A stretch of DNA of 51,965 nucleotides from Anaerolineae bacterium. Lineage in GTDB: Bacteria; Chloroflexota; Anaerolineae; Aggregatilineales; Phototrophicaceae. The notes below the pieces were generated by a model. The model was given only the letters and a program-made list of their open reading frames with translations, did no database searches and was not told where the DNA came from. Positions 1-51,965 of the stretch are shown here, piece after piece (the stretch's first letter is position 1; the number at the start of each line of letters is the position of its first letter). Both the position numbers and the translations under genes were made by a program. The stretch spans positions 1 through 51,965 of the forward strand of contig JAHDWN010000023.1 of the NCBI GenBank assembly GCA_023382675.1. The letters run 5' to 3'.

Positions 1-1140
1 ATCGGCATCGGGCAGACATCGATTGGAGAACTCTGGCAGTTCGGCCTGCGCGAGTTGGCAAGCCAGGCGCTCAAGAGCGCGTTTGAAGACGCAAGGCTCG
101 AACGGCAGCCGGACGCGCTGTTCGTCGCCAACATGCTCGCGCCGCGCGTCAGCAGCCAGGCGCATCTGGGTGCGCTGATCGCGGATTACATGGGCTGGCC
201 GGGTATCGAAGCGACGACGGTCGAGGCGGCCTGTGCCTCCGGCGGCGCGGCCTTTCAGGCAGGCGTGCGCGCCATCGCCAGCGGCATGGTCGATCTGGTG
301 GCGGTCTGCGGTGTCGAGAAGATGACAGACGCCACGCCGGACGTGACGACCGCGGCGCTGGCGACCGCCGCCGACGCCGAGTTCGAGGGCATTCACGGCG
401 CGACCTTCGTCGCTCTGAACGCACTGGTCATGCGCCGCTACATGCACGAATACGGCATTCCCCACCCGGCGTTCGGGCCGTTCAGCATCAATGCCCACGC
501 CAATGCGCGCAATAACCCGAACGCGATGTTCAAGACCCATGTGACGCAAGAATCCTACAACCGCGCGCCGATGATCGCCGATCCGATCAACCTGCTCGAT
601 AGCTCACCGATCTGCGACGGCGCGGGCGCGATCCTGCTCTGCCCGCTGGAAATGGCAAGCGATCTGAGCCAGCGCGCGCCGATTCGGGTGCTGGCAAGCG
701 CGACGGCGACGGACACCATCGGCATTGCTGACCGGCGCAACCTGCTGGCGTTGGAGGCAGGGCGTGTGAGTGCGCAGAAGGCTTATGCTCAGGCGGGCCT
801 CGCGCCGGAAGACATCGACGTGTTCGAGCTGCACGACGCCTTTTCGATCATGGCGGCGCTGAGCCTGGAGGCGGCGGGCTTTGCCGAGTATGGCAAGGGT
901 GTCGAGCTGGCGCAGGCGGGCGCGATCGCTATCGGCGGGCGTATCCCGATCTGCACGATGGGCGGGCTGAAGGGACGCGGCCACCCGGTCGGTGCGACCG
1001 GTGTTTACGAGTTGATCGACGTGATCACGCAGCTACGCGGCGAGGCGGGCGCGAATCAGGTCAAAGATGCGACAATTGGCATGGCGCAGAACATTGGCGG
1101 CACAGGCTCGACGATTGTGACGCACATTCTGGGCGCATAG
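1..1140 (+). CDS. Thiolase (SCP-x/archaeal acetyl-CoA acetyltransferase type), 5' truncated by window edge
   Basis: The frame is open from base 1, and its first residues (IGIGQTSIGELWQFGLREL) already match the N-terminal strand of SCP-x-type thiolases, so the true start lies a few codons outside the window; the internal TTG at 55 is not the start. 379 residues are visible. Thiolases form or cleave beta-ketoacyl-CoA. The nucleophilic Cys sits in VEAACASGG (codon at 232-234), followed by HDAF and GHPVGATG, which carry the two active-site His. The C-terminal motif is NIGGTGST, without the second Cys of classical thiolases, as in SCP2/archaeal forms. Such enzymes often pair with a DUF35 protein, which could lie upstream but is not visible. 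It converges on the lasso cluster. Confidence 0.9.
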   Translation: MGIGQTSIGELWQFGLRELASQALKSAFEDARLERQPDALFVANMLAPRVSSQAHLGALIADYMGWPGIEATTVEAACASGGAAFQAGVRAIASGMVDLVAVCGVEKMTDATPDVTTAALATAADAEFEGIHGATFVALNALVMRRYMHEYGIPHPAFGPFSINAHANARNNPNAMFKTHVTQESYNRAPMIADPINLLDSSPICDGAGAILLCPLEMASDLSQRAPIRVLASATATDTIGIADRRNLLALEAGRVSAQKAYAQAGLAPEDIDVFELHDAFSIMAALSLEAAGFAEYGKGVELAQAGAIAIGGRIPICTMGGLKGRGHPVGATGVYELIDVITQLRGEAGANQVKDATIGMAQNIGGTGSTIVTHILGA

Positions 1141-1199
1141 CTGGCGAGAGCAAGGTCGTGATCCACCGCTGGCCGGTGCTATTGGCGATGGACTGAAGC

Positions 1200-2006
1200 T
1201 TACGACTCGATTGTCTGCGCGTGGGCTTCGACGAGATCGAGCGTGGCATCGAGCTTCTCGAAGGCACGCGGATAGATCAGACGGTAGAGCGTGACCGCAT
1301 TCATTAGTTGGAGATAATCAACGGCCAGGCGACGGCGCGCATCGGCGTCGTTTTCGCTGACGATGAAGGCCTGTTTGAGCAGTGCGACGTAACCGTCTGC
1401 CGGGTTGACCGGGACAACCGCTGGGCTGGCATCGGGGGCATCGACCGCTTCCAGCAGGAAGATCGTGGACAGACGCAGCACCACATCGGGCCAGGGAAGA
1501 GGCGTAAAACTGAACGGCACTTCGCCAAAATGCTGGGCAGTGCGGGTGCGCAGCGAGATCATGCTGGGGATCATCTTCAAGAAAGCGCCGCCGTCCCGTT
1601 GGTCGAGAGCCATGACATCGTCGGTCAATTGTGCCCACCCGTGACGACGACCCATCGCGTAGGCCAGCGTTGACTTGCCTATCAAGGTTGGAGCGCAAAA
1701 AGCAACGGCGGTATGTGAGTTCCGGTGATACACGGCAGCCGCGTGCAGCACCTGAAACCCCCAGTAGTTGTATACGCGGGGCAGCCAGCGACGAGAAGCA
1801 TATTGCACCAGTGTATCGAAGTTGACGCCAATGACTGGATGATACGTGACAGAATCCTGTTCGGCGGTGAAGCGGATCGCTCCGAGTTCTGGACAGGCAA
1901 TCCAGCGGACATCGCCACAGGCACTGTAGGTGATAGTCAAAGGCGAGTCATCATCTTCAGTCCACGAAGCGATGACCTGTCCTGGTTCGTTACTTGCCCA
2001 GTCCAT
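1200..2006 (-). CDS. HPr-kinase-like serine kinase of the lasso-peptide cluster
   Basis: 268 residues, last gene of the lasso cluster, starting 27 nt after the precursor stop. It resembles the HPr kinase/phosphorylase C-terminal domain found in lasso clusters such as paeninodin, where the kinase PadeK phosphorylates the peptide. Visible motifs: LHAAAV (residues 88-92, the position of the family LHG-type motif), a P-loop-like APTLIGKST (105-113) in which Ala replaces the first Gly, and LTDD (127-130), the acidic Walker-B-like site. The N-terminal 80 residues resemble nothing I recognise. The precursor ends in Val, not in the C-terminal Ser phosphorylated in paeninodin, so the target would be an internal Ser or something else. 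Family fairly sure; activity unknown. Confidence 0.75.
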   Translation of the reverse strand: MDWASNEPGQVIASWTEDDDSPLTITYSACGDVRWIACPELGAIRFTAEQDSVTYHPVIGVNFDTLVQYASRRWLPRVYNYWGFQVLHAAAVYHRNSHTAVAFCAPTLIGKSTLAYAMGRRHGWAQLTDDVMALDQRDGGAFLKMIPSMISLRTRTAQHFGEVPFSFTPLPWPDVVLRLSTIFLLEAVDAPDASPAVVPVNPADGYVALLKQAFIVSENDADARRRLAVDYLQLMNAVTLYRLIYPRAFEKLDATLDLVEAHAQTIES

Positions 2007-2033
2007 CGAATTACGAGCCGGCCTGATTGGGAC

Positions 2034-2216
2034 CTAGACCCCCGGCATCATGCCGCTGAGGCCTTCTTGGTCGCCCGATCCGCTGGCCTTGGATCCCTGC
2101 ACAAACTCGCGCAATTTGCCAATCGACCGCAGCTCTGGAGCTGCCCACGGGCGTTTTTGTGCGAGTCGATCACTCGCAGTCACTTGTGGATTCTGTGGTC
2201 TATTCAACGTTGTCAT
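2034..2216 (-). CDS. Lasso peptide precursor
   Basis: 60 residues. The lasso leader motif YxxPxLxxxGxxxxxTxG aligns in exact register: W24, P27, L29, G33, V39 (in place of the usual Thr at -2), then G41 as core residue 1. The predicted core is GSKASGSGDQEGLSGMMPGV, with Asp49 at core position 9, allowing a Gly1-Asp9 macrolactam and an 11-residue tail. An AGGAG Shine-Dalgarno lies inside the last codons of the cyclase gene; the ATG follows the cyclase stop after 4 nt, implying translational coupling. Neighbours supply RRE, protease, cyclase and tailoring enzymes. The core contains four Ser and one Lys as possible modification sites. The call rests on motif plus context; ring size and cleavage site are inference. 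Confidence 0.85.
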   Translation of the reverse strand: MTTLNRPQNPQVTASDRLAQKRPWAAPELRSIGKLREFVQGSKASGSGDQEGLSGMMPGV

Positions 2217-2220
2217 TGCG

Positions 2221-4113
2221 TCATTCTCCTGCCAACTGGTTTTTCAACCATGTCTCTGCACTCACAACAGCATACAAGTAGGCTACCTGGTCGCGCGTAA
2301 TGCCTTGACTCGCTTTTTCTGTGATACTTAGCCTGTCGCTATTGATAATACCATATCCCGCCAGCCTGGAAGTGCCCACTTTTTCTGCGGCGGACACGAC
2401 ATATTTCTGGATTTGCTGGAAGTAAGGACGCAACTCTTCCGGTGCGTAATCTTTGACCTGCGCTTCAACCCCTGACTCCGGAAGGACACGTCGTACTACC
2501 ATACGGTTGAGACTCTTGCTGCGCCCTTCGTTGAGGAGCACCCAGGGCGATGCTTGCGCGAGCATCGCCACCAGGTCTCTATCAAAAAAAGGCATGAGAA
2601 TGCGCAGACCGGCGGAATGTGCATAGAGAAAGTCGGTCTCACAAACGCTCGACTCTGCCAGAAATCTCCACAAATAACTTTTGCCGTGCTCGTAATAGCT
2701 CGCTGGCACGCGCCCACGCGCGTCGAGTTCGGGACGTTGTATCTCGTCGTTCAAGACTCGCTGAAGCGTCTGGCGCAAAGCGGGATCTGCGCACAACCAG
2801 CCGGGTAGCTGACCGCCTAGACGCCTGATGCGGTACGCTCTGCGCAGGTTCGGAAGACAGCGCGCCCAATAGGCACCCATCATCTGGCGCGCGAACAGGC
2901 TGAGTCGCTGCGCCAGCGACCTCTGCCGCCATTTACCTTCCTGGCGCATACTCCCCAGGAACAATGTCAGTTTGGGCAGTGACAGCGAGCGCAGCACATC
3001 CGGAAAATAGCTGCTGTCCACATCCAGCCATTCGTCCCCGCCCGCGCCGCTAAAGATGCTGGTGCAGCCAGCATCGGCCATCGAGCGCAGGAAATGCGGA
3101 TATAACCCTGCCCACCACGACGTATTCGGCTCTGCGGAATGCGCTGTGTCCTCAATCGAAATCGTGACCAGATCGCGATCATCCAGGTAATCGAGAAAGC
3201 TGCTAGCCCGGTAGGGCAGCCGCAGCCGATCGGCAATCGCCCGCTGATTCCTTTGTTCGTAACTAACAGGCTCATCGGTGGTGCGCGTAAACGCGAATGC
3301 TGCAAGCGGCGCATGACCCTGCACCTGGCCGATCTGGTGCGCGATGCCGGCGATGGCTGACGAGTCAAGCCCGCCGCTAAGCAAGATACCATCCATGCCG
3401 ACGGCGAAACAGCGTGCAACTGCCTGCCGCAGCAGCGGTTCGAACTTCTCCAACACCTGCTCGTCTGGCAGGTAGGGTTCGCCATCCTTTGGCAGAGGAT
3501 TCCAGTACTCATGGATCGTGCACCTGCCGTCGACATCGGCAGCCAGATAATGAGCGTGGCGCAGCCGGTGAATCGACTCGAAGAATGTGTCATCTTGGAG
3601 CGTGAAGAAGCCGCCGACCCGCAGTGCTAGGTTGAGCCGGTTGGGAATCCGAGGAAAAGCACCAGACTCCAGCAGAGCGTTGACCGTGGGTGCAAAAAAC
3701 AGCCTGCGCCCGATCTGCCCGTAAAAGAACGGATGTCGGCTAAATACGTCGTGTCCCGCGATCAAGCGGCCACGCTGCGCATCCCACACCGCCGCCAGGT
3801 AGCCTCCGTCGAGATGGTTGAACAGATCCTCGCCCCAGCGCTCATAGGCCAGCGCGACGATTTCAACCTCCGTCAAGACTCCGCCGCTTCTGTCGAGTTC
3901 GGCTGTCCGCGCCGGTTGGTCGAAAAGATAGCCGTCAAAGATGGCGAAGTTGGCAGCTTCCGGGCCGAAAGCAAGCGTCTGGCAGCCTACCTGCAGCTGG
4001 CCAAGAGTCAGCGGGCCGTGTTGCAGCATGTCTGCCGCCGCCGAATCATTGCGGCGCGATACAGCATCCGGATCAAAACAGGCGTACCATGTCGGTAAAA
4101 GGAAGGGGGCCAT
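2221..4113 (-). CDS. Asparagine-synthetase-like lasso cyclase (macrolactam synthetase)
   Basis: About 630 residues, homologous to asparagine synthase B. The C-terminal synthetase domain has the PP-loop SGGLDSS (residues about 246-252) and SGAGGDEWLD. The N-terminal glutaminase-like domain has no Cys at position 2, so it should not hydrolyse glutamine; this is expected for lasso C proteins, which use ATP to adenylate the ring Asp/Glu and join it to the freed core N-terminus. I start at the ATG at 4113; the TTG just before it is in frame but unnecessary. It begins 35 nt after the methyltransferase gene and its stop lies 4 nt before the precursor start. It should act with the B2 peptidase and RRE protein. 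Confidence 0.88.
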   Translation of the reverse strand: MAPFLLPTWYACFDPDAVSRRNDSAAADMLQHGPLTLGQLQVGCQTLAFGPEAANFAIFDGYLFDQPARTAELDRSGGVLTEVEIVALAYERWGEDLFNHLDGGYLAAVWDAQRGRLIAGHDVFSRHPFFYGQIGRRLFFAPTVNALLESGAFPRIPNRLNLALRVGGFFTLQDDTFFESIHRLRHAHYLAADVDGRCTIHEYWNPLPKDGEPYLPDEQVLEKFEPLLRQAVARCFAVGMDGILLSGGLDSSAIAGIAHQIGQVQGHAPLAAFAFTRTTDEPVSYEQRNQRAIADRLRLPYRASSFLDYLDDRDLVTISIEDTAHSAEPNTSWWAGLYPHFLRSMADAGCTSIFSGAGGDEWLDVDSSYFPDVLRSLSLPKLTLFLGSMRQEGKWRQRSLAQRLSLFARQMMGAYWARCLPNLRRAYRIRRLGGQLPGWLCADPALRQTLQRVLNDEIQRPELDARGRVPASYYEHGKSYLWRFLAESSVCETDFLYAHSAGLRILMPFFDRDLVAMLAQASPWVLLNEGRSKSLNRMVVRRVLPESGVEAQVKDYAPEELRPYFQQIQKYVVSAAEKVGTSRLAGYGIINSDRLSITEKASQGITRDQVAYLYAVVSAETWLKNQLAGE

Positions 4114-4148
4114 CAACGGGCAGTGGGTCTTAATGATTCAGGCATGGG

Positions 4149-5270
4149 TTAATCATACCAGTCCGCATATTTGTGCACAAAGGCAAGCGCATCATCATGC
4201 GACGGCAGCGCTCCGGGATAAGCCGCTCGCAGTCGAGCTGCGACCTCTTCGAGCGCTGTTTGCCCCTCCAGCAGCGTCAGCAGCAAGCGGATCATCTGGC
4301 CTTTGCGATTGAGATTCGGCTTATAAGTCGGGTTCGTCTTTCGCAGGCTGGACGGGTCCCATGGGCGCGAAAACAGCGTCGAATGGCGGCGTTCGCCGTG
4401 TTGCGCAGTGACCATCCAGTTCCAATCCGTGTACGCGGGACGCACGAGCCGAAACGCGATCTCCTCACCACCGGCAAAGACCAACGGCGGATCAATGGGC
4501 ATGAATACGGGCGTCCAGTGTATTTCTGGCTCGTGGGGCGCGGTCGAGAGCCAGTCTGTGCCAAGCTCCATCGCAAACCAACCCATGAAACCGTGGCATT
4601 CCCCCGCGCTGTTGATCGTAAACATCACCGTCTCATCGCAGTGAATGACGTGCGCAGTGGCAAAATCGAGCGTCAGCAGCGGCTGCGGCTCAGCAAGATA
4701 CTCCGCCTGGCGCGTATCCTTCAGGCGATAGTAGGCTGTGTGGGCAGCGAACGGGCGCGCGACACTCAAATCTAGCCCCAGATGCGGCCGTGACCAGCTC
4801 GCGATTTCGCGCTGGTAGATTTCGGGCGCGCACACCGGGACGACCTCCAGACGGGCTTTGCCAGGCAGCAAACGGCCATCAGGCTTGAGATAGCGGTCGC
4901 GGGCATAGAACAGCGACGGCAGCAGATCTTCGTTGAACAGCATGTTGCCGGTGAAGACCGAGACGATCAGATCGACCGATTCAGGCAGGGTGACTTCCTC
5001 GATGCGTCCGCGCAGAAACACCATGTGCTCACTCAGCCCGTTCGCCCCGGCGATTTGCTCGGCGACGCGGATGACATCCTCTGGCTCGACACAGTAGACA
5101 CGCTTCGCGCCAAGTTGTGCTGCCAGCAGGCCATGTACGCCGATACCCGATCCCAGGTCAAGGACGACGGAAGCAGGGGTGATAGTCGTCTTGAGCGCCC
5201 GGTAGTAGGCAGTGTTGCGATGGAGATCGAGCGCCATCGACCGGTGATCAGCAATGCGGGCGTAACTCAT
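4149..5270 (-). CDS. PRMT-fold class I SAM methyltransferase in lasso cluster
   Basis: 373 residues with the layout of protein arginine methyltransferases. It has an N-terminal helix motif (SMALDLHRNTAYYRAL), SAM motif I DLGSGIG (38-44), an acidic VEP after strand 2 (61-63), a double-E-loop equivalent at 104-117, and a THW-loop-like IHWTP near 251. In PRMTs the loop reads SEWMGxxLxxE; here it is SVFTGNMLFNE, so the first catalytic Glu is Val105 while the second survives as Glu114. This predicts SAM-dependent methylation with a substrate or chemistry different from ordinary Arg methylation. The last 55 residues form a helical tail. Position between peptidase and cyclase suggests tailoring of the lasso peptide. 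The predicted core has no Arg, but has Lys3 and acidic residues. Confidence 0.82.
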   Translation of the reverse strand: MSYARIADHRSMALDLHRNTAYYRALKTTITPASVVLDLGSGIGVHGLLAAQLGAKRVYCVEPEDVIRVAEQIAGANGLSEHMVFLRGRIEEVTLPESVDLIVSVFTGNMLFNEDLLPSLFYARDRYLKPDGRLLPGKARLEVVPVCAPEIYQREIASWSRPHLGLDLSVARPFAAHTAYYRLKDTRQAEYLAEPQPLLTLDFATAHVIHCDETVMFTINSAGECHGFMGWFAMELGTDWLSTAPHEPEIHWTPVFMPIDPPLVFAGGEEIAFRLVRPAYTDWNWMVTAQHGERRHSTLFSRPWDPSSLRKTNPTYKPNLNRKGQMIRLLLTLLEGQTALEEVAARLRAAYPGALPSHDDALAFVHKYADWYD

Positions 5271-5375
5271 GGATAGTGCTATGCCTCAGGTGGGGAAACT
5301 TTGCGCCGTGTCACGCGTGATACAGAAGTACGATGACTTTCACGCTGAATGTCCATGGTATGTTCGTGCTGCCGG

Positions 5376-5834
5376 TCAGTGGACATCGGTGATCAAGCCG
5401 GGATACGGAATAAACTGGTAACGACTGCTGACATCGGTCGCGTCGTTGAGTACTTCGCCATTTTGCTCGACCCAGGCATGGGCGGTGATCCTTTCCCCTT
5501 CCTGCCGCGCGCCAAAGCGAATGACGGAATCAATGTGCTGGAGGTGCAGAATCCACCACAACAGCAGGGAGCGTTCGAAGCAGCGTGGGCAATAGATGCG
5601 TTTCCACAACCAATGCGATCCTGCATTCTCTATTCGCAGCGCCATCTCCCGCGCACGCGGTGCGGGCTGTGACGATAAGGCGGCAGCGCCAGGACTCAGC
5701 CGATGCAGCAGGGTCAAACAGCGACGATACCCTAACAAACGCAGCGCCAGCCGCATCAATACCAGCAGCGACCACAGCCCTGTATGCAGGGCGAAATTCA
5801 ATGGATTTCCCAGCCGCATGGATGGTTTTGTCAT
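5376..5834 (-). CDS. Lasso peptide biosynthesis B2 protein (transglutaminase-like leader peptidase)
   Basis: 152 residues, the usual length of stand-alone B2 proteins. It removes the leader from the lasso precursor. The papain/transglutaminase-like triad is visible: Cys85 in CFERSLLLWW (family motif CLxRS), His119 in AHAWVE and Asp131 in the following NDATD. The N-terminal 45 residues are hydrophobic and basic, perhaps membrane-associated. Its ATG overlaps the stop of the RRE gene by 4 nt (ATGA), so the two are translationally coupled, matching the obligatory B1-B2 partnership of split lasso peptidases. A 105-nt gap separates it from the methyltransferase. Confidence 0.88.
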   Translation of the reverse strand: MTKPSMRLGNPLNFALHTGLWSLLVLMRLALRLLGYRRCLTLLHRLSPGAAALSSQPAPRAREMALRIENAGSHWLWKRIYCPRCFERSLLLWWILHLQHIDSVIRFGARQEGERITAHAWVEQNGEVLNDATDVSSRYQFIPYPGLITDVH

Positions 5835-6133
5835 GAGTCTGTAACCCGCGCGATCAACCCCTGGTCAAGCAAGTCCGCCAGAAGACCTTTCAATTCGCGC
5901 TCAAGCTGTACTTCTGACACGTCGAACTCGCTTAAGAGCTGCTGCATGGCCTCGGCAATGGATATGCCCTGCGTCAGAAGCGCGACAATCTCTGCACCGG
6001 TGGCGTTCAATTGATAAACGTTTTCTGTCGTCACATGCAGCAGAAGGGCTTCCTGCCCAAACTGCTGAAGGATCACGTCACTGCCGAGCTTGTACCGAGC
6101 CGCCGGATCAAATGAATCCGTGATCTGCACCAT
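5831..6133 (-). CDS. PqqD-family RRE protein (lasso B1)
   Basis: About 100 residues with the PqqD winged-helix pattern: two N-terminal strands (YKLGSDVILQQ, ALLLHV), YQLNATGAEIVALL, and a C-terminal helical part ending LLDQGLIARV. In lasso systems this RiPP recognition element binds the YxxPxLxxxG leader and delivers it to the B2 peptidase. I prefer the ATG at 6133, with GGAG 5 nt upstream, over the GTG at 6139 that would overlap that site. A TATACT-like -10 at 6173-6178 could give this gene its own promoter, but no convincing -35 is seen. It overlaps the B2 gene by 4 nt. Confidence 0.87.
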   Translation of the reverse strand: MVQITDSFDPAARYKLGSDVILQQFGQEALLLHVTTENVYQLNATGAEIVALLTQGISIAEAMQQLLSEFDVSEVQLERELKGLLADLLDQGLIARVTDS

Positions 6134-6202
6134 CTGCACTCCATGGAAAACTATGGTGTCTACATAGTTATGAGTATATCTCGGAAGTGTTGTCCCGTGT
6201 TT

Positions 6203-7390
6203 CTAACGATGCTGGTTGTGCAGACGATGATAAGCCCACTGGCCGATCTGGCGCGCCTGCCGCCACCAGCGCACACCATAGTAGGGCCACACGCTTTGGC
6301 CGGCCGCAATCTGGTAACGATGGCGCATGTAATCGACCGTCGGTAGCAGCAGACGCCCGATCAGCCAGAGCCGCTCGCGGAAGGTCAATCGTCGCAGCAT
6401 GTCGTCGACCCTGACCACAGCAGCGCCCGTGCGCTGCAAACGTGCGAAGCGAGCCACGTCTTCTTCGGGGGCGCGGCGCCGGCGCAAAGTGTCAATGACA
6501 TCGTCTGCAAAGCGCGTACCGAATAGTTCGGAGACTTTGCGCAGGCTGTGCTCGGTTGCGAGCGCCCAGCGCAAATCGACGGCTTGCGCAATCACTGCGT
6601 CCCAATCGATGGATCGGGCGGTGATGAGTAAATGGATGTCGAGATAGTGCTTGAGCGCCGCTTCTTGATCGCCGTGCTGGAGCGCGATATGTGCGCAGAG
6701 ATAGAGCAGCAGCGCCTCTGGCGATAGAGTCAGTGAGCCATCTTCACTCGCAATCGCTTGTTCCCAGATCCACGGCGTTGGATCAACCGTTTGCCCCATG
6801 CGCGGATAGCTGCCGAGTCGATAGTGCAGCTCGACCATCATCGTGGATTGCAACCCATTGCTGAAAACGACATGATGTATCAACTTACGCATGATCGCCG
6901 GGTTGCCTGCCAGTAGCATTTCGCTTTCGTCCGCCTCGATTTTGTAGCTGAGCGTATGCAAGACGCGCACCGCGATCTCACCCTGTGAATCAGGCACCAG
7001 CAGATCGAGATCAACCATCGGGCGGCGGTAAGGTTCCGGGTAAAGCATCTGGGCGACCGACAGACCTTTGAGCCAGAGTACACGGACACCGGCATCCGCC
7101 AATGCGCGCGCAATCCGCTTTTGTTCACGCACGAGCAGCGCGTGTTCCAGGGCTGCCTGGCGCGCAGACTGCTCCAGCGCTTTCCACGTCTCTACGTCGA
7201 TGTGTGTGCGCAGGTCATATTGGCAGGCGATGTAGTGCAGCATCGGCGCAAGCCCCTGCGCCTCGGCCAGAGCGTAGAGCGTCGGCCAGTCTGCGCTGGC
7301 GACACTGTGGCTTGCCTGCGGTTGGCTGATGAGCCGACAGAGTAGGTGGGCAGTGCCCTCTGCTGTTCGTGGGGGTTGTGGATTGGACAT
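6203..7390 (-). CDS. Nucleotidyltransferase family protein (NTP_transf_5-like), lasso cluster
   Basis: 395 residues, upstream-most gene of the cluster. The signature of this nucleotidyltransferase family is visible: LWLKGLSVAQMLYPEPYRRP then MVDLDLLVP, giving Lys108-Gly109 and the metal-binding pair Asp127 and Asp129. Proteins of this family recur in RiPP clusters that also carry a PqqD protein, B2 peptidase and HPr-like kinase; their reaction on the peptide is not well settled. It precedes the RRE gene by about 70 nt. It may act on the peptide together with the kinase, or serve in self-protection; the sequence does not decide. Confidence 0.78.
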   Translation of the reverse strand: MSNPQPPRTAEGTAHLLCRLISQPQASHSVASADWPTLYALAEAQGLAPMLHYIACQYDLRTHIDVETWKALEQSARQAALEHALLVREQKRIARALADAGVRVLWLKGLSVAQMLYPEPYRRPMVDLDLLVPDSQGEIAVRVLHTLSYKIEADESEMLLAGNPAIMRKLIHHVVFSNGLQSTMMVELHYRLGSYPRMGQTVDPTPWIWEQAIASEDGSLTLSPEALLLYLCAHIALQHGDQEAALKHYLDIHLLITARSIDWDAVIAQAVDLRWALATEHSLRKVSELFGTRFADDVIDTLRRRRAPEEDVARFARLQRTGAAVVRVDDMLRRLTFRERLWLIGRLLLPTVDYMRHRYQIAAGQSVWPYYGVRWWRQARQIGQWAYHRLHNQHR

Positions 7391-7559
7391 GACCGGGCCT
7401 GAACGCGCTCACCTCTGCTGCGGATTGTCACGCTATGGATCGGTGCAGGGTGACAATCTCATGTGGATCATCCGGACATCTATCTATTGTACAGGTCTCT
7501 GTGAGCAGGGAGTTAGCGTTGAAGTTCGCATGTTCGCAGGCGAAGCGTGTCACCCATGA

Positions 7560-8732
7560 TCACGGCTGTCGGGTGGTTCTATCGGCAATCGTCACGATCA
7601 GGCGAGCGAGCAGGGCTGTGCGCGGCACAATCGAGCTTTTGAGAATGTATTCGTCCGGCCCGTGATCCAGCCCACCGACCGGGCCGAGGCCATCGAGCGC
7701 CGGGACGCCGCCCTCCGCCGCGAACGCCACATCCGCCACGCCGCCCGTGCGCGCGCCCTTGAGCGCGAAGCCCAATTCAGCGGCGATTGAGATCGCCGCC
7801 TGTTCCAGCGCCGCAATCGCCGGGGTGCGCGGCATCGGCGGCGAGGTCTGGATATAGCTGACTTTGAAAGGCACCCCGGGGACAGTCTCCCGCTCGAACA
7901 GATCGAGGATCTGCTGCGTCACACGGTCGAGATCGGCCTGCGTGTAGGCGCGCATCTCGAAGCGGATGCAGGCGTAATCGGGCACGATGTTGCGCATCCG
8001 CCCGCCCTCGACCACGCCGACGTTGACGCTGATGCCATTCGGGAGATCGTTGAGGCGTTCGAGCGCGAGGATCTGATGCGCGAGCGCGACAATCGCGTTG
8101 CGCCCTTTCTCCGGCTCGACGCCCGAATGCGCCGCATGGCCAAAAGCCTCGGCGGTGAACGAGCGCGCGCCCTTGCGCTCGACCACGATGTCGCCGTTCT
8201 CGCGCGCCGCTTCCAGCGTGAACACGGCGTCGAATTCGCGGCAGGTTTCGCGGATGAGCGGGATTGAGGTGCGCTCGTCAATCTCCTCGTCGGAGACGAT
8301 CAGGAAGCTCAAACGCTCGTAATCGCTGAAGCCGATGGCATCCAGCGCGGCGGCGGCGTAAATCCCGGCCAGCAATCCGGCTTTCATGTCGCACGTGCCG
8401 GGGCCAAGGATCTTATCGTCGCGCATGGTCATCGGTCGCTGAGCGGTCGTCCCATGTGGAAAGACGGTATCGCTGTGCCCCAGGAGCAGGACGCGCCCCT
8501 TGCCGCTTCCCTGCCGATCCGCGCGCAGGTTGTCGCCGAGCTGTGCCTGGGGAAAACGCCGAACCTCGAAGTTCATATTCCGCAGGCGCTGTTCCAACCA
8601 GTCGACAACGCGATTCACGTCCGCCCTATCCGGCGAGTACGAGTCCATCCTGACCAGGGTTTCCAGGTCGCGCAGGTAATCATCCAGATGTGCGCTCAGC
8701 CAGGCGACCAGTTCATCGGTGTGCTGCATCAT
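7560..8732 (-). CDS. M20-family metallopeptidase (carboxypeptidase G2-like)
   Basis: 390 residues, full length for M20A. Zinc-site motifs are in order: GHSDTVF (His86, catalytic Asp88), GTCDMKAG (Asp115), SDEEID (catalytic Glu149, metal Glu150), and DHGPDE near the C-terminus with the last His. The dimerisation insert occupies roughly 185-300. There is no signal peptide, so it is cytoplasmic. Members hydrolyse C-terminal or N-acyl/gamma-glutamyl amino-acid bonds. It is the last gene of the unit starting at the ABC importer and overlaps the PLP-enzyme gene by 20 nt. Beside a glutamine-synthetase-like ligase, hydrolysis of a glutamyl or N-acyl intermediate is plausible, but the substrate is inferred only. 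Confidence 0.88.
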   Translation of the reverse strand: MMQHTDELVAWLSAHLDDYLRDLETLVRMDSYSPDRADVNRVVDWLEQRLRNMNFEVRRFPQAQLGDNLRADRQGSGKGRVLLLGHSDTVFPHGTTAQRPMTMRDDKILGPGTCDMKAGLLAGIYAAAALDAIGFSDYERLSFLIVSDEEIDERTSIPLIRETCREFDAVFTLEAARENGDIVVERKGARSFTAEAFGHAAHSGVEPEKGRNAIVALAHQILALERLNDLPNGISVNVGVVEGGRMRNIVPDYACIRFEMRAYTQADLDRVTQQILDLFERETVPGVPFKVSYIQTSPPMPRTPAIAALEQAAISIAAELGFALKGARTGGVADVAFAAEGGVPALDGLGPVGGLDHGPDEYILKSSIVPRTALLARLIVTIADRTTRQP

Positions 8733-9927
8733 ATTCCGCCGCTGTCGTATCCAGCGCCTGTTGCAGATCGGCGATCAGGTCGTCCGTGTCCTCGATGCCG
8801 ACCGAGTAGCGAATCAATGTCTCCGGGATGCCCATCGCCTCACGTTCTTCGAGCGTACACTCGACGTGGCTGGTCGTCGCGGGCGGCCCGGCGACCGTCT
8901 CGACCGCGCCCAGGTTGGCGGCCAGATGCGCCAGCCGCAAACGTGGCAGGAACGCGCGCACGGTGTCGAAATCGCCCTGGAGCGTGAAGCTGAGGACGCC
9001 GCCGAAGCCGCGCATCTGCTTGCGGGCGATGGCATGCCCCTCGTGCGTTTCCAGGCCGGGGTAAAAGACGCCGCGGATGAACGGATGCGCGGCCAGGAAT
9101 TGGGCGATGCGCAGCGCGCTCTCGTTTTGCTGGCGGATGCGCAGGTGCAGCGTCTTCATCCCGCGCAGCAGCAGATAGGCCGCCATCGGGTCGAGCGTCG
9201 CGCCCGTGATCTCGCGGTAGTGATAGATGCGCTCAACCAGCGCCTTCGTACCGCAGACGATCCCGCCCAGCGCGTCGGCATGGCCGCCGAGGAACTTGGT
9301 CGCGCTGTGCAGCACCAGATCCGCGCCGAGTTCGAGCGGATTGGCGTTGATCGGCGTGGCGAAGGTGTTATCGACGACGACGACCGCGCCGACGGCATGA
9401 CCCGCGCGCGCGAGCCGTTCCAGATCCATGACCTTGAGCGTCGGGTTGGTCGGGCTTTCCAGGTAGAGCACCTTACAGCCCTTCGCGATCTCTGCCTCAA
9501 TCGCCTCGTGATCGGTCGTGTCGCACAGGGCGACCTCGACGTGGAAATGCGGCAGGAATTCGGTGAAGATCTTGTTCGTGCCGCCGTAGGTATCCTTGAC
9601 CGAGACAATACGGTCGCCGGGGGCGAGCAGCGTGAACAGCGTGTTGCTGATCGCGGCCATGCCCGTCGAAAAGCTGGTCGCTGCTTCCGCGCCTTCCAGG
9701 ATGCGCAGCTTCTCTTCAAAAACCGCGACCGTCGGGTTGGTGTTGCGCCCGTAGATATGCCCTGGCTGTCGCGTCAGTGCCACGTCGAGCCAGTCGTCTA
9801 CGTCCGTGTAGCCAAACGAAACGCTGTGGACGACGGGAGTCTGGGTGGAGCGCCCCCAAAAATCCTTCGCGTCTTCGCCCGCCCAGACGCTTTGTGTCCC
9901 TTTGGCGGGCTGCTTCGCATCAGACAT
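8713..9927 (-). CDS. Cys/Met metabolism PLP-dependent enzyme (cystathionine gamma-synthase/lyase family)
   Basis: 404 residues of the MetB/MetC/MegL fold. PLP Lys211 lies in SATKFLGGHAD; Asp186 in VVDNTFATP contacts the pyridine nitrogen; YGR (59-61), from the neighbouring subunit, binds phosphate. These enzymes perform beta/gamma elimination or replacement on sulfur amino acids; sequence alone does not separate synthase from lyase. The start has GGAG 7 nt upstream. It sits between the amidohydrolase and M20 genes of an amino-compound operon, so a catabolic lyase role (for example methionine or cystathionine gamma-lyase) is at least as likely as biosynthesis. Confidence 0.9.
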   Translation of the reverse strand: MSDAKQPAKGTQSVWAGEDAKDFWGRSTQTPVVHSVSFGYTDVDDWLDVALTRQPGHIYGRNTNPTVAVFEEKLRILEGAEAATSFSTGMAAISNTLFTLLAPGDRIVSVKDTYGGTNKIFTEFLPHFHVEVALCDTTDHEAIEAEIAKGCKVLYLESPTNPTLKVMDLERLARAGHAVGAVVVVDNTFATPINANPLELGADLVLHSATKFLGGHADALGGIVCGTKALVERIYHYREITGATLDPMAAYLLLRGMKTLHLRIRQQNESALRIAQFLAAHPFIRGVFYPGLETHEGHAIARKQMRGFGGVLSFTLQGDFDTVRAFLPRLRLAHLAANLGAVETVAGPPATTSHVECTLEEREAMGIPETLIRYSVGIEDTDDLIADLQQALDTTAAEYDAAHR

Positions 9928-9930
9928 ATG

Positions 9931-11073
9931 TTATCTCCAATAGACTTCGCGAATGTTGCGATTCAAGATGCGCTCGCCCGCATCGTAGGCCTGTGTTTCT
10001 GTCAGCGCACCTGCCTCGACGATCTCGCCCAGCACCTTTTCCAGAGCCGCGCGCCCCCACCGGTTCGCCAGCCAGTAGATCTCCGGGATGCTGAAGGCAT
10101 CGGACGAGTAGAGGATCTTGTTGATCGGCGTCAGCCCCAGCGCTTCCCGAATCATCTGCGGAATCTGGATGGTGATGAACGGGATCGCCAGCGAAATGTC
10201 CATGTAGATGTTGGGATACATCGCCGCCAGGTAGCCAAGGTCGCGGGTATACGGGTACGAGCCGTGCAGCATGACAAAGCGCACGTTATCGAAACGCCCG
10301 CTCTGGAACAGCGGTCGCATGTGGAGCGGATTCGCCGTGCGCATGTCGAGGTCGGTGTCGCCCAGGCCGGTGTGGAACTGGAACGGCAGCGACTGTCGCT
10401 CGGCGACTTCAAGCGCAGTGACGACCAGGAAATCGCACAGGGTCTTATCCGCCAACCGGATCTTGCCCGCGCGGTCGGCCTCTGGCTTGAGGGCGGCAAA
10501 GATGCGCGCTGCCTCGTCGCGGCTGACCCAGCCGATGTCCAGACCGGTGCGGTAAGCGATGATACTCTTGAAGCCGATGTGCCCCGCCGCCCGCGCCCCT
10601 TCCAGCCCGGCGATGAACGCATCCAGAAAAGCGTCGAACGTGGCATTCCGCATGAACAGGTCTTGCGCGAACGTCTCAATACGCAGCAGCTTCTCAATCT
10701 TCTGGTTGAAGTTCGCCGCCATCGCTTCGAGCGTGTAGTTTTCGTGCGGGGCGAAGCCGTAGTAATCGAGGAACAGCGCCTCGCTGTTGGTGTCCTGCCA
10801 CATGCCGTTCGCCAGCGTCGTCACAGGTAGGGCGCTGCGAGCAGCGTAAACAGCCTCGGCGGTCGGTTCGCAGCCGAGATAGCCGGCCAACTCCCGGATG
10901 CCCCACTGCCACATGATCGTGTGCGGCACGTCACGCTGTTTGACGAGCGGATTGGGGCTTTCGCTAAAGTAGCCCTGCCATTTCTCCATCGGCATCGGCA
11001 CGTCGGCTCTGACCAGCGCGTGTGCGTGATGATCGAGAATGGGAACTGCTGACAGATCGATGCGTGCGTTCAT
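9931..11073 (-). CDS. Amidohydrolase-2 family enzyme (FluG N-terminal-like)
   Basis: 380 residues, metal-dependent TIM-barrel hydrolase or decarboxylase. The metal HxH is DHHAH (His16, His18); later ligands are QFHTG, MLHGSYPY and the catalytic Asp in SSDAFS. The gene starts 2 nt after the stop of a glutamine-synthetase-like gene. In fungal FluG proteins, an amidohydrolase of this type is fused to a glutamine-synthetase domain, so the tandem pair here is a split version of that architecture. The precise reaction is unknown; hydrolysis of a gamma-glutamyl or other amide product of the partner ligase is an inference. Confidence 0.82.
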   Translation of the reverse strand: MNARIDLSAVPILDHHAHALVRADVPMPMEKWQGYFSESPNPLVKQRDVPHTIMWQWGIRELAGYLGCEPTAEAVYAARSALPVTTLANGMWQDTNSEALFLDYYGFAPHENYTLEAMAANFNQKIEKLLRIETFAQDLFMRNATFDAFLDAFIAGLEGARAAGHIGFKSIIAYRTGLDIGWVSRDEAARIFAALKPEADRAGKIRLADKTLCDFLVVTALEVAERQSLPFQFHTGLGDTDLDMRTANPLHMRPLFQSGRFDNVRFVMLHGSYPYTRDLGYLAAMYPNIYMDISLAIPFITIQIPQMIREALGLTPINKILYSSDAFSIPEIYWLANRWGRAALEKVLGEIVEAGALTETQAYDAGERILNRNIREVYWR

Positions 11074-11075
11074 GA

Positions 11076-12446
<1,371 letters not shown>

Positions 12447-12523
12447 GATGAGACCTCGTGAAACGTAGACACAAAGGGGGCGCAGCGGATGTCTGCGCCC
12501 CTTCACCGTGAGGAGATATAGAC

Positions 12524-13699
12524 TTATTCCGTGTCTGGGCTGGGGACGGATTCAGGAACGAATTCGCCAGCCAGGGTGAACTGCTCGTCCATCACATGGA
12601 TCATCGTCACCGCTTTCTGCGGCACGCGCGATCCTTCCGCGTAGCTGACCGTTCCGGTCACGCCCGCGAAGCCTTCGGTCTCCATCAATGCCTGCTGAAT
12701 GGCCTCGGCATCGGTGCTGCCTGCGCGTTCGATGGCATCGGCGAGCAGATAGACCGCGTCATATCCCAGCGCTGCGAAGGCATTTTCCGGATCACGACCA
12801 TAAGCCTCGTTGTAGGCCGCGATGAACGCCTGGACGCGCTCTGTGCCCAACTCAGCGTTCATGAGCGCGTGCGTGGTGAAGTAGACATCATTGGCCGCGT
12901 CACCGCCAACCTCAAGCAGGAGTGGCGTATCCGCACCGTCGCCGCTGACGATGGGGTTGGTCAGCCCTGCATCGCGCATCTGACGTGCCACCGGCCCGAT
13001 ATCCTGCGGCAGTGCCGAAACGAAGTAGAAGGCAGGCTGTTCTGCCAGCGCGCGAACACGCGTGATCTGGGCACTGAAGTCCGTTGCATCGAGTTCATAG
13101 GAATCTTGCAGCACAATTGTGCCACCCAATTCCTCGAAACGCGCTTTGAAGAAACCGGCCAGCAGGCGCGTGAACTCCGAGCCTTCGTTGATCAGCAGAT
13201 AGGCCGTATCACCGAAATTCTCGAACGAGTATTCGGCGGCGACGGCTGCCTGCGTGTTATCGCCAAAAGGCGCGAGGAACATGAAATCACCGATCTGATC
13301 CGGCAGCCTGGGCGAAGTTGCGCCGGCTGTGATGAACGGAATGCCTGCTTCCTGGAAAATGGGTGCAAAAGCCAGCGCGGAGTCCGAGTCATTGAAACCC
13401 ATACCCGCAACCACCTGATCTTCTTCGATGAACTGACGCGCGATCTGGGCAGTGGTATCCGGTTCTGTCTGGCTATCGCGGACGATCAGTTCGAGTGGGC
13501 GACCAAGCACACCACCAGCCGCGTTGATCTCGTCGGCCGCAAGCATTGCGCCATTCGAACCCGGTTCATCCAGCGAAGACATGCCGCCTGTGATGCCGTA
13601 CCCGGCTGCGATCTTGATCGGTTCACCTTCCTGAGCGTAGCCGGTGAACGCGATACTGAGAAGCGCAACCAGGAGCAAGAGAACACCGTACCGTTTCAT
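12524..13699 (-). CDS. Branched-chain amino-acid-type ABC transporter substrate-binding protein
   Basis: 391 residues from the ATG at 13699, chosen because GGAGG lies 7 nt upstream and a Sec signal follows (KRYGVLLLLVALLSIAFTG, cleavage after YA, mature start QEGEP). There is no lipobox Cys. The periplasmic-binding-protein-1 fold is clear: IKIAAGYGITGGMSS, AADEINAAGGVLGRPLEL, and the two-lobe pattern through GDGADTPLL and AALGYDAVYLLADAIERAG. It binds the solute for the adjacent Liv-type permeases. Unusually, its gene comes after the permease and ATPase genes rather than first. The ligand is probably an amino acid or amide. Confidence 0.9.
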   Translation of the reverse strand: MKRYGVLLLLVALLSIAFTGYAQEGEPIKIAAGYGITGGMSSLDEPGSNGAMLAADEINAAGGVLGRPLELIVRDSQTEPDTTAQIARQFIEEDQVVAGMGFNDSDSALAFAPIFQEAGIPFITAGATSPRLPDQIGDFMFLAPFGDNTQAAVAAEYSFENFGDTAYLLINEGSEFTRLLAGFFKARFEELGGTIVLQDSYELDATDFSAQITRVRALAEQPAFYFVSALPQDIGPVARQMRDAGLTNPIVSGDGADTPLLLEVGGDAANDVYFTTHALMNAELGTERVQAFIAAYNEAYGRDPENAFAALGYDAVYLLADAIERAGSTDAEAIQQALMETEGFAGVTGTVSYAEGSRVPQKAVTMIHVMDEQFTLAGEFVPESVPSPDTE

Positions 13700-13736
13700 C
13701 GCTTTTCCTCCAAAAATATACGTGCCTGCGAAAAGT

Positions 13737-14828
13737 TCATTTATCGGAGGTGGCGCTGCCCTGAGATGGAATCGTGCGCCCGCCCACCGAGAGAACCTGG
13801 ATGATGCCTTCGCCCAGGCGGCGAAGGTTGAACTCACGACTGCCCATCAACCCCGATTGACGGAATAGAATAACCAACAGAAACAGGGTCGCCAGCGCCA
13901 TGCCGGAAATGCCATAAAGCTGAGTCGAATTCTCAAATCGCTTGAGCACTTCGTCGACAGCAATAATGACGACCGGGCCGACGATTGACCCGCTGACTGA
14001 TCCCATTCCGCCGACCACCAGCATCGTGATGACACGAAACGTCAGATCGAAGTAGAAGGCATTGGGCGAAAACGAGGTGATGTAATGCCCCCAGAGCGCC
14101 CCTGCCACCGCAGTGAAGAATGCGCTCAAGACGAACGCCAGCAGTCGCGGCTGCATGATGACAATGCCAACTGAATTTGCACCCACAATGTCTTCGCGCT
14201 GTGCGAACATCGCGCGCCCGAAAGCGCTGTATTTGATGCGCCAGATGACATAGACCGCGACAAGCAGCCATCCGAAGACCCACCACAGGTCGGTGTATGG
14301 TGTCACGTTGGAAAATGTACGCGCACCGCGCGTGAAGTCGTCGGCGTTGATCAGGATGACACGCACAATCACGAGAAAGCCGAGCGTGGCCACGGCGACA
14401 AAATGCCCGGAAAGCCGCATCAACACCGCACCCACGACCAGCGCGACCAGCGCGACCAGAATACCTGCAATCAACGTCGCCAGCAGAAATCCAAGCGGAA
14501 AGTCGCCAACCGTGAAATCAAGATGAACACCGGCTAGCCATGACGGCAAATTGAGCAGGGAGTCCTTGTCTTCAACGGAAAGCGTCAGGATGCCGCTGAT
14601 GTAAGCGCCGAGCGCCATAAAGCCGATATGACCGAGCGAGAAAACGCCGGTGAAGCCGTTGGCAAGATTGAGCGCCAGGGTCAGGATGATAAACAATCCC
14701 AGCGTGATAAAAATGCCTTGCCAGTAACTGCTGCCAGATGCTTGCAGCAGGACGATGGTGACGATTCCCAGTGCGACCGCCGCGGCTGTGCCAACCCAGC
14801 CTGCAAGTGGTTGTGCCTGTGCTTTCAT
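13737..14828 (-). CDS. livM: Branched-chain amino-acid-type ABC permease LivM-like
   Basis: 363 residues, polytopic with about ten hydrophobic segments. LivM signature stretches are visible: ALNLANGFTGVFSLGHIGFM near residue 50-70, ISGILTLS, and VVGGMGSVSGSIVGPVVI near 290. A hydrophilic C-terminal tail of about 35 residues follows the last membrane segment. The ATG overlaps the stop of the LivH gene by 4 nt. With LivH it forms the translocation path of the importer. Function is family-level; the solute is not determined. Confidence 0.92.
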   Translation of the reverse strand: MKAQAQPLAGWVGTAAAVALGIVTIVLLQASGSSYWQGIFITLGLFIILTLALNLANGFTGVFSLGHIGFMALGAYISGILTLSVEDKDSLLNLPSWLAGVHLDFTVGDFPLGFLLATLIAGILVALVALVVGAVLMRLSGHFVAVATLGFLVIVRVILINADDFTRGARTFSNVTPYTDLWWVFGWLLVAVYVIWRIKYSAFGRAMFAQREDIVGANSVGIVIMQPRLLAFVLSAFFTAVAGALWGHYITSFSPNAFYFDLTFRVITMLVVGGMGSVSGSIVGPVVIIAVDEVLKRFENSTQLYGISGMALATLFLLVILFRQSGLMGSREFNLRRLGEGIIQVLSVGGRTIPSQGSATSDK

Positions 14829-15805
14829 ACGCGATCTTCCCGATCCACCGTACCGAGGATGCCACCCGGACGCAGCAGCAGCAGCACGATCAAAGCGACG
14901 AAGACAAAGGCATCCCGGTAGCGCGATAGCTCTGTCGGCAGGTACGTTTTCAGGAAGGCGATCACGTCGGGCGAGGTCGTGGCGGCGGGCAAGAGATCGC
15001 CATACCCCGGCAGCGCAGTCAACAGAACTTCAAGGAAGCCAAGCGCATAGCCGCCGATCATCGCCCCGGAGATGCTGCCAAAGCCACCAATCACCGCCGC
15101 AATAAAGGCTTTGAGCACCGGCGTGAAGCCGATGTAGGGGTTGATCTGCCCGGCCTGCGAAGCATAGAGAAAGCCCGCGATGCTGGCGAGGATAGAACCG
15201 ATGACAAAGGCGATGACGATGACCCGGTTGGTATCGATGCCCATGAGCTGTGCCGCTTGCAAGTCCTCGGCGGTCGCGCGCATCGATGCGCCCAGTACCG
15301 TGCGGCGGATGAACACGACCAGAAGGAAGAGCAGAATTGGGCCCGCGATCAGGCTGACCAGGTTGACACGCGAGACAGTCAAATCACCCAACAGGACGAC
15401 ACCACGCAGCACGTCGGGCGTGGGAAATGCCATCTGCACCGGCTCTTTTGCCAGTCGAGAAAACAACAGCGTCCCGTTTTGCAGCAGCTGGCCCACAGCG
15501 AACGAGGTCAACAATGCAGCGACCGCCGGTGCGCCGCGGATCGGACGGTAGGCTGTGCGCTCCATCAGCACGCCGACCAAGACTGTGCCCAGAATCATCA
15601 GGATGACGGCTGCCCAAAGCGGGAGTTCAGCGATGAGGGCGAAGGCGGCAATATATGCCGCAATCATCATCAGGTCGCCATGCGCAAAATTGATCAATCT
15701 GAGAATACCGAACACCATTGCCAGGCCAACCGCCATCAGCGCGTACTGGCTGCCGATGCTCAAGCCGTTCAAGAGCTGTTGTACCCAGTACAATGTGAGG
15801 TTCAC
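14825..15805 (-). CDS. livH: Branched-chain amino-acid-type ABC permease LivH-like
   Basis: 326 residues, polytopic. N-terminal LNGLSIGSQYALMAVGLAMV and the following ILRLINFAHGDLMMIAAY are the LivH hallmark, and GFGSISGAMIGGYALGFLEV near residue 240 is the conserved cytoplasmic-loop motif. The gene overlaps LivF upstream (ATGA, 4 nt) and LivM downstream (4 nt), so ATPase and both permeases are translationally coupled. Integral-membrane half of the importer. Confidence 0.93.
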   Translation of the reverse strand: MNLTLYWVQQLLNGLSIGSQYALMAVGLAMVFGILRLINFAHGDLMMIAAYIAAFALIAELPLWAAVILMILGTVLVGVLMERTAYRPIRGAPAVAALLTSFAVGQLLQNGTLLFSRLAKEPVQMAFPTPDVLRGVVLLGDLTVSRVNLVSLIAGPILLFLLVVFIRRTVLGASMRATAEDLQAAQLMGIDTNRVIVIAFVIGSILASIAGFLYASQAGQINPYIGFTPVLKAFIAAVIGGFGSISGAMIGGYALGFLEVLLTALPGYGDLLPAATTSPDVIAFLKTYLPTELSRYRDAFVFVALIVLLLLRPGGILGTVDREDRV

Positions 15806-16512
15806 GCGATACCTCCGAGATATGCGCGCTCAACCTGCGGATTATGCCTCAGTGATTCGGCGCTGTCTTCCAGAATCACCCGTCCAGTCTCGATAACATA
15901 GGCGCGGTCGGCAACTTCCAGAGCGGCGCGGGCATTCTGTTCAACCAGGAGCAGTGTCGCGCCTTGTTGCTTCAGTTGGGCGATGATGCGGAAGATCGTT
16001 TCGACAAGCAAAGGTGCTAGACCGAGCGACGGCTCGTCCAGCAGCAGCAGTTTTGGGCGTGCCATCAGCGCGCGCCCGATGGCGAGCATCTGCTGCTCGC
16101 CGCCGGATAATGTGGCGGCGAGCTGGTTGTTGCGTTCCTCCAATATCGGGAACAATCCGTAGACGTCGCGGCGTGTGCGCTCGATTTCGGCGCTGTCGGA
16201 CTGTGTGACCGCACCCAGGCGCAGGTTTTCGCCCACGGTCAGATGCCCAAAGAGACGCCGCCCTTCAGGACAATGGACGACACCCAGGCGTACAATGTCA
16301 TGCGGCTTCATGTGATCGATGCGCTGGCCGTTGTAGGTGATGCTGCCCTGCTTGGGCCGCAGCAGGCCCGAGATCGTCCGCAGCGTGGTCGATTTGCCTG
16401 CGCCGTTGGAGCCAATCAGCGTGACCAGTTCGCCGTCCTCAACACGCAGTGATACGTCCTTCAGGGTTTGAATTTTGCCGTAGTAGACGTCGATATTGTC
16501 GATCTGAAGCAT
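15802..16512 (-). CDS. livF: Branched-chain amino-acid-type ABC ATPase LivF-like
   Basis: 236 residues, the normal LivF length. Walker A GSNGAGKST (about 34-42), Q-loop region, ABC signature LSGGEQQML (about 136-144), Walker B LLLLDEPSLGLAP and the switch His in LLLVEQNARAAL (Gln rather than His at the H-loop neighbourhood, as common in LivF). It energises the LivHM permease together with LivG, which ends 15 nt upstream. Confidence 0.93.
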   Translation of the reverse strand: MLQIDNIDVYYGKIQTLKDVSLRVEDGELVTLIGSNGAGKSTTLRTISGLLRPKQGSITYNGQRIDHMKPHDIVRLGVVHCPEGRRLFGHLTVGENLRLGAVTQSDSAEIERTRRDVYGLFPILEERNNQLAATLSGGEQQMLAIGRALMARPKLLLLDEPSLGLAPLLVETIFRIIAQLKQQGATLLLVEQNARAALEVADRAYVIETGRVILEDSAESLRHNPQVERAYLGGIA

Positions 16513-16527
16513 GACAGCACTGATCTT

Positions 16528-17328
16528 TCACGAAGCAGCAGTGTGATGCGACTTGCCCAAATAAGATTCGATGACTTGCGCGTTCTGCCGGATCGCCTCC
16601 GGGCGGTCAGTTGCTAGCACACGGCCATAATTGAGCACAAGAATCCGGTCGCACATGTTCATCACCAGCCGCATATCGTGCTCGACCAGGATGATGGTCA
16701 GATGAAAGCGCTGTTTCACTTCGAGGATCATTTCGTGCAGGGCGTCTGTCTCGCTGATGTTCATCCCGGCGGCAGGCTCATCGAGCAGCAGCAGCTTAGG
16801 CGAGGTCGCCAGCGCGCGCGCGATCTCCAGGCGGCGCTGCATCCCGTAAGGGAGACTGTTCGCCGGGCGGTCGGCCTGGTCTTGCAGATCGAAGTAGCCG
16901 AGATGTTCCATGGCTTGCTCGACCAGCTCACGCTCTTTGCGGCGGAATGTGCCCATGCCCAGGAGAACTTCGGGCAGGCTGAAGTCTGTGCGCAATTGCT
17001 GCGCCGTTAATACGTTTTCCAGCACGGACATCGTGCCAAACAGCCGGATGTTCTGGAACGTCCGGGCGATGCCGAGCCGGGTGACGGCGGGCATTCGCAG
17101 CCCCGTGATGTTCTTATCCTCGAAGTAGATCTTGCCGCGTGTGGGCAACAGGTAGCCGGTCAGGAGATTAAGCAGCGTGGTCTTACCCGCGCCATTGGGG
17201 CCAATGACGCCCAGAATTTCGTCAGCATCAACCTGAAAATTGACATCCTCCAGGGCGTGGAGACCCTTAAAGGATTTCGTCAGATCGGTGACATCAAGAA
17301 GGTGGGATATATGTGACCGAATACCCAT
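16528..17328 (-). CDS. livG: Branched-chain amino-acid-type ABC ATPase LivG-like
   Basis: 266 residues from the ATG at 17328; GAGG lies 6 nt upstream, and the TTG at 17340 overlaps that ribosome site and is rejected. Walker A GPNGAGKTT, the LivG-type signature NSLPYGMQRRLEIARAL, Walker B LLLLDEPAAGMN and H-loop ILVEHDMRLVMNMCDR are all present. It is the first gene of the nine-gene unit running to 7560. A candidate promoter lies directly upstream (17353-17381). Confidence 0.93.
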   Translation of the reverse strand: MGIRSHISHLLDVTDLTKSFKGLHALEDVNFQVDADEILGVIGPNGAGKTTLLNLLTGYLLPTRGKIYFEDKNITGLRMPAVTRLGIARTFQNIRLFGTMSVLENVLTAQQLRTDFSLPEVLLGMGTFRRKERELVEQAMEHLGYFDLQDQADRPANSLPYGMQRRLEIARALATSPKLLLLDEPAAGMNISETDALHEMILEVKQRFHLTIILVEHDMRLVMNMCDRILVLNYGRVLATDRPEAIRQNAQVIESYLGKSHHTAAS

Positions 17329-17631
17329 AATTTGCCTCAAATTCAGCTATGGATGTTATCTTGCTTAAGGTAAACTCGCAAATAGTTGAATAAGGCAAAA
17401 GCACAGAGAAAAACGCAAGAATCTTTGTGCATGTGTGCTGAATGGAACCCCGCACAGCGAGCGTTTTGCATAAATAAGACAGTTTCAGGCCTTCTACGGC
17501 ACAGTCTCGTGGCGGCTAAGCGGATAATCGGGCAATACAGGCTGTCGTTGCCACCGGGCCGCTTCGCGGAGATTTGAGTTTCTGTGTACCATGGAAATGC
17601 TTGACCACATTCAAAATGACCGGGGGTGAAT
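17329..17631. other. Divergent intergenic region between livG and hcp-like gene
   Basis: 303 bp between divergent genes. It holds the candidate livG promoter and ribosome site at one end and the GGGGGTG ribosome site of the Hcp-like gene at the other. The part near 17341-17410 is visibly A/T-richer than the flanking coding DNA. No convincing gene, tRNA or strong hairpin seen. Confidence 0.6.
17353..17381 (-). promoter_or_regulatory. Candidate promoter of the liv/GS-like unit
   Basis: On the minus strand TTGCGA (17376-17381) and TAACAT (17353-17358) are separated by 17 nt; each matches four of six sigma-70 consensus positions. Predicted start of transcription would leave a leader of about 18 nt before the livG ATG. 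Sequence match only. Confidence 0.35.
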
Positions 17632-18123
17632 ATGTCTTACACTGTCAACCTTTTTTTGAAGGCGAATGGTGTTGAAATCCAGGGCGAAAGCACGCAGGCA
17701 AGCCTTGGGCGCGAGAACTCGATTGAGTGCCTTTCCTACGCAGATTCCGTCCATTCTACCGTGGTGACGACCGCAGGCAGAGCGCGGGGCCGCGCCCAGT
17801 ATGACCCGATTGTCTTCCGCAAGCGCATCGACAAATCGACGCCGCTGCTCTTCAGGGCGCTGTGCAATAACGAGGTGATCGAAGGCGTATTCCGTTTCTT
17901 CCGCCCGAACCCGACCGGCGATGGCACGACCGAACAGTTCTTCACCGTCGAAATCGCGCAGGGACGGATTGCGTCAATCAGGCGCACCAGCCCTGACACC
18001 CTCGATCCCGCTGCGGCTACTCATCCGGCGGAAGAGGAAGTCAGCATCACCTTCCAAGCGATCACTGTCCGCTATGAAAACGGCGGTGTTGAACATCAGG
18101 ATCGGTTGCGGGCCACTCGCTGA
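17632..18123 (+). CDS. Hcp-like (type VI secretion tube family) protein, orphan
   Basis: 163 residues, the usual size of Hcp. The N-terminal NLFLKANGVEIQGESTQ and the following IECLSYADSVHS match the beta-barrel start of Hcp1-family proteins, and IVFRKRIDKSTPLLFRALCN matches the conserved central segment (Hcp: xxKxxDxxSPxLxxAL). I use the ATG at 17632, preceded by GGGGGTG, rather than the in-frame GTG at 17626. In type VI secretion Hcp hexamers build the tube; no sheath, baseplate or ATPase gene is in the window and the gene stands alone between unrelated operons. No signal peptide. Family good; role unknown. Confidence 0.8.
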   Translation: MSYTVNLFLKANGVEIQGESTQASLGRENSIECLSYADSVHSTVVTTAGRARGRAQYDPIVFRKRIDKSTPLLFRALCNNEVIEGVFRFFRPNPTGDGTTEQFFTVEIAQGRIASIRRTSPDTLDPAAATHPAEEEVSITFQAITVRYENGGVEHQDRLRATR

Positions 18124-18129
18124 CGCCCT

Positions 18130-18162
18130 GTGCCGCCGAGTCGCAACAGAATTCGGCGGCAC
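18130..18162. terminator. Bidirectional terminator-like hairpin between convergent genes
   Basis: GTGCCGCCGA (18130-18139) pairs perfectly with TCGGCGGCAC (18153-18162) around a 13-nt loop, in the 72 bp between the ends of the hcp-like (+) and P-ATPase (-) genes. No T-run on either side, so it may be Rho-assisted or act as a 3' stabiliser. Confidence 0.6.
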
Positions 18163-18195
18163 CGATTGATATGCGAGAGATAGTGTCCGGGTGTT

Positions 18196-20739
18196 TCACA
18201 TCGCTGATTCAGCGGAAACATGCCGGAAGAACCAGCGCTTGACCATCTCCGCCGCCATGAAATACAGCAGGGCAATGCTCAACATCGCCGCCAGATAGGG
18301 TAGATCGAGCGCCTGGAAGCCCAGGGCGTCTGCCAGCGGTGTATACGGGAGCGCGAGTGTCACCAGCGCGACTGCCGCCGAGCCGACGATGAGCGTGCGC
18401 GCGGGGCGGCTCCTCGTGAACGGCAGGCGCGTTCGCAGCGCCAGCACGACCAGCACCGCCGAGACGAGCGACTCGACGAACCAGCCCGTGCGGAAAAGCT
18501 CCGCGTCGGCGCTCAACAACAACAGCAGCGCGCCAAAGGTCAGGTAGTCGAACACTGAACTCAGTGTGCCGAAGGTCAACATGAAGCGCCGAATGAAGCG
18601 GATGTCCCAGCGATGAGGTGTACGAATCCAGTCGTCATCGACGTTGTCGCTGGCAATCGTCAGCTCCGGGATGTCGGTCAGGAAGTTGAGGAGCAAAATC
18701 TGTTTGGGCAGCAGCGGCAGAAAGGGCAGGAACAGCGATGCACCGGCCACGCTGAACATATTGCCAAAGTTGGCGCTGGTCGCCATGAACACGTACTTGA
18801 GTGTGTTGGCAAACGTGCGCCGCCCTTCCAGGATGCCGTCTTTCAACACGGCTAGGCTCTGCTGCAGCAGCACGAAATCCGCCGCTTCTTTGGCGACATC
18901 GACGGCGCTGTCCACCGAGATGCCAACGTCGGCCGCATGGAGGGCGGGCGCGTCGTTGACGCCATCGCCCATGTAACCGACGACGTGGCGCGTCTTTTGC
19001 AGCGCGAGAATGATGCGCTCTTTCTGATTCGGCTCGACTTCGGCAAAGATCGCGGTTTGTTCGGCGGCCTGCCACAAAGCTTCGTCACGCATGTCAGCGA
19101 TTTGACCACCTGTGAGGACGCGATCTACCTGTAGGCCAATCGTCTCGGCGGTGTGACGCGCGACCAGTTGATTATCCCCGGTGATGATTTTGAGGTTGAC
19201 GCCCAACTCCGCCAGGTCTTCGATGGTCTTGCGCGCGTCCGGCTTGGGTGGGTCGAAGAACAGGAGAAAGCCAATCAGCGTCATCTCGCGCTCGTCGCTG
19301 CGACTGAAGGCGGCAGGGGCAGCGGAAAACGTGCGCGTGGCGACGCCGAGCACCCGATAGCCTTGCGAACTCCAATCCGCAAACCGCTGTTGAATCGCTT
19401 CGCGCTGCGCCGTGTCGAGTGGGCGTGATTCTCCTGCCAGCACGACGGTCTTGCACACGTCAAGGATGTTCGCCAGCGCGCCTTTGGTAATCATGCGTAC
19501 GCCACCCATATCGGAAACCGCGATGCTCAGGCGTTTGCGCACAAAGTCATACGGAATCTCGTCGTACTTCGCGACGCCATCGAGACTCGGCAGCCCCTGT
19601 GACAGGATGGCTTCATCCAGTGGGTTCTTCAGCCCGGACTGGAAGTGCGCGTTCAGACCGGCGGCCTGAAGCACCGTGTCCGAGGGAGCGCCGCTCACAT
19701 CGAGCGCGCCATCCAACTGCACCACGCCTTTCGTCAGCGTGCCCGTCTTGTCGGTACACAGCACATCCATGCTGCCGAAGTTCTCGATGGCGTTCAGACG
19801 GCGCACGATTACGCCTTCCTTTGCCATGCGCTGCGATCCTTTTGACAGGTTGATGTTGATGATCGCCGGGAGCAGCTGCGGCGTCAGCCCGACCGCCAGC
19901 GCGACCGAGAAAAGCAGCGAATCCAGGACCGGCTTGTTGAAGTAGACGTTCAGCGTCAGGATGACGATCACCAGGATGAACATCACCTGAGTGAGCAAGA
20001 AGCCCAGGCGGCGGATGCCGCGCTCGAATTCAGTTTCGGGCGGGCGCAGCTCCAGGCGGGCGGCAAGCTGGCCAAAGGTCGTCTGCTTGCCGGTTTTCAC
20101 GACCAGCGCCGTCCCGGTTCCGCTGCTGACGCTTGTCCCCATGAAGACGGTGTTTGTCCGCTGGGTGAGTTCTGCGCCCGTGACCACGCCCGGCGTTTTC
20201 TCGACCGGGAACGTCTCGCCGGTGAGGACGGCCTGATTGACGAACAGGTCTTTCGCCTCCAGCAAAAGCGCATCCGCCGGAATCAGGCTGCCCGCCATGA
20301 GCAGGATGACATCGCCGGGGACGGCCTGCTGCGTCTGGATGTCCTGCGCCTGGCCGTCGCGCAGCACGGTCGCCGTGATCTGCACCTGCTGGAGCAGTTT
20401 CGCGGTTGCGTTGCCGGCGTGGTATTCCTGGAAGAAGCTCAGCAGGGCGCTGCCGAGCACGATCACGCCGATGATGAGCGCGTCAATCCAGTCGCCCAGG
20501 AGCGCCGAAACCGCCGTGGCGAAAATCAGGATCAGGACGACCGGGCTTTCAAACTGGCGGAGGAAGACGCGCAGGCGGGTGTCTTGCCGCTTACTATCGA
20601 GCGTATTTGCGCCGTAGGTCTCAAGGCGTTGACTGGCTTCGGCGGATGTCAGACCATGATCAGAAGATCTGAGAAGCTGCTGTACTTCTGTCGCTGTTAA
20701 GCGCCAATACTCATCGACTCCATCAGGATGGGCAGCCAT
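18196..20739 (-). CDS. mgtA: Magnesium-translocating P-type ATPase (MgtA, P3B type)
   Basis: 847 residues from the second Met at 20739, which has AGGAG 6 nt upstream; the first ATG at 20745 abuts that site. Motifs in order: actuator TGET (about 173-176), GLTPQLLP in TM4, phosphorylation DKTGTLT (Asp about 330), TGDNQL and the hinge GDGVNDAP near 595, then C-terminal membrane helices. The N-terminal cation-ATPase domain and total length fit MgtA/MgtB rather than Ca or Na/K pumps. It imports Mg2+ (or possibly Ni2+) across the cytoplasmic membrane. It follows the rhomboid gene by 72 nt on the same strand. No MgtC gene and no leader riboswitch fit in the short gap. Confidence 0.92.
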   Translation of the reverse strand: MAAHPDGVDEYWRLTATEVQQLLRSSDHGLTSAEASQRLETYGANTLDSKRQDTRLRVFLRQFESPVVLILIFATAVSALLGDWIDALIIGVIVLGSALLSFFQEYHAGNATAKLLQQVQITATVLRDGQAQDIQTQQAVPGDVILLMAGSLIPADALLLEAKDLFVNQAVLTGETFPVEKTPGVVTGAELTQRTNTVFMGTSVSSGTGTALVVKTGKQTTFGQLAARLELRPPETEFERGIRRLGFLLTQVMFILVIVILTLNVYFNKPVLDSLLFSVALAVGLTPQLLPAIININLSKGSQRMAKEGVIVRRLNAIENFGSMDVLCTDKTGTLTKGVVQLDGALDVSGAPSDTVLQAAGLNAHFQSGLKNPLDEAILSQGLPSLDGVAKYDEIPYDFVRKRLSIAVSDMGGVRMITKGALANILDVCKTVVLAGESRPLDTAQREAIQQRFADWSSQGYRVLGVATRTFSAAPAAFSRSDEREMTLIGFLLFFDPPKPDARKTIEDLAELGVNLKIITGDNQLVARHTAETIGLQVDRVLTGGQIADMRDEALWQAAEQTAIFAEVEPNQKERIILALQKTRHVVGYMGDGVNDAPALHAADVGISVDSAVDVAKEAADFVLLQQSLAVLKDGILEGRRTFANTLKYVFMATSANFGNMFSVAGASLFLPFLPLLPKQILLLNFLTDIPELTIASDNVDDDWIRTPHRWDIRFIRRFMLTFGTLSSVFDYLTFGALLLLLSADAELFRTGWFVESLVSAVLVVLALRTRLPFTRSRPARTLIVGSAAVALVTLALPYTPLADALGFQALDLPYLAAMLSIALLYFMAAEMVKRWFFRHVSAESAM

Positions 20740-20811
20740 GCGCATCTCCTAACCGCGAAGGTGGCAACGAAAAGAGATTGTAACGTCGGGCCGAGAAGCC
20801 ATCTACACTGC

Positions 20812-21477
20812 CTAGCTGAGGCCATGTTGCATTCGGCGATTCGACGTTTCAAACAGGCGCACCGCTACCAGGCCAAATAGAAATCCCCCGATGTGCGCCA
20901 TATAGGCCACGCCACCATTGACGATCGCCGCGCTCGTGATCGATCCAAGCTCGCTGAAGACCTGGATCAAGAACCAGAGGCCGACGAGTACAATTGCCGG
21001 GATCAGCGCCACCCGGCTGTAATAAAAGGAGAGTACCAGGGTGCGGATGCGGTCGTTTGGGTACGTGATCAAGAAGGCACCCATGACCGCCGCGATTGCG
21101 CCGCTTGCGCCCAGGTTGGGAATCTCTGACTGCGGGGCAATGAGGATTTGTGCGAGTGAGGCTGCGATGCCGCCCAGCAGATAGAACATCAGATAGGGGA
21201 TGGAGCCGAGCAAGTCCTCAAGCTGGGGGCCAAAAGCCCACAGAAAGACCATGTTGCCTAGAATGTGCAGCCAGCCACCGTGCATGAACATGGCTGTCAG
21301 GATGGTGATCCAGTCTCGCCCGGCGCTGATGTTCGCGGGCACCAGTGACCACTGTGTGATAAATGGATCACCACCGGCGAGTTCCAGCATGAACACGAAC
21401 ACGTTGATGATGATGATCGTAATCGTGACCACTGGAAAGCTGAGCAGCCTGCGCGAGGCATCCCCTAACGGAAACAT
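20812..21477 (-). CDS. Rhomboid-family intramembrane serine protease
   Basis: 221 residues with six or seven hydrophobic segments. The catalytic Ser126 is in NLGASGAIAAVMG and His195 in YMAHIGGFLFG; the upstream HGGWLHILGNMVFLWAFG (His66, His71, Asn75) is the conserved loop/TM2 signature. It cleaves transmembrane substrates within the membrane. It starts 13 nt after the PRC-barrel gene, so the two are likely co-transcribed, perhaps with mgtA. Substrate unknown. Confidence 0.92.
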   Translation of the reverse strand: MFPLGDASRRLLSFPVVTITIIIINVFVFMLELAGGDPFITQWSLVPANISAGRDWITILTAMFMHGGWLHILGNMVFLWAFGPQLEDLLGSIPYLMFYLLGGIAASLAQILIAPQSEIPNLGASGAIAAVMGAFLITYPNDRIRTLVLSFYYSRVALIPAIVLVGLWFLIQVFSELGSITSAAIVNGGVAYMAHIGGFLFGLVAVRLFETSNRRMQHGLS

Positions 21478-21490
21478 GATGGTTTACGCC

Positions 21491-22090
21491 TTAGGCATGG
21501 TGCTTGAGTTCCATTGTGGGCAGTGTCGCCACTTGCTCGCTATCGAGCTTGAGATAGATGCCATCTTCGTTGATCGACTTGATCTGCCAGTTGCCGATCA
21601 CGTAGCCCGTTTCTGCCAGTAGATGGCGGTGGGCCATCAAGAAATGGGTGAAACGACTCGACTCAGCGTCATAGGCGACCTCATCGACGTGTCCGACTTT
21701 GCTGCCATTCTTGGAATAGACGGGCATCCCAACATGGATGTCCACCTCGCCCAAGGGCAGATGTTCCGTCTCGACGGGGATCATCTCCAGGCTGGTGTGC
21801 CGCGCATACATGGTGTAACCGGGCAGAAAATCCGTTTCGTCCACAGGCGAGCGCAGGTATTCTGTCTCGATAAACGGCTGCTGCTTGAACAGGGTGTCTT
21901 TGGTGCATGAAAGGGTGACACCATCAAATTCATGGGTTTCCACCAGCGCGATAGGCACAATATATTCTGTGCCGTGCGCCTTCACGACCAGGTGGGTTAC
22001 GGTCTGTGTCTTAGGCGCCAGAACGACGCCGGTGACGTGTCCAACACGCCCATCCGTGCAATCAACTGCGGCATGGAGTTTGATGTTCAT
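21491..22090 (-). CDS. PRC-barrel domain protein (two repeats)
   Basis: 199 residues. Two related halves begin DCTDGRVGHVTGVVLAPKT (about 10-28) and PVYSKNGSKVGHVDEVAYDA (about 123-142), each the PRC-barrel pattern of a small beta-barrel with a GxVxxV core. The middle (70-115) is a linker region. No membrane segment or signal. PRC-barrel proteins bind RNA, photosynthetic reaction centres or other partners; no specific role can be read here. It heads a probable PRC-rhomboid-mgtA unit, and its upstream region carries the direct-repeat array at 22295-22333. Confidence 0.8.
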   Translation of the reverse strand: MNIKLHAAVDCTDGRVGHVTGVVLAPKTQTVTHLVVKAHGTEYIVPIALVETHEFDGVTLSCTKDTLFKQQPFIETEYLRSPVDETDFLPGYTMYARHTSLEMIPVETEHLPLGEVDIHVGMPVYSKNGSKVGHVDEVAYDAESSRFTHFLMAHRHLLAETGYVIGNWQIKSINEDGIYLKLDSEQVATLPTMELKHHA

Positions 22091-22207
22091 GAGTTTGCTT
22101 CCCTAGACGCTAGAGCGTTCGATATTCCCAGCCTAGTGCGTCGCTGTTTCAGTGGTTTTACGGGCGTGTCACAGTTCTGATACGACTTGAAGTTGGCATA
22201 AAAACCA

Positions 22208-22238
22208 AACACACCCCGTGAGCGAGGTGGGGTGTGTT
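22208..22238 (-). terminator. Intrinsic terminator of the two-component operon
   Basis: A perfect 10-bp stem, AACACACCCC (22208-22217) with GGGGTGTGTT (22229-22238), loop 11 nt. Read on the minus strand it is followed by TTTGGTTTTTATG, and it lies 90 nt past the histidine kinase stop. No T-run follows on the plus strand. Confidence 0.8.
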
Positions 22239-22294
22239 CAGTAGGAGAGAGGTGTGTTCTGAAATTTACTTTAGTCGAGACATTCACTTAAAAA

Positions 22295-22333
22295 GTTACA
22301 GGGCTGTGACAGGCCAGTAACAGGCCGTCACAG
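22295..22333. promoter_or_regulatory. Tandem direct-repeat array, candidate OmpR/PhoB-type response-regulator site
   Basis: Four GTnACAG heptamers: GTTACAG (22295), GTGACAG (22306), GTAACAG (22317) and GTCACAG (22327), spaced 11, 11 and 10 bp. One helical turn per repeat is the arrangement bound by OmpR/PhoB-family dimers; the reverse complement CTGTnAC resembles a Pho-box half-site. It overlaps the kinase stop codon and lies upstream of the PRC-barrel gene. A two-copy version stands before the HtrA gene. Confidence 0.6.
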
Positions 22334-23272
22334 CTTTGCATAGGGAAGCATGGGTGCATTGGCTGCCTGCCGTTGCAGCGGCAGTGCGACAGAAATCGTT
22401 GTGCCGCTGCCGAGCTGGCTCTGCACATTCAGCGTGCCCGCGTGACGCTGAATGATCAGCTTGACGAGCGCCAGGCCGATGCCGCTGCCTTGAATGGCGC
22501 GCACCTGCGACGAGCGATACAACTCGTCAAAGATGTAGGGCAGATCATCCTCGGCAATCCCGATGCCGTTGTCTATGACATACAGCAGCATCTGATCGCC
22601 TTCGGTCTGCACCTTGAGCGTGATGCTGTCTGCTGGTTTGGTGAACTTGAGGGCATTATTTAGCAGATTATAGATTGCCAGGACGAGCAGGTCGTGATCG
22701 CCCTCCAGGTAGGGCAAATCTTTGGGCAGCATGAGGGATAGATGCCGTTCCGCTGCCAGCGGATCTTCGTTCGCCAGGTCGAACGCTTCGCGCACGATGG
22801 CTGCCATGTCAATTGACCTGGATTCAAACGCATTTGTGCCTAGTTCAGCGACCTTACGCAAATCGGCGACCAGGCGTGTTATGCGCTCGATCTGCGAGTC
22901 AATGTCCTCGCTGATGCGTTGGCGCGCCTCGAACTGATCTTGATTGGCGAGATTTGCGATTGCCATCTTCATCGCCATCAGCGGATTCTTGAGTTCATGA
23001 TCGAGGCGGCGCAAGAAGCGGCTGCGCTCCGCGTCGCTTTCTTCACGCGCGCGGCGCAGGCTGCTGCGCTCCATTTCGATCACCGCAGCGCCGGAGACGA
23101 GTGTCATTCCGGCGATGACGGCGGCAATGATCCCCAACCCGATTAACGCCGTATCGACATCGTGGATTGAAAAATGCCATTCAATGACATGAAGCTCGGT
23201 CAGGATCAGAACCAGGATAATGGCAAGCAGGATGGGCAGCAGCGGCGTCAACCTTGCCCAACGAGATTTCAT
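22328..23272 (-). CDS. Sensor histidine kinase
   Basis: 314 residues. Two N-terminal membrane helices (about 8-30 and 41-65) flank only about ten external residues, so it has no sizeable extracellular sensor and may sense the membrane itself or a partner. The HisKA dimerisation domain carries the phospho-acceptor His92 in RRLDHELKNPL. The ATPase domain has the N-box LLNNALKFT, G1 DNGIGI, F-box and G2 GSGIGLALVK. The start overlaps the response-regulator stop by 4 nt. It should phosphorylate that regulator. Confidence 0.93.
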   Translation of the reverse strand: MKSRWARLTPLLPILLAIILVLILTELHVIEWHFSIHDVDTALIGLGIIAAVIAGMTLVSGAAVIEMERSSLRRAREESDAERSRFLRRLDHELKNPLMAMKMAIANLANQDQFEARQRISEDIDSQIERITRLVADLRKVAELGTNAFESRSIDMAAIVREAFDLANEDPLAAERHLSLMLPKDLPYLEGDHDLLVLAIYNLLNNALKFTKPADSITLKVQTEGDQMLLYVIDNGIGIAEDDLPYIFDELYRSSQVRAIQGSGIGLALVKLIIQRHAGTLNVQSQLGSGTTISVALPLQRQAANAPMLPYAKL

Positions 23273-24003
23273 GACCCGGCTTTCACATCGTTGACAAAGC
23301 GGTAGCCTTGGCCGGGGACTGTTTCGATGAAGCGAGGATCATCGACATTGTCCTGGAGCAGCTTGCGCAGCTCGGCGATGCGCGTATCGACCGCGCGCGT
23401 GCCGACGGGATAGTCCCAACCCCAAACGGCATCCAGGAGTCTTTCGCGTGTGATCAACTCGTCCGGGTGGGTCATCATGTATTCGAGCAGCGTCACCGCT
23501 TTGGACGTCAGGTTGAGTTCGCGATTGTCGATCAACACCCGGCGCGAAACCCGATCAAAGACCAGATCGCCGCAGATCAGCCGCTGTGCCGCGCTCAGCG
23601 GCGGTTGACCCACCTGCAGACGCCGCAAAATCGACTTGATGCGCGCGATCAGTTCATGCGTATCGAAGGGCTTATTGAGGTAATCGTCCGCACCTTCTTC
23701 GAGGGCTGAAGCGCGCTCGAACGCATCGCCAACCTGCGTGAGCAAGATCACCGGCGTCCAGTTCGCGGCTTCTCGCAGCTGCCGGAGTACGGCGCGACCA
23801 TCCAGGTTCGGCATCAAGACATCCAGGATGATCACGTCTGGTTCGGCTCGTTCCGCCTGGTCAAGTGCTTCCTGCCCGTCAGCGGCGGTAATGACCTCAA
23901 AGCCAGATCGGCTGAGCAGCGCCGCCAGATTCTCGCGGATCATCTGCTCATCATCGACCAGTAGAAGTTTGATTGACTTATCCATGGGATTGCTAGTAGG
24001 CAT
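23269..24003 (-). CDS. OmpR/PhoB-family response regulator
   Basis: 244 residues. The receiver domain (11-125) has the acidic pair VDDE, phospho-acceptor Asp61 in ILDVLMPN and Lys111 in LNKPF. The winged-helix DNA-binding domain (about 145-240) ends in the usual GVGYRF-like GQGYRFVND. Partner kinase overlaps downstream. The ATG at 24003 has a weak AAGG close upstream; the Met six codons later is an alternative. Direct repeats with 11-bp spacing before the PRC-barrel and HtrA genes fit the way this family binds DNA. Confidence 0.93.
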   Translation of the reverse strand: MPTSNPMDKSIKLLLVDDEQMIRENLAALLSRSGFEVITAADGQEALDQAERAEPDVIILDVLMPNLDGRAVLRQLREAANWTPVILLTQVGDAFERASALEEGADDYLNKPFDTHELIARIKSILRRLQVGQPPLSAAQRLICGDLVFDRVSRRVLIDNRELNLTSKAVTLLEYMMTHPDELITRERLLDAVWGWDYPVGTRAVDTRIAELRKLLQDNVDDPRFIETVPGQGYRFVNDVKAGS

Positions 24004-24043
24004 GACCTTGTACCACTATTGTACGCCGAAAATGAGCGCTAAA

Positions 24044-24065
24044 ACGGCGGGAACACGCCCGCCGT
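24044..24065 (-). terminator. Intrinsic terminator after the HtrA gene
   Basis: ACGGCGGG (24044-24051) pairs perfectly with CCCGCCGT (24058-24065), 6-nt loop. On the minus strand the stem runs into TTTTAG. It lies just past the HtrA stop and before the response-regulator gene, so the two-component genes are probably transcribed separately. Confidence 0.65.
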
Positions 24066-24096
24066 CTAAATCCGAACGCCACGCAGCCGGATCAGA

Positions 24097-25242
24097 CTAC
24101 GACTGAGTGGGCGTGGCGGGGCGTGGCGTGAGCGTGACGTCGATATTCATCTGTTCGCCGCTGCGCACAATCGTCAGTGCGACCTTATCGCCGGGTTGAG
24201 TTTCGCTCGCCAGGTAGGCGATCAGGTCGGCCATGCCCAGCAGCGGGTGTCCATTGATGGCAGTGATGACGTCGGCTGAGGTCAGCTTCTGCGCGCTGCC
24301 TTCGCCCGCTGTCGTCTCCGCCAGCAGCCCGGCACGCGCTGCCGGCCCGCCACTGGCAACATCACCGACCAGTACACCACGCGTGTCGTTCGGCAGACCC
24401 AACTGCTCAATCGCATCCAGGTTGAGATCACCGCCGCTGATGCCCAGGTAGCTGTACTCTACATAGCCTTTGTCGATCAGTTGCTGAGCAACGCGCTCGA
24501 CCAGATTGGCCGGGATGGCGAAACCGACACCCGAATTGCTGCCCGAATCGCTCAGAATCTGCGCGTTGACGCCGACCACCTGCCCCTCAAGGTTGAGCAG
24601 CGGGCCACCGCTGTTGCCGGGGTTAATCGAAGCGTCGGTCTGGATAACGCCGCCAATGGAGAAGTCGGTCAGCGCGCTGATGACACGGTCAAGGCCGCTG
24701 ACGATGCCGCTGGTCAGTGTCCAGCGTTCCCCGAATGGGCTGCCAATCGCCAGCACGCTTTCGCCAATGACGAGGTTATCGGAATTGCCGAACGTGATCG
24801 AGTGCAGCAGTTCCGGCGCGACATTTTCCACCTGGAGGACGGCAATGTCGGAGTCAGGGTCCATGCCGACAACGCGCGCGCGCGCCAGTGTCCCATCGAC
24901 GAACGCGACTTCGATGCTGTTCGCGCCATTGACGACGTGATCATTGGTGACAATGTAACCGGCGCTGTCAATAATGAAACCCGATCCGAGTCCGTGCTGA
25001 ACGCCATTTTGCTGTCCGAAAGGTGTTTGCTGTGAAACATCCTGCGTGACGCTGATAGCGACGACCGAAGGGCTAACCTGATTGTAGATCTGGGTGAAGA
25101 TAGTCTCCGTGTTGTCTGTGGATACAACCGGAGCCGTTGTGTCCTGCGCGTGCAGGGGTAGGAGAGCGCCCGCGCCGAGCGTTAGCAGCGACACGAGCAA
25201 CAGAACAATGAAGATGCGTCGTCCCGTGAATGGGATGGACAT
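24097..25242 (-). CDS. Secreted HtrA/DegP-type serine protease with PDZ domain
   Basis: 381 residues from the ATG at 25242 (AAGGAG 10 nt upstream; a signal sequence follows directly); an in-frame extension to 25299 is rejected. Signal/anchor about 9-32, cleavage predicted after HA, mature start QDTTA. Trypsin-like triad: His102 in TNDHVVNG, Asp132 in DSDIAVL, Ser211 in NPGNSGGPLL. One PDZ domain at about 265-365 with the carboxylate loop YLGISGGD. It degrades or refolds damaged exported proteins. Followed by a terminator and the two-component genes; a direct-repeat site lies about 140 nt upstream. Confidence 0.93.
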   Translation of the reverse strand: MSIPFTGRRIFIVLLLVSLLTLGAGALLPLHAQDTTAPVVSTDNTETIFTQIYNQVSPSVVAISVTQDVSQQTPFGQQNGVQHGLGSGFIIDSAGYIVTNDHVVNGANSIEVAFVDGTLARARVVGMDPDSDIAVLQVENVAPELLHSITFGNSDNLVIGESVLAIGSPFGERWTLTSGIVSGLDRVISALTDFSIGGVIQTDASINPGNSGGPLLNLEGQVVGVNAQILSDSGSNSGVGFAIPANLVERVAQQLIDKGYVEYSYLGISGGDLNLDAIEQLGLPNDTRGVLVGDVASGGPAARAGLLAETTAGEGSAQKLTSADVITAINGHPLLGMADLIAYLASETQPGDKVALTIVRSGEQMNIDVTLTPRPATPTQS

Positions 25243-25796
25243 GATGGGCTTTCTCCTTATGCAATCTGGCTGTGGATAGATATGGGAATTCGAGTGCAAT
25301 ATCGCCGCGCACAGCCATTTTCAGCCTAGCCAGGGGATGTTACGAAGACTTTGCACGCTTGTTGCAAACTGGCAAGCCGACGTTACAGCTTGGTGACAGG
25401 CAGCACGCGATGCGGAAACCGTGTCGGGTTACGCAATTTGGCGGTCGCATCGGCATGGCGTATGTTGGGCGAAAACTGTGTGAGTGTTTGTAGACTCAGC
25501 GCCTGGTTCAGACCTTGCTGGACGTTCATCGGCCGTTCTGCTGCGAGCATCTGTGCAGGGCTAATACACATGCAATATGTCGCTTACCGACAGGTGCGCC
25601 ACTTTTCTGGGGGCTGTCGTCGATAGCCCATGCGAATACCAGACTGCTTCAAGACGCCCATAGGGGTGAGTTGGGGTCGAGGATAGCTACTGGTATAGGC
25701 TGGCATAGATCAATGTCAAGACAATTACATGTTGCCCGGGCGCTGTCAAGCAACTCGCTGACATCTGCGAACGATGAATGATTTGTCGCCGGCGAA
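25243..25796. other. 554-bp intergenic region between FGGY kinase and HtrA genes
   Basis: No convincing gene: short open frames lack ribosome sites and family features. It holds the HtrA upstream region with the direct-repeat site at 25382-25399, a TTTGCA/TGCAAA inverted repeat at 25350-25368 (7-nt spacer), and a 10-nt palindrome TCGCCGGCGA at 25786-25795 just beyond the kinase stop. The rest shows nothing I can name. Confidence 0.6.
25382..25399. promoter_or_regulatory. Direct-repeat response-regulator site upstream of HtrA gene
   Basis: GTTACAG (25382-25388) and GTGACAG (25393-25399), start-to-start 11 bp, the same unit as the array at 22295-22333. A degenerate GTTACGA lies at 25339. Position is about 140 nt before the HtrA start codon, suitable for an activator. 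Confidence 0.55.
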
Positions 25797-27311
25797 TTAT
25801 GCTCGTGCGCCGCGCGCAGTCCGCTGGTAAAAGGGCTTGAGCATGGCGTAGAGGGTCTGATAGATGTCGAGCGCTTCTTGATATTGCTGAGATAAATGTG
25901 CATCCGGCTCGAATTGGCGCTGGCGGGTCACGGTTTGCTCGACAGCATCGTCCAGCGAGGCATAGACACCGGTGCCCCAGCCTGCGAGCAGCGCCGCGCC
26001 GAGTGTCGATGCTTCTTCGACCAGCGTCGTTTGAACGGCTTTCCCCAGGATGTGCGCTTTCATCTGTAGCCAGGTTTGTGAGCGCGCGCCGCCACCGACC
26101 GCGACGACGCGGCGAATCGGCAGTCCGAGGCTTTCGAGAATGCGGATGGTCAGGGCCTGTTCGTAGGTGATCCCTTCCATGATCGCCTTCACGATGTCTG
26201 CACGGGTTGTCTCAAACGTCAATCCCAGGATCGCGCCGGTGGCTTGCGGGTCATCCTCAACCGTGCCACTGCCCGCGAAATATGGCAGCACCCAGAGCCG
26301 ACTCGGTTGGTCGGTGATCTGTTGTGTGATCGCGTCATAAACATCTATGCCAGACTGCGCGGCGATCTGTTTTTCTTCGAACGCCAACCGATCACGATAC
26401 CAGCGCAGCAGATGACCGCCGGTGTAGTTGCCCGCGAGGACGACGTATTTCTCCGGCACGACATGCGGATAGCAGGAAATGTGGTGCTGCCAGAGTCCCG
26501 GTGAGCACTCATTGGCGACAGACAGCAGCGCTTCGGTGGTGCCAATTGAATACAGAATGTCGCCGCTTTCGACAACGCCCGCCCCCAGAGCGGCACATGG
26601 CTGGTCGTGCCCGCCGACGACAACCTCGACCGCGCTGGCGAAACTGAGCTCTCGCGCAGTATTTTCAGGGATGCGACCGACTACTGTTCCGCTCGGCGCT
26701 AGAGTGGGCATGGTGTTTTCGGCGATGCCTGCCGCGGCCAGGAATTCGGCTGACCAGCCGCGCCGCTGGCTATCGAGCGCCATCGTCCGCGCCGCCATCG
26801 AATAATCGATGACCGGCTCGACGCCCAGGCGCAGCGACACAAATTCGACGTAGCACAAGAATTTCCAGACACGCTCAAACATGTCTGGCATCTGCGTTTT
26901 CCACCACATGATTTTGGGCAGCGAGTAGTTGTAGCTAACCGGCTGGCCGGTAATCCGGTAGATGTGCTCCTCACCAAGCTGTGTACGCAGAAGATTTGCG
27001 TTTTCGATGCCGCGCATATCACTGCCGACAGGGCTGTTGGCCAGGACTGCGCCGGCTTTATCAACCGGGGTCACAGCCTCGCCTTGCGACGAGATCGCCA
27101 GGGCAGTCACCGGATCGTCAAGGGCTGCGTTGACCTTGCGCACACAGTCCCTGACGGCGTCCCAGACGGTTTCCGGATCGAGTTCATAACGTCCCGGTGC
27201 CGGGTTTAGGAGTGGATACTCGCGGTAGGCACGGGCAAGGACGCGGCCAGTCTGCGCGAAGGCAATGGCTTTGCAGCCGGTCGTGCCGACATCGATTCCC
27301 ATCAAGCTCAT
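25797..27311 (-). CDS. FGGY-family carbohydrate kinase (xylulokinase/gluconokinase-like)
   Basis: 504 residues, standard FGGY length. ATP-binding MGIDVGTTGCKA at the N-terminus, the catalytic Asp in VVGGHDQPCAALGAG (about 245), SIGTTEALL, and the C-terminal VVAVGGGARSQTWLQMKA adenosine motif. It phosphorylates a pentulose, hexulose or polyol. It is the last gene of the polyol unit, 81 nt after the beta-propeller gene, and should act on the ketose made by the neighbouring dehydrogenases. A second FGGY kinase lies at 36254. Confidence 0.9.
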   Translation of the reverse strand: MSLMGIDVGTTGCKAIAFAQTGRVLARAYREYPLLNPAPGRYELDPETVWDAVRDCVRKVNAALDDPVTALAISSQGEAVTPVDKAGAVLANSPVGSDMRGIENANLLRTQLGEEHIYRITGQPVSYNYSLPKIMWWKTQMPDMFERVWKFLCYVEFVSLRLGVEPVIDYSMAARTMALDSQRRGWSAEFLAAAGIAENTMPTLAPSGTVVGRIPENTARELSFASAVEVVVGGHDQPCAALGAGVVESGDILYSIGTTEALLSVANECSPGLWQHHISCYPHVVPEKYVVLAGNYTGGHLLRWYRDRLAFEEKQIAAQSGIDVYDAITQQITDQPSRLWVLPYFAGSGTVEDDPQATGAILGLTFETTRADIVKAIMEGITYEQALTIRILESLGLPIRRVVAVGGGARSQTWLQMKAHILGKAVQTTLVEEASTLGAALLAGWGTGVYASLDDAVEQTVTRQRQFEPDAHLSQQYQEALDIYQTLYAMLKPFYQRTARGARA

Positions 27312-27392
27312 CGATCAGCCCTTCAGCGCGCCTGGGGTGAGGCCAGAATCAGGTGCATTGTGTTGTGTAGTATACATGACCGGATCGAGATC

Positions 27393-28469
27393 TCATGGTC
27401 GCCAGGCCATGGCGCAAAAGCGGCTGAAGTTATTGATATATGTGCCAAAGCCGCGCCGCACCATGCGCACGTCGCCCTCGGCGCGGCTGACGGTGTAGAT
27501 GTCGTAGGGGATGAGCCGATCAAAGCGCCGGTTGGTGAGCGCAGCGCGGCCGCTGAATGCAATCCGTGTGCCATCGACCGACCATTCGATCAGGGCTACA
27601 TCAGCGAAATCCGGCGGCGTCAGCATTCGCACCTCGTCATGGGCGAGATCGTACAGCGCCAACTGCTTGCTGCCTGCATCACCGGCGACAAACGCGACAG
27701 CCTGCCCATCGGGCGACCAGACCGGCAAGCTCGACGGCAGATCGCCATCCGTCACGCGGCGTTCATTACCGGTCGCCAGCGCCTGGATGTAGAGCGCCGG
27801 TGCTGGCTCCTGACGGGATGTGTAGGCGAGATACTGCTGATCGGGCGAGCGATTGGCAGCAGCGGCATCGGGTAATTGCGCGGCATCGCCGCTGCCGACA
27901 TCGGCCACGAAGGCGCGCGCGAACCGGTTATCCTGAATTCCCTGGATGATGATGCGATCCCCATCGGCAGACCAACGCATGTGCGATACCCAGACAGGGA
28001 CGCGTGTCAACACACGCCGCTCGCCGGTCGCGAGTTCTAGCAGCACAATTTCGTTGACGGCTGCACGATTGGCAGCGTAGACGATATAGCGGCCATCGGG
28101 CGAAACGGCGGGCGCTTCATTATATGGGCCGTCGCCAGCCAGGGTTTGCCGGGTCTCCGCAAAGACCGCCAGAGAGATGACTTGATGACGCTCGCGCGGC
28201 GGTGTGCTGGTGTAAATCACCGTTTCGCCGTCCGGCAGCCAGCTCACCTTACAATCGACCCAGAAGGCGATGCGCCGGTCAAGCTGGCGGTCAACGTCGC
28301 TCATGCGCAGCTGCGCCGTCTCGCCGTACTGCTCGACATACGCCAGTACGGCGTTATGCCGCGCACCGCCCAGGAGCAGCGCGAATATGATGCCCACCAC
28401 ACTGGTCAGCCAGCCGATGCCGAGCCAGCGCCCAAACGGTAGCCGCGACCGCCGCCGGATCGTCGTCAT
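27393..28469 (-). CDS. Membrane-anchored six-bladed beta-propeller (PD40/TolB-like) protein
   Basis: 358 residues. One N-terminal membrane helix (about 17-35) after a basic start, so the rest probably faces outside. Repeated PD40 blades are visible: VSWLPDGETVIYTS, AVSPDGRYIVYAA, RWSADGDRIIIQG, RSPDQQYLAYTS, VWSPDGQAVAFVA, IEWSVDGTRIAFSG. No catalytic domain is attached. Its ATG overlaps the stop of the preceding dehydrogenase gene (ATGA), so it is translated with the polyol operon although its function there is not obvious. It may be a surface binding or scaffold protein. Function unknown. Confidence 0.8.
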   Translation of the reverse strand: MTTIRRRSRLPFGRWLGIGWLTSVVGIIFALLLGGARHNAVLAYVEQYGETAQLRMSDVDRQLDRRIAFWVDCKVSWLPDGETVIYTSTPPRERHQVISLAVFAETRQTLAGDGPYNEAPAVSPDGRYIVYAANRAAVNEIVLLELATGERRVLTRVPVWVSHMRWSADGDRIIIQGIQDNRFARAFVADVGSGDAAQLPDAAAANRSPDQQYLAYTSRQEPAPALYIQALATGNERRVTDGDLPSSLPVWSPDGQAVAFVAGDAGSKQLALYDLAHDEVRMLTPPDFADVALIEWSVDGTRIAFSGRAALTNRRFDRLIPYDIYTVSRAEGDVRMVRRGFGTYINNFSRFCAMAWRP

Positions 28470-29476
28470 GCCAGCGCGAACTGCACCTTCATCCTGGCCG
28501 GATCGTGCTGCACCAGTTCCATCCCGCGCGCGAAGTCATCCAACGGCAGTTGATGCGAGATCAACGGTTCGACCTGGATCGCCCCGCTCTGGATGAGCGC
28601 GATGCTCTGCGGGAAGGTACGATTGACGGCGAAGCTGCCGATGACCTTGATGTCGTTGCGGAAGATGTCGTAAGGCACGACCTCGATGCGCGCGCCCGCC
28701 GGCGCGACACCGAAGATCCAGACCTTGGCGCGCGGCTTGGCGTAGGCGAACATCGCCTGGATGACAGCGGGCACACCGGTCGCATCGACGACCACATCGT
28801 AGCCGAAGTGTTCGAGGTCGAATAGCTTGCGGTCGAGTTGATCGTCAGCGACGACGATTTCGGTCGCGCCCAACTGTTCAGCCAGCTTGAGCCGCTGCGT
28901 ATTCTGATCGACCATGACGATGCGCGCAGCGCCCGCGCGCTTGACCGCCTGCACCAGCAGGCAGCCCATCGGCCCCGCGCCAAAGATGACCACGCTGTCC
29001 CCGGCCTGGATTTCGACCTGCTTCAGCCCCCAGACGACGCAGGCCAGCGGTTCGATTAACGCCGCCGCCTTATACGCCATGTTGCCGATGGCGAAGACGT
29101 TGCCCTCAGGCGCGACCACATACTCGGCGAATGCGCCGTTGCGGGTGACACCAATTGCGCCCAGATCGCGGCACTGATTCGGTTCGTTGCGCTGGCAGAA
29201 GTAACAGCGGTTGCACGGCGTGTTGGGATCCGCCGTCACTCGGTCGCCGACACGGAAGTTGGCAACGTCCGCGCCAACCGCCGCGACTTCGCCGCTGAAT
29301 TCATGGCCGGGGATCAGCGGGTATTTGGCCTCATACTCACCCTTGAGGATGTGGACGTCCGTCCCGCAGATGCCCGCTGCCTGCACCTTGATTAGCACGT
29401 CATTCGGGCCAACCTGCGGCTCCGGCGCAGACATCACGGTTGTGTTGTTGGGCGCTGTAATGAACGCCGCTTTCAT
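28466..29476 (-). CDS. Zinc-dependent medium-chain alcohol/polyol dehydrogenase (structural-zinc type)
   Basis: 336 residues of the MDR superfamily. Catalytic zinc ligands in GICGTDVH and GHEFSGEV; four structural-zinc Cys in CNRCYFCQRNEPNQC; NAD(P)-binding GAGPMGCLLVQ near 170. The pattern is closest to sorbitol/threonine/arabitol-type dehydrogenases, which oxidise a secondary alcohol of a polyol to a ketose. Second of two MDR genes in the operon; the other lacks structural Cys. The exact substrate is not resolvable. Confidence 0.88.
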   Translation of the reverse strand: MKAAFITAPNNTTVMSAPEPQVGPNDVLIKVQAAGICGTDVHILKGEYEAKYPLIPGHEFSGEVAAVGADVANFRVGDRVTADPNTPCNRCYFCQRNEPNQCRDLGAIGVTRNGAFAEYVVAPEGNVFAIGNMAYKAAALIEPLACVVWGLKQVEIQAGDSVVIFGAGPMGCLLVQAVKRAGAARIVMVDQNTQRLKLAEQLGATEIVVADDQLDRKLFDLEHFGYDVVVDATGVPAVIQAMFAYAKPRAKVWIFGVAPAGARIEVVPYDIFRNDIKVIGSFAVNRTFPQSIALIQSGAIQVEPLISHQLPLDDFARGMELVQHDPARMKVQFALA

Positions 29477-29493
29477 AGATGGTCGCTTTCAAC

Positions 29494-30303
29494 TCACCAG
29501 CAGCAGAAGCCGCCGTCGATGATAATATCACTGCCGGTCATGAAGTCGCTGACTTCCGCTGCTAGGTAGACGACCGCGCCCGTCAGATCGGTGACCTCTC
29601 CCATCTTGCCCATCGGTGTGAAGGTCATCCACACTGGCAGTACTTCCTTGCCAATCGGCGTCTCCAGCAGGTCGGACACAAGCTGCGTGCGCGTGTAACC
29701 TGGGCTGATGCTGTTGACGCGCACGCCATCTTTGGCCCACTCTGCCGCCAGGCTCTTGGTCAGGTGAATGACGCCGGCCTTGCTGGTGTTATAAGCGGAC
29801 TGATCCTGCGGCATGTTGACGATGGTGCCGGACATCGACGCCGTGTTGATGATTTTGCCGTAGCCCGCTGGAATCATCACGCGCGCTTCCGCCTGCGCAC
29901 ACAGGAACACGCCTTTCAGGTTCGTGTTCAACACATGATCCCAATCGTGCTCGCTCATGTCTTCGCTGGGAACCCACTGGCCGATACCGGCATTGTTGAC
30001 ACCAATCGTCAGCTTCGACCACTTCTTCATGATCGTCTTGATCATCGCGTCAACCTGGTCGATCTTGGTGACATCGGCTTTGACGGCGATTGCCTCAACA
30101 CCTTTCTTCTCCAATTCGCCAGCCACGCCCTCGGCTTTCTCGAACTGTACATCGACCAGAGCAACGTTAGCGCCCGCTTCGGCAAGCGCATGCGCATAAG
30201 CTCTGCCAATGCCCTGCGCACCGCCGGTCACGAGGGCAACGCGCCCATCGAGGCGAAAACGTTCGAGGATCGGTTTGGCTGTCAGTACGGGATCATCCAT
30301 CAT
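29494..30303 (-). CDS. SDR-family polyol dehydrogenase
   Basis: 269 residues, classical SDR. Nucleotide motif [13 protein letters not shown], and the catalytic Ser in NTASMSG with Tyr/Lys in AYNTSKAG. The C-terminal [14 protein letters not shown] is typical. The sequence recalls D-arabinitol/mannitol 2-dehydrogenase-like SDRs, an inference supported by the polyol-operon setting. GGAG lies 4 nt before the first ATG and 7 nt before the second (30300), either of which may be used. Confidence 0.87.
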
Positions 30304-30351
30304 TTTGCTCCAGTTTTGGCGACAAAACCCGGTAAGTATCCTAAGGATTGC

Positions 30352-31392
30352 TCAGTCTTTCGCGACTTCGATCTGCACCTTGACCGAGGTCGGCGGCATG
30401 TGCGCCGCGTACTCGAATGCCTGAACACTCTCAGCAAAGCTAAAGGTATCGGTAATCAGCGGCCTGACATTGAGCTGGCCGCTGGCGATCAGGGCGATGG
30501 CACGAGGGTAGACGTGCGCATACCGGAAGACGCTCTCGACACGCGCTTCTTTCGCCTGCGATTTGGTCACGTCGAAACCGAACGGCTGCCCCGGAATGCC
30601 GACCAGCACGACGCAGCCGCCGGGGCACAATGGCTCGAAGACGCTCTCAGCAGCCTTCTGATTGCCGCTGCATTCGAAGACGATGTCCGCGCCCCAGCCA
30701 TCGGTCAGATCCATGACGACCTCGGTCAGGCTGTCTTTGGCGACGTTGACAGGCGTGATCGGCCCCAGCGTGGCTGCCAGATCGAGCTTGGGCTGAACCA
30801 CATCGCTCATGATCACCTGGCTGCATCCGCCAGCCAGCGCTGCCAGCGCCTGCAACATGCCAATCGTCCCTGCGCCGGTGACGACGGCCACGTCGCCTGG
30901 CCGGATGCGCGCTTTGTTCGCGCCGTGCATCCCGACGGCCAGCGGCTCGACCATCGCGCCTTCTTCATACGAGACATTATCCGGCAGCTTGAACGTAAAC
31001 GCTGCCGGATGCACGACTGTTGGGCGCAGCACGCCGTGTACGGGTGGTGTCGCCCAAAAGCGCACCGCCGGATCGAGGTTGTACAAGCCGAGGCGCGTGG
31101 CCCGGCTGTTCGGGTCAGGGATACCCGGCTCCATGCACACGCGGTCGCCCACCCGCAACTGCTCGACATCCGAACCGACCTCGATCACTTTGCCGGAGGC
31201 TTCGTGGCCGAGCACCATAGGCTCGCGCACGACGTAGGGGCCGATGGAACCCCACTCGTAATAATGCACGTCGCTGCCGCACACGCCGACCGTGCGCAGC
31301 GTCACACGCACGTCATGCGGGCCGAGCGGTTCATCCAGTTGAATGTCGCGAATCGTAAGTTCTTTTTGTCGTTCCAGTACGACGGCTTCCAT
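30352..31392 (-). CDS. Zinc-dependent sorbitol/xylitol dehydrogenase-like MDR protein
   Basis: 346 residues. Catalytic zinc motif [14 protein letters not shown] and GHEASGKV; substrate-site region [14 protein letters not shown] strongly resembles sorbitol (L-iditol 2-) and xylitol dehydrogenases. The four-Cys structural zinc loop is absent, as in mammalian sorbitol dehydrogenase. NAD site [10 protein letters not shown] near 175. AGAGG stands 6 nt before the ATG. It probably oxidises the polyol imported by the upstream ABC system to its 2-ketose. Confidence 0.9.
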
Positions 31393-31446
31393 GCCGAACC
31401 TCTTCTCAACGGCGCATAAGCGATGTGACGCGCAGAGGCGCGCGTC

Positions 31447-31674
31447 TCAGCCCCGCCGAATGATAATGTAGCCCACGACAAGTGAGATGATGGTGGCAAT
31501 CTCCAGCGGCAAATACGCCTCCAGGAAGCGCATCCACAGCAGATGGATTGCCACCAACAAAACGATGGAGATGAAGACGCGGTCGAACGCATTGGTGTAA
31601 ATCGGCAGCAGGTGTGGACGATCTACTTCCACTTGATGTTCTACCGGATGATGAATCTGTTCCTGGTCAGCCAT
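31447..31674 (-). CDS. Small membrane protein in polyol ABC operon
   Basis: 75 residues with a clear ribosome site (GAGG, 7 nt before ATG). The first 30 residues are hydrophilic and His/Glu-rich; then two hydrophobic helices, about 33-50 (FISIVLLVAIHLLWMRFL) and 54-73 (PLEIATIISLVVGYIIIRRG). It sits 20 nt after the last permease gene. Small two-helix membrane proteins (DUF2160 type) occur beside glycerol/polyol ABC permeases, and this may be an equivalent, but I see no sequence signature that proves it. Confidence 0.7.
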   Translation of the reverse strand: MADQEQIHHPVEHQVEVDRPHLLPIYTNAFDRVFISIVLLVAIHLLWMRFLEAYLPLEIATIISLVVGYIIIRRG

Positions 31675-31694
31675 GATGATTCCTCAGGCGAAGG

Positions 31695-32558
31695 CTAATT
31701 CTTGACTGCGCCAAACGTCAGACCGGCGACGAGATAACGCTGGGCAAAGGCGACGACGATCAGCGATGGGATCAGCGTCAGTGTCGCGACGGCGGCCATC
31801 TCGCCCCAGTTCGTGCCCGTCACGGTGACGAACTCCGCCAGCCCGGTCGTGATCGTGCGCGCTTCGAAATTCGTCAGCGTCGCAGCCAGCAGATATTCAT
31901 TCCAGGCGAAGACCCAGCTCAGAATCAGAGTCACGGCCAGCCCCGGGGCAGCCAGCGGCAGGATGATGCGCCGGATCACCATCGAGGTCGTCGCCCCATC
32001 GACGTAAGCCGCTTCGTCCAGTTCGTAGGGGATACCGTCGATGATGCCTTTGAGCAACCAGATGGCGAACGGTAGGTTGAAGACACAGTAGAGCAGGATC
32101 AGGCCGATCTGAGTGTCATACAGATCCCAACGCCCCCGACCCTCGCCAAACGCAAACACTTGCGTGTAGAGCAGGAACAGCGGCAGCAAGAAAGCGGCAG
32201 GCGGGGCCATGCGCTGCGTCAGCGTCGTGAAGAAGATATTGTCTTTGCCAACCAGGTCGTAGCGCGAGAGAGCGTAGGTCGCCAGCAGTGCCAGCACCGT
32301 CACCAGCACGGCGTTCCCGGTCGAGACGATGACCGAATTCAGCATGTAGCTCTGGAATGTCCGGTCATAAATGATGTTGGTGTAATTCTGCGTGTAGAAC
32401 GACGAGATGATGAGGTTCGGCGCGTTGAACAACTCGACACGGCTGCGCGCCGAGATGACGAACATCCAGTAAACGGGCAGGATCGTTACTATCGTGACGA
32501 TGATCCATACCGCGTAGGTGAATGCGTAGCCGAGCACTTTTCGCGTATTGATGTTCAT
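31695..32558 (-). CDS. Carbohydrate ABC transporter permease (MalG type)
   Basis: 287 residues, six membrane helices. The EAA loop reads [20 protein letters not shown] with the following [11 protein letters not shown], typical of MalG/UgpE. It pairs with the MalF-type permease ending 41 nt upstream and the binding protein beyond it. No MalK-type ATPase gene is in this operon or window. Confidence 0.92.
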
Positions 32559-32599
32559 GAGCTGGGCATCACCTTGATAGGCACGCCGGGCGGGTACGG

Positions 32600-33472
32600 C
32601 TAGCGCCGGCGCACCTGCGTGAGCGAAACGAACAAGAACCAGCAGGCGACAATCGTCAGGTAAAGCGTGAGCAGCGACATGGCCGAGCCATAGCCATAGT
32701 CCGTCTGCGGAAAGACAACCCGGAAGATGTGGATGCCGACCGTGCGCGTCGAAGTCCCCGGTCCGCCGCCGTTCGTCAGCATGTTAATCTCATCGACCGT
32801 GCGCAGACCATCCATGATGCGGATGAAGAGTACGGTCAAGACCACCGGCTGCATTTGTGGCAGTGTGATGTAACGGAAGACCTGCCAGCCGTTTGCGCCG
32901 TCTACGAGCGCCGCCTCGCGCGGCTCTACCGGCAGCGCAGACAATCCCGCGAGCATCGTCAGCGTCACAAATGGCGTCCAGTGCCAGATGTCCATGATGA
33001 CGATTGCCAGGAACGCCTGACTGGCATTGGTGCCGATGTTGAAGTCGAAATCGAACCAGCGGTCAAGTAGGAACGGGACCGGCCCGAAACCGGGTATCGT
33101 CAGCAAGCGCCAGATGGCCCCGATGGCAATCGGCGCAATCATCAGCGGTATGGTGTGAATCGTGCGGAAGAACGATTTGCCGGGAAAATCGCGCAGCAGC
33201 ATCTGTGCCAGGAAGAAGCCGATGATCAACTGGCTGACAACGGCGAAAAAGGTGAACCGGATCGTCACCCAGAGCGCATCGAGGAAAAGTGGATCGAAGA
33301 CTAGCTGGCGGTAGTTATCGACGCCGGTGAAGTTCATCTCGCGTGAGGCTGAAAAAAGATTCCAATCGAAGAAGCCGACGTAAAGCACATAAATAAAAGG
33401 CACAATGCCGACGACAAACAAAATTATCATGGAGGGGGCGAGCAGGAGCCACCCGGTTCTCGTTTTACGCAC
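32600..33472 (-). CDS. Carbohydrate ABC transporter permease (MalF/UgpA type)
   Basis: 290 residues, six membrane helices; starts with GTG at 33472, with GAGG 8 nt upstream. The EAA loop reads [44 protein letters not shown] near the C-terminus is the conserved UgpA/MalF segment. It forms the channel with the MalG-type subunit. It is separated from the binding-protein gene by 109 bp containing a perfect 12-bp hairpin. Confidence 0.92.
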
Positions 33473-33510
33473 GCCTCTATCCTCACTCTCTACACTTCAG
33501 GATTACGGAC

Positions 33511-33546
33511 TGGTGCAGCGTGAGCGAACGTGCCCACGCTGCACCA
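33511..33546. promoter_or_regulatory. Intercistronic hairpin between binding-protein and permease genes
   Basis: TGGTGCAGCGTG (33511-33522) pairs perfectly with CACGCTGCACCA (33535-33546) around a 12-nt loop. A second short stem, GGGCG/CGCCC, lies at 33558-33573. In sugar ABC operons such structures protect the binding-protein mRNA or attenuate the permease genes; that role is inferred. Confidence 0.7.
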
Positions 33547-33581
33547 CATTGAACGACGGGCGGATTCACGCCCCCGGCTTT

Positions 33582-35027
33582 TTAGCTACCGTAGCCCAGG
33601 TTGACAAGTTCTGCATCGGCTGCTGCCGCCGCCAGATCCAGCGCTTCGGCGGCAGTGATTTCACCACCAATCGCCTGGTAAATGAACGGCGCAATCACTT
33701 CGCGTACCTGCGGATGGAACGGGAACGGTGGCGCGCCTGCGAACAGGTAGCCCTCGTCCTTCATCAGGCTGAAGTAGCCGTTGGTCGCCTCGTCGACAGC
33801 CACCACCAGCGGATCACTGTAGGTCGGTTCCATGACGATACGGGATGCGGCTGCCGCCCATTCCGCCTGGACTTGCGGCAGGCCGACGAACTGCATCCAC
33901 AGAAGCGCAGCTTCCTGGTTCAGCGACGAAACCGGCAGGCCAAAAGCGCCACCATCGTAGTAGCCGATGTAGCCTTCGTCAGCCTCAGCTTGCGCCAGAA
34001 CACCCTCGGACAGCGGCGGCAGCGCCACGCCGACATTGCCGACGACGACCGAGCGCTCAGGATCGGTCGCGATCCAGGCTGCGTTCTCGCCGTAGACGAT
34101 ACCCTGCGCTGCACGACCAGCCGCAAACGATGCCGCGACCTCGTCCCAGGTGCTGCTCGTTGCTTCCGGCGGCGCAAACGGAAGGTTGCCCAGCCACCAC
34201 GCCAGGGCTTCCTTGGCGGTGTCGCTGTTCATGCTGCCGCCATTCGCGACGGTTGCTTTCCAGTTTTCCATATTGATGCCCCAATTGTAGACACCAAATG
34301 TGGGAGCAATCGACTCGAAGAATTCGTAGAACGACGACGGATGACCGGAGGCAGCCTGAACGGTCGTGCCCCACAGTTCCATGTCGTTCGCCTCGCCGTA
34401 GGCGGTAAAGAACTCAGCGATCTGCCTGTACTGCTCATGCGTGGTCGCAGGAGCGAGCGGATAGCCGTATTCGGCTTCGAAGGCTGCCTGAATGTCCGGA
34501 TTCTCGAATAAGTCGGTGCGGTAGAGGTAAATCTTGACAAAGGCTTCCATCGGGATGCCGAAGACATCGCCGTCCGCATTCTTGAAGTAATCGATAAACG
34601 TCGTGAAGTTATCGAAGCTGAATTCGGGAGCCGCCAGTTCCGGAGCAGCGGCCAGCGCCTGCGTCTGATTGACCAGGTAATCATTGGCGAGGTAGCCGTA
34701 AATGATGTCCTGCTCGATATAGACGAAGTCATAGATGCCGGAGCCGGCTTCCATGTCCTTGATCGCCTTGTCGTACATCTGATCCCACGAAGTTGTTTCG
34801 AGATCGACACGGATACCTGTCATCTCTTCGAACATCGGGGCGAGCACGTCTTTAACGTAGTTCGACGGCGGGGTGCTCTCAGACACACCATGCAGGACGG
34901 TTCCTGCGTAAGGCGCGCCGGCGGTTTCCCACCAGGCCGAGTCAATGCCCATGTCCTGCGCACTCACAATGCTCAGGCCGGACAGAACCACGGCGATTAC
35001 GACCACTAGAAGTGACAGTTTCTTCAT
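33582..35027 (-). CDS. Extracellular solute-binding protein of polyol/sugar ABC importer
   Basis: 481 residues. A Sec signal of about 24 residues ([19 protein letters not shown], then VSA) precedes a mature start QDMGI; no lipobox Cys. The body has the cluster-B/D sugar-binding pattern: [59 protein letters not shown]. It resembles binding proteins of glycerol/polyol importers more than maltose ones. First structural gene of the operon, downstream of a SorC regulator. Confidence 0.9.
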
Positions 35028-35168
35028 GATCAGTGTTTCCTCTTCTTCTGTCGGCGAAAAACAATCTCACATCGGTCTTGTTTCAGTGTCTGCACATCAC
35101 CTCCTTCCGGCCACTCTCTCGTGTCAGCAACAGGTTATCCACCTTCTGAGTGGGTAACGACAAGTGAA

Positions 35169-36161
35169 TTAGACGCCCGGCCCGGCTCCGTTCTTAGGTG
35201 TCTGAGCGCGTTTGATCAAGGCGCGCGCGGTATCTTCATCGGTGATCAAAACATTGCAGAAGCGACCGGCCAACGCGCCATAGATGGCATCGACTTTCCA
35301 ATGGCCGCCTGCCGCGGCAATCGAGAGTTCCTTGGTGCGTAGCTTGTCCAGATCGACGGCAATCGTGCGCGCGCTCATTTCTGGGGAGCAGACTTCACCT
35401 TGCAGGTTGAAGGTATGACCAATGATCTCGCCCACCCCGCCCATGGCACTAAGCAGCGGCACCATGTCATGTTCGACCAGACCTTGCTGGTAAGGCGACG
35501 CTGTTTCTGAAACCACACCAATGCCGTAGACGACGATATTCGCGGCGGCGGCGAGGTCGAACACCGCAGCGATATTCGAGTCACTCAGCAGCGCCTTCTT
35601 GATCTCCGGGCGGTCAACGAAGGCGGGCGCTGGCAGCATAATCGTGCGTGCGTGCCATGCCTTGCCGACCACGTACACGACGGAATGCCACGGCATCGGC
35701 GCTCGTGGCGCGCTGCCCGTGAGACTGACTACCGTCACATCCGGCATGTAGGCACGGGAAAGATGCAAAGCGCCTTGATACACCGTCGAACTGCCGGAGC
35801 CAAAACCTACGGTATCGCCGTCTTTGACCCGGCGCTCCAGAAACTCCGCCATTGCCACGCCAATTGCAGCTTTGATAGCGTCATCCGTTTCGGCTGCCGG
35901 AGATACAACGATCACTTCCAGCAGATCAAACAGCCGCTCAAGTTCCATCTCCAGTTCGGAGACGTATGCCAGGTCAGAGCAGATTTCTATGCGCACAATC
36001 CCAAGCTCGGATGCGCGCCGCAAGTGGCGACCTACCGTTTGCCGTGATAGGCCCAAACGCGAAGCCACCTCCTGCTGTGAGCAGTGATCCTGATAATAGA
36101 GCGTGGCAACTTTAGTCAGTAAACGAATATCCTCATTCACGACAAAACCAATTTTGAGCAC
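35169..36161 (-). CDS. SorC/DeoR-type sugar-binding transcriptional regulator
   Basis: 330 residues. N-terminal HTH CSQQEVASRLGLSRQTVGRH (about 28-47) followed by the SorC effector domain, with VGFGSGSSTVYQGAL and the C-terminal KVDAIYGALAGRFCNVLITDEDTA. It senses a sugar phosphate and regulates the polyol operon downstream; the FGGY kinase gene is divergent, so the 92-bp gap at 36162-36253 should hold its operators. The start is ambiguous between GTG at 36161 and GTG at 36140; the latter gives the more usual family N-terminus. Confidence 0.88.
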   Translation of the reverse strand: MLKIGFVVNEDIRLLTKVATLYYQDHCSQQEVASRLGLSRQTVGRHLRRASELGIVRIEICSDLAYVSELEMELERLFDLLEVIVVSPAAETDDAIKAAIGVAMAEFLERRVKDGDTVGFGSGSSTVYQGALHLSRAYMPDVTVVSLTGSAPRAPMPWHSVVYVVGKAWHARTIMLPAPAFVDRPEIKKALLSDSNIAAVFDLAAAANIVVYGIGVVSETASPYQQGLVEHDMVPLLSAMGGVGEIIGHTFNLQGEVCSPEMSARTIAVDLDKLRTKELSIAAAGGHWKVDAIYGALAGRFCNVLITDEDTARALIKRAQTPKNGAGPGV

Positions 36162-36253
36162 TTGCCCATATGCTGAGCGAATGTTACAGTGCCAAGTATA
36201 GCGTGTGCGTGCAGGCTGTCAAGAAAGTTTGCTCCTTTTGAAAGAATTTTCAC

Positions 36254-37795
36254 ATGACCTCTTATCTGGGCATTGACATCGGTACTTCCAGCACAAAAAT
36301 CGGTCTCTGGCGCGAAGATGGCACGTTGCTCGCGCAGACCAGCGCGGATTACCGCTTGCATCGTCCGCAGCCGACCTGGGCCGAGATGAATCCGGAGGAT
36401 TGGTGGCAAGCGGTATGCAGCGCTACGCAAGCGATCTTATCGGCAAGCGGCGTCGACCTGCGTGAGATTGCCGGTGTCGGCGTCGACGCGATTGGCTGGT
36501 CGCTCGTGCCGGTCGATGCGCGAGGGGAATCACTCTGCGCTGCGCCGATCTGGCTCGACCGGCGCGCAGAAGCCCAGGCGCACGCCCTGCGCGCTCTCCC
36601 AGAAGCGGAGTCGCTGGTCCAGCTCGTCGCGAATCCGTTGGATGCTGCCTACCTGACGCCCAAATTGATCTGGCTGCGCGAACAGCAGCCGGATGTCTAC
36701 CAGCGAGCACAGTACTTCCTGGATGCGACCGGCTTCATCGTCCAGCGGCTGACGGGCGTCTTCTCGTGTGATTTCACACAGGCTTATGGCTATCACTGTT
36801 TCGACATTCGCCGTGAACGCTGGGACGAGCGTGCCGCCGATCTGCTGCACCTGCCGCTCGAAAAGCTGCCGGCGCTCCATGCCTCCGGCGATCTTGTGGG
36901 CGAGATCACGAGCGCCGCAGCGCAGGCAACCGGACTGGCGGCAGGCACGCCGGTGATCGCTGGCTGCCTGGATGCTGCCGCAGGCGCGTTCGGTTCGGGC
37001 GTGGCCCGCGCAGGCCAGATCGCCGACCAGGGTGGCACCGCCTTCGGATTCTCGCTGTGTACCGACAGCGTAGTCGTCGAACCGCGTCTGATCTTTTCGC
37101 ACCATGTCGTGCCCGGCTGTTATCTGCTTCAGGGTGGGACAGTCGGCGGCGGCCTGCTCAGTTGGTTTCGTGATACGCTCGGGCAGGTCGAAGCCAATGC
37201 TGCCGATCTCCTGGGCGTGAGCGCCTTCGACATCATCAACCGCGAGGTCGAGCGGATCCAGCCCGGCGCGGGCGGGTTGATCTTCCTGCCGTACATGGCG
37301 GGGGAACGGTCGCCGATCTGGAACAGCGACGCACGCGGCGTATTCTTCGGCTTATCCTACCAGACCAAACGCGGCGACATCCTCCGGGCAATTATGGAAG
37401 GCTGTGCGTTTGCCGTCTATCACAACATGCGTGTTGCCGAAGAGCGGGGTGTATCGATCTCAGAATGGATCGGATTTGGCGGCGCGGCGCAGAGCGGAGT
37501 CTGGTGCCAGATCAAAGCTGACATCACCGACCGGCGCTTCATCGTGGCGAAGCGCGCAGATGGCGCTTTGGGCGATAATACGCTTGGCCTGGCGCTGCTC
37601 GTCGCGCACGCGGTGGGTGCCGAAGACGACCTGGCGCAAGCAATCGACCGATATTTGCCGCAGCGAACGGTCTACGAACCGCGCGCGGATGCGCACGCCC
37701 TGTATCGCGTGTTGTTCGATATATACCTGTCGCTTGCGGAGAAACTGACGCCGGAATTCGCGCATCTGGCCCGTATCAGCCACACGTCACATTAA
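36254..37795 (+). CDS. FGGY-family carbohydrate kinase (xylulokinase-like)
   Basis: 513 residues. YLGIDIGTSSTKIGLW at the N-terminus, VIAGCLDAAAGAFGSG with the catalytic Asp near 240, PYMAGERSPIWNSDARGVFFG (xylulokinase-like PYLxGERTP), and WIGFGGAAQSGVWCQIKAD. It is transcribed divergently from the SorC regulator and so is likely in the same regulon. Only a weak purine-rich ribosome site precedes the ATG. It differs clearly from the other FGGY kinase at 25797, suggesting two substrates. Confidence 0.9.
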   Translation: MTSYLGIDIGTSSTKIGLWREDGTLLAQTSADYRLHRPQPTWAEMNPEDWWQAVCSATQAILSASGVDLREIAGVGVDAIGWSLVPVDARGESLCAAPIWLDRRAEAQAHALRALPEAESLVQLVANPLDAAYLTPKLIWLREQQPDVYQRAQYFLDATGFIVQRLTGVFSCDFTQAYGYHCFDIRRERWDERAADLLHLPLEKLPALHASGDLVGEITSAAAQATGLAAGTPVIAGCLDAAAGAFGSGVARAGQIADQGGTAFGFSLCTDSVVVEPRLIFSHHVVPGCYLLQGGTVGGGLLSWFRDTLGQVEANAADLLGVSAFDIINREVERIQPGAGGLIFLPYMAGERSPIWNSDARGVFFGLSYQTKRGDILRAIMEGCAFAVYHNMRVAEERGVSISEWIGFGGAAQSGVWCQIKADITDRRFIVAKRADGALGDNTLGLALLVAHAVGAEDDLAQAIDRYLPQRTVYEPRADAHALYRVLFDIYLSLAEKLTPEFAHLARISHTSH

Positions 37796-37937
37796 GGCGC
37801 GAACCGAGGTCTTGTGTGTCTATCAAGCAGCGCATATTTTGAACAAGGGCTTCAAGAGTAGACGATGATTTCGGGTGAGCACAATTCGAACAGTGCGCTT
37901 CTGGTTGGGGCTGCCATCCATTTGAGATTGACCAATG

Positions 37938-39125
37938 TTATCGATCTAAAAGTGCGGGCAGAAAGCCGCCGACAAAGGCATCACCGAGACCAATCGTAGT
38001 TGGAGCTGACGGTTCAACGTGTGCGACGGGCACGCAGCAGATCATGTTGCCGGGCAGTTGATTCAGGGCATCGGCAAGCTGCGCTGCCTCTTCGCCCGGC
38101 GGAAGGCTCTCGACTTCCTGGTAATCCTCGACAGTGAAGTCGTCGCCGTAACAGTAGCGCGTCGTTGCCATCGTTACGCCCGCTTTGAGCGCCTTGGCAA
38201 AACGCGCCGCCCCTGCGCCATAAGCGAGCGCCCAATGTCGCGTGTGGATGACCAGCCCTGGCCCAGGAAAAATGTCTGCCAGGTCACGCAGCGCGGCCTG
38301 GATCTGGAAAGCATCGAGCAAATCGACTTGCCTGCGCAGATAGCCCTGCATTTCATCTTCGTTGAGGCTGAAGACGTGGAGGTTTGGGGCTAAAGCGCGA
38401 ATGATCAGGTGGCTGAAGCTCGGCTCGTAAAAACCGCCGTCTTCATAATAGACCTGTGCATCGCTCGGCAGACTCGACATGATCCGCAGAATCGACTCCA
38501 GCCGGGCTTTGACCACCGCTTCATGCTGCATGGCATTGAGGCCCGAAATCAGAAACACTTTTGCGTCTGTGATCAGGCTGGCAAAGTCCTCGTTCATTTT
38601 CATCGTAATGTTGTCGACATCACTGTGATAGATGAGGCGATTGGGCTGGCTGGCGCACAGATCAATATCGCCCGCCCTGACGAGAGTATCTTTCCCAAAC
38701 TGCACAATCAGATGCGGATAGGAGCTGTCCTGCGCATTGCTACAGACGTAAGGGCTGTCCGGCGGGATCAGGCGGCGGACGTGGTCATTGATCGTGACGA
38801 GATGCAGCGCAGACGTATACCCGAATTTCCGCATGGCGATGGCCGCGCGCACGCTTGTGCCGCCGAGCGTGATCTTGCGGGCAAAGCGCTGCGAAAATGG
38901 CTCGATGATCTCCGGCGCGGCAATGAAGCGTTCGCCACCGCTGCCGAGCTTCAAGAAGCTCAGGATTGAGATGACGAGATCGCGTTCACTCTGAATCCGC
39001 CGGTCAATATCCAATTCGTCGGCATGAATGTCATACTCGATGATCAGGGCTTCAAAAACCGCGGAATTCCAGATGATCTCGTAGTCGATGTTATCGCCAA
39101 AGCCCAGGGCGATTCTTTCGTTCAT
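37938..39125 (-). CDS. ADP-dependent phosphofructokinase/glucokinase-family sugar kinase
   Basis: 395 residues. The N-terminus IALGFGDNIDYEI, the central GGTSVRAAIAMRKFGY, and the C-terminal TTIGLGDAFVGGFLPALL with the catalytic GxGD Asp (about 385) fit the ribokinase-fold ADP_PFK_GK family, whose members use ADP as phosphoryl donor. The length is longer than ordinary PfkB (about 310). The family is best known from archaea and animals. It follows a class II aldolase gene in the second sugar operon, so it may make the phosphorylated sugar that the aldolase cleaves. Donor specificity cannot be read with certainty. Confidence 0.72.
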   Translation of the reverse strand: MNERIALGFGDNIDYEIIWNSAVFEALIIEYDIHADELDIDRRIQSERDLVISILSFLKLGSGGERFIAAPEIIEPFSQRFARKITLGGTSVRAAIAMRKFGYTSALHLVTINDHVRRLIPPDSPYVCSNAQDSSYPHLIVQFGKDTLVRAGDIDLCASQPNRLIYHSDVDNITMKMNEDFASLITDAKVFLISGLNAMQHEAVVKARLESILRIMSSLPSDAQVYYEDGGFYEPSFSHLIIRALAPNLHVFSLNEDEMQGYLRRQVDLLDAFQIQAALRDLADIFPGPGLVIHTRHWALAYGAGAARFAKALKAGVTMATTRYCYGDDFTVEDYQEVESLPPGEEAAQLADALNQLPGNMICCVPVAHVEPSAPTTIGLGDAFVGGFLPALLDR

Positions 39126-39239
39126 GAATGCACATCCCTCGTCTGTGCGGTCGTGGTGACAACAAAGCGAATGGTCACAGGACGGCCATTCGCTTTGTTG
39201 CTTGCCGGGTTTGAAGTCGTATGCAGGCTGTGGGCGGTC

Positions 39240-40100
39240 CTAATAGAGTGCCGCTTTGCCAGTCGCATCAAACAGGTCGATTTTATGGTGAGCAACTTGT
39301 TTCATAGCATCGATACAGGCGGGGTAGAAAGTGAGCGGCTCGTACAGACGGGTGTCGGCCAGCAATTCACGCACCTTCTGGTAAAAAGCGTTCTTAATAT
39401 CGCTGGAGATATTGATCTTGTTGATGCCCAGCTTCACAGCCATGGCAATTTCCTCATCCGGATTGGCCGACCCGCCATGAAGCACCAGCGGAAGATCCAC
39501 CCTGGCGGTGATCTCCTTCAGTAGTTCCAGGTGCAATTCAGGCTTCTTGTCTTTCGGATACAGACCGTGTGCAGTCCCAATCGCAACGGCCAACGTGTCT
39601 ACGCCGGTCGCATTCACGAAAGTTTCGACTTCGTCAGGATTTACGTAGATGATTTCGTCCGCACCGGCTTCCGCCTGCTCGCCCGTCGTGCCGATGGTGC
39701 CCAACTCACCTTCCACAGAAACGTTGACCAGGTGAGCAAGCTCGACCACCTGCCGACTGATGGCGATGTTCTCTTGCAGGGGCAGTGTGGAAGCATCAAT
39801 CATGACGGACGTAAATCCGGCTTGAATGGCCGTCATAATCTGGGTCATCGTTGAACCGTGATCCAGATGGATACAAACCGGGACACTGGCCTGGTGCGCC
39901 TCCTCGATGGCTGCCTTGATGAAAGAGGGCTTCACGAAAGCCAGCTCGTCCGGGTGGATGGCGAAGATCACAGGTGAAAACGCTTCTTCAGAGGCTTCAA
40001 CGACGCCTCGCAGCAGCATACTGTTACTGATATTGAACGCCGGCACAGCAAACGAGTGCCTATGCGCAACGGCCAGCAAATCCTTCATGTTCATCAGCAT
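39240..40100 (-). CDS. Class II fructose/tagatose-bisphosphate aldolase family protein
   Basis: 286 residues, the size of KbaY/GatY-type aldolases. Zinc and catalytic motifs: CIHLDHGSTMTQIMTAIQAG (His-Asp-His region), the acidic VEGELGTIG, LVLHGGSANPDEEI and INISSDIKNAF, which binds the substrate phosphate. It cleaves a ketose (bis)phosphate to dihydroxyacetone phosphate and an aldehyde. It lies between ABC permease genes and the ADP-dependent-type kinase gene; DhaKL are encoded divergently upstream of the operon. Confidence 0.9.
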   Translation of the reverse strand: MLMNMKDLLAVAHRHSFAVPAFNISNSMLLRGVVEASEEAFSPVIFAIHPDELAFVKPSFIKAAIEEAHQASVPVCIHLDHGSTMTQIMTAIQAGFTSVMIDASTLPLQENIAISRQVVELAHLVNVSVEGELGTIGTTGEQAEAGADEIIYVNPDEVETFVNATGVDTLAVAIGTAHGLYPKDKKPELHLELLKEITARVDLPLVLHGGSANPDEEIAMAVKLGINKINISSDIKNAFYQKVRELLADTRLYEPLTFYPACIDAMKQVAHHKIDLFDATGKAALY

Positions 40101-40181
40101 GGTGATGACTCCGTTCAGTGAAATGATAGATCAATGCCAAAACTTCGATAAATCATCTAGCTATTCAGAATTGAGGCATTC

Positions 40182-41033
40182 TTATCCTTTGACGGAACCT
40201 AAGGCCATACCCGCAATAAAGTAACGTTGGAAGAGCAGGAACAGGATCAGCACGGGCAGCGATCCGAGCACGCTCATCGCCATCATTTGGTTCCACTCGA
40301 AGGAATGCTGCCCCATGAGTAATTGGATGCCGATAGGAACGGTGCGCATGTCGGTGGTTTTCGTCAGCGTGAGCGCGAACAGGAATTCATTCCATGCCAG
40401 CATAAAGGTGTAGACACCGACGGAAACAATGCCCGGCAGAGAAATCGGCGTGAGAATTCTCCATAGAATGACGAAACTACCTCCGCCATCAATCATGACA
40501 GCTTCATCGAGGTCTCGTGGCAGTGTATTGAAATAGCCCGTCATCATGATGATTGCGTAGGGCAGTGTAAAGACCATATAGGTCAGGATCAGCGCCCAAT
40601 AGGTATTGTAAAGCTGAAGCGCGACGATCAGGCCAAAGTATGGGATCATCAAGGTAATTGGCGGCACAGATTGCACACCAATGATGATCAAATTCAAAGT
40701 GCGCTTGAATCTGAATTCGTAGCGGCTGAAGCTGAAGCCCGCCATGATGCCAACTGCTAGTGTGCAAAGCGTGACCAGCCCGGACACCAGATAGCTGTTG
40801 ACAAAAAAGCGCACTTTCTGCGGATCGGTGAGCACCGCCAGGTACGCAGCGAAGGAGAACGAATCGTCAACTAACTGGGGTGGATAGGCAAAGATCTGAG
40901 TGTTCGATTTGAATGAGGATGCCACCATCCACAATACGGGCAGTCCTGCGAACATGGCGCCGAGTATTAGCCCCACAATGACCAATATTTTCGTCAGGCT
41001 GCTGTTTCCGGGTTGGGTCGTTATCCTATTCAT
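40182..41033 (-). CDS. Carbohydrate ABC transporter permease (MalG type), second importer
   Basis: 283 residues, six membrane helices. EAA loop RDLDEAVMIDGGGSFVILWR then ILTPISLPGIVSVGVY; N-terminal GLPVLWMVASSFKSN is typical. The ATG overlaps the 3' end of the MalF-type gene by 8 nt. No local ATPase gene. Confidence 0.92.
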   Translation of the reverse strand: MNRITTQPGNSSLTKILVIVGLILGAMFAGLPVLWMVASSFKSNTQIFAYPPQLVDDSFSFAAYLAVLTDPQKVRFFVNSYLVSGLVTLCTLAVGIMAGFSFSRYEFRFKRTLNLIIIGVQSVPPITLMIPYFGLIVALQLYNTYWALILTYMVFTLPYAIIMMTGYFNTLPRDLDEAVMIDGGGSFVILWRILTPISLPGIVSVGVYTFMLAWNEFLFALTLTKTTDMRTVPIGIQLLMGQHSFEWNQMMAMSVLGSLPVLILFLLFQRYFIAGMALGSVKG

Positions 41034-41952
41034 TTGCCAACCTCTGATTTCTCACATAGAACACTGCCACAAAGGTTGACATGGCCAGAATGACCATGGC
41101 AGTTGTCGAGGCCAAAGAAAACTCATAAGAACTGAACGCCAGTTTGTACGTGTACGTGCTCAATACCTCCGACGCGCGGACTGGCCCGCCGCCCGTCGTC
41201 ATCCAGATCAAGGTGAATTGATGCGTCGTCCAGATGAAATCGAGCATCGCCAGACTGATGATGATCGGTCTGAGCAGAGGCAGTGTGATAAATCGAAAAA
41301 GCCCAAGGTTGTTGGCCCCATCGATCTTGCCCGCCTCGTACAGATCATCGGGTATGCCCTGTAGCCCGGCCAGGAAGCTGACCATGTAGAAGGGATAGCC
41401 TGACCAGATATTGATGAAGACTACGGATGCTAATGCTATTTGCCTTGAACTCAGCCATTCGATTTGTTCACCGGCGAGGCCAAAGCTTATGAGGAGGAAG
41501 TTGACCACGCCGTTTGGATTCAGCAGCAAGCGCCAGAGCACCGCAATGATCGAGGCTGTAAAGACCCAGGGCAGGATATAAACGACGCGGAAAAGCGCCC
41601 GCGTGCCTGGACCAATCAACCTGGTGTTCAAGAGGACGGCAAATGACAGGCCAAGAATAAAGTGAAAAATGACGCTCGCGACCGCCAGAATAAGGGTGTT
41701 TCGAAGCGCTTGAAGAAAATTACTGTCTGAGAGAATTTCCGCATAATTGCTGATGCCGATGAACGACGGCGGCACATTGGTGATGATGACGTTATCCATC
41801 AAAGAATAATAGAAGACCGTCGCTATCGGAATGAGGGACAACACGGCCAACAGGAGCAATGTCGGCGACAAATAGGCATAGGGAACGAGCTGTTTCCTTA
41901 TTCTCAGTCTAGCTGGGGGTCTCTCCCGTGTTGAGGCAGTGATACTCGCCAT
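41026..41952 (-). CDS. Carbohydrate ABC transporter permease (MalF type), second importer
   Basis: 308 residues from the ATG at 41952. The frame stays open to 42168, but that extension runs through the structured intergenic element and carries no family sequence. Basic N-terminus RERPPARLRIRKQLVPYAYL then six helices; EAA loop PDDLYEAGKIDGANNLGLFR; FTLIWMTTGGGPVRASEVLS near the C-terminus. A weak AAGGAT lies about 10 nt before the start. Channel half with the MalG-type subunit. Confidence 0.9.
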   Translation of the reverse strand: MASITASTRERPPARLRIRKQLVPYAYLSPTLLLLAVLSLIPIATVFYYSLMDNVIITNVPPSFIGISNYAEILSDSNFLQALRNTLILAVASVIFHFILGLSFAVLLNTRLIGPGTRALFRVVYILPWVFTASIIAVLWRLLLNPNGVVNFLLISFGLAGEQIEWLSSRQIALASVVFINIWSGYPFYMVSFLAGLQGIPDDLYEAGKIDGANNLGLFRFITLPLLRPIIISLAMLDFIWTTHQFTLIWMTTGGGPVRASEVLSTYTYKLAFSSYEFSLASTTAMVILAMSTFVAVFYVRNQRLANE

Positions 41953-41978
41953 TGGGATGTCGATCCTTGTCTCTTTTA

Positions 41979-42013
41979 GTGGAGGCTGCAAGACAACGCC
42001 TCGCAGCCTCCAC
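41979..42013. promoter_or_regulatory. Intercistronic hairpin between binding-protein and permease genes, second importer
   Basis: GTGGAGGCTGC (41979-41989) pairs perfectly with GCAGCCTCCAC (42003-42013), 13-nt loop, ending 27 nt upstream of the permease start. Same placement as the hairpin at 33511-33546 in the other sugar operon, suggesting control of binding-protein to permease ratio. Confidence 0.7.
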
Positions 42014-42024
42014 ATCAGGAGGAG

Positions 42025-42176
42025 GTACCCCTGGTGCAATTTTAGGGCGCTATGGTTGAATCTGTCCCCTCCCCTCAATCCCCTCCCCATCGCGATGGGG
42101 AGGGGACGAACCGCAGGTTCGAGGGTAGGGATGAAAGGCGACTCAAGCCATTTACTCTGAGGCTGCACCAGGGTAC
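42025..42176. repeat. Nested inverted-repeat element in ABC intergenic region
   Basis: Outer arms GTACCCCTGGTGCA (42025-42038) and TGCACCAGGGTAC (42164-42176) are inverted with one extra C. Inside lie a perfect 28-nt palindrome (42079-42106, TCCCCTCCCCATCG and its complement), an alternative 11-bp pairing of GTCCCCTCCCC (42064-42074) with GGGGAGGGGAC (42097-42107), and a CGAACC-GCA-GGTTCG hairpin (42107-42121). It looks like a small non-coding repeat (REP/MITE-like) rather than part of a gene. No target-site duplication identified. Confidence 0.6.
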
Positions 42177-42183
42177 GGCTGAA

Positions 42184-43437
42184 TTATTCGAAGTGTGCCA
42201 TCCAGGCGTCCTGCGCCGTGGTCAGGAACTCGTCCAACGTCATGTCGCCATCCAGGTAGAGTTGGAAGGGTTCTTCGAACTCACGCATGAGAGTTTCCGC
42301 AACCGGCAGGCCGACGAATTCATTCGCCAGGTAACCGGCCTGGAAGACCTCGAACGCGGCGGCGAACAATTCGTCTGTCTGGACAAAGTCCGGCGTGCTG
42401 TTGACGTTGCCAGGGAAGGCATTGGCAATGGAGGACAGCCGTGAGTTGACATCCGCGCTCATCAGGAACTCGACCAGTTTCCAGGCTTCGGCCTTGTTCT
42501 CGCTGTTTTCCGCGACACCGATGCCCCACGACGCATACGGCAGACCGCGAGGGCCATCGTAGCCTTCAGCGGCTGGCAGCGCGGTGATGGCGAAGTTGAG
42601 TTCAGGGTTGCGTTCGCGGATCAGGTTGATGTGCGCCAGGGTGTCGACCATCATGCCGACGCGCCCGTTGGTGAACTCTTCCACCTTGTCCTGCTCGCGC
42701 ATGGCGAAGGCACCGGGGGCCACGACACCCGCATCCCACAGGCTCTTGATGTATTCCATGGCGCTGCTGACGTCGGCATTGTCTACCAGGTTGGGCAGCC
42801 CGTCTTTCATCATGCTGCCGCCAGTTGCCCAGACCCACGACATCACGTCGTTCTGGATACCGTTCGGCTGTTCCGTGGACAGGGGGATTACCCAGCCGTA
42901 AACGTTGTTATCGGGATTGGTCATGGCGGTGGCGGCAGCGGCAAATTCGTCCCGCGTGGAGGGTGGACTCATAACGCCCGCCGCTTCCATCAAGTCCAGA
43001 TTGACAAACACTGGATAAACGAAGTTGACGACCGGGATCATGTAGGTCGCGCCGTTGAGCTGAATCTGGGCTGCCAGTTCGCTGTCATCGTATCCAGCTT
43101 CCACCATCAGATCGGACAGGCTGGCGAGCGATCCCTGCTTGACAAAGTCACTTACCCACGCCCCATCGAGACCCACAACGTCGGACATGGTGCCTGTCGC
43201 TGCGCCGGCAACAATCTGATCTCTGGTTGTGGAATATGGGCCGCTGATCAGTTCGACGGTGATACCCGGATTCTGTGCTTCGAATTCATCCATGAGTGCC
43301 CTGAATTCCCCGGCAGGCAGTTCCGGTTCCCACCACTGGGAGAATTCCAAGGTAACGGCATCCTGGGCCATCACGGCCCCGACCGCCACGAGTAACATCG
43401 CTACCATCAACAATAGCGTGATAGTTTTGCGCTTCAT
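42184..43437 (-). CDS. Extracellular sugar-binding protein, second ABC importer
   Basis: 417 residues. Sec signal of about 24 residues (KRKTITLLLMVAMLLVAVG then VMA), mature start QDAVTLEF, no lipobox. Typical cluster-B sugar-binding features: ALMDEFEAQNPGITVELISG, DVVGLDGAWVSDFVKQGSL, GMMVDTLAHINLIRERNPEL, GIGVAENSENKAEAWKLVEF. It delivers a sugar to the permeases at 40182-41952. The RpiR regulator gene lies 126 nt upstream on the same strand. Confidence 0.92.
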   Translation of the reverse strand: MKRKTITLLLMVAMLLVAVGAVMAQDAVTLEFSQWWEPELPAGEFRALMDEFEAQNPGITVELISGPYSTTRDQIVAGAATGTMSDVVGLDGAWVSDFVKQGSLASLSDLMVEAGYDDSELAAQIQLNGATYMIPVVNFVYPVFVNLDLMEAAGVMSPPSTRDEFAAAATAMTNPDNNVYGWVIPLSTEQPNGIQNDVMSWVWATGGSMMKDGLPNLVDNADVSSAMEYIKSLWDAGVVAPGAFAMREQDKVEEFTNGRVGMMVDTLAHINLIRERNPELNFAITALPAAEGYDGPRGLPYASWGIGVAENSENKAEAWKLVEFLMSADVNSRLSSIANAFPGNVNSTPDFVQTDELFAAAFEVFQAGYLANEFVGLPVAETLMREFEEPFQLYLDGDMTLDEFLTTAQDAWMAHFE

Positions 43438-43563
43438 TTCAATCTCCTGGAAGATGCATATATGCAGCGAACTTTCATTAACAACGCCCTGCGTACATCC
43501 TCGTGCAGAGCCTTCCGCCTATTCATGTTCCTTACATCTACCCTCTCTTTCCGTTCTGCGAAC

Positions 43564-44427
43564 TCAGTACTTGCGATGCTCGGTCGCCCTGGTTGTTTTG
43601 GAGACGGCCTGCATCATCGCGTCCGATTGCTCTATACAGATGCCGACATAGACGGCTTCTGTTAGCGCCAACATTGCCAGGTTAGAGTCCCACCGCTCTT
43701 CGCGAAAATGGCTGATGCGCGTGGCTGTGAACAAACACAGATCGGCGTGACGGGTCAGGGGCGCTTCGGAGTGATTGGTAATGCAGATCGTGCGTGCGCC
43801 GCCGCGTTTCGCCAGTTCCAGCGCGTGAACGGTGTCGATTGAACTGCCTGTATGTGAAATGCCCACCGCTACATCTTCAGGGGATGCCAGCGTGGCGTGC
43901 ATTTCCTGGAGCGTCGGATCGATGGAAAAGCGGCTCCACAGGCCGATCTTGGACAGGCGGAAATTGAGATCCATCGCTATGGGGATGGAGTTGCCGGAAG
44001 CAAACAGGACGATCTGGCGGGCGTTGCTCAGGGCTTTAATGGCCGCTTCTAGCACGTCGATGTCCAGGATCCGCATGGTGTCTTCCAGGGAGCGCAGGCC
44101 CAGCATCATGGCTTTTTGCACTGCGGTCGCTGGTCCATCGTCCGGCATCAGGTCTTCGTGGACGATCATATTCGGCGAGACAATATCCTCAGCCAGACGA
44201 ATCTTGAGCGCGTGAAACCCGGAGTAGCCCAAGGACTGTGCAAAACGGACGATGCTGGCCTCACTCACACCCACACGCGCACCTAACTCCGTAATGTTCA
44301 AATTGATCGTCTCTTGGGGTGAATTCAAAATAAACTGCGCGATCTTCTGATTAGCCCCCTTGAGTTTGGGGAGCGCATCCGAGATCACCGACAGCGAGCC
44401 ACGGTCATGTTTAGTTTGATTTTTCAT
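43564..44427 (-). CDS. MurR/RpiR-family transcriptional regulator
   Basis: 287 residues. N-terminal HTH_6: LNITELGARVGVSEASIVRF then AQSLGYSGFHALKIRLAED (about 38-78). SIS sugar-phosphate-binding domain about 125-265, with IVLFASGNSIPIAMDLNFRL and VAVGISHTGSSIDTVHALEL. It should sense a phosphosugar and control the importer/aldolase/kinase operon and possibly dhaKL, which is divergent. A perfect 15-nt palindrome 20 nt before its start codon (44448-44462) is the likely operator. Confidence 0.92.
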   Translation of the reverse strand: MKNQTKHDRGSLSVISDALPKLKGANQKIAQFILNSPQETINLNITELGARVGVSEASIVRFAQSLGYSGFHALKIRLAEDIVSPNMIVHEDLMPDDGPATAVQKAMMLGLRSLEDTMRILDIDVLEAAIKALSNARQIVLFASGNSIPIAMDLNFRLSKIGLWSRFSIDPTLQEMHATLASPEDVAVGISHTGSSIDTVHALELAKRGGARTICITNHSEAPLTRHADLCLFTATRISHFREERWDSNLAMLALTEAVYVGICIEQSDAMMQAVSKTTRATEHRKY

Positions 44428-44777
44428 AGAAGTAGAACATCAGCAATTGAAAATTATTTTCAGAATATGACGCGACATGAAAGAAATGTCAATATTTTTT
44501 TGTGCAATTTGAACAGATATAAGGGTGATCGATCAGCAACATGTGTAGAGCAGTCGCTGCGGGAACCTTGTCGTGCTGCTAAAAACGATAGGGATTTCAT
44601 GGGTATGGGGTCGAACAAGACAGGGCAAGTTGAACATATTTTCACGCCAAAGCCTGTCCATGAGCTTCACTACGCATATCCGCTGCGCATTTTGCAGCCG
44701 TTTCCAACTTCGCTACAAGCTACGCGCTTATACGCTGAATCACTCATCGGGGAAAACAAGCTGTTGAGGGTTCAACC
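44428..44777. other. 350-bp divergent regulatory region between RpiR and DhaK genes
   Basis: A/T-rich, especially 44448-44520. It holds the palindrome at 44448-44462, the GACAT/ATGTC repeat at 44474-44490 and, at the right end, GAGGG as ribosome site for dhaK. An open frame of 124 codons crosses it, but it resembles nothing, overlaps both neighbours and has atypical composition, so I do not call a gene. Confidence 0.6.
44448..44462. promoter_or_regulatory. Candidate RpiR operator
   Basis: TGAAAATTATTTTCA, a perfect 15-nt palindrome with one central base, 20 nt upstream of the RpiR start. RpiR-family operators are commonly A/T-rich palindromes of the TGAAA-N-TTTCA kind. A second inverted repeat GACAT-7-ATGTC follows at 44474-44490. 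Confidence 0.6.
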
Positions 44778-45788
44778 TTGAAGAAGATTTCGAACAACCC
44801 TGAGAATTATGTTCCTGAAATGCTGGCGGGTTTGCTGGCTGCACATCCTGGTCGTCTAAAATCTGTCGCTGGTGATGTTCACTGCATCGTCCGCGCAGAT
44901 TCCCCGGTTGAAGGTAAAGTCGGCATTGTGGCCGGCGGTGGCTCTGGGCATTTGCCGGTCTTTCTTGGCTACGTTGGCCGTGGGATGCTTGACGGCTGCG
45001 CGGTTGGCGATGTGTTCGCTTCCCCGACCATCGATCAGATGTACGAGACGACGAAGGCCGTGGACGGCGGCGCGGGCGTGCTGCATCTCTTTGGCAATTA
45101 TGGCGGGGATGTGATGAACTTCGCCGCTGCCGCCGATCAAGCGGACATGGAAGACAGCATCCAGGTCGCGACCGTGTTGGTCGTCGATGATGTCGCGAGC
45201 GCTCCGGCAGATCGTGCCAGCAGCCGCCGTGGTGTGGCGGGCATGGTTTACGCCTTCAAGATCGCGGGCGCTTTGGCGGAGGAAAAAGCCAGTCTGGCGC
45301 AGGTCAAAGCGATTGCAGAGCACTGCCTCGCCAATACACGCAGTATGGGCGTCGCGCTGGGGCCGTGTACTGTGCCACAGGTGGGCAAGCCGACCTTCAC
45401 GCTTGGCGACGACGAAATGGAAATTGGCATGGGCATTCACGGTGAACAGGGTGTGCGCCGTGGTAAGCTGCAAACTGCGGACGAGATCCTCGATCAGCTC
45501 ATTCAGCCCATCCTTGACGACATTGCGCTCGGCGGCAGTGAAGTGAGCGTGATGCTGAACAGCCTCGGCGGGACGCCGCTCGAAGAACTCTACATCATGT
45601 ATCGACGCCTGCTCGAAGTCCTCAACCGGCACAACGTAACCGTCTATCGTCCCTACATCGGACGTTTCGCCACGTCGATGGAGATGGTCGGCGCGTCGTT
45701 GACCGTGCTCAAGCTCGATAGCGAACTCAAGCGGCTGCTGGATGCGCCGGCTTCGACCCCGTTCTTTGATCAAGGTCAGAATGTTTGA
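44778..45788 (+). CDS. dhaK: Dihydroxyacetone kinase subunit DhaK-like
   Basis: 336 residues, full length. It starts with TTG at 44778: GAGGG stands 7 nt upstream and the first residues KKISNNPENYVPEMLAGLLA match the DhaK N-terminus. The substrate is held covalently by His221 in MGIHGEQG; GGGSGHLP (His58) and Asp111 in NYGGDVMNF are the other active-site groups. It binds dihydroxyacetone or a related ketose such as erythrulose (GHLPVFLGYVG departs from the E. coli GHEP pattern). With DhaL, 18 nt downstream, it makes DHAP or a tetrulose phosphate. Confidence 0.9.
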   Translation: MKKISNNPENYVPEMLAGLLAAHPGRLKSVAGDVHCIVRADSPVEGKVGIVAGGGSGHLPVFLGYVGRGMLDGCAVGDVFASPTIDQMYETTKAVDGGAGVLHLFGNYGGDVMNFAAAADQADMEDSIQVATVLVVDDVASAPADRASSRRGVAGMVYAFKIAGALAEEKASLAQVKAIAEHCLANTRSMGVALGPCTVPQVGKPTFTLGDDEMEIGMGIHGEQGVRRGKLQTADEILDQLIQPILDDIALGGSEVSVMLNSLGGTPLEELYIMYRRLLEVLNRHNVTVYRPYIGRFATSMEMVGASLTVLKLDSELKRLLDAPASTPFFDQGQNV

Positions 45789-45806
45789 GCAGCACGCATC
45801 CGAGGC

Positions 45807-46463
45807 ATGATGACGACAACACTCGACACAAAACAGATCAAGGCGCTGATGGGCGCGGTCGCAGATGACCTGATGGCGCACAAAGACGATCTCGCTGCGC
45901 TGGATGCAGAGCTTGGCGACGGTGATCTCGGTCGCACCATCGAACGAGGTTTCATCGCGATCAAGGAGGCGCTCACCGGAACCCTGCCCGACGATATCGG
46001 GCGGGCGCTGTTTCAGTTGGGCAAGACGTTCTCCAACGCTGCGCCGTCCAGTTTCGGCGCGCTGTATGGCACGGCGCTGATGAAATCTGGCACGGCCCTC
46101 AAGGACAAGCTTACGGTGACGCTGCCCGAATGCGCTGACGCGATCCAGGCGGCGCTCGATGCGCTGATTGAGCGCGGCAAGGCACAGGTGGGCGACAAGA
46201 CGATGCTCGACGCGATTGCTCCGGCCATCACGGCCATGCGCGCTGCGCTGGCCGACTCTGGCGACGACGTGAGCGCGGCGGTTGTCCTGCGTGCGGCGGC
46301 GGTGGCCGCTCAGCATGGCGCGGACGAAACCGCCAATTTGCAGTCGAAGATTGGGCGGGCAAGCTGGCAGGGTGAGCGCTCAACCGGCAAGAAAGACCCT
46401 GGTGCGCAGGCTATCGCATACATGTTTGCGGCGGTAGCAGACTATCTTGAGGCGCAGCTATAG
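45807..46463 (+). CDS. dhaL: Dihydroxyacetone kinase subunit DhaL-like (nucleotide-binding)
   Basis: 218 residues. The Mg-nucleotide motif LDAELGDGDLG supplies Asp33, Asp38 and Asp40; the family usually has DHG where this has DLG. Helical barrel with SSFGALYGTALMKSG and KIGRASWQGERSTGKKDPGA, the C-terminal phosphate-contact loop. There is no DhaM (PTS phosphotransfer) gene in the window, so direct use of ATP, as in single-protein DHA kinases, is likely. GAGGC precedes the tandem ATGs; the second (45810) is better spaced. Confidence 0.9.
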   Translation: MMTTTLDTKQIKALMGAVADDLMAHKDDLAALDAELGDGDLGRTIERGFIAIKEALTGTLPDDIGRALFQLGKTFSNAAPSSFGALYGTALMKSGTALKDKLTVTLPECADAIQAALDALIERGKAQVGDKTMLDAIAPAITAMRAALADSGDDVSAAVVLRAAAVAAQHGADETANLQSKIGRASWQGERSTGKKDPGAQAIAYMFAAVADYLEAQL

Positions 46464-46483
46464 CATCATCCGTGTGCAGCGAG

Positions 46484-47158
46484 TCACGGGCCGCGATCGA
46501 TCACGACCCAGAATGCACGCATAACATCCGTCCCCTCGTTGGATAGGCGGTGCGGCGTTGTCGAGTCGAAGATGACGCTGTCGCCGGGTTTCAGTGTGTG
46601 GCGCTCGCCGCCGACTTCGAGCGTGAGCACCCCGGCGAGAATCAGACCGAATTCCCGCCCGCCGTGTTCCGACATCGTTTCGCCCGACGATGCGCCAGGG
46701 CGGTATTGAATCTCCAGAAACTGGATGTCTTTCTCCTCTGTCGCTGTCAGCCGTTCCCAACGAACGCCGCGATTCAGTTCAATCGCCAACCGTGACGCTA
46801 GCGTGACGACCGGTGATTTCAACCCTGGCTGAGCCAGCAGGACAATGCCACTCCCGTAGTCGGCGCGCAGTTCGCTCGCCGTTTTATCCGCCAGCATGAT
46901 CGGGGCGGTCAGACGTTCTTGTTCTGATTCCTGGTCGGGAAAGAAGTAGTTGAGGGAAATAGACAACGCTTCTGCGATGTTGTAGAGCGTGGTGACGGAC
47001 GGATTGGCGCGATTATTCTCGATCTGGCTGAGCATACTTGGGCTGACGTTCGCTTTCGCCGCCAGCGCACGCAAACTCATACGCTGGCTTTGCCGGGCAG
47101 CGCGGATCTTTTTGCCAATGTCCAATCCATTTTCGTTGCTCGTCATTGTCTGGTTCAA
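46484..47158 (-). CDS. XRE-family regulator with C-terminal cupin domain
   Basis: 224 residues. HTH_3 at about 15-70: GKKIRAARQSQRMSLRALAA then NVSPSMLSQIENNRANPSVT. Cupin_2 at about 145-220: PGASSGETMSEHGGREFGLI and GDSVIFDSTTPHRL. Such regulators sense small metabolites such as amino acids or amines through the cupin pocket. It is divergent from the 47388-51190 gene set, with 229 bp between; a palindrome in that gap is a candidate operator. It converges on dhaL. Confidence 0.92.
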   Translation of the reverse strand: MNQTMTSNENGLDIGKKIRAARQSQRMSLRALAAKANVSPSMLSQIENNRANPSVTTLYNIAEALSISLNYFFPDQESEQERLTAPIMLADKTASELRADYGSGIVLLAQPGLKSPVVTLASRLAIELNRGVRWERLTATEEKDIQFLEIQYRPGASSGETMSEHGGREFGLILAGVLTLEVGGERHTLKPGDSVIFDSTTPHRLSNEGTDVMRAFWVVIDRGP

Positions 47159-47239
47159 CTTTCGTCGTGTTTCATGACATTGTACAGGGCAGCCAGATTT
47201 GGGAGCAAATTCCCCAAAAGTATCATGCCGTCCTCATCT

Positions 47240-47262
47240 AGTGTTTGATATAATTAAACACT
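47240..47262. promoter_or_regulatory. Candidate operator/promoter of the divergent XRE-dehydrogenase region
   Basis: AGTGTTT (47240-47246) and AAACACT (47256-47262) form a perfect inverted repeat around GATATAATT, which itself includes TATAAT (47249-47254). The right half-site recurs as ATTAAACACC at 47349-47358, 30 nt before the dehydrogenase start. The arrangement fits an operator overlapping a -10 box. Confidence 0.5.
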
Positions 47263-47387
47263 GGCGCTGCTATCTGGTTTCGACACCACAATTTTCCTCG
47301 TATTTCAAGGTGTACCAAGTGCGTGCGCGCGACCGGATGTTCAGTTATATTAAACACCTTAGCGTTTCTATTATATGAGGAATCGAT

Positions 47388-48269
47388 ATGGCGTCATTAG
47401 GATTTGTCGGGTTGGGCATGATGGGCAGCCGCATGGTGCAGCGACTGCTGGAGGCCGATCACGAGGTGATCGGGCACAACCGCACTCGCGATAAAGCCGA
47501 AGCCCTGATCGAGCAGGGGATGCGCTGGGCAGAGACGCCGCGCGCCGTCGCCGAGGCTGCCGACGTGATCTTCTCCAACGTGAGCGATAACCGCGCGCTC
47601 GAAGCGATCATGCACGGCGGGGACGGCATCCTGGCCGGGCTGAGCGCGGGCAAGGTTTACGTGGTCATGAGCACCAACAGTCCCGGCCTGATTCGCGATC
47701 TGGCGGCGCAGGTGGAAGCTTTGGGCGCGAAAATGCTGGATGCGCCGGTCTCCGGCAGCAAGCTCACGCTTGAAATGGGCAAATTGACGGTCATTGTGGC
47801 CGGCGATCAGGCAGCCTACGAGCAAGTACTGCCGACCTTGCACGTGATCGGGCCGACGGTGATGCACGTGGGCGCGAGCGGGCAGGCCATGGCGATGAAG
47901 ATTGCCATCAATATCAGCATTGTCACGCAGGTGATCTCGTTGGCCGAGGGTGTGCTGCTGGCTGAGAAGTCGGGCGTGCCGCGCGCGCAGGCGGTCGATG
48001 TCATGCTGAACAGCGCCATCGCGTCGCCCGCGCTGAAATATCGCGGGCCGTTTGTCGCCGCGATGCCCGCAGAAGCCTGGTTCGATGTCGGCATGGCCCA
48101 GAAGGACATTCTGCTGGCCGTCGATCTGGCGCGTGAACTGGGCGTTAACGCGCCGACGACGGCTGTCGCTGCCGATCTGCTGGCGCGGGCGAAGGCAATG
48201 AACCTCGGCGACAAGGATTTTGCCGTCGTCGTTCAAGTGCTTGAGCATCTTTCCGCCGCGCGTCCATGA
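47388..48269 (+). CDS. NAD(P)-dependent beta-hydroxyacid dehydrogenase (3-HIBADH/GlxR family)
   Basis: 293 residues, normal length. Rossmann start GFVGLGMMGSRM, substrate loop DAPVSGSKLTLEMGKLTVIV, and the catalytic Lys171 in GQAMAMKIAINI. The family reduces or oxidises 3-hydroxyisobutyrate, tartronate semialdehyde, succinate semialdehyde and similar. GAGG lies 7 nt before the ATG. First of four co-directional genes with a bicupin, amidohydrolase and cupin. The substrate is not determined; a tartronate-semialdehyde-type role would fit a ureide/glyoxylate pathway. Confidence 0.9.
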   Translation: MASLGFVGLGMMGSRMVQRLLEADHEVIGHNRTRDKAEALIEQGMRWAETPRAVAEAADVIFSNVSDNRALEAIMHGGDGILAGLSAGKVYVVMSTNSPGLIRDLAAQVEALGAKMLDAPVSGSKLTLEMGKLTVIVAGDQAAYEQVLPTLHVIGPTVMHVGASGQAMAMKIAINISIVTQVISLAEGVLLAEKSGVPRAQAVDVMLNSAIASPALKYRGPFVAAMPAEAWFDVGMAQKDILLAVDLARELGVNAPTTAVAADLLARAKAMNLGDKDFAVVVQVLEHLSAARP

Positions 48270-48293
48270 CGCTTGTCCGAATGGAGTCGAAAT

Positions 48294-49142
48294 ATGCACT
48301 TCGTTTCAACGATTGACCTGGCGAACGCCGCCACGCCCGAGGACTACCGGGGGCACAGCCGTGACTTTCGGCGCGCGACCTATGTCGATCACACGCGCGG
48401 ATCGGTTCACATGGGCACGGGTATTTGCGCATTAGGAGCCGACGGCGGCATTGACCCGCATGTCCACGCCTTCGAAGAGACGTTTTACGTCCTGGAAGGG
48501 CAGCTCATTTTGCTGCTTGAGGATCAAGCCTTCACGCTCGTTGCCGGGCACTTCGGGCTGATCCCAACGGGCACGCGGCATGGCTGGCGCTGTGCAGGCA
48601 ATCAGCCTGCGCGCTGGCTGGAAAATCAATCGCCGCAGCCGCGCCCACTCGCTTATGGGCGCGATACCTTCTTCGTCAGCGGTGACGTGCCGGTGACCGC
48701 GCCCGCGCCTGACTCGTCGGCGGCTGGCCTGGGCCATTTTGACGAGGCGCAGCTTCCCCGCCCCGGCGAACCCGCGCAGATGGAAGGCTTCAACCCGACC
48801 ACCGGCGTCGCGATCAAGATGTTCGTGGATCGCTCGTCCGGCGCGATTCATCAATCGCTGTTTCTGATCCAGTACATGCCGGGCGCGAAGATCGCACCGC
48901 ACGACCACACGTTTGAAGAGTCGTATTACATCCTGAGCGGCGCAGTCGAAGCGATCTGTGACGGTAAGGTCTACCCCCTGGCCGCGGGTAGTGTAGTTTG
49001 GACGAGCGTCGGCTGTGTTCACAGTTTCGAAAACAAAGGGACGGAGCCGGTGCGCTGGCTGGAAACACAGTCGCCGTTGCCCCCGGCCAAAGAGGTCTTT
49101 CGGTTTGAGCATGAATGGGCGAAATACGCCGGAAACGCATAA
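48294..49142 (+). CDS. Bicupin protein ((S)-ureidoglycine aminohydrolase-like)
   Basis: 282 residues from the ATG at 48294, with GGAG 7 nt upstream; the upstream in-frame TTG is rejected. Two cupin domains: HVHAFEETFYVLEG in the first (about 62-75) and PHDHTFEESYYILSG in the second (about 198-212), both with the HxH...E metal pattern. Duplicated cupins with this spacing include AllE, (S)-ureidoglycine aminohydrolase, but also many of unknown function. The gene lies between a GlxR-like dehydrogenase and an amidohydrolase, which is compatible with ureide catabolism but not proof. Confidence 0.75.
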   Translation: MHFVSTIDLANAATPEDYRGHSRDFRRATYVDHTRGSVHMGTGICALGADGGIDPHVHAFEETFYVLEGQLILLLEDQAFTLVAGHFGLIPTGTRHGWRCAGNQPARWLENQSPQPRPLAYGRDTFFVSGDVPVTAPAPDSSAAGLGHFDEAQLPRPGEPAQMEGFNPTTGVAIKMFVDRSSGAIHQSLFLIQYMPGAKIAPHDHTFEESYYILSGAVEAICDGKVYPLAAGSVVWTSVGCVHSFENKGTEPVRWLETQSPLPPAKEVFRFEHEWAKYAGNA

Positions 49143-49186
49143 GTAATGAGTGATGGGTGATGAGTAACGAGATGATGAGGTGATGC
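49143..49186. repeat. Degenerate short tandem repeat (TGATGAG-like)
   Basis: Just after the bicupin stop, ATGAG, TGATGGG, TGATGAG, TAACGAG, ATGATGAGG and TGATG follow each other. Degenerate low-complexity DNA in the 142-bp gap; no hairpin seen. Confidence 0.5.
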
Positions 49187-49284
49187 GGTTCAGGTGTTGC
49201 GTATTCAATTTCGCGCCAAACATCCGGCGGAACTATCAAATTTGTACGCAGGCAGTATTCGTGAGTGAAGAAGAGAGGTTAGCA

Positions 49285-50625
49285 GTGTCAAAAATCTTGC
49301 TGAAAGACGGCTGTGTTTTGAGCCTTGATTCCAAGGTAGGCAATTTTCATAAGGCCAATGTCCTCATCGACGGCAGCAAGATCGCTGCCGTGGGGCCGAA
49401 CGTCACGGCGGGTGACGCCGAGGTGATCGATGCGTCCGGCATGATCGTCATGCCTGGATTCATCGATACGCACCGGCACACCTGGGAAGGCATTCTGCGC
49501 AACATCGGCACCAACGTGCCGCTGGAAGGCGAGGAGAGCTATCTATCGTTCATTCTCAATACGCTCGCCCCGGCGTATCGCCCGGAAGATGTCTACATTG
49601 GCAATCTGGTTAGCCTGCTGGGCGCGATCAACGCGGGTATCACCACCATCCTCGACTGGTCGCATATTCAGGCCTCGCCCGATCATACCGGCGAAGGCTT
49701 GCGCGCACTCAAAGACTCCGGGATGCGCATCGTCTTCGGCTACGGCCATCCCTGGTGGGGCAACCCGATTCCCGAACACGACGACGAATTCCGCCGGCTG
49801 GCCCGTGATGTGTTCACGTCCAAGGATCAACTGCTCACGCTGGCGCTGGCGAGCATGGGGCCGGAGTTCATGCCCTTTGAAGCCGCTAAAGCGCAGTGGG
49901 AATTGGCCCGTAGTGTCGATGCGCGCATCACCGTCCATGTCGGCGTGGGCACGTTTGGTCAGCATGGCAAGCTGCAAGCCATGAGCGAGGCTGGGCTGCT
50001 CGGCCCGGATACGACCTACATCCACTGCACCACGCTCAACGACACCGAGATCAAGATGATCGTCGATACGGGTGGCACGATCTCGATCTCCGCGCCGGTC
50101 GAAATGATGATGGGGCACGGCATGGTGCCGACGCAGAAATTCCTGGATCGCGGCCTGCGCCCCAGCCTGAGCGTCGATGTGGAAACCAACGTGCCCGGCG
50201 AAATGTTCACGCAGATGCGCACGATCCTGTCGCTCCAGCGCGCGCTGGTGTTTGATCGGGTGCTGGGGGGCGATGGCGGTGCACCGGACTTCCTCAACGC
50301 ACGCGATGCGCTGGAGTTCGCCACTGTGCAGGGCGCGCGTGCCAACGGGCTGGACAGCAAGATCGGCACGCTCACGCCGGGCAAGGAAGCCGACATCATC
50401 ATGCTCAACGCGAATCGCGTTAACGTCATGCCCGTCAACGATCCGATTGGTGCGGTCGTCTGGGGCATGGATACCAGCAATGTCGACACAGTCTTCGTTG
50501 CCGGGCGCGCGCTCAAACGCGGAGGCAAACTGCTCGGTCACGACCTGGAGCAGATTCAGCGCCAGGTCTACGAATCGCGGGATTACGTGGTGGCTAAGTC
50601 CGAGTTCAAGCTGCCGCAGCTCTAG
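49285..50625 (+). CDS. Amidohydrolase family protein (cytosine deaminase/TrzN-like)
   Basis: 446 residues from the GTG at 49285, with AGAGG 6 nt upstream; residues then read SKILLKDGCVLSLDSKVG, the usual N-terminal strand. Metal motif PGFIDTHRHTWEGI, later ligands VHVGVG and YIHCTTLND, catalytic Asp region SVDVETNV, and C-terminal GTLTPGKEADIIMLN. The usual PxSNxxLG segment is replaced by SAPVEMMMGHG. It hydrolyses or deaminates a cyclic or N-containing substrate. Identity not determined; dihydroorotase/allantoinase-type function is less likely because no carboxylated-Lys motif is evident. Confidence 0.82.
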   Translation: MSKILLKDGCVLSLDSKVGNFHKANVLIDGSKIAAVGPNVTAGDAEVIDASGMIVMPGFIDTHRHTWEGILRNIGTNVPLEGEESYLSFILNTLAPAYRPEDVYIGNLVSLLGAINAGITTILDWSHIQASPDHTGEGLRALKDSGMRIVFGYGHPWWGNPIPEHDDEFRRLARDVFTSKDQLLTLALASMGPEFMPFEAAKAQWELARSVDARITVHVGVGTFGQHGKLQAMSEAGLLGPDTTYIHCTTLNDTEIKMIVDTGGTISISAPVEMMMGHGMVPTQKFLDRGLRPSLSVDVETNVPGEMFTQMRTILSLQRALVFDRVLGGDGGAPDFLNARDALEFATVQGARANGLDSKIGTLTPGKEADIIMLNANRVNVMPVNDPIGAVVWGMDTSNVDTVFVAGRALKRGGKLLGHDLEQIQRQVYESRDYVVAKSEFKLPQL

Positions 50626-50692
50626 CAGAATCGTGGTGACGTACAGCCACAAGACAAGCGTGTGCTTGATCTTTTCACGCTGAAGGGGAGGC

Positions 50693-51190
50693 ATGATGCC
50701 GGGCAGACACTATTCGATGCAGGCGGGCGACTGCACTGCGTACTATGTGATCGGTGATATTATTCATATCCGCGTGACGGGCGCGCAGACCAGCGGCGCG
50801 TACTCCGCCGTCGAGGTCGTCAGCCAGCCGGGCGGCGGGCCGTCGTTTTTGCATACCCACGAACCTCAGGAAACCTTCATTGTGTTGGAGGGTGTCTTCG
50901 AGTTGTACGGGCAGGATGAGCAGGGCGACAAATACGCCATCCGCGCGGCGGTTGGGGACACCGTTCAGGTGCCCGCCAACATACCGCATGGATTTAAGAA
51001 TGTGGGGGAAAGCGTCGGGCGGATGCTGCTCATTTACGAGCCTGCCGACCCGATGCTGCGCTTCTTTGCCGAGGTCGGACTGCCTGTCGCGCCTGATGTA
51101 AGCCTGAATGCCGTGCAGGACTCGCGCAGCGGCGACGAGATCCTCGCTATCCTGCGCAAGTACATGACGCTGGTCGAACTGCCGGGCTGA
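50693..51190 (+). CDS. Single-domain cupin protein
   Basis: 165 residues. Cupin motif 1 GGGPSFLHTHEPQETFIVLEG (His, His, Glu ligands near 55-65, Gln preceding Glu) and motif 2 GDTVQVPANIPHGFKN (about 92-107, His103). A C-terminal helical part of about 45 residues follows. GGGGAGG is immediately before the tandem ATGs; the second (50696) has better spacing. Last of the co-directional set after the amidohydrolase. Enzyme or small-molecule binding is possible; function unknown. Confidence 0.82.
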   Translation: MMPGRHYSMQAGDCTAYYVIGDIIHIRVTGAQTSGAYSAVEVVSQPGGGPSFLHTHEPQETFIVLEGVFELYGQDEQGDKYAIRAAVGDTVQVPANIPHGFKNVGESVGRMLLIYEPADPMLRFFAEVGLPVAPDVSLNAVQDSRSGDEILAILRKYMTLVELPG

Positions 51191-51192
51191 GC

Positions 51193-51897
51193 CTACTTCA
51201 GCATCCAACCGCCGTCAACGCGCAGGTTCACGCCCGTCACACCGGAATTTTCCAGAAGGAAGATCACGGCGTTGACCACTTCATCGACCGTCACCAGGCG
51301 ACCGAGTGGGGTGCGCGCGATCGTGGGTTCGAGCGATCCCGCCGGACGCCCCGCCCAGTACGGGCTGTCGCCGACGATGCCGGAATGAACGGCATTGACG
51401 CGGATCGGCGCTAGTTCGATGGCCAGCGTGTGGGTCATGGTCATGACACCGCCGTTGACGGTAGTGATAGTCGTCGAACCGGGATACGGACGATCTTTCG
51501 CCAGGCCGCCAAACATCACAATCGAGCTATCCGGGGGCATCCGTCCGGCAAGCTGGTGGATCACTTCGGTGAAGCCGACGAGTTTGAGCGTCACCAGGCT
51601 CAAGGCGGCGTCGATGTTGTAGTCTTTCACCTTGTTGTCGTCGCGATAGATCGAGACCAGCACCAGCCGGTCGACTGCACCGACGTCTGCCAGCGCGCCG
51701 GCGATGTCGTGCGGGCGGGTGAGATCGAGCGCGATGCCGGTCGTCGCGCCGCCGATTTCGGCTGCGGCCTCATTTGCCCGGTCAGGCTCGCGGCTGCTCA
51801 CGATCACCTGGCGACCCTGTGCCGCGTAGTGCTTCGCGATGCCTTTGCCAAAGACGGATGTCCCGCCAATGATGACGACGGCGTTCTTATCAGGCAT
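51193..51897 (-). CDS. Atypical SDR-fold protein lacking the catalytic Tyr/Lys
   Basis: 234 residues from the ATG at 51897 (AAGGA 8 nt upstream; the TTG two codons earlier is less likely). Rossmann start VVIIGGTSVFGKGIA, then the SDR order of segments to VTGVNLRVDGGWML. Where classical SDRs have YxxxK (YSASKGGV), this has ITTVNGGV: Ile and Asn replace the catalytic Tyr and Lys, and GGLAK stands at the Ser position. Either it is non-catalytic or it uses other groups. It converges on the cupin gene with 2 nt between them. Confidence 0.82.
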   Translation of the reverse strand: MPDKNAVVIIGGTSVFGKGIAKHYAAQGRQVIVSSREPDRANEAAAEIGGATTGIALDLTRPHDIAGALADVGAVDRLVLVSIYRDDNKVKDYNIDAALSLVTLKLVGFTEVIHQLAGRMPPDSSIVMFGGLAKDRPYPGSTTITTVNGGVMTMTHTLAIELAPIRVNAVHSGIVGDSPYWAGRPAGSLEPTIARTPLGRLVTVDEVVNAVIFLLENSGVTGVNLRVDGGWMLK

Positions 51898-51965
51898 GAT
51901 CAAGTTCCTTTGCTGCGTGCTGCTTCCAGAATAAGCGTTAACCGTTCTTCAACTGATTTTCGAGA

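Follow-up and report, generated by a model that had tools for sequence, protein, structure and literature searches.

The window, i.e. the whole stretch of 51,965 nucleotides of an Anaerolineae bacterium that was analysed (contig JAHDWN010000023.1), carries between positions 1200 and 7390 a run of seven genes on the minus strand. In gene order, these encode a nucleotidyltransferase (NT), an RRE protein, a B2 peptidase, a methyltransferase (MT), a cyclase (C), a precursor peptide (A) and an HPr-like kinase (K) (Table 1). The original prediction had placed seven same-strand genes here, and all of them are present. It had also announced four accessory enzymes in its title; the DNA, like the body of that prediction, has three tailoring enzymes. 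The cluster, which had been called complete, does contain the processing set, but no exporter gene was found adjoining the seven-gene run. All seven reading frames are intact and tightly packed: the RRE and B2 genes overlap by four bases, and the precursor gene starts four bases behind C.

Table 1. Positions of the genes and features of the cluster in the window.
Feature	Position	Strand	Evidence
NT (NTP_transf_5), first gene of the run	6203..7390	-	PF14907, E 2e-47
Discrete RRE (B1/PqqD-like)	5831..6139	-	PF05402, 1.1e-13; PDB TbiB1 3.3e-6, TfuB1 4.3e-6
B2 leader peptidase	5376..5834	-	PF13471, 1.5e-16; NF033537, 66.3 bits (cut-off 33)
PRMT-like MT, whole gene	4149..5270	-	PRMT_C PF22528, 5e-10; CARM1, 6.6e-37
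MT codon Val105 (first double-E glutamate in PRMTs)	4956..4958	-	CARM1 alignment
MT C-terminal three-helix domain, residues 300-373	4152..4373	-	RRE-like by weak evidence
Lasso cyclase C (Asn-synthetase-like)	2221..4116	-	PF00733, 5.9e-23
Shine-Dalgarno sequence AGGAG	2226..2230	-	9 bases before the precursor ATG
Precursor peptide A, 60 residues	2034..2216	-	leader motif; 41% identity over 39 aa with the L133 precursor
Predicted leader, residues 1-40, motif WAAPELRSIGKLREFVQ	2097..2216	-	motif; cut site inferred
Predicted core GSKASGSGDQEGLSGMMPGV (Gly1 to Asp9 ring)	2037..2096	-	inferred from register and Asp9
HPr-kinase-like kinase	1200..2006	-	alignment search: HPr kinase in PDB, 2.2e-8

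Processing proteins, kinase and predicted peptide

The profiles used were those of Pfam, NCBIfam and the PDB; all others were built from loci of the present analysis. The best PDB matches of the window RRE, TbiB1 and TfuB1, are RREs of lasso systems. In the B2 protein, the Cys-His pair (C85 and H119) is conserved in 10 relatives. Asp131, the placement of which we judged by the McjB spacing, lies 12 residues past His119 in the window and is not conserved in L020 and L021. The cyclase has kept the SGGxDS motif (residues 247-252) and shows many departures from otherwise conserved residues. In the nucleotidyltransferase, K108, G109, R123, D127 and D129 are kept relative to 14 relatives. The kinase (268 amino acids, shorter than its relatives) did not match any Pfam profile at 0.001 and reached only 24.4 bits with NCBIfam HprK_rel_A, far under the cut-off of 200; an alignment with 11 relatives found HPr kinase first in the PDB. 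It has kept G110, K111, S112, T113, D129 and D130, and although two glycines of its P-loop are replaced, it still fits the P-loop pattern [AG]xxxxGK[ST].

The leader of the precursor contains the WxxPxL motif as WAAPEL, with Trp replacing the Tyr of the YxxPxL type, as well as a Gly at position -8 and a Val at -2. The predicted core has an acidic residue at positions 7-9, as lasso precursors have, and this residue, Asp9, is the predicted acceptor. Lys3 is the sole basic residue of the core, which has no Arg; the serines (2, 5, 7 and 14) are internal, and the last residue is Val. Among the small open reading frames of the window, only the precursor gene combines the strict leader motif with an acid at core 7-9; 60 dinucleotide shuffles of the entire window gave 5 such cases, and 18 unrelated loci (310,982 bases) gave none. 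Among 49 cores behind a leader motif (37 near an MT, 12 not), Asp is found at position 9 in 25, at 10 in seven and at 8 in eight, and Glu at 8 in seven; the acid position alone was free here, since the search pattern required the leader motif, Gly at -8 and Thr, Val, Ile or Ala at -2.

The PRMT-like methyltransferase and its C-terminal domain

The MT is a true PRMT homologue. Its AlphaFold model (pLDDT 87.5) matches PRMT8 with a Z score of 32.7 and an rmsd of 2.0 over 296 residues. Residues 1-299 share with PRMT1, CARM1 and PRMT8 the PRMT fold, the SAM motif with its glycines, the second glutamate of the double-E loop (Glu114) and the HW of the THW loop; the functional roles of both loops are known for PRMTs. 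In contrast to these enzymes, the MT has lost the first double-E glutamate, which is replaced by Val105 in the alignment with CARM1, possesses an extra C-terminal three-helix domain and is encoded in a bacterial RiPP operon. The same position is occupied by Val in L133 and by Ala in L129 and L130, the other members of this MT subtype, and T107, G108, N109, E114 and D115 are invariant across the four proteins. Since the first glutamate is lost, the MT may be inactive or act otherwise; this loss and the lack of Arg in the predicted core make ordinary arginine methylation unlikely. The recognisable active-site motifs that had been predicted for the enzymes hold with two limits, the missing first glutamate of the MT and the two replaced glycines of the kinase P-loop, which still fits its pattern.

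A C-terminal domain of about 70 residues is present in 34 of 39 lasso-adjacent MTs and in none of 12 other MTs, lasso-adjacent meaning that any one of RRE, B2, C and K lies within 9 kb (for L066, L068, L191 and L195, one or two genes). This count leaves out L057, L078, L128, L140 and L083, which are cut, fragmentary or masked. It also omits 10 MT rows with matches weaker than 1e-30, among them L146, which adjoins a B2 gene. The five lasso-adjacent MTs without the domain are L130 and L192, both second MTs, and L205, L206 and L208. L205 is one of the clusters with an intact double-E loop.

The domain weakly resembles PqqD and RRE proteins. For eight such domains, PqqD was the first Pfam match in five (all below the cut-off, with no match in the other three) and was found with NCBIfam in six, again below the cut-off. 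In the fold comparison, PqqD (3g2b) was matched with a Z score of 5.5 and an rmsd of 1.9 over 48 residues and TfuB1 with a Z score of 5.3 and an rmsd of 2.3 over 53 residues. Unrelated folds score 5.0-5.3, near the value for PqqD, the Foldseek E value is 2.3, and none of the fold matches listed is significant. The hhalign comparison with the RRE profile is weak as well (probability 8.8%), and the domain as modelled consists of three helices only, whereas the RRE winged helix has a three-stranded sheet and three helices.

Recurrence of the gene set and composition of the cores

A profile search revealed 40 loci in which MTs (42 rows) neighbour lasso genes, and all seven parts are present in 14 loci, the window included, of Chloroflexota, Acidobacteriota, Gemmatimonadota and Gammaproteobacteria. 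This rules out a one-off combination. The original prediction had regarded the combination as unusual; this holds only for the literature searched, which mostly excludes subscription papers and in which we found no published PRMT-like MT for lasso peptides. Since the set was gathered mostly by MT searches, its rates are not population rates; starting from B2 instead, the figures are 9 of the 35 Acidobacteriota loci fetched, which cover 37 of 38 places (the remaining one, L061, carries an MT), and 3 of the 13 loci from the family to which the window belongs. L069, L071, L080, L081 and L190 were dropped as being the same loci as L021, L020, L057, L022 and L066, respectively, and row L058 was also dropped. 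Conservation of the enzymes without the precursor, which would have counted against the original prediction, is not the rule: a gene with the leader motif lies within 9 kb in 36 of the 42 MT rows. Owing to the distance limit, precursors of L068 and L075 were overlooked, as was one of the pair in L082. By contrast, of the three further clusters that share the MT subtype of the window, L129 and L130 yielded no precursor.

The third of these, the nearest sister cluster L133, belongs to another phylum and has the order RRE-B2-MT-C-A-K as in the window, with the differences that a second RRE gene lies between MT and C and that NT is located some 5 kb away. The identities to the window proteins are 46% for MT, 36% for C, 36% for K and 41% for A. 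In the shared register, the L133 precursor has no acid at core 6-10; as judged by eye, the cut would have to be moved four residues downstream to place its Asp at position 9. BLAST pairs the two precursors otherwise and does not align Lys3 of the window with any Lys of L133. The best other MTs are 46-49% identical to that of the window, and we met no close copy. In a tree of the PRMT part (53 rows), the window groups with L133, L129 and L130 at 100/100, and the deep forks are weak. The lasso linkage needs eight changes, at least three of them forced, as compared to an average of 11.0 in shuffles (7 of 500 were as low). With such forks and change counts, the tree does not decide between a single and a repeated entry of the MT into lasso clusters. 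MT relatives on plasmids were rejected as representing the same system because no lasso genes are annotated around four of the six plasmid matches (four neighbourhoods examined). A scan of viral contigs found no MT relatives, and a partial match in genome G007 lies outside any lasso cluster.

MTs with an intact double-E loop adjoin Arg-bearing, Lys-free cores (five cores, four clusters, three near relatives), and those of the Asp type have Lys in 22 of 29 neighbouring cores. Where the neighbouring MT lacks an intact double-E loop (31 cores), three cores (L064, L077 and L193) have neither Lys nor Arg, so that in some clusters the acceptor must be something other than a basic residue. One further core, that of L128 with its cut MT, belongs to neither group and brings the MT-side cores to 37. 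Lys or Arg alone does not separate cores with and without MT: Lys is present in 25 of 37 and 8 of 12 cores (p = 1), and Arg in 14 of 37 and 6 of 12 (p = 0.51), respectively. Met was considered as a methyl acceptor, as it is found in 30 of 37 MT-side cores and in 1 of 12 of the others, but it was rejected since seven of the 37 are Met-free and the rows are related. The 12 cores without MT come from nine loci; two of these (L055 and L144) are on contigs of less than 4 kb, so that an MT may lie past the end, and the genome of L147 has an MT elsewhere (L193). L125, a spurious motif match, was left out of the core statistics.

Proposed pathway and alternative explanations

Profile matches, motifs and the MT fold support the predicted lasso cluster with a kinase, a nucleotidyltransferase and a PRMT-fold enzyme. 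The product is very probably a lasso peptide and probably a modified one, as had been suggested. We consider it likely that the operon serves to phosphorylate and methylate its precursor, with the MT probably acting on the lasso peptide. In the order that we propose, the RRE would hold the leader, and the kinase would phosphorylate a core serine (Ser2, 5, 7 or 14). The nucleotidyltransferase would add to the phosphate made by the kinase, and the MT may methylate the core, perhaps docked via its own RRE-like domain. B2 would cut after Gln40, and C would close the ring between Gly1 and the Asp9 side chain, so that 11 residues remain as the threading tail. Our first guess for the methyl acceptor is Lys3, as the predicted core has no other basic residue; this guess is a doubtful one, the more so as BLAST aligns it with no Lys of L133.

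The bsf cluster of Bradymonas sediminis resembles the window in its discrete RRE, B2, C, HPr-like kinase and nucleotidyltransferase and in a leader residue at -2 that is not Thr (Ile in bsf, Val in the window); BsfK phosphorylates inside the core, at Ser3, and is aided by the RRE (PMC10368454). Unlike the window, this cluster has no methyltransferase among the genes listed there, the term appearing a single time in that text, within a reference, and it has an ABC exporter and a Gly1-Asp8 ring (PMC10368454). A kinase is shared with the paeninodin and pseudomycoidin clusters, the latter also having a nucleotidyltransferase; the accessible text describes no PRMT-like enzyme for either, and their phosphate site is the C-terminal Ser (PMC8498205). 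Since the window core ends in Val, this acceptor is absent and the kinase site would have to be another one.

Methyltransferases are also found in the lasso clusters of lassomycin/StspM and lassimiditide, and the lasso methylations named in the accessible texts are on carboxylates (PMC8498205, PMC13001092, PMC13352647). The MT of the window might similarly methylate a carboxylate rather than a nitrogen, the site being either the C terminus (compare lassomycin) or an Asp (compare the aspartimide-forming lassimiditides); the three cores without Lys and Arg would fit such a reaction. We regard this as unlikely: the lassimiditide enzymes are PIMT homologues (same sources), in contrast to the PRMT-like MT, and the DTAD motif at core 6-9 of lassimiditide corresponds to GSGD in the window.

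Somewhat less likely still, the MT is a PRMT relative without catalytic activity and serves for docking or as a scaffold, in the manner of the trypanosome PRMT1 prozyme, and the product is phosphorylated but not methylated. The Val or Ala at the first double-E position and the possible RRE-like domain would agree with this; the retained SAM-motif glycines, Glu114 and HW do not, and the five invariant residues of the subfamily argue for a kept function. A decaying cluster that makes nothing is improbable: the atypical P-loop, the missing adjoining exporter, the departures in C and the distance to the best other MT might suggest decay, but the frames are intact and packed, the precursor has a good ribosome-binding site, and the gene order is largely preserved, with recognisable sequence, in L133 of a different phylum. 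That the enzymes build another RiPP and not a threaded lasso is very improbable. In favour of it are a possible reuse of RRE, B2 and Asn-synthetase-like proteins, the presence of these enzymes in L129 and L130, where no lasso-type precursor was found, and the out-of-register acid of L133; against it, the window precursor has the leader motif and the Asp9 of lasso precursors, and the window RRE matches those of lasso systems first in the PDB.

Returning to a phosphorylated and methylated lasso peptide, we tentatively suggest, as an idea that is rather more likely to fail than to hold, that the MTs form a widespread lasso-tailoring class not found in print: PRMT-fold peptide methyltransferases with their own RRE-like leader-docking domain and with three or more types of active site, each suited to its core, i. 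e. the intact double-E type with Arg-bearing, Lys-free cores, the Asp type with its mostly Lys-containing cores, and the Val/Glu type of the window with Lys3. If so, the MT of the window would be a PRMT relative whose target has shifted, in the context of RiPP biosynthesis, from arginine to a different acceptor. Few tailored lasso peptides are known, and a lasso-linked PRMT-fold family in several phyla would extend lasso methylation chemistry beyond the carboxylates named so far. It would also provide small, genetically encoded substrates for probing the specificity of the double-E loop and a leader-guided peptide methyltransferase for engineering. For the unmodified lasso form of the predicted core, the calculated [M+H]+ is 1833.81.

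A seven-gene lasso cluster and its relatives

The original prediction of a lasso cluster with a methyltransferase, a kinase and a nucleotidyltransferase on one strand was confirmed: Seven genes occupy 6.2 kb of the minus strand, in the order nucleotidyltransferase (NT), leader-binding RRE protein, B2 peptidase, PRMT-like methyltransferase (MT), cyclase (C), precursor (A) and HPr-like kinase (K). The RRE and B2 genes overlap by 4 bases, and A begins 4 bases past C, with an AGGAG 9 bases ahead of its ATG. Conserved residues are retained in NT (K108, G109, R123, D127, D129), B2 (C85, H119) and C (S247-S252, E287, D361, K534; many departures in the N-terminal part); the kinase retains the P-loop GKST and DD, with glycines replaced by A105 and L108. 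The window starts where its contig (G000:C23) starts; a convergent thiolase-like gene lies downstream of the cluster, and an M20 peptidase and a Cys/Met-metabolism enzyme are encoded upstream. Of ten larger genes inspected at 9.9-27.3 kb, none resembles a dedicated exporter; among them are a histidine kinase, a cation ATPase and genes of a branched-chain amino-acid type ABC system.

Full-length MT relatives occur in G005, G014 and G034, three further members of the window's family (101 genomes searched), and elsewhere in the phylum in G285 (400 genomes searched). The species-representative collection has them in 33 loci, 23 of them strong, and four of those were loci already found; in Acidobacteriota, 29 of 396 genomes have them at E 1e-30, whether lasso-linked or not. 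Profiles built in this analysis placed 42 MT rows, in 40 loci, no more than 9 kb from two or more further kinds of lasso gene; 36 of these rows have a leader-motif gene nearby. L021, of the window's family, and L069 are one and the same contig. Sampling that started from B2 found MT in 9 of 35 Acidobacteriota loci and in 3 of 13 loci of the window's family. The supposed rarity of the combination was not borne out, since all seven parts are present in 14 loci (the window, L021, L061, L063, L065, L067, L073, L075, L082, L128, L133, L156, L189 and L208): MT-bearing lasso clusters are common in genomes and not unique to the window. The commonest gene order is RRE-B2-C-A-K-MT-NT; L133 (Acidobacteriota), with RRE-B2-MT-(RRE)-C-A-K, has the window order plus a second RRE. 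Pfam confirmed the parts of L061 apart from the kinase, which had no Pfam match.

Kinases and nucleotidyltransferases are already known from lasso clusters, according to the accessible parts of two papers (PMC8498205, PMC10368454), and the lasso methylations described in the portions available of three (PMC8498205, PMC13001092, PMC13352647) are on carboxylates. With the terms used, searches of the open-access library found no report of a lasso peptide with a protein arginine methyltransferase or PRMT, nor of a RiPP precursor peptide with an arginine N-methyltransferase. The window does hold a lasso cluster, and the methyltransferase in it is of a type undescribed in the literature searched.

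Clusters with further genes were also seen. L022 has two kinases; L129 and L130 each have a 715-residue ORF behind C, and no lasso precursor was found in either cluster.

Features in the window and in the loci compared with it
Locus	Position	Strand	Feature
Window	55-1140	+	Thiolase-like gene
L022	1212-2057		Sulfotransferase-like gene within kinase/MT cluster (Pfam 3.5e-28)
L129	7699-8610		Sulfotransferase-like gene within kinase/MT cluster (N-terminal motif alone)
L130	7555-8463		Sulfotransferase-like gene within kinase/MT cluster (N-terminal motif alone)
L129	2274-17237		Cluster with an MT of the window subtype plus RRE, B2, C, kinase and NT
L130	2157-15770		Cluster with an MT of the window subtype plus RRE, B2, C, kinase and NT
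L132	9824-10999		Double-E MT beside Arg-bearing, Lys-free core
L135	9757-10932		Double-E MT beside Arg-bearing, Lys-free core
L137	9611-10849		Double-E MT beside Arg-bearing, Lys-free core
L205	from 8188		Double-E MT beside Arg-bearing, Lys-free core
L062	8324-8506		Methionine run at core end (MMMMMMMMP)
L079	1316-1513		Methionine run at core end (MMTMMMMP)
L077	6672-6806		Core seemingly stops at acceptor Asp9 (ASGLGDMND), no tail left for threading
L192	from 9196		Cys-bearing core in leader-motif gene
L194	from 6889		Cys-bearing core in leader-motif gene

Methyltransferase loop, core arginines and extra domain

A PDB search with the window MT matched CARM1 (6.6e-37) and also PRMT1, 2, 3, 6 and 8, and PRMT8 matches residues 1-299 of its AlphaFold model (pLDDT 87.5) at Z 32.7 and rmsd 2.0 over 296 residues. 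The loop that carries the two glutamates of PRMTs (double-E) reads SEPMGYMLFNE in CARM1 and SVFTGNMLFNE in the window MT: Val105 replaces the first Glu, Glu114 is the retained second, and the HW of the THW loop is kept. Among 36 aligned MT rows, not all lasso-linked, three loop types adjoin lasso genes: an SDLRG-like loop with the first Glu changed to Asp (most lasso-adjacent rows), SETIGNYGAEE with both Glu (L132, L135, L137), and S[VA]xTGNxxxxED (window, L129, L130, L133). Another Asp-type loop occurs in L192, L195 and L204, and both Glu are also present in the L205 MT and in several PRMT-like proteins that are not part of lasso clusters.

Each of the five cores in the four double-E clusters (for example ASGTGFRVDRALRTSRASR) has 2-5 Arg and no Lys, whereas 22 of the 31 cores beside other loop types have no Arg and the maximum is 2 (Mann-Whitney p 3.5e-5, with near relatives among the rows). 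Because L132, L135 and L137 are near relatives, the double-E cases amount to about two independent ones. Loop and core sequences make a good case that the MTs of L132, L135, L137 and L205 would perform true peptidyl-arginine methylation.

Residues 300-373 of the window MT form three helices in the model. Among full, strong MT rows, this domain is present in 34 of the 39 that lie at most 9 kb from a lasso gene and in 0 of the 12 that do not (Fisher 3.9e-8, kinship ignored); the L205 MT lacks it. Excised from eight MTs, it matched PqqD in five with Pfam (0.0025-0.047) and in six with NCBIfam, all below cut-off. When the domain was predicted alone, the top Foldseek row was TbiB1, an RRE from a lasso system, at a non-significant E of 2.3. 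The top VIA rows were PqqD (Z 5.5) and the lasso B1 protein TfuB1 (Z 5.3), about as high as unrelated proteins. We infer that the domain may be a reduced RRE-like docking domain.

Precursor cores and predicted rings

The 60-residue window precursor would be cut between MTTLNRPQNPQVTASDRLAQKRPWAAPELRSIGKLREFVQ and GSKASGSGDQEGLSGMMPGV. A pattern of aromatic-x-x-P-x-hydrophobic with G(-8) and T/V/I/A(-2), of which acids are not part, found 50 genes that share a strand with an adjoining C or K gene; one was discarded as spurious, leaving 49 cores. Asp is at core position 9, the predicted ring acceptor, in 25, at 10 in seven and at 8 in eight, and Glu at 8 in seven; at any other position among 1-15, Asp occurs in at most six of the 49. 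Thr occupies position -2 in 42 of the precursors, Val in six (window, L022, L055, L133, L156, L157) and Ile in one. For phosphorylated lasso precursors, the part of PMC10368454 available describes Ile/Val(-2), and BsfK as targeting Ser3.

The seven cores with Asp10 in the register common to all 49 (L065, L070, L072, L083, L144, L206, L208) begin with Thr, Ser, Ala or Val; they would either form 10-residue rings or be cleaved one residue further on. The L192 core, TCGITTKATGNMLRVCL, with two Cys and no acid, hints at a different ring chemistry. With related rows counted separately, Met is present in 30 of the 37 MT-adjacent cores and in 1 of the 12 without an MT, and Gly1 in 10 of 37 as against 9 of 12.
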